Origin: Acidobacteriota bacterium
Lineage (GTDB): Bacteria; Acidobacteriota; Holophagae; Holophagales; Holophagaceae
Length of the DNA: 42,762 nucleotides
Assembly: GCA_021802985.1 (NCBI GenBank)
Contig: JAJZQW010000015.1
Coordinates: 1-42,762, forward strand
Direction of reading: 5' to 3'
Positions 1-42,762 of the stretch are shown one piece after another (the first letter of the stretch is position 1; the number at the start of each line of letters is the position of its first letter). The translations under genes and the position numbers were made by a program. The notes under the pieces were generated by a model that was not told the DNA's origin, searched no databases, and saw only the letters and a program-made list of their open reading frames with translations.

Positions 1-1
1 C

Positions 2-352
2 AGGCTGGTGCAGGGGAAGTCACCGGAGGCCTTCCTGTTCCTGAGAGCGGACGGCAAGGCCTGGAAGACGAACCAGTACGTCCGGCCGCTTCAGATCGCT
101 GTTTCCAAGGCCGGCATCGAGCCTGTCTGCTTCCACGAACTGCGCCACACCTATGCCTCCACCATGGTGATGGCCGGCGTGACCGCTGCAGCCCTGGCAC
201 GTGCCATGGGGCACAAGAACGAGAAGATGGTTCTGGATACGTACGGGCACTTGAAGCCCAATTGGGCGACCCAGGAGGTGCTCGACAAGGCGCCCAGGCT
301 CGGGATCTTCAGGAGTAGAAGGGGGAAGAGGAGGATGTCAGAGCCGTCGTGA
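2..352 (+). CDS. Tyrosine recombinase/integrase, C-terminal part (gene runs off the left edge)
   Basis: The reading frame is open to the window edge, so this is the 3' end of a longer gene; the GTG at base 8 is only the first start-like codon in view. Two catalytic boxes of the tyrosine recombinase family are visible: HELRHTYAS (His-x-x-Arg, box II) and a GHKN...DTYGHL segment holding the second histidine and the nucleophilic tyrosine. The N-terminal arm- and core-binding domains would lie to the left. The protein ends in a basic tail (RSRRGKRR). The gene points towards the 3' end of a tRNA gene about 340 bp away, the usual position of an integrase inside an element inserted at a tRNA. It cannot be seen whether the enzyme is intact. 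Confidence 0.85.
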   Translation, partial: RLVQGKSPEAFLFLRADGKAWKTNQYVRPLQIAVSKAGIEPVCFHELRHTYASTMVMAGVTAAALARAMGHKNEKMVLDTYGHLKPNWATQEVLDKAPRLGIFRSRRGKRRMSEPS

Positions 353-651
353 GGCTGGCCTTCGCAGCGTGTCTCCATACTTTCTATTCCTGCCCAGACC
401 TTCGGTCATTTGCGATCCTCGCGAGACGGAAATCTGGAGACCCGCACCGGTCCTTGGTTTCACATGTATTGGTGCCGACGCCGGAGATCAGTCGAAGCGT
501 GGCAGACGACCGGGTTCCAACTCGCTCCCCACGGCCCGGAATGGGTGGAGTAGCTTTGAAAGCCACTCCGGGAAAAACCCTACGCTTAGACCCTACGCTT
601 GGCGGATTTGGCCCGAAATCAGTACATCTAAGTGTTGAACGCATCATTCAA
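353..651. other. Non-coding stretch between integrase and tRNA, possible attachment region
   Basis: About 300 bases with no convincing gene; the overlapping ORFs in the track have no recognisable motifs and run into the tRNA. It holds an imperfect inverted repeat at 547-569 (GGAGTaGCTT...AAGCcACTCC) and a 13-bp tandem duplication at 577-602 (ACCCTACGCTTAG then ACCCTACGCTTGG). Its place between an integrase and a tRNA 3' end makes it the likely site of integrase arm-type binding sites. That role is inference. Confidence 0.4.
577..602. repeat. 13-bp tandem direct repeat, two units
   Basis: ACCCTACGCTTAG is followed directly by ACCCTACGCTTGG, differing at one base. The repeat lies in the integrase-tRNA gap and could be an integrase arm site or a chance duplication. 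Confidence 0.6.
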
Positions 652-685
652 GAAAAGAGCCCCGAAACCGAGTGGTGTCGGGGCT
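652..685 (-). terminator. Rho-independent terminator for tRNA-Met(CAU)
   Basis: Read leftwards, the stem AGCCCCGA...TCGGGGCT (8 bp) is followed by CTTTTCTT. It starts about ten bases after the tRNA CCA end. Confidence 0.75.
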
Positions 686-695
686 TTCCTTGTGT

Positions 696-772
696 TGGTG
701 GCTGGAGGCAGACTCGAACTGCCGACCTAGGGATTATGAGACCCTCGCTCTAACCACCTGAGCTACCCAGCC
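696..772 (-). tRNA. tRNA with CAU anticodon, probably elongator tRNA-Met
   Basis: The complement folds as a 77-nt tRNA: acceptor GGCTGGG/TCCAGCC, D arm GCTC...GAGC, anticodon loop CTCATAA, T arm GGCAG-TTCGAGT-CTGCC, and an encoded CCA. The acceptor is like that of elongator tRNA-Met (GGCT...AGCC) rather than tRNA-Ile2. The base pair closing the anticodon stem would be T-T, which is odd. It lies 36 bp downstream of lutC on the same strand and is the likely insertion target of the integrase element. Confidence 0.88.
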
Positions 773-782
773 GGGAAGGGGT

Positions 783-811
783 AGTGTAGCGGGGGCGCGG
801 GTCTTCGTCTA
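783..811 (-). promoter_or_regulatory. Candidate promoter for tRNA-Met
   Basis: Read leftwards: TAGACG, a 17-base spacer, TACACT, then 10 bases to the tRNA 5' end. A matching GCTACACT element precedes the second CAU tRNA near 9,375. Confidence 0.4.
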
Positions 812-1486
812 TGCGGGAGTGCGGGGGAGGTCGTTCACCAGGATCACGATGAGTCTCCGCGGGCCATGGACGCCGTAGGCGAGGGTCTGTTCGATGTCGG
901 CGGTCTTGCTGGGGCCGGAAATCAGCAGGGCGTTGGGTGGAAGGGCCTGGCCCCAACCCAGGGCCCGAATGGCGGACCAGAGGGTGTCCTGGATGGTCGA
1001 TGCGAAGAGCAAGGCCAGATGGATGGGTGGCACCAGGGAGAGGAGGCGGGGTTCCAGGGGACCGGGCTCCAGCAGAAGTCCGCCGGTTTCGGCCACGCCA
1101 CCGACGGTGGTCGTAAATCCGGCATCCACGGCCTGGAACAGCTCCTCCTTGAAGGTCTCCACCGGCCGATCGTAGGGCACGAGGCGCGTTCCATCCGCGG
1201 GCCAAACCTCGGCCAGACGCGCGCCCGCGGAGGTGCCGGGACCGTAGAGCAGGTTCTTCAGGCCCTCCCGCTCGCAGAAGGCCAGGATCACGGCGGGCCA
1301 ACCCTCGGGCCCGGCCTCCAGGAATTCCGTGTGGACGGCCTCCATGCCCCGACGCAGGCGCAGAACCCGCTCGGCCGGTGGCCAGTGGCGGCGTTCGAGG
1401 ACGGTGCTATCCAGGGCGGGCAGGGCCTCCCCAGGCGAGGCGGCGGCCCGAAGGCGGTCCAGGATGGCGGTGCGGGCATCAGACAT
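809..1486 (-). CDS. lutC: Lactate utilization protein C (LUD domain)
   Basis: 225 aa LutC/YkgG-type LUD-domain protein, third subunit of the LutABC (LldEFG) complex that oxidises L-lactate to pyruvate in the cytoplasm. The typical C-terminal signature is present: TGGLLLEPG, LVPPIHLALL and ISGPSKTADIE. The ATG at 1486 lies 8 bases inside the end of lutB, so the two are translationally coupled. It is the last gene of the lactate operon; the next feature downstream is a tRNA on the same strand with its own probable promoter. Length is normal for the family. Confidence 0.92.
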   Translation of the reverse strand: MSDARTAILDRLRAAASPGEALPALDSTVLERRHWPPAERVLRLRRGMEAVHTEFLEAGPEGWPAVILAFCEREGLKNLLYGPGTSAGARLAEVWPADGTRLVPYDRPVETFKEELFQAVDAGFTTTVGGVAETGGLLLEPGPLEPRLLSLVPPIHLALLFASTIQDTLWSAIRALGWGQALPPNALLISGPSKTADIEQTLAYGVHGPRRLIVILVNDLPRTPA

Positions 1487-2912
1487 GGGGCAGGCCCTCC
1501 GAGCGGAGGCGCTCCTGCAACGAGCGCGGGGCAGGCAGGGGCTTGGTGCGGGACATGGTCCAGGCGCGGAGCAGCGGCAGCCCGCCGGGGATGAAGCGGC
1601 GGAAGCGGGTGGCCAACCAAGCGGAGGCGCGGTACAGGCGCGGCCGCTGGAGGACCGCGGCCCAGGCCCGCCAGGCCAGATCCTCCGTCAGCGTACGGCC
1701 GGTCCCCTTGCCGGCCACCTTCGATCCGGCGTCGGCATGGGTGGCCTCCCGGCGCAGGCGCACGAGGATGTCGGGGATGGGGATCTCCACGGGACAGACC
1801 TCCGCGCAGGCCCCGCAGAGGCTGGACCCGTGGATGAGGTCGTGCCGGACGCCCACGCCCTCCAGTTGCGGGGTGAGGATCTTGCCGATGGGGCCGGGAT
1901 AGACCGCCTCATAGGCGTGGCCGCCCACACGGGTGTAGACCGGGCAGTGGTTCATGCAGGCCCCGCAGCGGATGCAGCGCAGGGTGGCGCGGAGTTGGGG
2001 ATCGCCGTAGATGCGGGAGCGGCCGTTGTCCAGGATGACCAGGTGGACTTCCCGGGGGCCGTCCTTCTCCTCCGGGCCCCGGGGGCCGCTGATGAGGTTG
2101 AAGTAGGTGCTGACGGGCTGGCCCGTGGCGGAACGGGTGAGGATCGCGTAGAGCGGGGCCACCTCCTCCAACCGCGCCACCACCTTCTCCAAGCCCATGA
2201 CCGCGATGTGCAAGGGCGGCACGTGGGTGCTCATGCGGCCGTTGCCCTCGTTCTCCACCAGGCAGAGCGTCCCGGTCTCGGCCACGGCGAAGTTCACGCC
2301 GGAGATTCCCGCATCGGCCTCGAAGAACTTCTGGCGGAGCACCTGGCGGGCCATGGCGGTGAGCTCGTCCACATCCTCGGTGTACTTCGCGTTCTTGATC
2401 TTCTGGCTGAACTGCCGGGCGATCTGGCCTTTGTTCTTGTGGATGGCGGGCATGATGATGTGGCTCGGCGTCTCGCCGTCGAGCTGGATGATGTACTCAC
2501 CGAGGTCCGATTCCAGGGCTTCGATGCCGTGTTCCTCGAGAAAGGCGTTGAGGTGCATCTCCTCGGACACCATGCTCTTGCCCTTCACCAGCTTGGTGGC
2601 ACCACGGGCTTTCAGGAGGTTGAGGATCAGGGTGTTCCCCTGCTCACAGGTCTCCGCCCAGTGGACCTGGATCCCGTTCCTGGCGCAGCTGGTCTCCAAC
2701 TGTTCCAGCAGGTCAGGGAGGCTGAGCAGGCTCCGGGAGCGGATGGCCGTGCTCAGATCCCGCAGGTCCTGAAGGTCCTTGGGATCCGGGAACTGCGCCT
2801 GGCGCTTGGCGATGAGCCCGTCCATGGCCCGGCGAAAGTTGGCCCGGAGCTGTGGATCCAGCAGAGCCTTGGCAGCGGCCTCGCGAAAGTGAATTTCGGT
2901 TTCAGCGGGCAT
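1479..2912 (-). CDS. lutB: Lactate utilization iron-sulfur protein B
   Basis: LutB/LldF subunit, about 477 aa. An N-terminal LUD domain is followed by two ferredoxin-like [4Fe-4S] motifs (CIRCGACMNHCP, then CGACAEVCP) that pass electrons from lactate oxidation. The ORF track starts 45 codons earlier at 3047, but those residues are the out-of-frame shadow of lutA. The ATG at 2912 (MPAETEIHFRE) starts 11 bases inside lutA and gives the normal family N-terminus. The C-terminus overlaps lutC by 8 bases. Confidence 0.93.
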   Translation of the reverse strand: MPAETEIHFREAAAKALLDPQLRANFRRAMDGLIAKRQAQFPDPKDLQDLRDLSTAIRSRSLLSLPDLLEQLETSCARNGIQVHWAETCEQGNTLILNLLKARGATKLVKGKSMVSEEMHLNAFLEEHGIEALESDLGEYIIQLDGETPSHIIMPAIHKNKGQIARQFSQKIKNAKYTEDVDELTAMARQVLRQKFFEADAGISGVNFAVAETGTLCLVENEGNGRMSTHVPPLHIAVMGLEKVVARLEEVAPLYAILTRSATGQPVSTYFNLISGPRGPEEKDGPREVHLVILDNGRSRIYGDPQLRATLRCIRCGACMNHCPVYTRVGGHAYEAVYPGPIGKILTPQLEGVGVRHDLIHGSSLCGACAEVCPVEIPIPDILVRLRREATHADAGSKVAGKGTGRTLTEDLAWRAWAAVLQRPRLYRASAWLATRFRRFIPGGLPLLRAWTMSRTKPLPAPRSLQERLRSEGLPHV

Positions 2913-3648
2913 GGGTGCGCTCCCACAGAAACTCGGCGATGTGCTGGACGCGCACAGGCGCCGCCGGAGCCTCCAGCACCCCCTGGACGTTGAGCAGGCA
3001 ACCGCCGTCCGTGGAGAGCACCACCGACGCGCCCGTGGCGAAGGCATCGGCGGCCTTGTCGCAGGCCATGGCGCCGGAGATTTCGGGGTGGCGCACGGAG
3101 AAGGTGCCCCCGAACCCGCAGCACTCCCGCTCCCGCGCCAGCGGCGCGAGTTCCACGTTCGCCAACTGGCCGATGAGGGCCTGGGGTTCGCCCTTCAGCC
3201 CCAGATCGCGGACCGCGTGACAGGAGCTGTGCCAGGTCACCTTCACGGGTTCGCCCAGATCCTTCAGCTTCACCTCCAGCACCTCCACCAGGAACTGCGT
3301 CAGTTCATAGACGCGGGCACTGAAGGCACGCACCTCCACTTCGTCCGGCTCGCCGTGGAAGAGGTCCGGGTAGTGGTGCTTCATCATCCCCGCGCAGCTG
3401 CCGGAGGGCAGAATCACGGGCAGATCCTGGGGAAAGAGGGCCACCTGGGTGCGGGCCACGGCCCGGGCCTCCTCGAAAAACCCGCAGTTGTAGGCGGGCT
3501 GGCCGCAGCAGGTCTGGCCCTCGGGGAAGACCACCTCCACCCCGGCCCGCTGCAACAGCTGGATGCCGGCCATCCCGGCGTCCGGGAAGAAGAGGTCCAC
3601 CAGGCAGGTGCCGTAGAAATAGACCTTCTGGGGTTTGGCGGCGGTCAC
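2902..3648 (-). CDS. lutA: Lactate utilization protein A (CCG-domain Fe-S protein)
   Basis: LutA/LldE subunit, about 248 aa, built of two cysteine-rich CCG domains. Visible motifs are GQTCCGQPAYNCG in the first half and ECCGFGGTF in the second, with WHSSCHA between. The start is GTG at 3648 (VTAAKPQKVYF); it shares bases with the dld stop codon (GTGA), so translation is coupled. The longer ORF in the track (start 3858) is the antisense-free extension into dld and was rejected. Acts with LutB and LutC in L-lactate oxidation. Confidence 0.92.
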   Translation of the reverse strand: MTAAKPQKVYFYGTCLVDLFFPDAGMAGIQLLQRAGVEVVFPEGQTCCGQPAYNCGFFEEARAVARTQVALFPQDLPVILPSGSCAGMMKHHYPDLFHGEPDEVEVRAFSARVYELTQFLVEVLEVKLKDLGEPVKVTWHSSCHAVRDLGLKGEPQALIGQLANVELAPLARERECCGFGGTFSVRHPEISGAMACDKAADAFATGASVVLSTDGGCLLNVQGVLEAPAAPVRVQHIAEFLWERTHAR

Positions 3649-6500
3649 GTGGAGGCCTCCGGGCGGGTGGCGGATTCGAGCAAGTATAGGAAGCTCCGGT
3701 AGGTCTCGCCGGTGGCACGGGTGAGACCCACTTCGCAGGTGCGGCTGCTGGCGAAGTGGCCATCGAAATGGCCAGCCTTGACCTCCCGGGCCTCGTGTTT
3801 GGTGGCCGAGGCCGTCAGCTCGGGATGGGTAAAGCCCCGGTCCCCGGCGAAACCGCAACAGCCTGCGTCCCGGGGCACGGTCACCTGGACGGCGCAGGCC
3901 CGGGCCACGCCCTCCAGTTTCGGAAGGAGGTCCATCTTGGTGATGGAGCAGACGGGGTGAAGGACGATGGCGCCCAGCTTCCGGGTGACCTGGAGCCTGG
4001 GCAACAGCACGTCGTGGGCGAAGGCCGTGCTGTCCAGGATCCTCAGCCGGTCGAACTTCACCTGATTCTCGGGCGTGAGGTAGCCCCGACTCGCGAGCAT
4101 GCCGTGGGTGCAGGGACTGGTGTCCATGACGATGGGGAGCCGGCCCTCCTGGCTCCAGACCCAGAACCGCTCGATGGCGTGATTGACAGAGTACTGGTGG
4201 GCCTCGTCATAGCCCTTGGAGCTGAAAGGCACGCCACAGCAGGTGCCTTCGACATCGCGGGGAATGTGGACCGGCACGCCGGCCCGCTCGGCCACCCGGA
4301 CCAGGGCCTCCACGAGGCTCAGCTCGTCGGGCTCGCCCGGCAGGTGCCCCATCATGCGGGAGATGCAGGCCGGGAAGTAGATGGCCTGGGCCCCTTCCGG
4401 CGAGGTGCGGGGCAGGGGGGCCTTGGCGGGCTTCGGCATCTCCGGGCTCCACTGGTGGGAGGCGCCGAAGGCCTTCATCACGCGGGTCACGAAGGGCATG
4501 GCCCGGGGGCCGAAGAGGCTCTGGACCACATGGCCGGTCCGCAGGGCCAGGCGCATGGCGGGCTCCACGGTGGCGAAGTTCCGGGCCACGGAGAGGGCAA
4601 GCCTCTGGGCGCGACGGCTGTGGCTGGCGCGGCGGAACCGCTTGGTGAGCTGCCCCGTGTCGATGCCCACGGGACAGGCCGTTGCGCAGAGGCCGTCCAC
4701 GGCGCAGGTCTCCACGCCCATGTAGGGAAAGGCCTCCTGCAGCGAAGCCAGGAGGGGTGGATTCTCGTGGTTGGATTCGAGCCGGGCCATCTCCCGGCGC
4801 ACGACGATGCGCTGCCGGGGCGTGAGGGTGAGTTCGCGGCTGGGGCACTTGGGCTCGCAGTAGCCGCACTCGATGCACTTGTCGACCTCTTCCTCCACGC
4901 CGGGCATGGGCTTCAGGTCGGACAAGTGGCAGTGGGGATCGGCGTTGAGGATGACGCCGGGGTTCAAGAGGTGGTCGGGATCCACCAGGGCCTTGAGCCG
5001 TTCCATGACCGCCTTGGCCTCGGGACCCCACTCGGCCTCCACGAAGGGCGCCATGTTGCGACCCGTGCCGTGCTCCGCCTTGAGGGCCCCGTCGTACTTC
5101 TTCACCACCAGCGCCACCACGTCATCGATGAGGGCCGCGTAGCGGCCCACCTCCTTCGGATCGCTGAAGGACTGGGTGATGACGAAGTGCAGGTTGCCGT
5201 CCTTGGCATGGCCGAAGAGGATGGCCTCGTCGTACCTGTGCTTGGCGAAGAGCCGCGTGAGGTCCACCGCGGCGTCCGCCAGCTTCTCGATGGGGAAGGC
5301 CACGTCCTCGATGAGCACCGTGGTGCCGCGCTTGCGAACGGAGCCCACCGAAGGGAAGGTGCCCGAGCGGATTTTCCAGAGCAGGGCCTGCTCCCGGGGA
5401 TCGTGGGTGAACCGTGCAGGCTCCATGAGCTTCAGGTTCGCGGCCGTGGCGAGGGCGGCCCGCTCCAAGTCGGCCCGGACTCCCTCGCTGGCGCCCTGGA
5501 ACTCCACCAGCAAGGCCGCGGCGCCTTCGGGCAGGGCCTTGATGCCGGGAGGGATGCCGAGCTGGGTCTCCACGGAGCGGAGCGAGGCCCGGTCCAGCAG
5601 CTCCAGGGCCGCCGCCCCCGCCTCCCGCAGGGGCACGATGGCGGCGCAGGCCGCATGGAGATCGGGGAAGAGCAGGAAGCCCGTCACCTTCACCGGCAGG
5701 TCCGGCACGGACTTCAGCACGGCCTCCGCGATGAAGGCCAGCGTGCCCTCGGAGCCCACCAGCAGGTTCCGGAAGATGTCCACCGGCCGTTGGAAATCGA
5801 TGAAGGCGTTCAGGGAGTAGCCCGTGGTGTTCTTCATCCGGTACTTGGCCCGGATGCGCTCGGCCAGGGGGCGGTCGGCCTCGATCTCGGCCTTGAGCCT
5901 GAGGAGGCCCTCGGCCAAGGCCGGCTCGGCGGCGCGGAAGCGCCCATCCGCATCGGGCTCGGCGGTGTCGATCACCGTGCCAGAGGGCAGCACAAAGGTC
6001 AGCGATTCCAGGGTGTGGTAGGCGTTCTGGACCACCCCGCAGCACATGCCGCTGGAATTGTTGGAGAGGATGCCGCCCACGGTGCAGGTGGCGATGGAGG
6101 CGGGATCGGGGCCCATCTTGGCCCGGAAGGGCCGCAGCGCCTGGTTCACATGGGCGCCGATGACACCGGGCTGGACACGGACCCTGGCGCCGCCCTCCAG
6201 CACCCGAATGCTCCGCCAGTTGCGGGCCACTTCCACCAGGATCCCATCGGACACGGACTGGCCCGAAAGGCTGGTGCCAGCGGCCCGGAAGGTCATGGGA
6301 ATCCGCCATGCCCGGCTGAGGGCGAAGAGGGCTTGGACCTCCGCCACACTGCCCGCGAAGACCACGGCCTTGGGGATCAATCGGTAAAAGCTGGCGTCCG
6401 ACGCGAAGGCGATGAGGTCCACCGGCCGGTCCAGAACCCGTTCGGGGCCGACGATGGCGGCCAGAGCATCCCTCAGGGAATCGACGGCGGGGGTGATCAT
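3645..6500 (-). CDS. dld: FAD-binding/4Fe-4S/CCG oxidase, probable D-lactate dehydrogenase (Dld-II type)
   Basis: About 951 aa. Order of parts: an FAD_binding_4 domain (AGTSLSGQSV near residue 85, GILSNNSSG), an FAD-oxidase C-terminal domain, a ferredoxin pair (CIECGYCEPKCPS and CAVDGLCATACPVG near residues 550-615), and two CCG motifs (GTCCGVPF, GCCGFAG) near 760 and 890. This architecture and its place between a lactate permease and lutABC match the Shewanella Dld-II D-lactate dehydrogenase. Substrate could also be another 2-hydroxyacid such as glycolate. I chose ATG 6500 because GATGAGGAT lies at ribosome-binding distance; the GTG at 6530 is the longer alternative. Confidence 0.88.
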   Translation of the reverse strand: MITPAVDSLRDALAAIVGPERVLDRPVDLIAFASDASFYRLIPKAVVFAGSVAEVQALFALSRAWRIPMTFRAAGTSLSGQSVSDGILVEVARNWRSIRVLEGGARVRVQPGVIGAHVNQALRPFRAKMGPDPASIATCTVGGILSNNSSGMCCGVVQNAYHTLESLTFVLPSGTVIDTAEPDADGRFRAAEPALAEGLLRLKAEIEADRPLAERIRAKYRMKNTTGYSLNAFIDFQRPVDIFRNLLVGSEGTLAFIAEAVLKSVPDLPVKVTGFLLFPDLHAACAAIVPLREAGAAALELLDRASLRSVETQLGIPPGIKALPEGAAALLVEFQGASEGVRADLERAALATAANLKLMEPARFTHDPREQALLWKIRSGTFPSVGSVRKRGTTVLIEDVAFPIEKLADAAVDLTRLFAKHRYDEAILFGHAKDGNLHFVITQSFSDPKEVGRYAALIDDVVALVVKKYDGALKAEHGTGRNMAPFVEAEWGPEAKAVMERLKALVDPDHLLNPGVILNADPHCHLSDLKPMPGVEEEVDKCIECGYCEPKCPSRELTLTPRQRIVVRREMARLESNHENPPLLASLQEAFPYMGVETCAVDGLCATACPVGIDTGQLTKRFRRASHSRRAQRLALSVARNFATVEPAMRLALRTGHVVQSLFGPRAMPFVTRVMKAFGASHQWSPEMPKPAKAPLPRTSPEGAQAIYFPACISRMMGHLPGEPDELSLVEALVRVAERAGVPVHIPRDVEGTCCGVPFSSKGYDEAHQYSVNHAIERFWVWSQEGRLPIVMDTSPCTHGMLASRGYLTPENQVKFDRLRILDSTAFAHDVLLPRLQVTRKLGAIVLHPVCSITKMDLLPKLEGVARACAVQVTVPRDAGCCGFAGDRGFTHPELTASATKHEAREVKAGHFDGHFASSRTCEVGLTRATGETYRSFLYLLESATRPEAST

Positions 6501-6535
6501 GGGCAACATCCTCATCTCGACAACAGGCACGACAA

Positions 6536-6571
6536 GGGATTCCGCCGGCGAGGGACTGCCGGCGGAATCCC
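6536..6571 (-). promoter_or_regulatory. Perfect 14-bp hairpin between lctP and dld
   Basis: GGGATTCCGCCGGC and its exact reverse complement are separated by 8 bases. The hairpin sits in the short gap between the lctP stop and the dld start. No U-run follows in the transcribed direction (CTTGTCG), so it looks more like an mRNA stability/processing or attenuation element than a simple terminator. Confidence 0.7.
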
Positions 6572-6578
6572 TCGGGTA

Positions 6579-8228
6579 TCAGGAATGCACGGCCTTCAGC
6601 ACGGGAATCATCCAGCTCAGGACGTGCTGCTGCAGCAACACCAGGATGCCGAGCAGCAGGGTGAGCAGCACGCTGTGCCAGAAGGTGCGCGCGAACACCA
6701 CGCCTTCCTGGCCTTTCAGGTCCGTGGTGGAGACGCCGGTGGCGATGTTCTGCGGCGAAATCATCTTCCCCATCACGCCGCCGGAAGAGTTGGTGGCGGC
6801 CATCAACACCGGGTTCAGGTTCAGCTGCTTGGCTGCCACCACCTGCAGATTGCCGAACAGCGCGTTGCCCGACGTGTCGCTGCCGGAGAGGAACACCGCG
6901 ATCCACCCCAGGAAGGCCGATACCAGCGGGAACAGGGCTCCGACCGAGGCCACGCCCAGGCCCAGCGTATAGCTCATGCCCGAGTAGTTCAGCAGGAAGG
7001 CCAGACCCACGATCATCATCACCGTGACGATGGCGATCCGCGTCTGCTGCCAGGTCCTGGCGACGCAGCCGAGGAAATCACCCACGCCCGTGCGGGTCCA
7101 TGCCGCGGTGATGATGGCCGAAAGCAGGATGGCCGTGCCCGTACCCAGGGGCTGGAAGTCCCAGATCGCGGCGTAGGGCTTGCTGTACAGGGTGATGAAG
7201 ACCGTGTTGTCCAGCCCGGGCCAGTGGATCTTGACGTCGCCGATCAGGAAGATCTTGAGGTTGATCCAGATGATCACGACCACCGATACCACCACCCAGG
7301 GCATCCAGCCGCCATAGCCCGCCCGCTCGGCACCCCGCGCTGCGGCCTGACTGCGCACCACGGCGAAGGCCGGGTCGGGCTCGGGCTTCCAGAGTTTCAG
7401 GAAACCCACGGTGACGATCAGCGACACCAGCGAGGCCAACACGTCCGTGAGCTGATAGCTGATGTAGTTAGAAGTGATGAACTGGGTGAGGGCAAAGCTC
7501 CCTCCCGATACCACCAGCGCTGGCCACAGCTTGCCGATGGACTTCCGTCCTCCGTACATCCCCACCACATAAAAAGGCATCAGGAAGGCGAAGAAGGGCA
7601 ACTGGCGCCCCACCATGGCGCCCAGGGTGTCGGGGTGCATGCCGGTGACCGATCCCAGCACCGTGATGGGCACGCCAAGCGCCCCGAAGGCCACGGGTGC
7701 AGTGTTGAAGATCAGGGTATAGGTGAGCGCCTCGATCGGCGAGAAGCCCAGGCTGATGAGCAGGGCACTGGAGATGGCCACCGGAGTGCCGAAACCCGCG
7801 ATGCCTTCGAGCAGACAGCCGAAGGAAAACGCCACCACCAGCAACACCAGGCGGCGGTCGTCCGGCAGGTGGTCGAGCATCCATTGCCGGAACTGCTCGA
7901 AGCGGCCGGATTTGACCGCCACGTTGTAGAGCAGCAGGGCGGTGAACACGATCCACATCACCGGCATCAGTGCCAGCGCCATGCCGGCGCCCACCGAATT
8001 GAAGGCCAGCCCGACCGGCATGCCCCACAGGCCGACAGCAATGAAGAGGCCCGAGATGAGGCCAACCAGCGAGGCCTGCCACGCCGGCCGGCGCAGGACG
8101 CCGAGCATGATGAGGGCCACTGCGATGGGCACCACAGCCACGAGAAAGGACAGCAGCAGGGATCCGTGGATGGGCCTGAGCGGTTGTGCGAACACGGTGC
8201 CCGCCGGCACGACAGATGAGGGGGTCAC
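6579..8228 (-). CDS. lctP: L-lactate permease (LctP/LldP family)
   Basis: 549 aa polytopic inner-membrane protein of the lactate permease family, which imports lactate (and glycolate) with protons. Family segments are visible: AFSFGCLLEGIAGFGTPVAI, ALGVPITVLG and a C-terminal SGSDTSGNALFGNLQ...NSSGGVMGKMISPQ. Length is normal. The start is GTG at 8228 with GGAGG six bases upstream. First gene of the leftward lactate operon, probably under control of the divergent GntR regulator. Confidence 0.95.
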   Translation of the reverse strand: MTPSSVVPAGTVFAQPLRPIHGSLLLSFLVAVVPIAVALIMLGVLRRPAWQASLVGLISGLFIAVGLWGMPVGLAFNSVGAGMALALMPVMWIVFTALLLYNVAVKSGRFEQFRQWMLDHLPDDRRLVLLVVAFSFGCLLEGIAGFGTPVAISSALLISLGFSPIEALTYTLIFNTAPVAFGALGVPITVLGSVTGMHPDTLGAMVGRQLPFFAFLMPFYVVGMYGGRKSIGKLWPALVVSGGSFALTQFITSNYISYQLTDVLASLVSLIVTVGFLKLWKPEPDPAFAVVRSQAAARGAERAGYGGWMPWVVVSVVVIIWINLKIFLIGDVKIHWPGLDNTVFITLYSKPYAAIWDFQPLGTGTAILLSAIITAAWTRTGVGDFLGCVARTWQQTRIAIVTVMMIVGLAFLLNYSGMSYTLGLGVASVGALFPLVSAFLGWIAVFLSGSDTSGNALFGNLQVVAAKQLNLNPVLMAATNSSGGVMGKMISPQNIATGVSTTDLKGQEGVVFARTFWHSVLLTLLLGILVLLQQHVLSWMIPVLKAVHS

Positions 8229-8307
8229 AAAGCCTCCAGGTGGGATCAGAAGGTGGAAGAAGGAATGTTTTCTGAAGAAGATCTGGCCAGGAGCCTACAA
8301 TGGGTCT

Positions 8308-8322
8308 AGTGGTCAGACCACT
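8308..8322. promoter_or_regulatory. Palindromic operator for the FCD-type GntR regulator
   Basis: AGTGGTCAGACCACT is a perfect 15-base palindrome around a central A. It contains TGGTCnGACCA, the known FadR/LldR-subfamily half-site arrangement. It is 80 bp upstream of lctP and 66 bp upstream of lldR, in the divergent intergenic region. A leftward TAGGCT (8292-8297) would place the -35 position of an lctP promoter inside the palindrome, consistent with repression. The promoter assignment is weaker than the palindrome itself. Confidence 0.75.
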
Positions 8323-8388
8323 GATAGTCGATTGGAATTTGGTCACATCTTCTCATCACCATTTTTTTCTTTATTTAGAATTCAAATC

Positions 8389-9105
8389 ATGGAATTCACA
8401 CCCATCAAGACCAAACGGCTCTACGAGGAGATCGTCGAGCAGATCAAGCGGCTCCTCACCGATGGGAACCTGAAACCGGGGGACCGGCTGCTCCCCGAGC
8501 GGGACATGGCGGAGCAGTTCCAGGTCAGCCGGGCCTCGGTCCGCGAGGCGATCCGGACCCTGGAGATGCTGGGGATCATCGACATCCGGCCGGGAGAGGG
8601 CACCTTCATCCGGGACACGGACACGGATGACATCATCCGGCCCCTGGCCATGTTCCTGGCGGTGGAACGCAGCTCCCTCCTCGACATGTTCGAGATGCGG
8701 CGGATCTTCGAGACCGCCACCGCGGGCCTGGCCGCCCAGCGGGCCAGCGAGGAAGAGCTGGATCAGATCGAAGCCATGCTCGAAAACATGCGCGAACGCT
8801 TGAATGTGCAGGATCCCGCGAAGGGGGAGGAATTCGATGCCGCCTTCCACTACGCCGTGGCCGAAGCCACCCACAACAGCCTCCTGACGAAGCTCTTCAA
8901 GACCGTGTCCGAGGAGTTCGCCAAGGCCAATTCCGTGGCCCGCCGCCAGCTCTACCAGAGCGGCGAGGAGAACGCCCAGAAGATCATCGACCAGCACGCC
9001 GAGATCGTAGCGGCCATCCGCTCCCGATCACCCGAAGTGGCCTCGGCGGCCATGCTCTCCCACCTGATCTTCGCCGAGAGCCAGTTGCGGAAGTGGATCG
9101 TATAG
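8389..9105 (+). CDS. lldR: GntR/FCD-family transcriptional regulator of the lactate operon
   Basis: 238 aa. An N-terminal winged helix (LPERDMAEQFQVSRASVREA, residues about 10-75) is followed by an FCD effector domain (FEMRRIFETATAGLAA... FHYAVAEATHN). This is the FadR/LldR subfamily, whose members bind lactate or other carboxylates. Start is the ATG at 8389; the ORF in the track begins far upstream without support. Transcribed away from lctP with a perfect FCD-type operator in between, so it probably controls lctP-dld-lutABC and itself. The exact ligand is inferred from context. Confidence 0.88.
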   Translation: MEFTPIKTKRLYEEIVEQIKRLLTDGNLKPGDRLLPERDMAEQFQVSRASVREAIRTLEMLGIIDIRPGEGTFIRDTDTDDIIRPLAMFLAVERSSLLDMFEMRRIFETATAGLAAQRASEEELDQIEAMLENMRERLNVQDPAKGEEFDAAFHYAVAEATHNSLLTKLFKTVSEEFAKANSVARRQLYQSGEENAQKIIDQHAEIVAAIRSRSPEVASAAMLSHLIFAESQLRKWIV

Positions 9106-9118
9106 GACCCGGCAAAGG

Positions 9119-9296
9119 CGAGGGCACTTCCTGTGCCCTTGCCCTTCGGGCGGCAACGGCCGCTTTGCGTCCGTTCCGTCCTATTCGCCAATCCTGGCGA
9201 ATGGTGACGAGGGCACTTCCTGTGCCCTCGCCCTTCGGGCGGCAACGGCCGCTTTGCGTCCGTTCCGTCCTATTCGCCAATCCTGGCGAATGGTGG
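9119..9296. repeat. 89-bp tandem repeat, two copies, each made of several hairpins
   Basis: Copies 9119-9207 and 9208-9296 differ at only two positions by eye. Each unit holds GAGGGCAC-TTCCT-GTGCCCT(C), GCCC-TTC-GGGC, AACGG...CCGTT and ATTCGCCA-ATCC-TGGCGAAT. The end of the second copy overlaps the encoded CCA of the adjacent leftward tRNA, so the tRNA transcript would run straight into the array. Possible roles are tRNA 3' processing or termination, or a REP-like dispersed repeat. Two copies without unique spacers is not a CRISPR. Confidence 0.85.
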
Positions 9297-9366
9297 CCCC
9301 GGTGGGGTTCGAACCCACGACCAAGCGGTTATGAGCCGCCAGCTCTGACCGCTGAGCTACAGGGCC
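9291..9366 (-). tRNA. tRNA with CAU anticodon, probably tRNA-Ile2 (lysidine type)
   Basis: 76-nt fold on the complement: acceptor GGCCCTG/CGGGGCC, D arm GCTC...GAGC, anticodon stem-loop GGCGG-CTCATAA-CCGCT, T arm GTGGG-TTCGAAC-CCCAC, encoded CCA. The GGCCC acceptor and the CGCTTGGTC segment after the loop resemble E. coli tRNA-Ile2, whose CAU is modified by TilS. Elongator tRNA-Met remains possible. A TACACT -10-like element lies about seven bases upstream. Confidence 0.85.
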
Positions 9367-9389
9367 AGGGGCAGTGTAGCAAAGCCGGG

Positions 9390-10013
9390 TCACAGACCCT
9401 GGATGGCGCGGCCGCCTCCCGCGAATTCCAGCAGCTGGAGCATGCGATCGGCCAGCGTGGGCAGATCCCTGGATTCCAGCAGGAACTGCCGCTCCGTGGG
9501 CTCGAAATCCAGGGCCATGGCGAGGGTGTTGAGGCGGGCCTCGTCCTCCAGGGGCAGATCCAGCAACTCTTTCAACTGGTCCTCGATGCCCTCGATCCGG
9601 GCGTGCTCGTGCAGCGCCTCCATGAGGCGACGGCGATGGGGGCCGGGCCAGAGCAGGGAGGCATCGAAGGCGAGGGACTCCGTACGGGCGCGGCGGAAGG
9701 CCATTCCGGGCGCCTCCTCCAGGATCCGCACCGATTCCTTGCCCTGGAGCAGAAGGTTCCACCGCCCCCCCGTGAGGGGCTCGGCCCGCACCACCTCGGC
9801 GAGGCAGCCCACATCGAAGGTGGAGGCTGTCTCCCCAAGCGGGTGCATGCCGGCGCTCTCCCGCATGAGGACCAGGACCAGGTGGTGGTGCGAATTGAGC
9901 ACCTGGACCGTCATGTCCTGATAGCGGGGCTCGAAGATGTGCAGGGGCACGAAGGTGTGCGGAAAGAGCACAACCTGGGGCAGGGGGAAGAGGGGGAGGA
10001 TGGCTGGTAGCAT
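9390..10013 (-). CDS. Lon N-terminal (LON substrate-binding) domain protein
   Basis: 207 aa, starting at ATG 10013 (MLPAILPLFPLPQVVLFP). The opening LPLFPLPQVVLFPH...LHIFEPRY is the signature of the Lon substrate-binding domain; no AAA+ ATPase or protease domain follows. Such stand-alone LON-domain proteins are common and of unsettled function. The C-terminal part (LPLEDEARLNTLAMALDF) is helical. It is divergent from kdsD with only 36 bp between the starts. The ORF track extends it upstream into antisense of kdsD, which I rejected. Confidence 0.85.
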   Translation of the reverse strand: MLPAILPLFPLPQVVLFPHTFVPLHIFEPRYQDMTVQVLNSHHHLVLVLMRESAGMHPLGETASTFDVGCLAEVVRAEPLTGGRWNLLLQGKESVRILEEAPGMAFRRARTESLAFDASLLWPGPHRRRLMEALHEHARIEGIEDQLKELLDLPLEDEARLNTLAMALDFEPTERQFLLESRDLPTLADRMLQLLEFAGGGRAIQGL

Positions 10014-10049
10014 GATTCCCTGAATGAAAACCCCATCGGAGTCCGCACC

Positions 10050-11027
10050 GTGAAGGATGAGATCCAGGCCTCGGCAGCTCCGCAGACCGTCATGGAGGCT
10101 GCCCGCAGCGCTCTGGAGGACCTTCAGGCCACCTGGAACCGGGAGGCCGTGGACACCTGGTGCGGCATGGTCCTGGGCCGGAGCGGACGTGTGGTACTTA
10201 CGGGCATGGGCAAGTCCGGGCTCGTGGCACAGAAGGTGGCGGCCACCCTCGCCTCCACCGGATGTCCCAGCCTCTACATGCACCCGGCGGAGGCCCTTCA
10301 CGGGGACCTGGGCATGGTCACCGAGGCGGATTCGATTCTTGCCCTCTCCAACAGCGGGGAAACGGAGGAGGTGGTCCGTCTCCTTCCCAGCCTCATCCGC
10401 CTGGGAATCCCCCTGGCCGCCATTACGGCCAAGGCCGAGAGCAGCCTGGGGCAGGCCGCAGGGTGGCGGTTCCTCTATCGTCTTCCGCAGGGCGAAGGTT
10501 GCCCCCTGGATCTCGCCCCCATGGCCAGCACCACCCTCCAACTGGTGTGGGGGGATCTTCTGGCCGCGAGCCTGATGGAGCGACGGGGATTCACCCGGGA
10601 CCACTTTGCGCTGAATCACCCTGCCGGAAGTCTTGGTGCCAAACTCATTAAAATAAAGTCATTAATGCACACGGAATGGCCCACAGTGGCGCCGGAGGCA
10701 CCCTTCATGGCCTTCCTCGCCGCCATGACCCGAGGACATCTCGGCATGACCAGCGTGATGCAGGGAGACCGCCTCGTCGGCGTCATCACCGATGGGGACG
10801 TGCGCCGGGGGTTGGAGGCCGCCGAACGGGAGGGGCGGAACCCGCTTACCCTCCGGGCGGATCAAGTCATGTCCATAAACCCGGTGCGCATCCAGGAGGA
10901 CGCTCTGGCCATCGAGGCAGCCGGAGAAATGGAATCCCGGAAGATCACCTTCCTGATGGTCGAACGGGAGGGACGTCCCTGTGGCCTCCTCCACATCCAC
11001 GATCTATTGGCGGCAAAGGTGTTGTAA
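10050..11027 (+). CDS. kdsD: D-arabinose-5-phosphate isomerase (KdsD/KpsF/GutQ family)
   Basis: 325 aa, matching the usual length. A SIS sugar-isomerase domain fills about residues 35-180 (VLTGMGKSGLVAQK, LALSNSGETEEVV, LNHPAGSLG) and a CBS pair follows (HLGMTSVMQ...GVITDGDVRRGLE). The enzyme converts ribulose 5-phosphate to arabinose 5-phosphate, the first step of KDO synthesis for LPS. GTG 10050 has GGAG eight bases upstream. A nine-codon ORF (MKTPSESAP) at 10024 ends on the same bases as this start (GTGA). An unusually AT-rich patch (ATTAAAATAAAG) encodes the SIS-CBS linker. The next gene is LPS export, consistent with the role. Confidence 0.93.
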   Translation: MKDEIQASAAPQTVMEAARSALEDLQATWNREAVDTWCGMVLGRSGRVVLTGMGKSGLVAQKVAATLASTGCPSLYMHPAEALHGDLGMVTEADSILALSNSGETEEVVRLLPSLIRLGIPLAAITAKAESSLGQAAGWRFLYRLPQGEGCPLDLAPMASTTLQLVWGDLLAASLMERRGFTRDHFALNHPAGSLGAKLIKIKSLMHTEWPTVAPEAPFMAFLAAMTRGHLGMTSVMQGDRLVGVITDGDVRRGLEAAEREGRNPLTLRADQVMSINPVRIQEDALAIEAAGEMESRKITFLMVEREGRPCGLLHIHDLLAAKVL

Positions 11028-11100
11028 GCATTCAGGGTCGACTTTGGTCTGGAACTAAGGTTACATAATATACATTATCGAAAGCTAAATAGGCCCCTTG
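11028..11100 (+). promoter_or_regulatory. AT-rich leader before lptFG, candidate promoter
   Basis: TTACATAATATACATTATCG stands out in a very GC-rich background and offers several -10-like hexamers (CATAAT, TATACA). No clear -35 is seen at the right spacing, so the start point is undecided. Confidence 0.3.
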
Positions 11101-13356
11101 ATGCCCTCGACGATGACCCGCTACATCCTCCGCCGCTGGACCGTCCCCCTGCTGGGTGCCCTGGTCTTCTACGGAGCCCTCCTGGTGGCCAACGAGGTGG
11201 TGGCCATTTCCAAGGAGATCTTCACCCAAGGCGCCGCGATGCGCTGGCTGGTCCCGCTCTTGCTGACCTCGCTCCCGGAGATTCTTGGCATGGTCCTCCC
11301 CATGGCCGCCGTGCTCGGTGGGCTTCTGGGGACCCAGCAGATGATGGAGGGCTCCGAACTGGTGGCGGCCCAGGGCCTGGGGGCTGGCCGGAAAACGTGG
11401 CTGAACCCGTGGATCATCCTGGCATCCACGCTGCTGATCTTCGCCACCGTGAACGCCCACCTGCTGGTGCCTGCAGCCAGCCAGATCCAGCAGAACCTCA
11501 AGATCCGCATGGCCGAGGAAGCCAAGGCCCGGTTTCTCCGCCCGGGTGGCCCGCCCTGGTTCCCCCCGGGGTCACCGGATTCGGCGTTCTGGGTCTCGCC
11601 CGAGGGCCAGGTCCACATGATGGAATCCACCCCCCAGGGCGTGCAGCACCTGACGGCTTCCACCATGAGCTATGCCATCGAAGCCAAGACCGATGGCTCC
11701 TCCGAGCTCCAACTCAGGCTCGATGGCTTGAACGGTGCCCTCTATCAGCCTCCGCCTCCAGGAAGTTCGGCCCTGGGCAGTGTCATCCACCTGCATCAGG
11801 AGCAGCAGGTCTTTCGCTTTATCCTGCCCTCGGCCACCCGGCTCCTGACACCCACCCCCCTCCGCCAGGAAGGCACGGGCACCCTCCTCCGATTGAGCCG
11901 GGCCCCCCTGGCGTCTGGCGAGGATCCCGCGGTCTGGAAAAACCTGCGGATCCAGGCTGCGATGGAGATCTGCAGAAGGATCACCCTCCCCATTGCTTCT
12001 GCCGCCTTGCTCCTTCTTGGCATCGGCCTGGGCTTCGGGCATCCACGCTTCTACAAGGGCGGCGCAATCCTCCGCAGCATGGGCATGATCATGCTTTATT
12101 ACATCGTCATGAAATACCTTGAAAACATGTGGATAGGTGAAAAATTTAAAACAGTCATTCCACTCCTTTTACTGCCTTTCCCCTTTCTTGTCTGGGGCTG
12201 GTTCCTGCTTCGGCAGCGCCTTCGTCCGCACCATCCGAGTCGACTGGGCCGGCGGCTGAAGCCCTGGCTGGCCCCCTTGCGCGAATGGGCCACCCCCGCC
12301 GTTCAGTGGGCCCGCGCCAACCAATCGAGGATGAAGCAATGGCTCCACGGAAAGGGAACCCAGCACGGCATCCTCCGGCACTGGTCCACCCTGGCCTGGT
12401 GGCGAAACTGGGCCTCGGCCCTGGGCAGTCTGCTGCTTCTCAACTTTCTGATCGAGTACGCAAGCTTGGCCGGCGACCTTTCGAAGAACAAGGTCCACTT
12501 CTTTGTTTTCATTAAGTACTGGACATGGAATCTCCCCCCCTTCCTCGCCATCGCCTTGCCCATGGCCTTTCTGCTGGGGTCCCTCCTGGCCCTGTCAGAA
12601 GCGGCCCTCAGTCGGGAATGGCTCGCGCTCAGGGCCGGGGGAGTCAGCCTCCTGCGTTGGATCTGGAGCAGCCGGGTTGCCTGGGCGGGCGTGACGGCCT
12701 TCACCCTGGTGCTTCAGATCTGGATCGCGCCGATGGCCATGGGACGTGCTAACAGATTTTATCGCGAAATTCTAAAACGGTCAGAAAACACCTCGGCCAC
12801 GCGCCCCTGGCTCTACCTGGGCTCCACCGGCGTCCTTTGGAACCTGCAGGGCGACCAGCGATGGGGCTTCCCGCTCAAGGCCCCCGGCGAGGCTCCGCTC
12901 CTTCTGAGCTGGCGAATCGGCGACAGCTATTCCCAGGCCCTCGCCTGGGGCGGCCTGCACATGATCCAGGGACCTCCGGCCGAGCGCCTCTTCCCGGAGC
13001 GGTCCCTCCGGGACACCCCCTCGGCCGAGGAGGCCTCCACTTATGATCTGGTCCAATGGCAGCGGTGGGCGCCTGATCCAGAACGGGCCTACATGCTCTG
13101 GAGCCGACTGATGGGATGGCTGGCGGGTCCCTGCCTGGTGCTCGCCATGCTTTCTTTCGCCTTTCCCGGCCCTCGGCAGGGTCGGAGCCAAGCCCTCGGT
13201 GCGGGCCTGGTCGCCGGCCTCCTCTTCCTTGGCCTCCAGGCGCTGTTTGGGGGGGCGGCAAGGGCCTCGGAGATCCCTGCCACCTGGGGTGTCCTGGCGC
13301 CCCTGCTGCTGCTGCTCAGTGTCTCTCTGTTCCGTCTCCGCCATCTGCGGACCTGA
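11101..13356 (+). CDS. Fused LptF-LptG lipopolysaccharide export permease
   Basis: About 751 aa, roughly twice the length of one LptF/LptG permease. The N-terminal half (1-395) has three membrane segments, a periplasmic domain and three more membrane segments (LTLPIASAALLLLGIG region). After a basic linker (about 370-415) the same order repeats: LLLLNFLIEYASL, WNLPPFLAIALPMAF, a smaller periplasmic part, and three helices. The two halves are the membrane parts of the Lpt ABC exporter that extracts LPS from the inner membrane; LptB is not in the window. ATG 11101 follows AGG at seven bases; ATG 11113 (MTRYILRRW) is also possible. Adjacent kdsD fits an LPS role. Confidence 0.85.
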   Translation: MPSTMTRYILRRWTVPLLGALVFYGALLVANEVVAISKEIFTQGAAMRWLVPLLLTSLPEILGMVLPMAAVLGGLLGTQQMMEGSELVAAQGLGAGRKTWLNPWIILASTLLIFATVNAHLLVPAASQIQQNLKIRMAEEAKARFLRPGGPPWFPPGSPDSAFWVSPEGQVHMMESTPQGVQHLTASTMSYAIEAKTDGSSELQLRLDGLNGALYQPPPPGSSALGSVIHLHQEQQVFRFILPSATRLLTPTPLRQEGTGTLLRLSRAPLASGEDPAVWKNLRIQAAMEICRRITLPIASAALLLLGIGLGFGHPRFYKGGAILRSMGMIMLYYIVMKYLENMWIGEKFKTVIPLLLLPFPFLVWGWFLLRQRLRPHHPSRLGRRLKPWLAPLREWATPAVQWARANQSRMKQWLHGKGTQHGILRHWSTLAWWRNWASALGSLLLLNFLIEYASLAGDLSKNKVHFFVFIKYWTWNLPPFLAIALPMAFLLGSLLALSEAALSREWLALRAGGVSLLRWIWSSRVAWAGVTAFTLVLQIWIAPMAMGRANRFYREILKRSENTSATRPWLYLGSTGVLWNLQGDQRWGFPLKAPGEAPLLLSWRIGDSYSQALAWGGLHMIQGPPAERLFPERSLRDTPSAEEASTYDLVQWQRWAPDPERAYMLWSRLMGWLAGPCLVLAMLSFAFPGPRQGRSQALGAGLVAGLLFLGLQALFGGAARASEIPATWGVLAPLLLLLSVSLFRLRHLRT

Positions 13357-13442
13357 ATCCCCGGGAAACAGGAGTGCCTTCCGGCTTGCCGTATCCTGAA
13401 GGTGCCATGGTCCCTGCCCGCCCCACCCTTCCCGCCCGAAGA

Positions 13443-13465
13443 CCGGCCTCTCCGGAGGCGGTTTT
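13443..13465 (+). terminator. Candidate terminator after lptFG
   Basis: GCCTC-TCCG-GAGGC with flanking C-G pairs is followed by GGTTTTGCTT. The T-run is short, so this is moderate support only. Confidence 0.45.
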
Positions 13466-13492
13466 GCTTGGCCCTCACACGGGGAACTGCCC

Positions 13493-14626
13493 TTGACCAG
13501 TCCGCTCCTTGATCGGGCCTTGGCCTCCCTGGGAGGGCATCCCACCCTGCGTCCCGGGGACCGCATCCTCGCCGCCATGTCGGGGGGGGTGGATAGCTCG
13601 GTGATGGCGGCCCTCCTGCACCGGGCGGGGTACGAGGTCGTCGGTCTTTCCATGCAGCTCTTCGACAAGAAGGCCGCTGGAGCTTCTGATGGGAAGTGCT
13701 GCACCTTGGATGATTTCCAAGATGCAAGAAGGGTCGCCTTTGAACTCGGATTCCCGCACTATGTGATGGATTTCGAGGCCCGGTTTCGAGCCACGGTCAT
13801 TGAAGGCTTCCTTCAGGGTTATCTGGCGGGTGAAACCCCCAGCCCCTGCATCCGTTGCAACCAGCACCTCAAGTTCTCGGCCCTGATGGAGCGGGCGGAG
13901 GAGCTGGGGGCGCCGTTTGTGGCCACGGGTCACTACGCCACCATCACCCGGGATACGGCTGGATGGCACCTTGGCAAAGCCGAGGATGCCGCCAAGGACC
14001 AGAGCTACTTTCTCTTCCATCACACCCAGCACACCCTGGCCCGGACGCTCTTCCCCCTGTCCGGGTTCACCAAGCCCGAGGTCCGAGCCCTGGGGGCGGA
14101 GATGGGACTGCACCTCGCCGACAAGCCTGAGAGCCAGGAGATCTGCTTCGTCACCCAGGATCGCTACGATGCCTTCGTGGAGGCCGAGGGCCGGGATCCG
14201 GGCGTGGGGGAGGGCGACATCCGCCACCTGGATGGCCGTAGCCTCGGCCGCCACCGGGGCTTTTGGCGTTACACGGTGGGACAGCGGCGGGGCCTGGGGG
14301 TGGCTTTCGCGGAACCCCTCTATGTGGTGCGCGCGGATCCCCGGACCAACACCGTCTGGGTGGGTGGCGAGGGGGATCTGCTGGGCCAGGATCTGGTGGC
14401 GCGGGAGCTGAGCTGGGTGGGCTCCCCCCCTTCCGGCCCCCTGGCCTGCGGCGCCAAGGTCCGCAGCCGCAGCCCCGAAGCCGATGCCCTCGTCATTCCC
14501 CTGGAGGATGGGCGGGTGAAGGTCGCCTTTGCCGAGCCCCAACGGGCCCTGGCGCCGGGCCAGGCGGTGGTCTTCTACCGGGAGGACGAGGTGCTGGGTG
14601 GCGGCTGGATCGACGCCAACCCGTGA
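13493..14626 (+). CDS. mnmA: tRNA-specific 2-thiouridylase MnmA
   Basis: 377 aa. The PP-loop [10 protein letters not shown] binds [13 protein letters not shown] carries the first catalytic cysteine and ESQEICFV the second. C-terminal beta-barrel segments ([12 protein letters not shown]) follow. The enzyme places sulfur at U34 of tRNA-Lys, -Glu and -Gln; a tRNA-Gln with TTG anticodon is encoded at 31142. The start appears to be TTG at 13493 with GGGGA eight bases upstream; no ATG or GTG start gives a better N-terminus. Confidence 0.95.
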
Positions 14627-14679
14627 GCGGGCCTGTTCTTTGACCCGCGCCGAACCGGGTCCAGGCTACGCTTCGGAGC

Positions 14680-15216
14680 ATGCTCACCTATCGACTCTGG
14701 GTCCAGGCCCATCCGCTCCTCTCCGCCGCCCTCCAGTTCGGGCTTCTGGGCACCCTGGGCGAACTTCTCGCGGCCGGCTTCAGGGCCCGCCGCCCCACCC
14801 TGCCCTGCACTTTCCCCGAATTCCTGGCCAAGGTGCTCGCCTGGGCCCTGCTGGGCCTCGTCATCAAGGCCGGATTCGTGGGGATGCGCGGTTTCACGCA
14901 GGCCCTGCTGGACCATCACCTGCTCCCAGCCTTCCTGGGCTCGGGCCTGGGCCTGGCCTTCGCCCTGTCCTCGCTCACGAACCTGTTCTTCGGGCCGCAG
15001 ATGATGCTGTTCCACCGCCTGGAGGACAACCTCATCCTCCGCCGACGGGGCTTCGATGGCATGGGACCGGCGCTGTGGACCCTGCTCTGGTTCTGGGTCC
15101 CCGCCCACACCCTGACCTTCAGCCTGCCCGTGGATTTCCAGATCGGCCTCGCGGCATTCTGGTCCGTGGTCCTCGGCGTGATCCTGGGGGCCGCCGCTGG
15201 CCGGAGAACCGCCTGA
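14680..15216 (+). CDS. Small integral membrane protein, distant Mpv17/PMP22-like pattern
   Basis: 178 aa with about four hydrophobic segments (LLSAALQFGLLGTLGELLAA, AWALLGLVIKAGFVG, LGLAFALSSLTNLFF, IGLAAFWSVVLGVILG). The C-terminal W-x-x-FW-x-P...F-x-x-P...W-x-x-x-LG pattern is like the eukaryotic Mpv17/PMP22 family, and bacterial relatives of that family exist, but I assign it only tentatively. Sits between mnmA and a hotdog protein on the same strand; no functional clue from neighbours. Confidence 0.65.
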   Translation: MLTYRLWVQAHPLLSAALQFGLLGTLGELLAAGFRARRPTLPCTFPEFLAKVLAWALLGLVIKAGFVGMRGFTQALLDHHLLPAFLGSGLGLAFALSSLTNLFFGPQMMLFHRLEDNLILRRRGFDGMGPALWTLLWFWVPAHTLTFSLPVDFQIGLAAFWSVVLGVILGAAAGRRTA

Positions 15217-15246
15217 TCCTTGCTATACCATCCTGCAGGAGGAACC

Positions 15247-15720
15247 GTGTCGAATCCCGCTTTCCAGGACTTCTACCCCGAGAACCTCGCCCAGTGCTAC
15301 GGATGCGGCCGGCTGAACGAGCGCGGCCTGCAGATCAAGACCCATTGGGAAGGCGATGAATCGGTCACCCGCTACCGGCCGCGGCCGGAACATACGGCCA
15401 TCCCTGGATTCGTGTATGGGGGCCTGATCGCGTCCCTGGTGGACTGCCATGGCACCGGCACTGCCGCCGCGGCGATGTACCGGCACGAGGGGCGAGCCAT
15501 GGACAGCCTGCCGGCCTTCCGGTTCGTGACGGTCTCGCTGCACGTCGACTACCTGAAGCCCACGCCCATCGATGCCGAGTTGGAGATCCGTGGCCGCGTG
15601 AAGGAGATCAAGGGCCGACGCGTGGTCGTCGAGGCCACCCTCTCCGCCAAGGGCGTGGTCACCGCCCGAGGCGAAGTGGTGGCGGCACAGATGCCGGACA
15701 GCTTCACCAGCGGTTCCTGA
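15247..15720 (+). CDS. PaaI-type hotdog-fold thioesterase
   Basis: 157 aa from GTG 15247, chosen because AGGAGGA lies five bases upstream; the ORF track start at 15220 lacks this. A cysteine pair near the N-terminus (CYGCGRLNERGL) and the hotdog core (IPGFVYGGLIASLVDCHG, VSLHVDYLKPTP) mark the PaaI/4HBT superfamily, which hydrolyses acyl- or aryl-CoA thioesters. The CxGCG element occurs in a sub-group of such proteins. Substrate unknown. The following hypothetical gene begins 22 bases downstream, likely in the same transcript. Confidence 0.82.
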   Translation: MSNPAFQDFYPENLAQCYGCGRLNERGLQIKTHWEGDESVTRYRPRPEHTAIPGFVYGGLIASLVDCHGTGTAAAAMYRHEGRAMDSLPAFRFVTVSLHVDYLKPTPIDAELEIRGRVKEIKGRRVVVEATLSAKGVVTARGEVVAAQMPDSFTSGS

Positions 15721-15742
15721 GCAGCGACGGCCCCTCCGACCC

Positions 15743-16489
15743 ATGTTCGTCACCCTCGGCCGCCTCCCGGACCACCCGACTGCCCTTTCCCGCGCCGCCC
15801 AACTCGCGGGCCTGGCGCCGTCGGATGGGACGCGCGTTCTCGCGGGGATCCTCCCGCGCGTGCTCCTCCGGGCAGTGGCGGATCCCGATCCCCTGCTCGC
15901 GGCACTGACCGCGGAGGGCTTCCTCGCCTGGGCTTCGGACCCGGCCCGGATCCCCACCGATGCTGGCCGGATCATCGTCCGTGGCCTCACCTGGACTGCA
16001 ACCGGCTTCCTGGCGCAGGATGCCCAGGGCAGCGTCCACGAATGTCCCTTCGCAGGCGTGCGCCTGCTCCAACGCGGGGCACGAACCCACACGTCCACCC
16101 AGGTGGAGACGACCACGAAGCGCCAGCTGAACCTCGGCCGCGCACTGCTCAGTGGCGGCATGATGCTGACCAAGAAGGTGACGACCACGACGGAGCACAC
16201 CACCCATGCCAAAGAACCCTTCCTCCTGGTGCAGCGGGGGGACGGCGCGCCGGACCTGATGGTCTACGAGCACCGCATGAACTACCAGTGTCTAGGGGCG
16301 GAAATGGCCCACGCCACCCTTGCGAATCTTGGCTTGCTGACGGCGAGCTTCCAGACGCGGTGCCCGCAGGCACCCCTGGATGACCGCGTAGGCCGACCCG
16401 GCTTCGTGGCGGGCCTGCCCATGGTGGGCGCGGACCCCGTGGATCTGGGCCTCTATCTTGTCTCCGAGGCGCGACGCCGCGGTTGCTGA
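15743..16489 (+). CDS. Hypothetical protein
   Basis: 248 aa with no family I recognise. It has no signal peptide or membrane segment. A central run of Thr/Lys (ARTHTSTQVETTTKRQLNLG ... LTKKVTTTTEHTT) looks like two charged beta strands around a small hydrophobic GGMMLTKK turn. Codon use matches the neighbours. Starts 22 bp after the PaaI-like gene and ends just before the terminator shared with the opposing tRNA unit. Confidence 0.65.
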   Translation: MFVTLGRLPDHPTALSRAAQLAGLAPSDGTRVLAGILPRVLLRAVADPDPLLAALTAEGFLAWASDPARIPTDAGRIIVRGLTWTATGFLAQDAQGSVHECPFAGVRLLQRGARTHTSTQVETTTKRQLNLGRALLSGGMMLTKKVTTTTEHTTHAKEPFLLVQRGDGAPDLMVYEHRMNYQCLGAEMAHATLANLGLLTASFQTRCPQAPLDDRVGRPGFVAGLPMVGADPVDLGLYLVSEARRRGC

Positions 16490-16510
16490 AAAGGCGCGCT
16501 GACACACAGA

Positions 16511-16533
16511 AGAGCCACCGCGAGGGTGGCTCT
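16511..16533. terminator. Hairpin between a rightward gene and the leftward tRNA-Cys
   Basis: AGAGCCACC-GCGAG-GGTGGCTCT is a perfect 9-bp stem. Leftwards it is followed by TCTGTGTG, so it can end the tRNA unit; it also lies 22 bases after the rightward hypothetical gene and may serve both. Confidence 0.6.
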
Positions 16534-16547
16534 CGGTGCTGATTTTT

Positions 16548-16622
16548 TGGAGGCGCCGATCGGAATCGAACCGATGGATGGCAGATTTGCAGTCTGCAGC
16601 CTTACCACTTGGCTACGGCGCC
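16548..16622 (-). tRNA. tRNA-Cys (GCA)
   Basis: 75-nt cloverleaf on the complement: acceptor GGCGCCG/CGGCGCC, D arm with AGCCAAGTGGTAAGGC, anticodon stem-loop GCAGA-CTGCAAA-TCTGC, T arm with GGTTCGATTCC, TCCA end. Second gene of a tRNA-Gly/tRNA-Cys transcript. Confidence 0.95.
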
Positions 16623-16644
16623 TTGCTGTCCTGTTCCTGAAACG

Positions 16645-16671
16645 ACCCGGGCCGCATTTCGCGGCCCGGGT
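16645..16671 (-). terminator. Strong hairpin between tRNA-Gly and tRNA-Cys
   Basis: An 11-bp perfect stem, ACCCGGGCCGC with loop ATTTC, begins three bases after the tRNA-Gly CCA. Leftwards it is followed by CGTTTC. It may be a partial terminator or a processing signal, since tRNA-Cys lies immediately after it. Confidence 0.55.
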
Positions 16672-16673
16672 GG

Positions 16674-16748
<75 letters not shown>

Positions 16749-16759
16749 ATGAGAGTTAG

Positions 16760-16788
16760 ATCCTAGCAATGGCGGGGGTCCCGGTCAA
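16760..16788 (-). promoter_or_regulatory. Near-consensus sigma-70 promoter for tRNA-Gly/tRNA-Cys
   Basis: Read leftwards: TTGACC, exactly 17 bases, TAGGAT, then 11 bases to the tRNA-Gly 5' end. The -35 box overlaps the last codons of the Fur-family gene. Confidence 0.7.
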
Positions 16789-17219
16789 CGGTCTTTTTCG
16801 GTACGGCAGGTCGGACAGAGGCCGAAGAGCATGAGCTGATGCCGGGTGATGCGGAATCCCGAGATCCGCTCCAACTCGGCCAGGGATGCCTCCATGCCGC
16901 AGGCGTCCACTTCCACGGTACGGCCGCAGCGCTCGCATTGCATGTGGTGGTGGTGGTGCCTGGAGTCGCAGCGGACGAAGCGCATGACCTGATCCGTACC
17001 GAGGAAGCTCTCGGCCCAACCCTCCTGAACGAACCGCTCCAGGTTCCGGTAGATGGTCGGCAAGCCGGAGCGCCGCTCGGGCATGCGCTCCCAGATCTCC
17101 TCCACGGTCAACGGCCGGTCCGAGTCGCGCAGCACGCGGAGAATCCCCTCGCGCTGGGGAGTCTGGCGCATGCCTGCGGCGCGCAGGGAAGGCGGAGGGA
17201 CGGCATCCGGGGTTGACAT
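16785..17219 (-). CDS. Fur-family metal/redox-responsive repressor
   Basis: 144 aa. An N-terminal winged helix (TPQREGILRVLRDSDRPLTVEEI...TIYRNLERF) precedes the metal-binding dimerisation domain: HHHHHMQCERCGR and LFGLCPTC supply histidines and two CxxC pairs for the structural zinc. Which family member it is (Fur, Zur, PerR) cannot be told from these motifs. The ATG at 17219 lies 37 bp from the divergent histidine kinase. An ATGCC-N7-GGCAT inverted repeat (17229-17245) sits in that gap and could be its operator. Confidence 0.87.
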   Translation of the reverse strand: MSTPDAVPPPSLRAAGMRQTPQREGILRVLRDSDRPLTVEEIWERMPERRSGLPTIYRNLERFVQEGWAESFLGTDQVMRFVRCDSRHHHHHMQCERCGRTVEVDACGMEASLAELERISGFRITRHQLMLFGLCPTCRTEKDR

Positions 17220-17256
17220 GCCCCTAGAATGCCAGATTCGGGCATGCTAGCCGCAT

Positions 17257-18942
17257 ATGCTCCAGCGTTCCCTCGGGCGTCCAGGCCCAGACGGCTCGGC
17301 CCCACCCTTCCTCCCCCTCAGCTTCCGGCTCTTCGCGAGCTTCGGCCTGCTGGTGCTGCACCTGGCGCTCCCTCAGGAGGGGCGGGCCGTGGGCCCTGGA
17401 GAGGAGATCTACCTGCTGGCGCTGATGTCCCTTCTGGTCGAATCGGCCTGGGAGGCCGGACGCGGCCTCCCGGCCTGGGGCCGGGTGTTTCCGACGCCCT
17501 CCCTGCCCTGGATCCGGTGGAACCTGGCCCTGGATCTCGCCCTCGTCACCCTGGTCATTGCCTATCAGGGGGTGACCCAGGAACGCTTCTCGACGCTCTA
17601 CCTCTTCCCCGTGCTGGCTTCGGCCTTCTACCTGGGCACGGCGGAGATCGTGTGGGTGGGGGTGCTCTCCTCCCTGACTCACATTCTGGTGGTCCTGGGC
17701 TTTGTGCTGGGCGTCCTGCCCGCTTTCGGGGCATCCGGTCTGAACATCGATCTGGAGGCGGGACGGCTGACCTTCGTGCTGGGCCTTGCGTCCGTGCAGA
17801 TCTTCGCAGCCACCCTGGTGGTGGTGCTGATCCGGCGCAATCTGGAGAGCCTCAAGACCGATCTGACGGCCTCTGAGGCGGCGGTCGACGAACTTTCCGC
17901 CCTCCACTACCGGGTGGTGGAATCCATGTCATCCGGCCTCATCACCCTGGACCTGGAGGATCGTGTAACCTCCGCCAACCCGGCGGCCGAAGCGATCCTG
18001 GGGGGCCCGGTCTTCCTTGGCATCCCGGTGCAGGACATCCTTCCGCTGGGGACGCCCCTCCCTGCGCACCTGGGCCGGGAGCACCGGTTCGAACTCACAC
18101 TCCCCACCCTGGACCGGGGCACACGGATCCTTGGTGGCCACCTGGCCTCCCTCCGTGGCGCGGATGACCGCACCACGGGGCATCTCCTGCTTTTCCAGGA
18201 TCTCACCGAGTTGAAGGCGCTCGCGGACCGCACTCGGATCAGCGAGCGCCTGGCCACCGTGGGCCAGCTGGCAGCCGGCCTTGCCCACGAACTGCGCAAC
18301 CCCCTGGCTTCCATCAGTGGCTGCGTCCAGTTGCTGCAGACCTCGGGGCCCGGCCACGACATGAAGGACCGGGTGCTGGGCATCCTCGAACGCGAGACCC
18401 ACCGCGTGAATGGCATCGTCTCAGACTTCCTGGATTTCGCCCATCCGGGGCAGCCTGCGCCCCAGGCGCTGTCGCTTCCGAAGGTCCTGGAGGAGGCGCG
18501 GGGCAGCTGGGAGATGGATCCCCGGACGAAAGGCATTCCCCTGGCCCTGCCCCCGACCCCCGACCTGGGCTTCGAGGCCGACCCCTTGCAGGTTCACCGC
18601 ATCCTCATGAACCTGCTGAGCAACGCGCGGAAGGCGGTTCGGAACACGCCCTCGCCCCAAGTACGCCTGGAAGCGTGGGAGGAGGGCGGCCACCTGTGGA
18701 TCCAGGTCGCGGATAATGGGTGCGGGATGGATCAGGACCAGCTGGACAAGCTCTTCGTGCCCTTCGCGGGGAGCTTTGAGGAGGGTTCAGGCTTGGGCAT
18801 GAGCCTGGTCTACAAACTGACCCAGGACATGGGCTGGCAGCTGCAGGTTCAGAGCCGGCCGGGCAAGGGGACCTCGGTCCAGATCACCCTGCCGGTTTTA
18901 TCTCCCATTCGTCCGGTGGCGCCTGGAGGAGGAAAGGGCTAA
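17257..18942 (+). CDS. Membrane-bound PAS sensor histidine kinase (PilS/NtrB-like)
   Basis: 561 aa. About six membrane segments fill residues 20-200, then a PAS-like domain (VVESMSSGLITLDLEDRV, about 220-320), HisKA (AAGLAHELRNPLASISG, His near 343) and a complete ATPase domain (NLLSNARKAV, ADNGCGMD, GSGLGMSLV). The layout resembles PilS of type IV pilus control. No response regulator is adjacent, so its partner is elsewhere. It is divergent from the Fur-family gene. All catalytic motifs are present, in contrast to the degenerate kinase at 20944. Confidence 0.88.
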   Translation: MLQRSLGRPGPDGSAPPFLPLSFRLFASFGLLVLHLALPQEGRAVGPGEEIYLLALMSLLVESAWEAGRGLPAWGRVFPTPSLPWIRWNLALDLALVTLVIAYQGVTQERFSTLYLFPVLASAFYLGTAEIVWVGVLSSLTHILVVLGFVLGVLPAFGASGLNIDLEAGRLTFVLGLASVQIFAATLVVVLIRRNLESLKTDLTASEAAVDELSALHYRVVESMSSGLITLDLEDRVTSANPAAEAILGGPVFLGIPVQDILPLGTPLPAHLGREHRFELTLPTLDRGTRILGGHLASLRGADDRTTGHLLLFQDLTELKALADRTRISERLATVGQLAAGLAHELRNPLASISGCVQLLQTSGPGHDMKDRVLGILERETHRVNGIVSDFLDFAHPGQPAPQALSLPKVLEEARGSWEMDPRTKGIPLALPPTPDLGFEADPLQVHRILMNLLSNARKAVRNTPSPQVRLEAWEEGGHLWIQVADNGCGMDQDQLDKLFVPFAGSFEEGSGLGMSLVYKLTQDMGWQLQVQSRPGKGTSVQITLPVLSPIRPVAPGGGKG

Positions 18943-19140
18943 ACTTCCGGCAGCTTTCGCGCATCCAATCTGAGGCAATCACCCTTGCAGGGTCTATGTG
19001 GCTCCTGCCACAGTGGGCTTATCCCTTCGACATCGCACAGCGATCCGCCCTGAGGCGAGTCCTGTTCAGGTTGGAGGCTCGGCCCAACGACCGGTACCTT
19101 TGACATGCTCCCATGGCTCCCCGCCTCCGCAGGATCCTTC
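18943..19140 (+). other. Leader region upstream of hfq with two small hairpins
   Basis: No gene is seen here. Two short stem-loops lie in series: ACCCT-TGC-AGGGT (18981-18993) and TGTGGC-TCCT-GCCACA (18997-19012). No U-run follows, so they are not obvious terminators. The promoter for the hfq-pdxA cluster may lie here, but no clear -35/-10 pair stands out. Confidence 0.35.
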
Positions 19141-19623
19141 ATGAATCGCAAGCTCATCCGTCCGAACCTCAGTGAGATCAAGGACAAACTGGGCATCCCC
19201 GCCAAACCGGCCGGGGGGGAGGGGCTCACCCCCACCCCACCTCCCATCACGGCAGGGGGCGAGCCCAATCCCGCCACGAATCCTGCCGCGGCGACGGCAC
19301 CCCAGGGACTGGGAAGCCCCCGGCGGCGGATCGCCCCGCCCGAGCAGACCAACGCCGAAAGTTTCTACTACCTCAAGCAGATGCAGTCGAAGACACCCAT
19401 GGTGATCGTGCTGCAGGACGATGAGAAGGTGCGCGGGGTCATCGAGTGGTACGACAAGCATTGCCTGAAGATCAATCGCCTGAAGGAACCGAACGTCCTG
19501 GTCCCCAAGCACAACATCAAATACATCTACAAACAGGAAGAGGAACCCCGGATCCGCCGGACGCGAACCGCGAAGAAGGAGGAGGTTCCCGTTCCCGAGG
19601 TGGAGATCCCCGTCTACGACTAG
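19141..19623 (+). CDS. hfq: Hfq-like RNA chaperone with long N-terminal extension
   Basis: 160 aa from ATG 19141 (AGGA eight bases upstream); the track start at 19105 has no ribosome site. Residues about 75-140 form an Sm domain: ESFYYLKQMQSKTP, VIVLQDDEKVRGVIEWYD and VPKHNIKYI. The last corresponds to the Hfq Sm2 motif YKHA, with Lys and His kept and Tyr replaced. The rim arginines of E. coli Hfq are not evident. A proline/glycine-rich, probably disordered stretch of about 70 residues precedes the domain and an acidic tail follows. Canonical Hfq starts almost at the Sm domain. It probably binds RNA, but the diverged rim suggests altered behaviour. Confidence 0.8.
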   Translation: MNRKLIRPNLSEIKDKLGIPAKPAGGEGLTPTPPPITAGGEPNPATNPAAATAPQGLGSPRRRIAPPEQTNAESFYYLKQMQSKTPMVIVLQDDEKVRGVIEWYDKHCLKINRLKEPNVLVPKHNIKYIYKQEEEPRIRRTRTAKKEEVPVPEVEIPVYD

Positions 19624-19657
19624 GAGAAGGGGCGCGGCCAATTTCGAGGGAGCGACC

Positions 19658-20962
19658 ATGAGCCGACGGCCCCGCATCGCCATCTCGCTGGGCGATCCCT
19701 GTGGAATCGGCCCTGAATTGCTGCTGAGATCCCTGGCGATCCTTGCTGGCTGGGCTGAGGTCGTCGTGGTTGGCCCTCGGGCGGGCGTGGACCTGCTCCT
19801 CGACACCCCGGAGAGAACCGTGGACTGGCGTTGGCTTGACGCGCCCAGCCCACCTCCCCCTGGGTTCGAAGGACGCATCTCCGAACTGGAGACCCGCTCG
19901 ATCAAGATGCCGGATGAACCCGCTGGCCGAGCCCTCTGGCTGGATCCGACACCAGAGATTACTGCCGCCGATCTGCGGCTCGGAGAGGGGTCCGCAGCCT
20001 CAGGCTTCGCGACCGTCGAGGCCATCCGCCAGGCCGCGCAGCTGGCGCTCGGTGGCACGGTGGACGCACTGGTCACGCTCCCCATGGCCAAGGCTGCGGC
20101 CCATCTGGCGGGTTACCGCATCCCCGGCCACACGGAGTTCCTCCAGGAGCTATCCAGTTCCCCCCTCACTCGCATGGCCTTCGTGAGCCCCAGCCTTTCC
20201 GTGGTGCTGCACACCGTCCACCAGAGCCTCCGATCCGTGGTCGAGGACCTCGATGCCGAGGCCGTGGCCCAGACCCTCGCCTTCGCTGCCGATCGGTTCA
20301 TCCAGCTCACGGGCAAGCGGGATCTCCGTGTGGCCCTCTGCGCGCTCAACCCCCATGCCGGGGAGAACGGGGCCTTCGGCGACGAGGAGAGCCTCCTCCA
20401 TGAGGCCATGGTGCTGGCCGAAGCCTCTTTCATGGCCATCGGGCGGGATGCCGCAAGCCCCTTCGCCGAGGTGCCCTCCCCCTTTCACGACCTCCCCGAG
20501 GAGGGCGCCGGAGCGTCCTTCCAGGACGAGGCCGGGCTCCACACCGTCGAGATGGCCTCGGCGGGGCTGGAGGTGGTGACCACTGGGCCAGGCACCCACA
20601 AGCCCCACCGCCATGCGCCCCAGTTCTTCGGGCCTTTTCCGTCGGACAGCCTGTTCCACCGGGCTGTCCAGGGAGAGTTCGACCTGGTCGTGGCCCTGTA
20701 CCACGATCAGGGGCTCATTCCCGTGAAGGTGCTGGAGCCGGAGCGCGCCGTCAACCTGACCCTGGGACTCCCCTTCATCCGCACCAGTCCAGACCACGGA
20801 ACCGCCTTCGACAAGGCGGGACGGTGGATCTCTAACCCCACCAATTTCCTCGAAGCCGCGGCCCTGGCCATCCGCCTGGCAGGCCGGGCCCAGCACCAGC
20901 CCTGGAACGCGGAGGTGGCCCGCCTCACACCGGAGAACCCGCCATGGGTTTCGCGGACCTGA
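19658..20962 (+). CDS. pdxA: 4-hydroxythreonine-4-phosphate dehydrogenase PdxA, with insertion
   Basis: 434 aa against about 330 in E. coli. The enzyme makes 3-amino-2-oxopropyl phosphate for pyridoxal phosphate synthesis. SLGDPCGIGPE opens the protein and the three metal-binding histidines are present (PGHTEF, LNPHAGENG, YHDQG), as is LGLPFIRTSPDHGTA. The extra length is mostly about 60 residues between GDEES and GPFPSDS, where family members have some 20. The insertion holds FHDLPEEGAG and THKPHRHAP. GAGGGAG precedes ATG 19658. Overlaps the next gene by 19 bases. Confidence 0.9.
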   Translation: MSRRPRIAISLGDPCGIGPELLLRSLAILAGWAEVVVVGPRAGVDLLLDTPERTVDWRWLDAPSPPPPGFEGRISELETRSIKMPDEPAGRALWLDPTPEITAADLRLGEGSAASGFATVEAIRQAAQLALGGTVDALVTLPMAKAAAHLAGYRIPGHTEFLQELSSSPLTRMAFVSPSLSVVLHTVHQSLRSVVEDLDAEAVAQTLAFAADRFIQLTGKRDLRVALCALNPHAGENGAFGDEESLLHEAMVLAEASFMAIGRDAASPFAEVPSPFHDLPEEGAGASFQDEAGLHTVEMASAGLEVVTTGPGTHKPHRHAPQFFGPFPSDSLFHRAVQGEFDLVVALYHDQGLIPVKVLEPERAVNLTLGLPFIRTSPDHGTAFDKAGRWISNPTNFLEAAALAIRLAGRAQHQPWNAEVARLTPENPPWVSRT

Positions 20963-22932
20963 TCGCCGCACTGCTGCTGCCCCTGCCCCCCTGGGTGGGT
21001 TTCTGGATCTTCCGGCGCAAGGGCCGGGTGGGGCTCAGCTACGGCTACTTCATCGGCGGGATTCTGGCGGCCCTGGCCCTGCCCTGGCCCAGCATCACGG
21101 GACACCCGGTCCCAACGGCCCTGCTCGGCGCCGCTCTCTTCGGTTTCACGCTCTTCCTCCAGGCCCAGCGGGAGGGGGTCCAGGGCCTGCGGCGCCTCGG
21201 CGTGGGCGTCGGCGGGGCCAGTCTCTTCGAGATTCTGCTCCTGGTGCAGCTCGGACTTCCGTGGCGGACCATCCCGCGCTTCTGGGCAGGTGCGGTGTTG
21301 GAGGCCCTGCTCTGGCTGCTCCTGGCGGACCTCGCCCATCGATGGACAAGGGGGCGCCTCCTGGAACTGCGCATGCCCCTGGTAGGGGCCGGGGCCCTGG
21401 GCTTCGGTGCCCTGGCCCAGACGTTCCTGCCGCCGGATACGCCCAGGCTTTCCTGGCCCGCCGCCCTCGTGGGCGGCCTGCTCCTCGGCCTGGTGGCCCT
21501 CCAGCAACTGCGGTGGCTGAGGAGCCAGGGGGCCTGGGTGGAGGGCCGCGGCCAGGGGATCCGCGTGGCCCTGGCCCTGCTGGACCAGAACCCGACCCCG
21601 GAAACCCCGGGGCTCGCTTTCGGGCTGGAACCCCGGCAGGCCCAATGGCTGGTGGATGAAAAGGGCCAGGTGCTGGAATCGAACGGTCCCTTCAGCCGCC
21701 TGGTCGGCCTCCCCCGGCATCGGCTGAGGGGCTATGCCATGGATGCCCTGTTCCAGGGTGGGGAGACCCCGGTGTGGGAGACGCTGCGCGCCCAACTCCT
21801 GCAGCAGGGCCGTGGGGCGGCCCAGGCCACCCAGGTGAGCGAGGACGGGGCCTTCCGCGAGGTGCGGTTGGAGGCCACCGCCTTCGACCGGGGCATGGCC
21901 CTGGTCTGGATCGCCGATCCGACCCCCGGCACCTTGGCCCTCCGGGCGGAGGGCAGTTCACGGCAGCCCCTGACGGGGGAACACGCCCAGCGCCAGGCCC
22001 TCAACGCCCTCGCCGCCCTGCTGCCCTCGGCCGAGCAGGTGCTGGCCGAAACGCCACCAGGACCGGCCCGGGAAGCGGCCATGAGGATCCTGGAAGCGGC
22101 CCGGCGTCTGAGTCCAGAGGCCCCGGCTGCCCCCGCCACCGTCCCTCTGGACGCGGCTGAGGCGATGCGCGTTCTCGACCCCTACCTGCGGAGGATGCTG
22201 CCGGAGGGGACCCCGCTGGCGATCCAGGCCGCCGCCCTCCCGCTGTCCGTGGGACCGGAGGCCCTCAAACGGATGGTAACCCTGCTTCTGCTCCATGCGG
22301 CGGAACACCGGAAAGGCGGCCTCCAGGTCTCGATCGAAGCCGTGGACCTTGGCGGTCGCGCCTGGGGCCTGCTCCAGGTGCGCCCCGACGGTCCGGAGGG
22401 CCGCATGCCCCCGGACCTGCTCGGCCTCGGCTGGCTGCGTGCGGCCGTTGCCGAGGCCCGAGGCCTGCTGGAACTGGAGCAGGGCTTCCGGGGTGGGCTC
22501 CATCCGAAAGTCTACCTCCCCGGTGCGGCCGGGGCCCGGGCCCTTCCCGAACGGCCCCTCGCGGATCGGAGAATCTGGGTGGTGGACCGGGACCCGCTCC
22601 TGCGGGATACCCTGGCTTCGCTCATCCACCACTGGGGCGGCGAACCGGCCACCTTCGAGGACCTGGCAGATCTGCTCAGGGAGAGCCGGGGCACAACCCT
22701 CCCCGATGCACTTGTGCTGGAGCGCACCACACAGTTGGACCGGTTCCAGAGGGCCCTCCGGAGGTTCCAGCGGGAACCCATCCCCACGCTGGTGATGGGT
22801 GAGGGACAGGCCCTCTCCCTGAACCCTTCCAGCCTGGGCTTGAAGCGCCTCGGATTCGTGGAGAAGCCCCTGCCGGGACAGGAATTCGTCCATGCCCTGC
22901 TGGCGCTCCTCCGGCCCCAGCCTGGGGGCTGA
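20944..22932 (+). CDS. Membrane PAS-pseudokinase-pseudoreceiver hybrid protein
   Basis: 662 aa. About seven hydrophobic segments occupy residues 1-195, then a PAS-like domain (VDEKGQVLESNGPFSRLVG, near 235-335). Residues 345-390 align with a hybrid-kinase dimerisation domain but have no His-Asp/Glu box. The ATPase-like part (PLDAAEAMRVLDPYLRRMLP) keeps the fold pattern, yet the N-box reads LLLLHAAEH and the G-boxes are replaced (RPDGPEGRM). The receiver-like end (WVVDRDPLLRDT, VEKPLPG) keeps the acidic pair and lysine, but the phospho-acceptor position reads LVLERT, Glu for Asp. Overlaps pdxA by 19 bases and lies 49 bp before glmU. Probably a non-catalytic sensor or scaffold. Confidence 0.75.
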   Translation: MGFADLIAALLLPLPPWVGFWIFRRKGRVGLSYGYFIGGILAALALPWPSITGHPVPTALLGAALFGFTLFLQAQREGVQGLRRLGVGVGGASLFEILLLVQLGLPWRTIPRFWAGAVLEALLWLLLADLAHRWTRGRLLELRMPLVGAGALGFGALAQTFLPPDTPRLSWPAALVGGLLLGLVALQQLRWLRSQGAWVEGRGQGIRVALALLDQNPTPETPGLAFGLEPRQAQWLVDEKGQVLESNGPFSRLVGLPRHRLRGYAMDALFQGGETPVWETLRAQLLQQGRGAAQATQVSEDGAFREVRLEATAFDRGMALVWIADPTPGTLALRAEGSSRQPLTGEHAQRQALNALAALLPSAEQVLAETPPGPAREAAMRILEAARRLSPEAPAAPATVPLDAAEAMRVLDPYLRRMLPEGTPLAIQAAALPLSVGPEALKRMVTLLLLHAAEHRKGGLQVSIEAVDLGGRAWGLLQVRPDGPEGRMPPDLLGLGWLRAAVAEARGLLELEQGFRGGLHPKVYLPGAAGARALPERPLADRRIWVVDRDPLLRDTLASLIHHWGGEPATFEDLADLLRESRGTTLPDALVLERTTQLDRFQRALRRFQREPIPTLVMGEGQALSLNPSSLGLKRLGFVEKPLPGQEFVHALLALLRPQPGG

Positions 22933-22981
22933 TCTCCAGGGCAGCCCGAGGCCTGTTGTAGGCTGGGGGAATGGAGGCACG

Positions 22982-24379
22982 ATGTCGACGGTGGCAGTGA
23001 TCCTGGCGGCGGGACTCGGAACCCGCATGAAGTCGCGCCTTCCGAAGGTGCTGCATCCGATCCTGGGCGATGCTTCCCTGCTGTGGGTGCTGCGGACCCT
23101 CCCGCGGGACCTCGGAGCTGCCCTGGTCGTGGTGCATCACGGCAAGGAGCAGGTGCTGGCCGCCCTCGAAGGCTGGAAGGCGCAGGGCCTTCTTCCCTGT
23201 CCCGTGATTGCGGTGGATCAGGGTGAGCCCCTTGGCACGGGGCATGCCCTTCAGGTCTGCATTCCCGAGTTGGACCGGCTGGGCGCCAGCCGGGTGGTGA
23301 TCCTCTGTGGCGACGTTCCCCTGACCCCACCGGCCACCGTGGCGCGCCTTTGCGCCGCCGAGGCCCTTCTCCTGGCCATGGACCTGGAGGAGCCGGGAAG
23401 CTACGGCCGGGTCATCCAGCAGGCCGATGGCCGGCTGGCGGGTCTGGTGGAAGCCAAGGATGCGACCCCGGAGCAGCGGGCAGTCCACCGGGTGAACGGC
23501 GGCGCCTACGCCCTGCCCTGGAATGCCCTCCGGAAAGCCCTCCAGAACCTCACCAACGACAATGCCCAGAAGGAGTTCTACCTCACGGACGCCGTGGCCG
23601 CCGTGGCCCGCGACCAGGCCGTGGCCGTGGAGGTTTGCGCCCCGGAAGATCTCGCCGGCATGAACTCGCGTCTGGACCAATCGGCCCTGCAGACCGCGGC
23701 CCGGCAGCGGATCAACGCAGCGTGGATGACCGAGGGCGTCACGTTCCTCCACGCCGACAGCACGCTGGTGGGCCCCCGTGTGAGCCTGGGCCGGGACGTG
23801 GTCCTGGAGCCCTCCATCCGGCTGGAGGGAACGGTCACCGTGGGCGACGGCTGCTGCGTGGGCCAGGGCACCGTGATCACGGATTCGGTCCTCGCTGAAG
23901 ACGTGGAAATCCGTCCCTATTGCGTGGTGGATCGGGCCAAGGTGGGCCCCGGATCCAAGCTCGGCCCCTTCGCCCGGCTGCGCGAAGGGACCGATCTGGA
24001 TGGGGGTGTCCACATCGGCAACTTCGTGGAGACCAAGAAGGCACGCATGCACAAAGGGGCCAAGGCGAACCACCTCGCCTACCTGGGCGATACTGAAATC
24101 GGCGCAGGAACCAACATCGGCGCGGGCGTGATCACCTGCAATTACGACGGCGTGAACAAGCACCGGACCCTCATCGGCCGGAACGTCTTCGTCGGATCTG
24201 ACACCCAACTGGTCGCTCCGGTGACCATCGGCGATGGGGCCCTCATCGGTGCCGGCAGCACCATCACCAAGGACGTTCCCGCCGATGCCCTGGCCCTGAG
24301 CCGCGTGCCCCAGACTTTGCGCGAGGGGGGGGCGACCACCCTTCGCAGCCGGCAGAAGAAGTCGACTGGGTTAAGCTAG
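22982..24379 (+). CDS. glmU: Bifunctional GlcNAc-1-P uridyltransferase/GlcN-1-P acetyltransferase
   Basis: 465 aa, normal length. The N-terminal pyrophosphorylase domain shows ILAAGLGTRMKSRLPKVLHP and GDVPL; the C-terminal left-handed beta-helix shows NFVETKKA, YLGDTEIGAGTNIGAG and NYDGVNKH. The enzyme makes UDP-GlcNAc for peptidoglycan and LPS. Start is ATG 22982 with GGAG just upstream; the track start at 22892 reads back into the preceding gene. Downstream mlaE follows after 22 bp. Confidence 0.96.
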   Translation: MSTVAVILAAGLGTRMKSRLPKVLHPILGDASLLWVLRTLPRDLGAALVVVHHGKEQVLAALEGWKAQGLLPCPVIAVDQGEPLGTGHALQVCIPELDRLGASRVVILCGDVPLTPPATVARLCAAEALLLAMDLEEPGSYGRVIQQADGRLAGLVEAKDATPEQRAVHRVNGGAYALPWNALRKALQNLTNDNAQKEFYLTDAVAAVARDQAVAVEVCAPEDLAGMNSRLDQSALQTAARQRINAAWMTEGVTFLHADSTLVGPRVSLGRDVVLEPSIRLEGTVTVGDGCCVGQGTVITDSVLAEDVEIRPYCVVDRAKVGPGSKLGPFARLREGTDLDGGVHIGNFVETKKARMHKGAKANHLAYLGDTEIGAGTNIGAGVITCNYDGVNKHRTLIGRNVFVGSDTQLVAPVTIGDGALIGAGSTITKDVPADALALSRVPQTLREGGATTLRSRQKKSTGLS

Positions 24380-24401
24380 GCTTTTGGACGCTCGGAGATC
24401 C

Positions 24402-25178
24402 ATGGTCCTCACCTTCTTCGACACGATCGGCAGCGGCATCCTCCATGCCCTCGATACCGCAGGCGATTTTGCCGTGCTCTCCGGCCGGGCCTTCGCCGCC
24501 ATCTTCAAGCGCCCCTTCGATGGAGCGAACCTCATGCGCCAGTTCCAGGCGGTGGGCGTCAACTCCATCCCCGTGGTGGTGCTCACGGGCCTCGCGGTGA
24601 GCATGGTGTTTGCGGTCCAGCTGGCCTTCGGCTTCCGGCAGTTCCAGGCCGAGGGGCTCGCCTCCCAGGTAGAAGGACTGGCCGTGGTGCGAGAGCTGGC
24701 ACCGGTGATCACCGGCCTCATGCTCTCTGGCCGGGTGGGCAGTGCCATGGCGGCGGAACTTGGCACCATGCAGGTGACGGAGCAGATCGATGCCCTGGAG
24801 TGCCTGGCCACGGATCCCATCCACTACCTCTTCGTGCCCCGTCTCCTGGCCTCGGCCATCGTGCTTCCCCTGCTCACAGCCATCGCCATCTACGTCGGCT
24901 ACTGGGGCGGCTACCTCATCCTGGTGGGCGTCGAGGGGCAGAGCGCCTTCGTCTTCAGCGGCGAGTTCTACAAGCTTCTGGCCTTCCGGGACGTGCGCAT
25001 CGCCCTCACCAAGGCCTTTGTCTTCGGAATGATCATCGCCCTGGTGGGCTGCTGGAAGGGCTACCGGACTCAGGGCGGCGCCGAAGGCGTGGGGAACGCC
25101 CCCACCAGCAGCGTGGTGACCAGCAGTTTGTGGATCCTGATCGCTGACTTCTTCCTCACCAAACTGCTTCTGGTCTGA
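24402..25178 (+). CDS. mlaE: MlaE/YrbE-family lipid transport permease
   Basis: 258 aa integral membrane permease of the Mla (YrbE) family, part of the MlaFEDB ABC system that moves phospholipids between the inner and outer membranes. Family motifs include VAVVRELAPVITGLMLSGRVGS-like ELAPVITGLMLSGRVGSAMA and ELGTMQVTEQIDAL. ATG 24402 has GGAG seven bases upstream and is preferred over the TTG at 24384. Followed directly by mlaF. Confidence 0.93.
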   Translation: MVLTFFDTIGSGILHALDTAGDFAVLSGRAFAAIFKRPFDGANLMRQFQAVGVNSIPVVVLTGLAVSMVFAVQLAFGFRQFQAEGLASQVEGLAVVRELAPVITGLMLSGRVGSAMAAELGTMQVTEQIDALECLATDPIHYLFVPRLLASAIVLPLLTAIAIYVGYWGGYLILVGVEGQSAFVFSGEFYKLLAFRDVRIALTKAFVFGMIIALVGCWKGYRTQGGAEGVGNAPTSSVVTSSLWILIADFFLTKLLLV

Positions 25179-25185
25179 GCGCGCC

Positions 25186-25977
25186 GTGGCCCTGATCGAT
25201 GTCGTCAACCTCTCCAAGGCCTTCGGGCCCAAGGTCGTGCTGTCCAACGTGAACCTCCAGGTGGAGGAGGGCGAAAGCCTGGTGGTGCTCGGCGGCTCGG
25301 GCACCGGCAAGACCGTTCTGCTCCGCAACATCATGGGCCTGCTCACACCCGATGCGGGCCACGTGGCGGTGGAGGGCAAGATCATCGCCCAGCTGACGCG
25401 GGAGGAGCTATTCAAGGTCCGCCAGAGCATCGGCATGTGCTTCCAGATGGCGGCCCTCTTCGATTCCATGACGGTCTTCGAGAACGTGGCCTTCGGGCTC
25501 CGCCGGCACCTCGAGATCACCGAGAACGAGGTTCAGACCCGGGTGGAGGAATGCCTGTCCATGGTGGGCATGAAGGGCACGGAGGCCCTCAAGCCCGCCG
25601 AGCTCTCGGGTGGCATGAAGCGCCGCGTGGGCTTCGCCCGGGCCATCGCCCTGAAGCCCAAGATCCTGCTCTTCGATGAGCCCACCACAGGCCTGGATCC
25701 CGTGATGACGGACGTGATCGGCCGGATCATCCTCGACCTCAAGCATGAGCTGGGCATCACCAGCATCACCATCACCCACGACCTGAAATCCGCCTTCGCG
25801 ATCGCCGATCGCATCGCCCTGCTCTTCCGGGGCGAATGCATCGCCTGCCAACCGCCGGAGGAGTTCAAGGCCAATCCCAACCCCGTGATCCAGCAGTTCC
25901 TCCGGGGCGATGCGGACGGACCCTTCCTCCAGGATCCGCCCCCCCCCAAGCGCAAGGTCAAGGAGGCCCACGCATGA
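25186..25977 (+). CDS. mlaF: MlaF-family ABC transporter ATPase
   Basis: 263 aa. Walker A GGSGTGKT, Q-loop region CFQMAALFDSMTV, signature LSGGMKRR, Walker B ILLFDEPTTGLDP and switch histidine ITHD are all present. It powers the MlaE permease. GTG start, 7 bp after mlaE. The last ATG/TGA overlaps mlaD (ATGA), so translation is coupled. A proline-rich basic tail (QDPPPPKRKVKEA) extends beyond the usual end. Confidence 0.94.
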   Translation: MALIDVVNLSKAFGPKVVLSNVNLQVEEGESLVVLGGSGTGKTVLLRNIMGLLTPDAGHVAVEGKIIAQLTREELFKVRQSIGMCFQMAALFDSMTVFENVAFGLRRHLEITENEVQTRVEECLSMVGMKGTEALKPAELSGGMKRRVGFARAIALKPKILLFDEPTTGLDPVMTDVIGRIILDLKHELGITSITITHDLKSAFAIADRIALLFRGECIACQPPEEFKANPNPVIQQFLRGDADGPFLQDPPPPKRKVKEAHA

Positions 25978-27440
25978 AGCTCGAAACCCGAGTCGGCATC
26001 TTCTTCACCGCTGCGGTCGCCGTGGTGGGATTTCTCATCTTCCGGACCGAGAAACTTGAACTGGGCGGGAAGCGCGACAAATCCGAACGCTTCACCATCT
26101 TCGACCAGGTGGCCGGGCTGAATCCCCAGAGCAAGGTCCGGATCGCCGGCGTGGCGGTGGGTGACGTCCGACAGATTGCCCTGGTGGGCGGCAAGGCGAA
26201 GGTCACCCTTTCACTCTCCAAGGATGTGGACGTCTACGGCGATGCCACCGTCTCCCTTGGATCCATCGGCATCCTGGGGGACAAGTTCGTCGTCCTCGAT
26301 CCAGGCCACCCCGAAAAGGGTCCCTTTCCAGAGGGCCAGCCCATCCCCAGCAAGGCCGGCGTGAGCCTTGATAACCTGATGGATACCCTGGCCGATGTCG
26401 GCAAGAACGTGAAGGGCGTCACCCAGGCCCTGAACGACTCCCTCGGCGGCGAGCAGGGTCGGCAGAAGCTGGATGAGATCGTGGACAACATCCGCGTGCT
26501 CACCGGGGAATTCCGGTCCATGGCCCAGGAGAACCACGGGGCCATCAACAACACCATGGCCAACGTCGAAGCCATCAGCGCGGATCTGCGGGACAAGCTG
26601 CCCCAACTGGCCCAGCAGTTCGAGAAGGTGGGCAAGAACCTCAATGCCATTCTCGAAGAGAACCGCCCCGAGCTGAAGGGCGCCATGGGGGATGTGCGCA
26701 AGCTGGCCCAGAGTTTCCAGGGGACGGCCGATAACCTGAAGGTCCTCACCGACCGGATCAACAACGGCCAGGGCACCGTCGGCAAGCTCCTCAACGACGA
26801 CACGACCATCAAGAAGATCAACGAGGCCGTGGATAACGTGAACAACCTATTGGGCGGCCTCGGGAAGATGGACTTCCGCCTGGACATGGACGCGGCGCAG
26901 TGGACCAAGCGCAGTGATAGCCGGGTGGGACTTGGGATCGAGATCGCGCCGCGCCCCGACTACTGGTACTCGCTGGGCTTCGCCTCCACCCCGGATGGCA
27001 AGATCAGCCAGAGCGTCCGCACCGTCACCGCCATCGACCCTGTGACCGGTCTGCCCACGAGCATCCTGGAGAAGAACCAGTTCGTCACCACTGACCAGTC
27101 CTTCACCGTCTCCGCCCAGTTCGCCAAGCGCCTCGGCCCGGCGGTCTTCTCCGCCGGCATCGTGGAAGGCAAGGGCGGCGCCGGCCTCGAGTTCCGCACC
27201 CTGGACAATGACCGCCTGCGCTTCGGCGTCCTTGGCTACGACTTCACGAAACGCGACGACAAGCCCAAGCCCCGCTACCGCTTCACCACCAGCTACCAGT
27301 TCTGGAAGGGAGCCTATGTCCAGGCGGGCGTCCAGGACATCGCCAACAAGGATCTGCGCACCTTCTTCGTTGGCGCTGGTCTGCGCTGGCGCGATGAGGA
27401 TCTGAAAAAGATCATCGGCTTGGCGAGCGCATCCAAGTGA
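25974..27440 (+). CDS. mlaD: MCE-domain lipid transport protein MlaD with beta-rich C-terminal domain
   Basis: 488 aa, far longer than E. coli MlaD (about 180). A single N-terminal membrane anchor (about 8-24) leads to one MCE domain (DQVAGLNPQSKVRIAGVAVG, SLGSIGILGDKFV). A long helical, coiled-coil-like stretch (about 125-300) follows with repeated NNTMANVEAIS / NLNAILEENRP patterns. The last 180 residues alternate polar and apolar residues in short strands ending in aromatics (SRVGLGIEIAP, YWYSLGFAS, RLRFGVLGYDF, FFVGAGLRW), like an outer-membrane barrel. It could bridge the periplasm from MlaE to the outer membrane; no mlaC or mlaA is nearby. AGGAGG precedes the ATG. Confidence 0.87.
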   Translation: MKLETRVGIFFTAAVAVVGFLIFRTEKLELGGKRDKSERFTIFDQVAGLNPQSKVRIAGVAVGDVRQIALVGGKAKVTLSLSKDVDVYGDATVSLGSIGILGDKFVVLDPGHPEKGPFPEGQPIPSKAGVSLDNLMDTLADVGKNVKGVTQALNDSLGGEQGRQKLDEIVDNIRVLTGEFRSMAQENHGAINNTMANVEAISADLRDKLPQLAQQFEKVGKNLNAILEENRPELKGAMGDVRKLAQSFQGTADNLKVLTDRINNGQGTVGKLLNDDTTIKKINEAVDNVNNLLGGLGKMDFRLDMDAAQWTKRSDSRVGLGIEIAPRPDYWYSLGFASTPDGKISQSVRTVTAIDPVTGLPTSILEKNQFVTTDQSFTVSAQFAKRLGPAVFSAGIVEGKGGAGLEFRTLDNDRLRFGVLGYDFTKRDDKPKPRYRFTTSYQFWKGAYVQAGVQDIANKDLRTFFVGAGLRWRDEDLKKIIGLASASK

Positions 27441-28219
27441 GCGAGATCCGCGCCCTGCCCGCCTATGGGCCGTTGCCCAGGGAACGGTACGGCGTGTTCC
27501 TGGCCGTGCGCCGGGGGATTCCCCTGGGCGTTGCGGCCATGGCTTTCCTGGCCGCCGCCTTCCACCTGGAGGGCCGGGGGTGGTGGATGCTCGCGGGTGT
27601 CGCAGGCATTGCGGTGGCCTGGCCCACCTTCCTCCGCGGGGAGGCCTACCGCCGCAGCCGGACGGCGATCATGCGTTGGGACGGCCTTTGGGCGCGGGCC
27701 ATCCGTCCGCTGGCCCGCTGGCTTGGCCAGGAGGATGCCTGGATCCTGTCCTTCTGCGGGTGGCACAACCATCGGGTCCGCGAGGCCTTCATGCACCGGA
27801 AAGCCCGGCGCGCCCTGATCCTCCTCCCCCACTGCATCCAGCTGGCCCGCTGCAAGGCCGGGATTCTCGATGATTTGCAGGCCTGCTACGACTGCGGGAA
27901 GTGTCCCGTGGGCGACTACATGAACGCGGCCATCGCCAGCCGCTGGGAAGGCCGGATCACCAACCGGAGCCACAAGGCCTATCGGGAGGCCCGAGAGTAC
28001 CGACCAGACCTCATCGTGGCCGTCAGTTGCACGGATCGTCTCCTGAAGGGGCTCATCAAGCTCCCCGAGACGCCCTCCTATGTCATCCCACTCACCCTGC
28101 CACATGGCATGTGCGTGGACACGGACTTCAGCGTGCCCCACCTCATGGCCGCCATGGAGACCCTGGTGCAGCCCCTGGCGCCGCCCGCCAAGGTCCAGCC
28201 GCTGGTTCGGGAGGCCTGA
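27437..28219 (+). CDS. DUF116-domain membrane protein
   Basis: 260 aa. Two hydrophobic segments near residues 28-65 are followed by a DUF116 domain with its cysteine signature (LLPHCIQLARCK and CYDCGKCPVGD), probably a metal or Fe-S site. Function unknown in the literature as far as I know. GTG start overlaps the mlaD stop (GTGA), and ubiA follows after 5 bp, so it is made with the Mla genes and the prenyltransferase. An envelope-lipid role is inference from that context. Confidence 0.85.
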   Translation: MSEIRALPAYGPLPRERYGVFLAVRRGIPLGVAAMAFLAAAFHLEGRGWWMLAGVAGIAVAWPTFLRGEAYRRSRTAIMRWDGLWARAIRPLARWLGQEDAWILSFCGWHNHRVREAFMHRKARRALILLPHCIQLARCKAGILDDLQACYDCGKCPVGDYMNAAIASRWEGRITNRSHKAYREAREYRPDLIVAVSCTDRLLKGLIKLPETPSYVIPLTLPHGMCVDTDFSVPHLMAAMETLVQPLAPPAKVQPLVREA

Positions 28220-28224
28220 GGCCC

Positions 28225-29121
28225 ATGGGCTCCTCCCGGTTCCTTCTCCGCGGGTTCTTCGAACGCATTCTGGGGCGGAAGGCCTTGGCCTACCTGCTGC
28301 ACCTGCGGCCCCTTGAGTGGCCCACCATGACGGCCCACTTCCTGCTGGGGACCCTCCTGGCCATGGGCTGGGCCCTGCCCTGGCGGGCGACCCTCCTCGG
28401 CTGGTTCATCTTCGTGGTCCTGCTCAACGGGGGCACCCTGGCCATCAACAGCGCCTACGACCAGGATGAGGGAGACATCGGCTACCTGAAGGCGCCTCCG
28501 AATCCGCCGGAGCACCTGCTGGCCGTTTCCGCGACGATGCTCGCGGCTTCGGTGGCCCTTGGGTTCCTGCTGCCCCGGCCCTTCTTCTGGATCAACCTGG
28601 CCTGTGTCGTGATGAGCGTGCTCTATTCCGTGCCCCCGGTCCGCCTCAAGGCCCGCGCTGGGTGGGACCTGCTCATCAACTGCATCGGGTTCGGCATGCT
28701 CACGCCCCTCGGGGGTTGGGCCCTTACGGGGCGCCCCTTCACGCCTGCCATCATCGCGGCCGCCACCGGCTTCGCCTTCCTCTTCGCCACGCTGTACCCG
28801 ATGACCCAGATCTACCAGGTGGCGGAGGACAGCCGCCGGGGGGACCGGACCCTCGTGATCCGGGTGGGCATCGGACCCAGCCTGGCCCTGGCGCTCGGAA
28901 CCATGCTGTTGGCTCACCTCTGGTTCGCCTGGGGCGTGGTGTTGCTTCACAGGAACCCGGTCTCCCTCCTGCTATCCCTGGCCGTCTGGCTCCTGGTCCT
29001 GGTGCCCTGGATGACCCATTGGCGCCGTTGGACGGATGCCCAGCATGAGGCCGGAATGTATCGCGGGCTGGTGGCCTGGGCCGTGACCGACCTGAGCCTT
29101 CTGGCCCTCCTTTGGCATTGA
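28225..29121 (+). CDS. UbiA-family prenyltransferase
   Basis: 298 aa integral membrane protein. The two Asp-rich motifs of the superfamily are present: NSAYDQDEGD in the first half and EDSRRGDRT in the second; they bind the prenyl diphosphate through magnesium. The acceptor (quinone, heme, chlorophyll-like or other) is not evident. ATG 28225 has GAGG upstream; the ORF track start at 27901 is a shadow over the DUF116 gene. Last gene of the overlapping run from pdxA. Confidence 0.88.
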   Translation: MGSSRFLLRGFFERILGRKALAYLLHLRPLEWPTMTAHFLLGTLLAMGWALPWRATLLGWFIFVVLLNGGTLAINSAYDQDEGDIGYLKAPPNPPEHLLAVSATMLAASVALGFLLPRPFFWINLACVVMSVLYSVPPVRLKARAGWDLLINCIGFGMLTPLGGWALTGRPFTPAIIAAATGFAFLFATLYPMTQIYQVAEDSRRGDRTLVIRVGIGPSLALALGTMLLAHLWFAWGVVLLHRNPVSLLLSLAVWLLVLVPWMTHWRRWTDAQHEAGMYRGLVAWAVTDLSLLALLWH

Positions 29122-29189
29122 GTTCAACAAGAATCGATTTCGTCCGATACAGTAGGTCAGGGATGGACCCTTCCGGTCCCGGAGCATGC

Positions 29190-30029
29190 ATGAAGCTGAA
29201 GCTTGGTCTGGCGATCCTCGGACTCCTCACTGTCGCGGGCTCCGTCCCGCTCCGCGGGGGTTCCCCCAAGGCGCCCTCCCGGCTCATGCTGCGGTCCGCT
29301 TCCGCCCTGGTCCTGGACCAGCGCACCGGACAGGCCCTGGTGGAGAAGCAGGCCGAGGCGGTCATGCCCATCGCTTCCATCACCAAGCTCATGACGGCCA
29401 TGGTCGTGCTCGATGCCAACCTGAATATGCAGGAACCCCTGGTCATCGAGAACGGGGACAAGGACATGATCCGCCACAGCCGCTCCCGGCTGCCCGTGGG
29501 CACCTGCCTGACCCGTGGCGAGGCGCTCGGTCTGGCCCTCATGTCTTCCGAGAATCGCGCTGCCCACGCGGTGGGACGCAGCTTCCCGGGCGGGGTCGAG
29601 GCCTGCGTGAAGGCCATGGATGCCAAGGCCCAGGCCCTCGGGCTCACCGAGACCCACTTCGAGGATCCGGCGGGGCTCTCCAGCGGGAATGTCTCTTCCG
29701 CCCAAGATTTGGCGCGGCTGGTCAACGCCGCCTATCAATACCCCCAGATCCGGGCCTACACCACCCGCACCGAAGCCACGATCCGCTCTGGCCGTCGGAC
29801 CCTCCAGTTCATCAACACCAACGCCCTGGTGCGCGGCCACCGCTGGCAGATCGGTCTCTCCAAGACCGGCTTCATCCAGGAAGCGGGCCAGTGCCTGGTC
29901 ATGCAAGCCATGCTGGCCGAACGCCCCGTACTCATCGTGCTGCTCGATTCCTGGGGGAAGTACTCCCGGCTGGGCGACGCCAACCGCATCAAGCAGTGGA
30001 TCGAGACCCGCCTGCGCCCGAAGAGCTAG
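29190..30029 (+). CDS. pbpG: PBP7-type D-alanyl-D-alanine endopeptidase
   Basis: 279 aa from ATG 29190 (GGAG five bases upstream), giving a signal peptide (KLKLGLAILGLLTVAGSVPL). The three penicillin-binding motifs are ASITKLM (SxxK), SSENRAA (SxN) and LSKTGFI (KTG). Segments such as ITKLMTAMVVLDANL and LALMSSENRAA are very close to E. coli PBP7, which cuts peptidoglycan crosslinks in the periplasm. The following pgeF starts five bases after the stop, linking hydrolysis with wall quality control. Confidence 0.92.
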   Translation: MKLKLGLAILGLLTVAGSVPLRGGSPKAPSRLMLRSASALVLDQRTGQALVEKQAEAVMPIASITKLMTAMVVLDANLNMQEPLVIENGDKDMIRHSRSRLPVGTCLTRGEALGLALMSSENRAAHAVGRSFPGGVEACVKAMDAKAQALGLTETHFEDPAGLSSGNVSSAQDLARLVNAAYQYPQIRAYTTRTEATIRSGRRTLQFINTNALVRGHRWQIGLSKTGFIQEAGQCLVMQAMLAERPVLIVLLDSWGKYSRLGDANRIKQWIETRLRPKS

Positions 30030-30034
30030 GATCC

Positions 30035-30718
30035 ATGCTCGTTCCCGCCATCCCGACCCCCTTTCCGCTCCGCTGGGGGTTCTCCACCCGGTTGGAGGAC
30101 GTGGAAGCGTCCCCCATGGCCCACCTATCCCAGGTCCACGGCTGCGGGATCGTCGAAGCCTCCGGCGCCGTACCCGAAGCCGACGGCCAGTGGACAACCC
30201 AGCCCGGCGTCCGGATCGGTGTCCGGGTGGCCGACTGCGTGCCCATTCTGCTGGCCGGCCCCCTGCCCGGTGGCGGGCCCTGGATCGCGACGCTGCACGC
30301 CGGTTGGCGGGGAGCCACCGGCGTGGCCGAACCTTCCGGCGGTGGCATCCTCCGGCGGGGCGTCGCCCTCTACCGAAGCCTCGGAGGGGATCCGTCGGAC
30401 CTGGCCTGGGCCCTTGGCCCGGCCATCCTGGCCTGTCACTTCGAGGTGGGCGAAGAGGTCATCGACGCCGCCCGCCGGGATCCGGCTTGGCGGGAGGATC
30501 TTCAGCACCCAGGTCCCCGCAGCCGCCCCCACTTGGACCTCCATGGATTCCTCAAGGCCCAGGCCGCGGACCTGGGGATGGATTCCGGCAAGGATGGGTC
30601 CGTGGCCCTCTGCACGGTCTGCCGTCCCGATCTCCTATGGTCCTGGCGCCGCGGGGACAAGTCCGGGCGACAATGGGGCTGGGCCGAGATCCTCCCCACC
30701 GCCCCCACCCACGACTGA
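30035..30718 (+). CDS. pgeF: Peptidoglycan editing factor / multicopper-like laccase-domain protein
   Basis: 227 aa YfiH/PgeF-family protein. The zinc-site residues are visible in SQVHG, VADCVPIL and HAGWRG, with the usual CTVCRPDLLWSWRRGD near the end. Known members act as purine nucleoside phosphorylases in vitro and remove wrongly incorporated L-Ser from peptidoglycan precursors in vivo. ATG 30035 follows AGGA; the 510-aa ORF in the track (29186) reads back through pbpG out of frame and is rejected. Close coupling with pbpG fits a wall role. Confidence 0.9.
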   Translation: MLVPAIPTPFPLRWGFSTRLEDVEASPMAHLSQVHGCGIVEASGAVPEADGQWTTQPGVRIGVRVADCVPILLAGPLPGGGPWIATLHAGWRGATGVAEPSGGGILRRGVALYRSLGGDPSDLAWALGPAILACHFEVGEEVIDAARRDPAWREDLQHPGPRSRPHLDLHGFLKAQAADLGMDSGKDGSVALCTVCRPDLLWSWRRGDKSGRQWGWAEILPTAPTHD

Positions 30719-30732
30719 CCCCTGAGGCACCC

Positions 30733-31092
30733 ATGCTGAACATCACCGACGTGCGCATCACCAAGATCGAAGGCGACGACAAGCTGAGGGCCTTCGCGGC
30801 CCTGGTCATCGACGACTGTTTCCTGGTGGGGGATCTCCGGGTGGTCGAAGGCGAAGATGGCTACTTCGTCGCCATGCCCAGCCGCCGCAAGCGGGACGGC
30901 AGTTTCAAGGACATCGCCTACCCTCTCAACAACCTCCTGCGCGAGCAGATCGAGGAGCGGGTCCTGCTGGCCTACGAGACCACCACGGGAACCCGCGCCA
31001 TCAGCCGCATCGAGCGTGGCGATGAAAACCAGGTCCGCCCGGATCTCCTGAGCGTCGAAGAGTTCGGCTTCACCCCCAAGCCCAATCCCTGA
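30733..31092 (+). CDS. spoVG: SpoVG-family nucleic-acid-binding protein
   Basis: 119 aa, hidden within a longer ORF in the track. ITDVRITKIEGDDKLRAFAA, LRVVEGEDGYFVAMPSR and DGSFKDIAYPLN are plain SpoVG hallmarks. SpoVG proteins bind DNA and RNA and influence septation, virulence or metabolism in Firmicutes and spirochaetes. The C-terminal 30 residues (ISRIERGDENQVRPDLLSVE) extend beyond the 85-95 aa norm. ATG 30733 has GAGG five bases upstream and lies 14 bp after pgeF. Confidence 0.93.
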   Translation: MLNITDVRITKIEGDDKLRAFAALVIDDCFLVGDLRVVEGEDGYFVAMPSRRKRDGSFKDIAYPLNNLLREQIEERVLLAYETTTGTRAISRIERGDENQVRPDLLSVEEFGFTPKPNP

Positions 31093-31100
31093 TCCGAGGC

Positions 31101-31129
31101 TTGGGCGGAACGTGCACCCGCGCTATCCT
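31101..31129 (+). promoter_or_regulatory. Candidate promoter for tRNA-Gln
   Basis: TTGGGC, 17 bases, TATCCT, then 12 bases to the tRNA 5' end. Confidence 0.55.
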
Positions 31130-31141
31130 TGCCGTTCCGCC

Positions 31142-31216
31142 TGGGGAGTAGCCAAGTGGTAAGGCAGCAGGTTTTGATCCTGCGTACCGAGGGTTCGAAT
31201 CCTTCCTCCCCAACCA
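31142..31216 (+). tRNA. tRNA-Gln (TTG)
   Basis: 75-nt cloverleaf: acceptor TGGGGAG/CTCCCCA, D arm GCCAAGTGGTAAGGC, anticodon stem-loop GCAGG-TTTTGAT-CCTGC, T arm GAGGG-TTCGAAT-CCTTC, encoded CCA. Confidence 0.96.
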
Positions 31217-31217
31217 T

Positions 31218-31246
31218 AGAAACGGCCCCCGTGCGGGGCCGTTTCT
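31218..31246. terminator. Bidirectional terminator between tRNA-Gln and the PEGA kinase
   Basis: AGAAACGGCCCC-CGTGC-GGGGCCGTTTCT is a perfect 12-bp stem. Its right edge overlaps the stop codon of the opposing kinase gene. It begins two bases after the tRNA CCA. Confidence 0.85.
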
Positions 31247-33140
31247 ATAACTGGATCTTCAGGCGCTTGTCGCCGGAGATGTCGACCGACTCGTTCCGGG
31301 TGCCCTGGGGACTGCGGATGCTGACCGTGTGATGGCCCTGGCACACCTGGACGGCACTGTTATCGCTCTCGATGCCCGCATCCTGGCCATCGATGAACAC
31401 GTGGCCGGTGCCCGGGAACGTATCGACGGTGAGGGTGGCCAGGCCCGGCACACTGAGGGCTGAGGGCTGGCCGGCGGTGATGGTGACGCTGCGGCTGTCC
31501 CGATAGAAATACTTCCCATTCGAGAGCTCGACCTTGTGCGTACCGGGCGGCACGGCGAGTTTGCCGCCCGGACCGAGTTCACCCAGGTCCTTGCCATCGA
31601 TCCGCACGCGCACGCTGAACCCGCCCGTCAGTTTGAGGGCCCCCGGCGCGTTGGGATCCAGGGCCGGCTCCACGCGGGTCTCGGCGGTGGTGGCTTCCTT
31701 CAGGGCGAAGGCCCGTCCGCCGGGAACCTCGCCCGGGGCGAAGTCCCACTGGAACCCCTGCTGCTCCTTGGTGAGGGTCAGGCGGTGGGGGATACCCTGG
31801 TTCCATTGGACTTTCAGAGGCGTGACGCCCTCCAGGGGCTTCTCATCGAGCACCACCGTGGCCCCGGGTGGGGTGGAGTCGATCACCTCCTCCGAGATGA
31901 TCGGCTGCAGGGGAAAGATCGGTGGCGCCTTGCCCGGTTCGAAGGGATAGGTGTAGGGCTGGTAGCCCTTGAGGACCATCCGCAGGCGATCGCCTGCCTG
32001 GAGCGGCTGGTTGAGAGGCGTCGTCCCCACTTCGAGGTCATTCACAAAGACCTTGGCGCCGGGGGGGTTGGTATTGATCTGGAGCCGGGTGCCGCCCGAT
32101 CCGCGAAACAGGAACCAGCCCCCAGCCACCAGGACCATCGCCGCGACGCCCGCCAGGACGGGCCAGAGCCCCCGCTTGGCCGTTGGACGCGGCACGACCA
32201 TCGTCTCCTCGTAGGACCGGGAGACGATCTCGGGAATGGGCGCCTCGCCATTGAGGTGCATGAGCCCCATGAGCTCCCGGCGATCGTCCTTCCCCATCTC
32301 GACCACCGCCTCCATCAGGTCCCGCACGAAGGCCGCGCAGGAGGGATGGCGTTCCTCGGGCCGCTTGGCCAGGACGCGGTCGAAGACCCGCCGCCAGCCT
32401 TCGGGCAGGACACCGGTGACCGGGGGCTGCACCTCCACCGGGGGCTCGTTCACGATGCGGTAGAGGATGGTGTTGATCGACGTGCCGGGGAATGGGGATT
32501 GCCCGCTCATCAGCTCGAAGACGAGGACTCCGAAGCTGAAGATGTCCGACCGGCTGTCCACCGTGCCTTCCTTGATCTGCTCGGGACTGGCGTAGCTGGG
32601 CGTGCCCAGGAAAGTGCCCGTCTGGGTGAGGCTGCCGTCCTCACGCTTGGCGATGCCGAAATCCATCAGCTTGGTCCGGCCATCCTCGCCGACCATGACG
32701 TTTCCTGGCTTCACATCCCGGTGGATGATGCCCTTGGCATGGGCATGGTCGAGCGCCTCGGCGATGGCCGCGGCGATCCGCAGCTTCTCCTTCAGGGGCA
32801 TGGGCGTGGCGGCCTTGATGAGGCTGTCCAGGGGCTTCCCCGGCACGTATTCCATGGCCAGGAAGGGCCCCAGCCCCTCCTCCTCGCCCACGTCGTAAAT
32901 GGCAACGATGCCCGGGTGGTTCAGCAGGCCCGAAACCTCCGCCTCCCGCTGGAAGCGCATGAGGAACTCGTGGCGGTCGGCTTCGTTCCGTACCGTGTCG
33001 AGTTTGACCAGCTTGATGGCGACCTTGCGCTTGATCCGGGGATCCTCCGCCAGCACAACGCTGCCCATCGCGCCCGCGCCCAGGAGTCGCTGGACCTGGT
33101 ACCGGCCGATGGTCTGCGGGAGGTTCTCGAAATCGGCCAT
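31245..33140 (-). CDS. Serine/threonine protein kinase with PEGA repeats
   Basis: 631 aa from ATG 33140 (AGGA upstream; the track adds eight residues). The kinase domain fills residues 10-280: [41 protein letters not shown] and the activation-loop [11 protein letters not shown] single membrane segment ([21 protein letters not shown]) near 315 leads to an outside portion with two or more PEGA-type modules ([34 protein letters not shown]) and beta-rich tail. A transmembrane Hanks-type kinase that may sense the envelope. Divergent from the glycosyltransferase. Confidence 0.92.
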
Positions 33141-33244
33141 GGTCGTCCTTGGGTGCGGAGCCATCCTACCAACCGCATCGGCAGGGTTTGAAAGATTGTG
33201 AGGTTTTCCGTGGTTTTTCCTGCTGTTCCGGGCAGAATAAAAGG

Positions 33245-33265
33245 CAGCTCATGGGATGTGAGCTG
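33245..33265 (+). promoter_or_regulatory. Hairpin next to the glycosyltransferase ribosome site
   Basis: CAGCTCA-TGGGATG-TGAGCTG, a 7-bp stem, ends directly before AGGGGG, the likely ribosome binding site of the gene starting at 33283. It could affect translation. Confidence 0.4.
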
Positions 33266-33282
33266 AGGGGGTTCATTCCGAA

Positions 33283-34806
33283 ATGGAGATCGTCAAGACC
33301 GCCGTGCTGGTCACCTACTTCACATTGCTCACGATCCTGAGCATCTATGGCGCCCACCGCCTGTGGATCCTGCTGCTCTACTACCGCCACAAGAAGGACG
33401 TGCCCCAGCCCGTAGGGGATGCGAACTACCTGCCCGTGGTGACGGTCCAGCTGGCCGTCTTCAATGAGATGAACGTCATCGAACGGCTGATGGAGCATGT
33501 CATCCGCATCGATTGGCCCAAGAACAAGCTCGAGATCCAGGTGCTCGATGACTCCACGGACGAGACCGTGAAGGTCGCCAGTGCTGTCGTGGATCGCTAC
33601 AAGGCCCTGGGCTTCGACATCCAGTATCTGCATCGGACCGATCGCACGGGCTTCAAGGCCGGCGCGCTTTCCAAAGGGCTCAAGGTCGCCAAGGGCGAAC
33701 TCGTCGCCATGTTCGACGCCGATTTCCTGCCCACGGAGGACTTCCTCCGCAAGGCCGTGCCCCACTTCGCCGATGAGAAGGTGGCCTTCGTCCAGGGCTG
33801 CTGGGCCCACCTGAACCGCGAATTCTCCCTGCTTACCCAGGTCCAGGCCATTCTGCTGGACGGTCACTTCATCTTCGAGCACACCGCCCGCCACCGCTCC
33901 AAGGCCTTCTTCAACTTCAGCGGCACCGCCGGCATGTGGCGCGTTTCCGCCATCGCCGACGCCGGGGGCTGGGAGCACGACACCATCACCGAGGACGCCG
34001 ACCTGTCCTACCGGGCCCAGCTCAAGGGCTGGAAGGGCGTCTACCTGAAGGATCTGGTGGTTCCCGCCGAGCTGCCCGTGGAAGTCAATGCCTTCAAGAG
34101 CCAGCAGCACCGCTGGGCCAAGGGCAACGCCCAGGTCATCCGGAAGCTGATGAAGACCATCTGGAAATCGGACGAGAGCCTGCATACCAAGCTGGAGTGC
34201 TGGTTCCATCTCACCGCCAACTGCAACTACATGCTGATGGTGGTACTGTCCGTCATCATGGTGCCCAGCATGATCATCCGGGCCGGCACACCGATGCACA
34301 TCCTGCTGCTCACGGACGGCCCTTTCTTCCTGTTGAATGCCGTCAGCGTGGGCCTCTACTTCGGGCTGTCGCAGAAGGAACTCACCGACAACACCGGCTG
34401 GAAGAAGCGTCTGAAATACATCCCTGGCCTCATGGGCCTGGGCATCGGGCTGGCCCTGAACCAGGCCAAGGCCGTGCTGGAAGGCTTCTTCACCGACGAC
34501 AAGGAATTCAAGCGCACACCCAAGCTCGGCATGGATGCCGAGGGCAAGGCCATCTCCAAGCGCGCCTACAAGGTGCCCAAGAGCGTTCTCACGTTCCTGG
34601 AACTGGCCTTCGCGGTCTACTACCTCCTCGCCCTGCTGGGGGCCATCTACATCCGCAAGTGGGCCTCTGTCCCCTTCCTCTGGCTCTTCTTCAGCGGGTT
34701 CTCCTACATGAGCATCCTGTCCTTCGCTGACATGAAGCTCTTCCGGCGCCTGGCCATGGAAGAGCCTGTGGACGACGTCCAGAGCGCCTCCAACTTCGTG
34801 CAGTAG
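33283..34806 (+). CDS. Family 2 glycosyltransferase, cellulose synthase/CslA-like
   Basis: 507 aa. One N-terminal membrane helix, then a GT-A domain with VLDDSTDET, FDADF (DxD), TEDADLSYR (TED) and QQHRWAKG (QxxRW), the set of a processive beta-glycan synthase. Four or more C-terminal membrane segments follow (YMLMVVLSVIMVPSMII, FFLLNAVSVGLYFGL, FAVYYLLALLGAIY, VPFLWLFFSGFSYM). VTVQLAVFNEMNVIERL is strikingly like plant CslA/CslC mannan/glucan synthases. No BcsB, BcsC or PilZ domain is nearby, so the polymer and export route are unknown. Confidence 0.88.
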   Translation: MEIVKTAVLVTYFTLLTILSIYGAHRLWILLLYYRHKKDVPQPVGDANYLPVVTVQLAVFNEMNVIERLMEHVIRIDWPKNKLEIQVLDDSTDETVKVASAVVDRYKALGFDIQYLHRTDRTGFKAGALSKGLKVAKGELVAMFDADFLPTEDFLRKAVPHFADEKVAFVQGCWAHLNREFSLLTQVQAILLDGHFIFEHTARHRSKAFFNFSGTAGMWRVSAIADAGGWEHDTITEDADLSYRAQLKGWKGVYLKDLVVPAELPVEVNAFKSQQHRWAKGNAQVIRKLMKTIWKSDESLHTKLECWFHLTANCNYMLMVVLSVIMVPSMIIRAGTPMHILLLTDGPFFLLNAVSVGLYFGLSQKELTDNTGWKKRLKYIPGLMGLGIGLALNQAKAVLEGFFTDDKEFKRTPKLGMDAEGKAISKRAYKVPKSVLTFLELAFAVYYLLALLGAIYIRKWASVPFLWLFFSGFSYMSILSFADMKLFRRLAMEEPVDDVQSASNFVQ

Positions 34807-34830
34807 GGCCTCCCGGCCGATAAAGGGCTC

Positions 34831-35133
34831 ATGCCCCCCCCTGCTCGCCTCCATCGCCCTCGCGCTGCCGCCCTGCGGTATCAGCCGGAGGCCCCCTTCC
34901 TGGACGCTGCGCCACGGCTCGTGGCCAGGGGAGAGGGCCTGCTGGCCGAACGGATCCTCGAACTCGCCCGTGAGCATGGGGTTTCCATCTCCCGCGATCC
35001 CGACCTCCTGGCCGCCCTCGAACCGCTCGACGTAGGCCGCCTGATCCCGCCCGAGCTCTTCCAGGCCGTGGCCCTGCTGCTGGCTGCCCTCTATCGCGCC
35101 AACAGCAAGCTGCCCGGCGGACCCAGCGCATGA
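34831..35133 (+). CDS. Stand-alone FlhB C-terminal-domain-like protein
   Basis: 100 aa. AALRYQPEAPF...APRLVARGEGLLAERILELA...HGVSISRDPDLLAAL...IPPELFQAVALLLAALYR matches the cytoplasmic tail of the flagellar export switch protein FlhB, but with no membrane part and no NPTH autocleavage motif. Such small FlhB-like proteins (for example B. subtilis YlqH) exist outside flagellar operons; function unsettled. Its stop overlaps the PHP gene start (ATGA). Confidence 0.82.
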   Translation: MPPPARLHRPRAAALRYQPEAPFLDAAPRLVARGEGLLAERILELAREHGVSISRDPDLLAALEPLDVGRLIPPELFQAVALLLAALYRANSKLPGGPSA

Positions 35134-35972
35134 TCGATCTCCACTGCCATACCCTCCACTCCGACGGCACGGACACGTCGGTACGCCTGGCCCTCCTCGC
35201 GGATGAAGCCGGATTATCCGCGCTCTGTCTCACCGACCACGACACCCTGGGCGGGATCCCCGACTTCCTGGCGATGCAACCCCACGCCAAGGCGCGCCTC
35301 CTGGTGGGCACCGAACTGAGTTGCCGCTTCCTTGGGCAGTCCCTCCATGTCCTGGGGCTCCTGGTGGATCCCGGGGATGCCCGGTTCCAATCGCGCCTGA
35401 CGGAACTCCGCGGACGGCGGGACGACCGCAATCGCCGCATGGCCGTGCGGCTCACGGAGCTGGGCTTCCCCATGACGCTCGAGGACGTGCAGGCCGAGGC
35501 AGAGACGCCCCTGCTCTCCCGCGTCCACTTCGCCCGGGCCCTTGCCGCCAAGGGCCATGTCCGGCACCCCCAGGAGGCCTTCGAGCGCCTCATCGGCGAT
35601 GACGGTCCCGGCTTCGTCCCCCGGGAGGAATTGAGCCCCTCCGAGGCCGCCCGGTGGATTCGCGAAGCCGGTGGCGTGCCCGTGGTGGCCCATCCCGGTC
35701 GCTTTGCCGGCGGATCCTTCCGCTGGGATGAGGCCATGCGCGATCTGCAGCGGGAGGGCATCGAAGGCCTGGAGGGCTACTACGGCGAGTACCGGGCCGC
35801 GGAGCAGCGCTACTTCGTGGAGCTGGGCAAGCGGCTCGACATGGTCGTCACCGGGGGCAGCGACTACCACGGGGCGAACAAACCGGGCATCCGGCTCGGC
35901 GTGGGCCGTGGAGGACTGAAAGTGCCCGACGGACTCCTGGAGGCCCTGGAGGAACAGCAGAGGCGGGGCTGA
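35130..35972 (+). CDS. PHP-domain phosphoesterase (RNase AM / nucleoside bisphosphatase family)
   Basis: 280 aa TrpH/YciV-type protein. Metal ligands appear in DLHCHTLHSDG, LTDHDTL, GTELSC, VVAHPGR and GSDYHG. Family members remove phosphate from 3',5'-nucleotides or trim the 5' end of rRNA. Full length. ATG at 35130 shares bases with the stop of the FlhB-like gene. Confidence 0.88.
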   Translation: MIDLHCHTLHSDGTDTSVRLALLADEAGLSALCLTDHDTLGGIPDFLAMQPHAKARLLVGTELSCRFLGQSLHVLGLLVDPGDARFQSRLTELRGRRDDRNRRMAVRLTELGFPMTLEDVQAEAETPLLSRVHFARALAAKGHVRHPQEAFERLIGDDGPGFVPREELSPSEAARWIREAGGVPVVAHPGRFAGGSFRWDEAMRDLQREGIEGLEGYYGEYRAAEQRYFVELGKRLDMVVTGGSDYHGANKPGIRLGVGRGGLKVPDGLLEALEEQQRRG

Positions 35973-36028
35973 GGACCGGCCTGTCGGCTGGCACGGATAC
36001 GCTGTAGTCTGGAGGGATAGAGGCCCCC

Positions 36029-36427
36029 ATGTCCAACCGCATCCTCCTGGTGGAAGACGACCCCATCAACGTCCGCTTCATCCAGGTCGTCCTTGCCAAG
36101 AAGGGGGGCTTCGAGGTGCTGGTTTCCGAGGATGTGGAGGAGATTCTCCGCATTGCTCACGAGACCGATCTGGCCGCGATCATGATGGACGTGAGCCTCT
36201 CGCGCTCCAGCTACCAGGGCCAGAAGGTCGATGGCATCTTCATCACCCAGCTGCTCAAGCAGGATCCCCTGACGAAGCACATCCCCGTGCTGCTGGCCAC
36301 GGCCCACGCCATGTTCGGGGACCGGGAGAAGTATCTCGAACTGACCGGCGCGGAGGGGTATATCGCCAAGCCCATCCACGATCCCGCCGCCCTGGTGGAC
36401 GCCATCCGCGCGATCATCCGGCCCTGA
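36029..36427 (+). CDS. Single-domain response regulator
   Basis: 132 aa receiver domain alone, DivK/CheY-like. The acidic pocket (VEDDP), phospho-acceptor Asp (IMMDVSLS), Thr (LLATAHA) and Lys (IAKPI) are all present, so it should be phosphorylated. Its kinase is not adjacent; the orphan PAS kinase at 17257 is one possibility. Starts 57 bp after the PHP gene and ends two bases before truA. Confidence 0.9.
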   Translation: MSNRILLVEDDPINVRFIQVVLAKKGGFEVLVSEDVEEILRIAHETDLAAIMMDVSLSRSSYQGQKVDGIFITQLLKQDPLTKHIPVLLATAHAMFGDREKYLELTGAEGYIAKPIHDPAALVDAIRAIIRP

Positions 36428-36429
36428 CC

Positions 36430-37260
36430 ATGGCCACCAAACCCTTACCACCCGCCGCCTACCGGCTCCTCCTGGAATACGACGGCAGTCGTTTCCACGG
36501 CTGGCAGAAGCAGGGGATCCAGCAGACCCAGGATGGCATCAGGACCGTGGCCGGCAGCCTGGAGCACATCCTCCACCAGGCGGGTCTCCGGCTCGTGACC
36601 CTCGGCGGCTCCGGCCGCACGGATTCCGGCGTTCACGCCCTCGGCCAGGTGGCCCACCTGCACCTGGAGGCCAAGGGGGCGCCCCGACCCGGCGAGCTGC
36701 GGCGCATCCTCGACGCGGCCCTGCCCCAGGACATCGCCCTCCGGGATATCCGGACCTGCCTGCCCCGGTTCCACGCCCGCCACGATGCGGTGGACCGGAC
36801 CTACCTCTACCAGATCAGCCGCCGGCGCAGCGCCTTCGGCAAGCCCTGGATCTGGTGGGTGAAACGGGGGCTCGACCTGGACCGGCTCACGCGGGCCTGG
36901 ATGGCCTTCGAGGGGGATCAGGACCTGGCCTCGTTCGCGGATCTCGATACCGAGGAGGACGGCCGGAGCCGCATCCTGCGCTGCGAAGTGGCGGAAGCCG
37001 GGGCCCTGGTGCTCTTGAGGGTCCGCGCCACCCACTTCTTCCGCCGCCAGGTCCGCCGGATGGTCGGCGCGTCCGTGGCCTGCGCCCTGGGCGAAGAGGA
37101 ACCCCGCCGCATCCTGGAGGATCTCCGGAACCCCACCGAGGCCGCCAATCACGATTGGGGCGCCAAGGCCGCGCCGGCCTCGGGCCTGTTCCTCGAACGG
37201 GTCCGTTACCCCGGGGATCCGGAGCTGGGACCGCCCAAGCCAACCCTCGAGATTCCCTGA
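36430..37260 (+). CDS. truA: tRNA pseudouridine(38-40) synthase TruA
   Basis: 276 aa. The catalytic aspartate is in GGSGRTDSGVHALGQV, with the RTYLYQI and FFRRQVRRMVG segments typical of TruA. Modifies U38-U40 in the anticodon stem of many tRNAs. Follows the response regulator with a two-base gap. Confidence 0.95.
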   Translation: MATKPLPPAAYRLLLEYDGSRFHGWQKQGIQQTQDGIRTVAGSLEHILHQAGLRLVTLGGSGRTDSGVHALGQVAHLHLEAKGAPRPGELRRILDAALPQDIALRDIRTCLPRFHARHDAVDRTYLYQISRRRSAFGKPWIWWVKRGLDLDRLTRAWMAFEGDQDLASFADLDTEEDGRSRILRCEVAEAGALVLLRVRATHFFRRQVRRMVGASVACALGEEEPRRILEDLRNPTEAANHDWGAKAAPASGLFLERVRYPGDPELGPPKPTLEIP

Positions 37261-37281
37261 TCCTGATTCCCTGGAGAAGCG

Positions 37282-37848
37282 ATGCTCACCCGCGCTGAAG
37301 CCTGGCAACTGCTCTGCGCTTGGACCCCCTCGGAAAAGCTGCGGGTCCACGCCCGGGCCGTGGAGCTGGTCATGCGGGACCTGGCCGCGCACCTGGGCCA
37401 GGACGAGGAGGTCTTCGGATTGGCGGGCCTCCTCCACGATGCGGACTACGATGCCTGGCCGGAGGAACATCCGAAACGCATCGTGGCCTGGCTGCAGGAT
37501 CGCGGTGAAACGGCCGTCGCCCATGCCATCAGCGCCCACTACACCCGGTGGGGCGTCTCCTACGATGCGCTCCTGGACAAGGCCCTGCTGGCCTCGGACG
37601 AGATCACCGGGTTCATCATGGCCTGCGCCCTCGTGCGCCCCGGCCGCACCGAGGGACTGGAACCCCGGAGCGTGAAGAAGAAGCTCAAGGACAAGGCCTT
37701 TGCCGCCGGCGTGGACCGCTTCGAAGTGGCCGAGGGCCTGCGGATGCTCATCGAGGCGGCTGGCGGCACCGAGGAAGCGCACCTCGCCCGCATCATCGCC
37801 GTCCTCCATCGCCACGGGGCGGAACTGGGGCTTCTGCCGCCCGCCTGA
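37282..37848 (+). CDS. HD-domain hydrolase
   Basis: 188 aa. RVHARAVELVM...GLAGLLHDADYDAWPEEHPKR and AISAHYTRWG contain the histidine and HD residues of a metal-dependent phosphohydrolase. Substrate unknown. GGAG lies ahead of ATG 37282. Converges with the CapA-like gene, 15 bp apart. Confidence 0.85.
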   Translation: MLTRAEAWQLLCAWTPSEKLRVHARAVELVMRDLAAHLGQDEEVFGLAGLLHDADYDAWPEEHPKRIVAWLQDRGETAVAHAISAHYTRWGVSYDALLDKALLASDEITGFIMACALVRPGRTEGLEPRSVKKKLKDKAFAAGVDRFEVAEGLRMLIEAAGGTEEAHLARIIAVLHRHGAELGLLPPA

Positions 37849-37863
37849 TCCGGCAGGCCACGC

Positions 37864-39120
37864 TCAGTGAGTGGCTGCGGTCGTCCCGCCTGCGTTGAGG
37901 TCCTCGAAGGCCGAGCCAAGGATCCCCGCAATGCGCCGCCGGCGCAGGATGAGGGTCCGCAGAACCTCCTGCTCCGACAGGATGGCCGCCCTGCGCGCCT
38001 GGGGATCGGGGACCGCCTTCGGCCCCTCCAGTGGATCCTCGAGCCGATCCAACGCCACCCGGGCCTGGGCCTCGGCGGCGGCCACGCGGATCACCCGGAT
38101 CTGCCGGGGCACGCCCTGCTTCGCGCCCCAGTTGTTCTCGGTCCACAGGGGCTCGAAGCCCGCGTGGGCGAGTACCACGGCCTCGGAGCCATCGGGCGTC
38201 CGGCGCCGCTCGAAGGTCACCTCGAGCGCGGCCCCGTCCCGGTTGTCCCCCCCAGCCACCGGGAAGAGATCGGCCCGGTACATGCGGTCCTGATTGCTGA
38301 TGAAGTTGCCCAGGGAGTAGGCCACCAGGGCCCGCCGCCCATTGACGGTCATCAGTTCGATGGGCTGCAGCACGTGGGGATGGTGGCCCAGCAGCAGATC
38401 GCAGCCCGCCGCCACCAGCTTCCGGGCGATGTCCCGCTGGCGCTTCGTGGGCATGTGCTGATACTCATTTCCCCAGTGGATGCTCACCACCACGATGTCG
38501 GCGCGGGACCGGGCCTCGCGTACCGCGGTCAGGGCCGGCTCCAGATCCAGGGGCCGCACCCAGGGCTCGGTGGCCTTGCGGTCGAGGTTCAGGTTGAAGA
38601 TGTCCGTGAAGCCCAGGAAGGCCACCTTCAGGCCGTTCCGCTCCAGGATCTGCAGGGCCTCCGCATGGGGGCGATCCTCCCCGCTGCCGATGGCCGTCAG
38701 CTTCTCCTGGCGCAGCCGGGCCAGGGTTTCCGCCACGCCCTTCCGTCCCTGGTCGAAGGCATGGTTGTTGGCCGTGGAGAGAACGGTGAAGCCGCTGGCC
38801 CGCAGCGCCGCAGGCAGGTCGGCTGGCGCATTGAACTGAAAGGGGCGCCCCGGTCGGCCGGACGTGGGGGCCACCGGCGTCTCAAGGTTGCCGAAGGCCA
38901 GATCCGCGCCCTGGAAGAGCGGCACCAGGTCGGCCCACAGGGCCGGGAAGCCACCTGCCGTCTGGGCCTCGGCCGCCTTCACATCCTGGTGCATGAGGAT
39001 GTCCCCCACCGCCACCAGGCGGACCGTGGCGAGGGGTGGCTGGGGATCCCCGCCACTCCGCGCCAGACAGGCACCGAAACCGAAGGCCAGCAGCAGGCAG
39101 AGCCTGACGGCGCGGCCCAT
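37864..39120 (-). CDS. CapA/PgsA-family metallophosphoesterase-fold protein
   Basis: 418 aa from ATG 39120, preceded by GGAGGAG and sharing one base with the radical SAM stop (TGATG). A lipoprotein- or signal-like start (LCLLLAFGFGAC) leads to VAVGDILMHQD, GNLETPV, STANNHAFDQG, SIHWGNEYQ and LGHHPHVLQPIE, the CapA (poly-gamma-glutamate synthesis) signature. Such proteins act at the cell surface; no capB/capC is nearby, so a true polyglutamate role is not supported here. Confidence 0.88.
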   Translation of the reverse strand: MGRAVRLCLLLAFGFGACLARSGGDPQPPLATVRLVAVGDILMHQDVKAAEAQTAGGFPALWADLVPLFQGADLAFGNLETPVAPTSGRPGRPFQFNAPADLPAALRASGFTVLSTANNHAFDQGRKGVAETLARLRQEKLTAIGSGEDRPHAEALQILERNGLKVAFLGFTDIFNLNLDRKATEPWVRPLDLEPALTAVREARSRADIVVVSIHWGNEYQHMPTKRQRDIARKLVAAGCDLLLGHHPHVLQPIELMTVNGRRALVAYSLGNFISNQDRMYRADLFPVAGGDNRDGAALEVTFERRRTPDGSEAVVLAHAGFEPLWTENNWGAKQGVPRQIRVIRVAAAEAQARVALDRLEDPLEGPKAVPDPQARRAAILSEQEVLRTLILRRRRIAGILGSAFEDLNAGGTTAATH

Positions 39121-39998
39121 CAGGCCCACTCCTCCGGACCGTAGTAGACCTCCACCGGGAGGCCCGGGAAGTGGGCCCGCACCCCCGCGGCGATCCCATC
39201 CAGTTGCAGGCGGCTGAGGGGCTTGGCATCGGGTTCCGGCGTGGGGCGGGCCACGGTGTAGAGCTGGAGGGCCTGGATCCGGCCGCCGTGCTTGACGATG
39301 TGCTCCAGCCGGCCACAGTAGGCCGCCAGTTCCTCCGCGTCCGGCCCCTGCCCCTTCCAGCTCAGGAAGAGGGTCTGGATCACCGTGGGCCAGCGCCGCG
39401 CAGTGGCCAGCAGGTTGTCGAGGATGCGCTGGAAGGGGACCTGGCTGCGGCAGATCGTCTGGTAGTAGGCCTCGGTTCCGGCGTCCAGCTTGGCCCAGAT
39501 CTCGCCCTGATGGGCCATCAGGATCTCCAGCCCCTGGACCACCTCCGGCGCCTGCAGGCGGCTGGAATCCGTGATGAGGACCAGTTTCACCAGGTCCAGC
39601 CCCCGGGCCCGCTTCAGGGCCGCCACCCGCGCCACCACCTCGATGAACCCCTTGGCGGTGGTGGGTTCCCCATCCCCGCTGAAGGCGATGTCGTTCAGGC
39701 GGCGCTGTTCGGGCCGCGCCGAATCAAACGGCGGAATGCCGTAGATCTCCCCGCTCGTGGCGAGATCCAGCAGCAGACCGAGCTCCTGTTCCATCTGCTC
39801 GAGGTCCAGGTCCCGCCGCCGCGCCGGGCTGAGGCGGTCCACTTCGCAGTACACGCAATCGAAGTTGCAGACCTTGTCTGGATTCAGGTTTACACCCAGG
39901 CTCACGCCTCGACTGCGCCGGGAGATCACGGGGTAGCAATAGTCGAAGTCCCGCCAGACGCGCCGGTGGTCCAAATGGGCCTGGATCAAGTCAGTCAT
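39120..39998 (-). CDS. Radical SAM protein (COG0731/TYW1-like)
   Basis: About 292 aa from ATG 39998; the track start at 40046 overlaps the thioesterase by 28 bases and is the alternative. The [4Fe-4S] SAM motif is CNFDCVYCE, followed by FSGDGEPT and LITDSS, like the archaeal/eukaryal wybutosine enzyme relatives in bacteria. Substrate unknown. Lies between a hotdog gene and a CapA-like gene with tight spacing. Confidence 0.87.
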   Translation of the reverse strand: MTDLIQAHLDHRRVWRDFDYCYPVISRRSRGVSLGVNLNPDKVCNFDCVYCEVDRLSPARRRDLDLEQMEQELGLLLDLATSGEIYGIPPFDSARPEQRRLNDIAFSGDGEPTTAKGFIEVVARVAALKRARGLDLVKLVLITDSSRLQAPEVVQGLEILMAHQGEIWAKLDAGTEAYYQTICRSQVPFQRILDNLLATARRWPTVIQTLFLSWKGQGPDAEELAAYCGRLEHIVKHGGRIQALQLYTVARPTPEPDAKPLSRLQLDGIAAGVRAHFPGLPVEVYYGPEEWA

Positions 39999-40017
39999 GA
40001 CCACAGCATACGCCTGA

Positions 40018-40461
40018 TCACCCCTGGTTTTTCCGACCGGGTTCATCCTGGCGCGCCTTCCGGACCCGGTGCATGGCGCTCGCCTCCGCGACCATCTCCG
40101 CCTTCCACAGGATGGGCTCGGCCCCGCCAGCCGCGTCCACCGCCACCATCACGAACCCCCCGCTGGTCACATCCCGGTGGGTGTCCGTCACGGGTGCATA
40201 GACCTGCACCTCGATCTGGATGCTGAGGCTGGTGCGGCCCTGGTGGGTGACCGTGGCATAGAACTCGATGATCTCCCCGGGACGGACGGGGCTATGGAAG
40301 ATCAGCTCGGAGACCTTCACCGTCACGAAACGGCGGTTGCGGGACATCAGCGAGGCCGTGATCCCAGCGACCATGTCCATGCGGGCCATCATGTCGCCGC
40401 CGAACAGCGTTCCGTTCAGTCCGATGTCCTGGTCCAGAACCATTTCCCGTGAAATCAACAT
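40018..40461 (-). CDS. Acyl-CoA thioesterase, hotdog fold (YciA-like)
   Basis: 147 aa from ATG 40461. NGTLFGGDMMARMDMVAG and VKVSELIFHSPVRPGEII are the hotdog core of the YciA/BFIT-type acyl-CoA hydrolases. A basic C-terminus ends the protein. The track start at 40488 falls inside the CACCAAG inverted repeat and is unlikely. A large hairpin lies only 12 bases upstream of the start. Confidence 0.85.
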   Translation of the reverse strand: MLISREMVLDQDIGLNGTLFGGDMMARMDMVAGITASLMSRNRRFVTVKVSELIFHSPVRPGEIIEFYATVTHQGRTSLSIQIEVQVYAPVTDTHRDVTSGGFVMVAVDAAGGAEPILWKAEMVAEASAMHRVRKARQDEPGRKNQG

Positions 40462-40472
40462 AATGAAAATTA

Positions 40473-40538
40473 ACCACCAAGACACCAAGACACCAAGAAA
40501 AGAAAAAGCAGTTCTTGGTGCCTTGGTGTCTTGGTGGT
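40473..40538. repeat. 27-bp-arm inverted repeat built of CACCAAGA units
   Basis: ACCACCAAGACACCAAGACACCAAGAA is followed by 12 bases and its reverse complement with one mismatch. Each arm contains repeated CACCAAGA units. It sits between the sucD stop and the thioesterase start on the same transcript and would fold into a very stable stem. CACCAAG-type palindromes occur scattered in many environmental genomes as I recall; no transposase is present. Confidence 0.88.
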
Positions 40539-40555
40539 GAAGCTTTTCGTTCTGG

Positions 40556-41428
40556 CTACTTCAGGCGCTCGGCCAGGGCCTTGCCCATATCGGCCGGGCT
40601 CTGCACCACGGTGATGCCAGCGGCCGTGAGGGCCTTCATCTTCTCGGCGGCGGTACCCTTGCCGCCGGAGATGATGGCGCCCGCGTGACCCATGCGGCGG
40701 CCCGGAGGGGCCGTCTGGCCGGCGATGAAGGCCACCACGGGCTTCTTCATGTTCGCCTTCACCCAGGCAGCGGCGTCTTCCTCGGCGCTGCCACCGATCT
40801 CGCCGATCATGATGACGGCATGGGTGTCGGGATCGTCATTGAACATCTTCAGCGCGTCGATGTGGCTGGTGCCGCTGACGGGATCGCCGCCGATGCCGAT
40901 GCAGGTGCTCTGGCCGATGCCGAGGGCAGTCAACTGGCCCACGGCCTCATAGGTGAGGGTGCCGGAGCGGCTGACCACGCCCACATGCCCCTGCTTGTGG
41001 ATGCGGCCGGGCATGATGCCGATCTTGGCCAGGCCGGGGCTGATGATCCCGGGGCAATTGGGGCCGATGAGCCGGCTCTTGGGATAGTCGGGCAGCACCC
41101 GCTTGACCTTGATCATGTCGAGGACCGGAATGCCCTCGGTGATGCAGACGATCAGCTCGATGCCCGCATCCAGGGCCTCCAGGATGGCGTCTGCCGCGGC
41201 CACGGGGGGAACGAAGATCATGGTCGCATTGGCGCCGGTCTTGGCCACGGCCTGCTGGACGGTATTGAAGACGGGGAAGCCCTCGATCTCGGTCCCCCCC
41301 TTGCCGGGTGTCACGCCGCCCACCACGTTCGTGCCGTAGTCGCGGCAGCCCTTGGCGTGGAAGAGGCCTTCGCGGCCGGTGATGCCCTGAACGATAAGTT
41401 TGGTGTGGTTGCCCACGAGAACTGCCAT
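40556..41428 (-). CDS. sucD: Succinyl-CoA synthetase alpha subunit
   Basis: 290 aa from ATG 41428 (AGAGG upstream); the extra 23 residues in the track are leader. [19 protein letters not shown]-like [18 protein letters not shown] and the phospho-histidine loop [14 protein letters not shown] are intact. With SucC it makes ATP or GTP from succinyl-CoA in the TCA cycle, which links to lactate oxidation in the same window. Confidence 0.96.
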
Positions 41429-41466
41429 GTCATACCTCTCTGAATGCGAATCGGTTTCCGGGGATG

Positions 41467-41499
41467 GGATGAGGGTGCGGGTTCCCCGCGCACTCATCC
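41467..41499 (-). promoter_or_regulatory. Hairpin in the sucC-sucD gap, proximal to sucD
   Basis: GGATGAG/CTCATCC and TGCG/CGCA pair around GGTTCCCCG, with a two-base bulge. Lies about 40 bases before the sucD start. Confidence 0.6.
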
Positions 41500-41505
41500 G
41501 GGGGC

Positions 41506-41548
41506 CCGGGGGGACATCGCGAGCAAAGCGAGCAGGCGGTCCCCCCGG
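41506..41548 (-). promoter_or_regulatory. Large hairpin directly after sucC
   Basis: CCGGGGGGAC pairs exactly with GTCCCCCCGG (10 bp). The interior holds TCGC-GAGCAAA-GCGA and a GCGAGC-AAA-GCGAGC direct repeat. No U-run follows leftwards. Position suggests mRNA stability or ratio control between the two subunits. Confidence 0.65.
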
Positions 41549-41554
41549 ACAGCA

Positions 41555-42712
41555 TCATTTGACGGAGGCGACCACCTTCTCGGCGGCGTCCTTCAAGTCG
41601 GCGGCGACGATCAGGTTCAGGCCACTGTCGGCGAGGATCTTCTTGCCTTCCTCAACGTTGGTGCCCTCAAGGCGGACCACCACGGGCACCTTGATGCCGA
41701 TCTCCTTCGCCGCGTTGACGATGCCGGAGGCCACGATGTCGCAGCGCATGATGCCGCCGAAGATGTTCACCAGCACGGCCTTCACGGACTTGTCCTGCAG
41801 GATGATGCGGAAGGCGTTCTTCACCGCATCTTCGGTGGCGCTGCCGCCCACATCCAGGAAGTTCGCGGGAGAGCTGCCCTCGTACTTGATGATGTCCATG
41901 GTGGCCATGGCCAGGCCCGCGCCATTCACCATGCAGCCGATGCTGCCATCCAGCTTGATGAAGTTGAGGTTGTACTTGCTGGCTTCCACTTCCTCTTCCG
42001 CTTCCTCGTTGAGGTCGCGGTAGGCCAGCACATCCGGGTGGCGCACCAGGCCGTTGTCATCGAAGCCGATCTTGGCGTCCAGCGCCGTCACATCGCCCTG
42101 CTTGGTGACCACCAGCGGATTGATCTCCACCATGGAGCAGTCCTTCTCCACGAAGAGGCGGTAGAGGTTCTGGAGGAACACCACACCCTGCTTGAAGGCA
42201 TCGCCCTCGAGGCCCAGGGCGAAGGACACCTGGCGGGCCTGGAAGCCGCCGAGGCCCAACGCCGGATCCACGGCGACCTTGACGATCTTCTCGGGGGTCT
42301 TCTCGGCCACTTCCTCGATCTCCACGCCACCCTCGGTGGAGGCCAGGATGGTCACCCGGCTGGTGACGCGATCCACCAGGAAGCTCAGGTAGAGTTCCCG
42401 CTGAATGTCCACCGGCTTGGAAAGGAAGATGGTGCGAACCTTGCGGCCCTCGGCGCCGGTCTGCTTGGTCACCAGCTGCATGCCGATCATGGCCTTGAAG
42501 AGCTCGGCGGCCTTGTCGGGATCCGTCGCGAATTTCACGCCACCGCCCTTGCCCCGGCCGCCGGCGTGGATCTGCGCCTTCACGACGCTCGCACCACCGA
42601 ATTCCTTCGTGATCATGCGGGCTTCTTCCGCATCCTGAGCCACCTTCCCGTCCGGCGTGGCGACCTTGTACTGCCGGAGCAGTTCCTTGGCTTGGTACTC
42701 GTGGATGTTCAT
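41555..42712 (-). CDS. sucC: Succinyl-CoA synthetase beta subunit (ADP/GDP-forming)
   Basis: 385 aa, normal length. [39 protein letters not shown] and [10 protein letters not shown] are family marks of the ATP-grasp beta subunit. GGGAG lies ten bases before the ATG. First gene of the leftward unit; its promoter is at or beyond the window edge. Confidence 0.97.
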
Positions 42713-42762
42713 GCTGACTCCCGAAAGGGCCGCCGACCGGCGCCCGCACCACCCATCAGTCT

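Follow-up and report, generated by a model that had tools for sequence, protein, structure and literature searches.

What can a protein do that has the folds of both a histidine kinase and a receiver domain and the phosphotransfer chemistry of neither? The question is raised by an open reading frame, here called X (20944..22932, + strand, 662 amino acids), which lies between pdxA and glmU in the stretch of 42,762 nucleotides analyzed here (the window), part of a 72%-complete draft genome from the genus that holds the Geothrix species (Geothrix lineage, Holophagaceae). An earlier note on this DNA had described X as a membrane hybrid kinase that appears to have lost all of its phosphotransfer chemistry and kept its fold, and orthologs, a predicted structure, and tests for selection all support this description. 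According to a review, the phosphorylation site has been lost from 0.9% of HisKA domains and from 2.0% of receivers (PMC12632262), and the same review calls the switching mechanisms of bacterial pseudo-receivers a mystery. In X, both modules are dead in every ortholog examined across five genera, including named strains such as Geothrix fermentans DSM 14018. Together with natural relatives that do not carry the gene, X offers a direct test of how two-component folds signal without phosphate, and it adds a membrane sensor domain that has not been described.

Domain architecture of X

The open reading frame and its coordinates were confirmed in the window sequence; the ATG at 20944 is preceded by a Shine–Dalgarno-like GGAG motif (20932..20935), and the start occupies the same position as in many orthologs. 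An AlphaFold2 model built from 28 orthologs (mean pLDDT 77) predicts, from the N-terminus, membrane helices, a PAS domain, a helix pair, a Bergerat-like domain, and a (beta-alpha) receiver fold, all encoded on the + strand. The membrane domain (residues 1–200; 21543 is its last nucleotide and 20944 its first) has about seven predicted helices (residues 1–194; pLDDT 85, pTM 0.84) and is followed by the PAS domain (residues 232–325; 21637..21918), which is recognized by Pfam in orthologs and by its predicted fold. A DHp-like helix pair without a phosphorylatable His (residues 346–389; 21979..22110) was placed by the model and by profile alignment; Foldseek additionally identified the degenerate Bergerat-like HATPase domain with a shortened ATP lid (residues 404–527; 22153..22524), and the pseudo-receiver (residues 541–660; 22564..22923) is recognized by profile matches and by its predicted fold.

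The PAS-DHp-HATPase-receiver order proposed in the earlier note is thus the one on which the model, Foldseek, and profile searches agree. The family profile of X matches receivers (1yio, E 2.6e-6; FixJ, 5.7e-6; NtrC, 1.3e-3); a weak match was also obtained to the terminal part of the EnvZ ATPase domain (E 0.11). Against the PDB, the best Foldseek match of the model is full-length ShkA (2.4e-10), together with LOV histidine kinases, and lower down NifL–NifA (9qq6, 1.7e-8) and EnvZ are found; whole-chain TM-scores are low, presumably because the domain orientation is unresolved. The window protein alone has no Pfam match that passes the cut-off, and Pfam and NCBIfam gave weak fragments only. With E<=0.01 as the threshold, Pfam PAS matches 21 of 28 orthologs (window protein 0.041, not passing), and Response_reg (PF00072) matches three of 28 at the same threshold, the window protein not among them.

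The membrane domain is the most conserved part of X and is confined to the X family. Nothing in Pfam matched it convincingly, nor did any PDB sequence match, and Foldseek gave no match at E<=0.001. The matches to DUF7502 are weak (best 0.0049; window protein 0.15, below the cut-off) and were judged to be due to chance.

Catalytic residues lost and retained

Residues were counted in 32 distinct aligned orthologs (the window protein and 31 relatives) from five genera, and the lost boxes were located by profile alignment with the adjacent PAS-HisKA-HATPase sensor kinase (17257..18942, + strand), in which the H, N, G1, and G2 boxes are intact and conserved. The domains of the two proteins line up in the same sequence, but the score is weak (E 0.01, probability 4%), so the comparison was used only to place residues. 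In the H-box, Arg350 of X aligns with His344 (HELRNP) of the active kinase; the column contains Arg in 22 orthologs, other non-His residues in six, and a gap in four, so that none of the 28 ungapped orthologs has His. A trace of the box persists at R350–N354 (21991..22005, + strand), where Asn354 falls on the HELRNP Asn and is kept in 26 of the 28. The N-box reads LLLLHAAEH, with His451 (22294..22296, + strand) at the Asn position in 32/32 orthologs. The absence of an H-box and of the N-box Asn had been described in the earlier note, as had replacement of the G-boxes. The latter holds for G1, where the corresponding stretch is unconserved among orthologs, and only in part for G2, where GLG remains as G494-L495-G496 (G494 in 32/32) and the ATP lid is shortened.

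In the receiver, the phosphoacceptor Asp is replaced by Glu593 (22720..22722, + strand; PDALVLERT), which is invariant together with Arg594 (both 32/32), and the conserved Lys641 (22864..22866, + strand) is kept in 30 of 32; the Glu and the Lys had both been described in the earlier note. The acidic pair had also been said to remain, and here the ortholog counts contradict the earlier note. The pair corresponds to Asp548-Arg549; its first position is Asp in 24 orthologs, Glu in four, and His in four, and its second, Mg-binding position is acidic in 0/32 (Gln in 15, Arg in 12, Gly in two, and Ser, His, and Pro in one each). The acid that does not vary is Asp550, which directly follows the pair. 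The Thr/Ser position is occupied by Gly (28 orthologs) or Asp (four). The earlier note had pointed out that an Asp-to-Glu change can mimic phosphorylation. Glu is commonly found in place of the receiver Asp in plant pseudo-response regulators and in the pseudo-receivers of fungal Rim15p; for some pseudo-receivers, the phosphomimetic idea is reported to have been disproved by replacing that residue (PMC12632262). For X, the idea is possible but weak, given that neither the Thr/Ser nor the second acid has been kept.

Four orthologs from genus g23 (L099, L100, L101, and L102) are without the DHp-like helices, so that almost nothing separates their PAS domain from the HATPase-like part; two of the four have also lost the receiver Lys. 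In a further ortholog (L103, 1478-4117, - strand), an additional C-terminal tail extends past the receiver domain.

Orthologs with an intact H-box, N-box, and receiver Asp, which would have spoken against the earlier note, were sought in the genus, family, and class genomes, in the genome_contigs collection, and with the membrane domain alone in 396 genomes of the phylum; none was found, and the same losses are present in each ortholog for which the residues were read. Nor did the structure model lack the HATPase or receiver fold, the other outcome that would have contradicted the note. Across these sequences, the catalytic losses are a fixed trait of the family. Since the residues that define an active hybrid histidine kinase were looked for and not found, X is not one; with histidine kinase homology and without the residues for autophosphorylation, it is by sequence a pseudo-histidine kinase.

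Selection on X

Pairwise dN/dS is below 1 in all domains of X and in every pair tested. It is lowest in the membrane domain (~0.07–0.13), PAS (~0.04–0.2), and receiver (~0.06–0.27), and reaches higher values in the HATPase-like part (~0.11–0.35) and the DHp-like part (0 to ~0.41). Mean pairwise identity ranks the domains in the same way as this constraint (membrane 0.68, PAS 0.62, receiver 0.54, HATPase-like 0.44, and DHp-like 0.37). Both measures indicate that the sensing and pseudo-receiver parts of X are held, whereas the dead catalytic core drifts more. The low dN/dS and the invariant residues rule out that X is a pseudogene.

Distribution and gene order

Orthologs of X were found in 23 of 47 genomes of the genus and 35 of 77 genomes of the family, representing five genera, and in none of 16 genomes of the class outside Holophagaceae. 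A search with the membrane domain recovered only the same protein, one per genome, in 24 of 396 genomes of the phylum, and no plasmid copies were found. Because X was not found in 42 of the 77 family genomes (some of them incomplete), its function is dispensable. On a tree of GlmU and PdxA, the presence of X requires 11 changes, and branches with good support force at least seven of them. Some early-branching lineages of this tree have X, which may reflect early presence followed by repeated loss; the root of the tree lies on a long branch.

Where enough flanking sequence is available, the ortholog loci read Hfq-PdxA-(PabC)-X-GlmU-MlaE-MlaF, and in most of them the sensor kinase precedes this series. 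In the X-less relatives whose loci were read, the other genes keep this order, and no remnant of X was detected at E 1e-3. The position of X is thus conserved, adjacency to glmU included, but many relatives with the same order do not have X. In the window, the start of X (20944) lies inside the end of pdxA (19658..20962, + strand), and glmU (22982..24379, + strand) comes next. The 19-bp overlap with pdxA, from which co-translation had been inferred, was seen in the window and in none of the relatives examined. In most of these relatives, including the two nearest (L043, 1544-2248; L044, 5281-5973), a gene for a PabC-like class IV aminotransferase sits between pdxA and X. This gene is missing between pdxA and X in the window, which accounts for the overlap, and the rest of the 72%-complete genome contains only a weak match to it (31%). 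The PabC-like gene is also missing at the same place in several other lineages, both with and without X. The Hfq-like protein of the window (19141..19623) has about 160 amino acids, of which only a short central stretch is the Hfq core (Pfam Hfq_1, residues 81–129), with long extensions around it.

Relation to known pseudokinases and pseudo-receivers

Neither DivL nor NifL is known to have a receiver domain, and NifL is soluble, unlike X. NifL nevertheless resembles X in that it carries a PAS sensor on a kinase-like core and controls its partner by binding, in keeping with the fold match to 9qq6. In DivL, according to two reports, a repurposed kinase fold regulates a partner instead of phosphorylating it (PMC4211667; PMC5361649); X differs in being without receiver chemistry as well, and its membrane domain is unrelated to DivL. 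ShkA, the top Foldseek match, is a Caulobacter hybrid kinase in which a pseudo-receiver binds and blocks its own HisKA domain (PMC12632262). Both proteins join a kinase core to a pseudo-receiver, but ShkA has an active kinase, an active second receiver, and a pseudo-receiver that binds c-di-GMP, whereas X has no active domain and has a membrane domain. The plant pseudo-response regulators and Rim15p share with X the Glu at the Asp position and have another architecture, not within a hybrid kinase. A precedent for a dead kinase acting through a live one is the C. glutamicum pseudokinase ChrS-CA-fs, which is catalytically dead and promotes signaling via the active paralogous kinase HrrS; heterodimers of the native ChrS and HrrS kinases have also been seen (PMC9491836). 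ChrS-CA-fs is a laboratory-evolved frameshift variant, whereas the X family arose in nature and is both old and conserved. Pseudo-histidine kinases and pseudo-receivers are thus both known kinds of protein, and the membrane domain of X is undescribed. To our knowledge, the joining of the two as in X is a new combination.

Proposed mode of signaling

X has a defined architecture, a family-wide loss of catalytic residues, a record of purifying selection, and a fixed position in the gene order. A signaling scaffold or sensor, as the earlier note had concluded, is the best reading of these properties. More specifically, we favor, with some reservation, the view that X derives from a hybrid histidine kinase and is now a membrane receptor, dead for phosphotransfer, that signals through binding of its pseudo-receiver to a partner. 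Phosphotransfer would have been lost in an ancestor of X before the sampled genera diverged. Input would be sensed by the conserved membrane domain, the PAS domain, or both, and a conformational change would reach the pseudo-receiver by way of the helix pair and the HATPase-like module, both of which have been kept. The pseudo-receiver, fixed in one state by Glu593-Arg594 and Lys641, would serve as a binding module that modulates its partner and takes no phosphate; Glu593 may lock an active-like state. X thus probably signals by shape and binding alone. Against this view weigh the dispensability of X, the failure of the window protein to pass any Pfam cut-off, the low whole-chain TM-scores, and the outcome of the search for co-varying residues described below. 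A bolder version, which we regard as tentative and rather doubtful, is that X represents a class of phosphotransfer-free receptors in which a membrane sensor restricted to Holophagaceae drives a kinase-receiver chain turned into a purely conformational switch, with the fixed His451, Asp550, and Glu593-Arg594 in place of catalysis and the partner encoded in the same conserved locus.

Other explanations have to be weighed against the receptor model. It is unlikely that X senses a state related to the cell wall or to vitamin B6 and binds GlmU, PdxA, or the Mla transporter so as to regulate them directly, even though at every ortholog locus with enough flank, in five genera, X is immediately followed by glmU and preceded by pdxA or the PabC-like gene, with gaps short enough that co-transcription would be possible. 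The X-less relatives keep the same gene order, the overlap with pdxA was seen only in the window, a PabC gene mostly lies in between, and PdxA, GlmU, and Hfq have no significant co-varying residues. As X is missing from many relatives with an unchanged pdxA-(pabC)-glmU order, it is not needed for the synthesis of PLP or cell-wall precursors; the tie to these pathways proposed in the earlier note is not supported, and a dedicated role there is possible but not indicated.

The at least seven forced gain or loss changes on the tree, the missing DHp-like helices in the four g23 orthologs, and a dN/dS of ~0.34 for the HATPase-like part between the window and its nearest relative would all fit a relic that is being lost and does no more than fill a weak membrane or structural role. 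Such a relic is nonetheless quite improbable, with dN/dS well below 1 in all domains and every pair tested, invariant residues that persist in orthologs down to ~47% identity with the window protein, and no internal stops in matches covering most of X. The strictness of this invariance, which for His451 and Glu593-Arg594 exceeds what a passive scaffold strictly needs, could instead be taken to mean that a different site for a nucleotide or metal, or a different phosphorylation, depends on His451 or on some other residue. Against this, G1 is unconserved, the lid is shortened, and the second receiver acid is lost, and no family is known to us in which His serves in place of the N-box Asn; we consider such chemistry very unlikely.

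Under the receptor model, the partner of X could be another sensor kinase, for example the intact kinase that shares its conserved locus (17257..18942), which is a candidate by virtue of its position. Residues that track the presence of X in this kinase, Hfq, PdxA, and GlmU were searched for in an underpowered comparison with many columns screened, and none was significant, the best being kinase column 205 (r 0.70; three of six independent pairs, p 0.25). The sensor kinase precedes hfq-pdxA in nearly all family loci read, and no response regulator gene was recognized beside it in the window. A stand-alone receiver-domain protein (Pfam Response_reg, 7.5e-16) is encoded at 36029..36427, distant from X.
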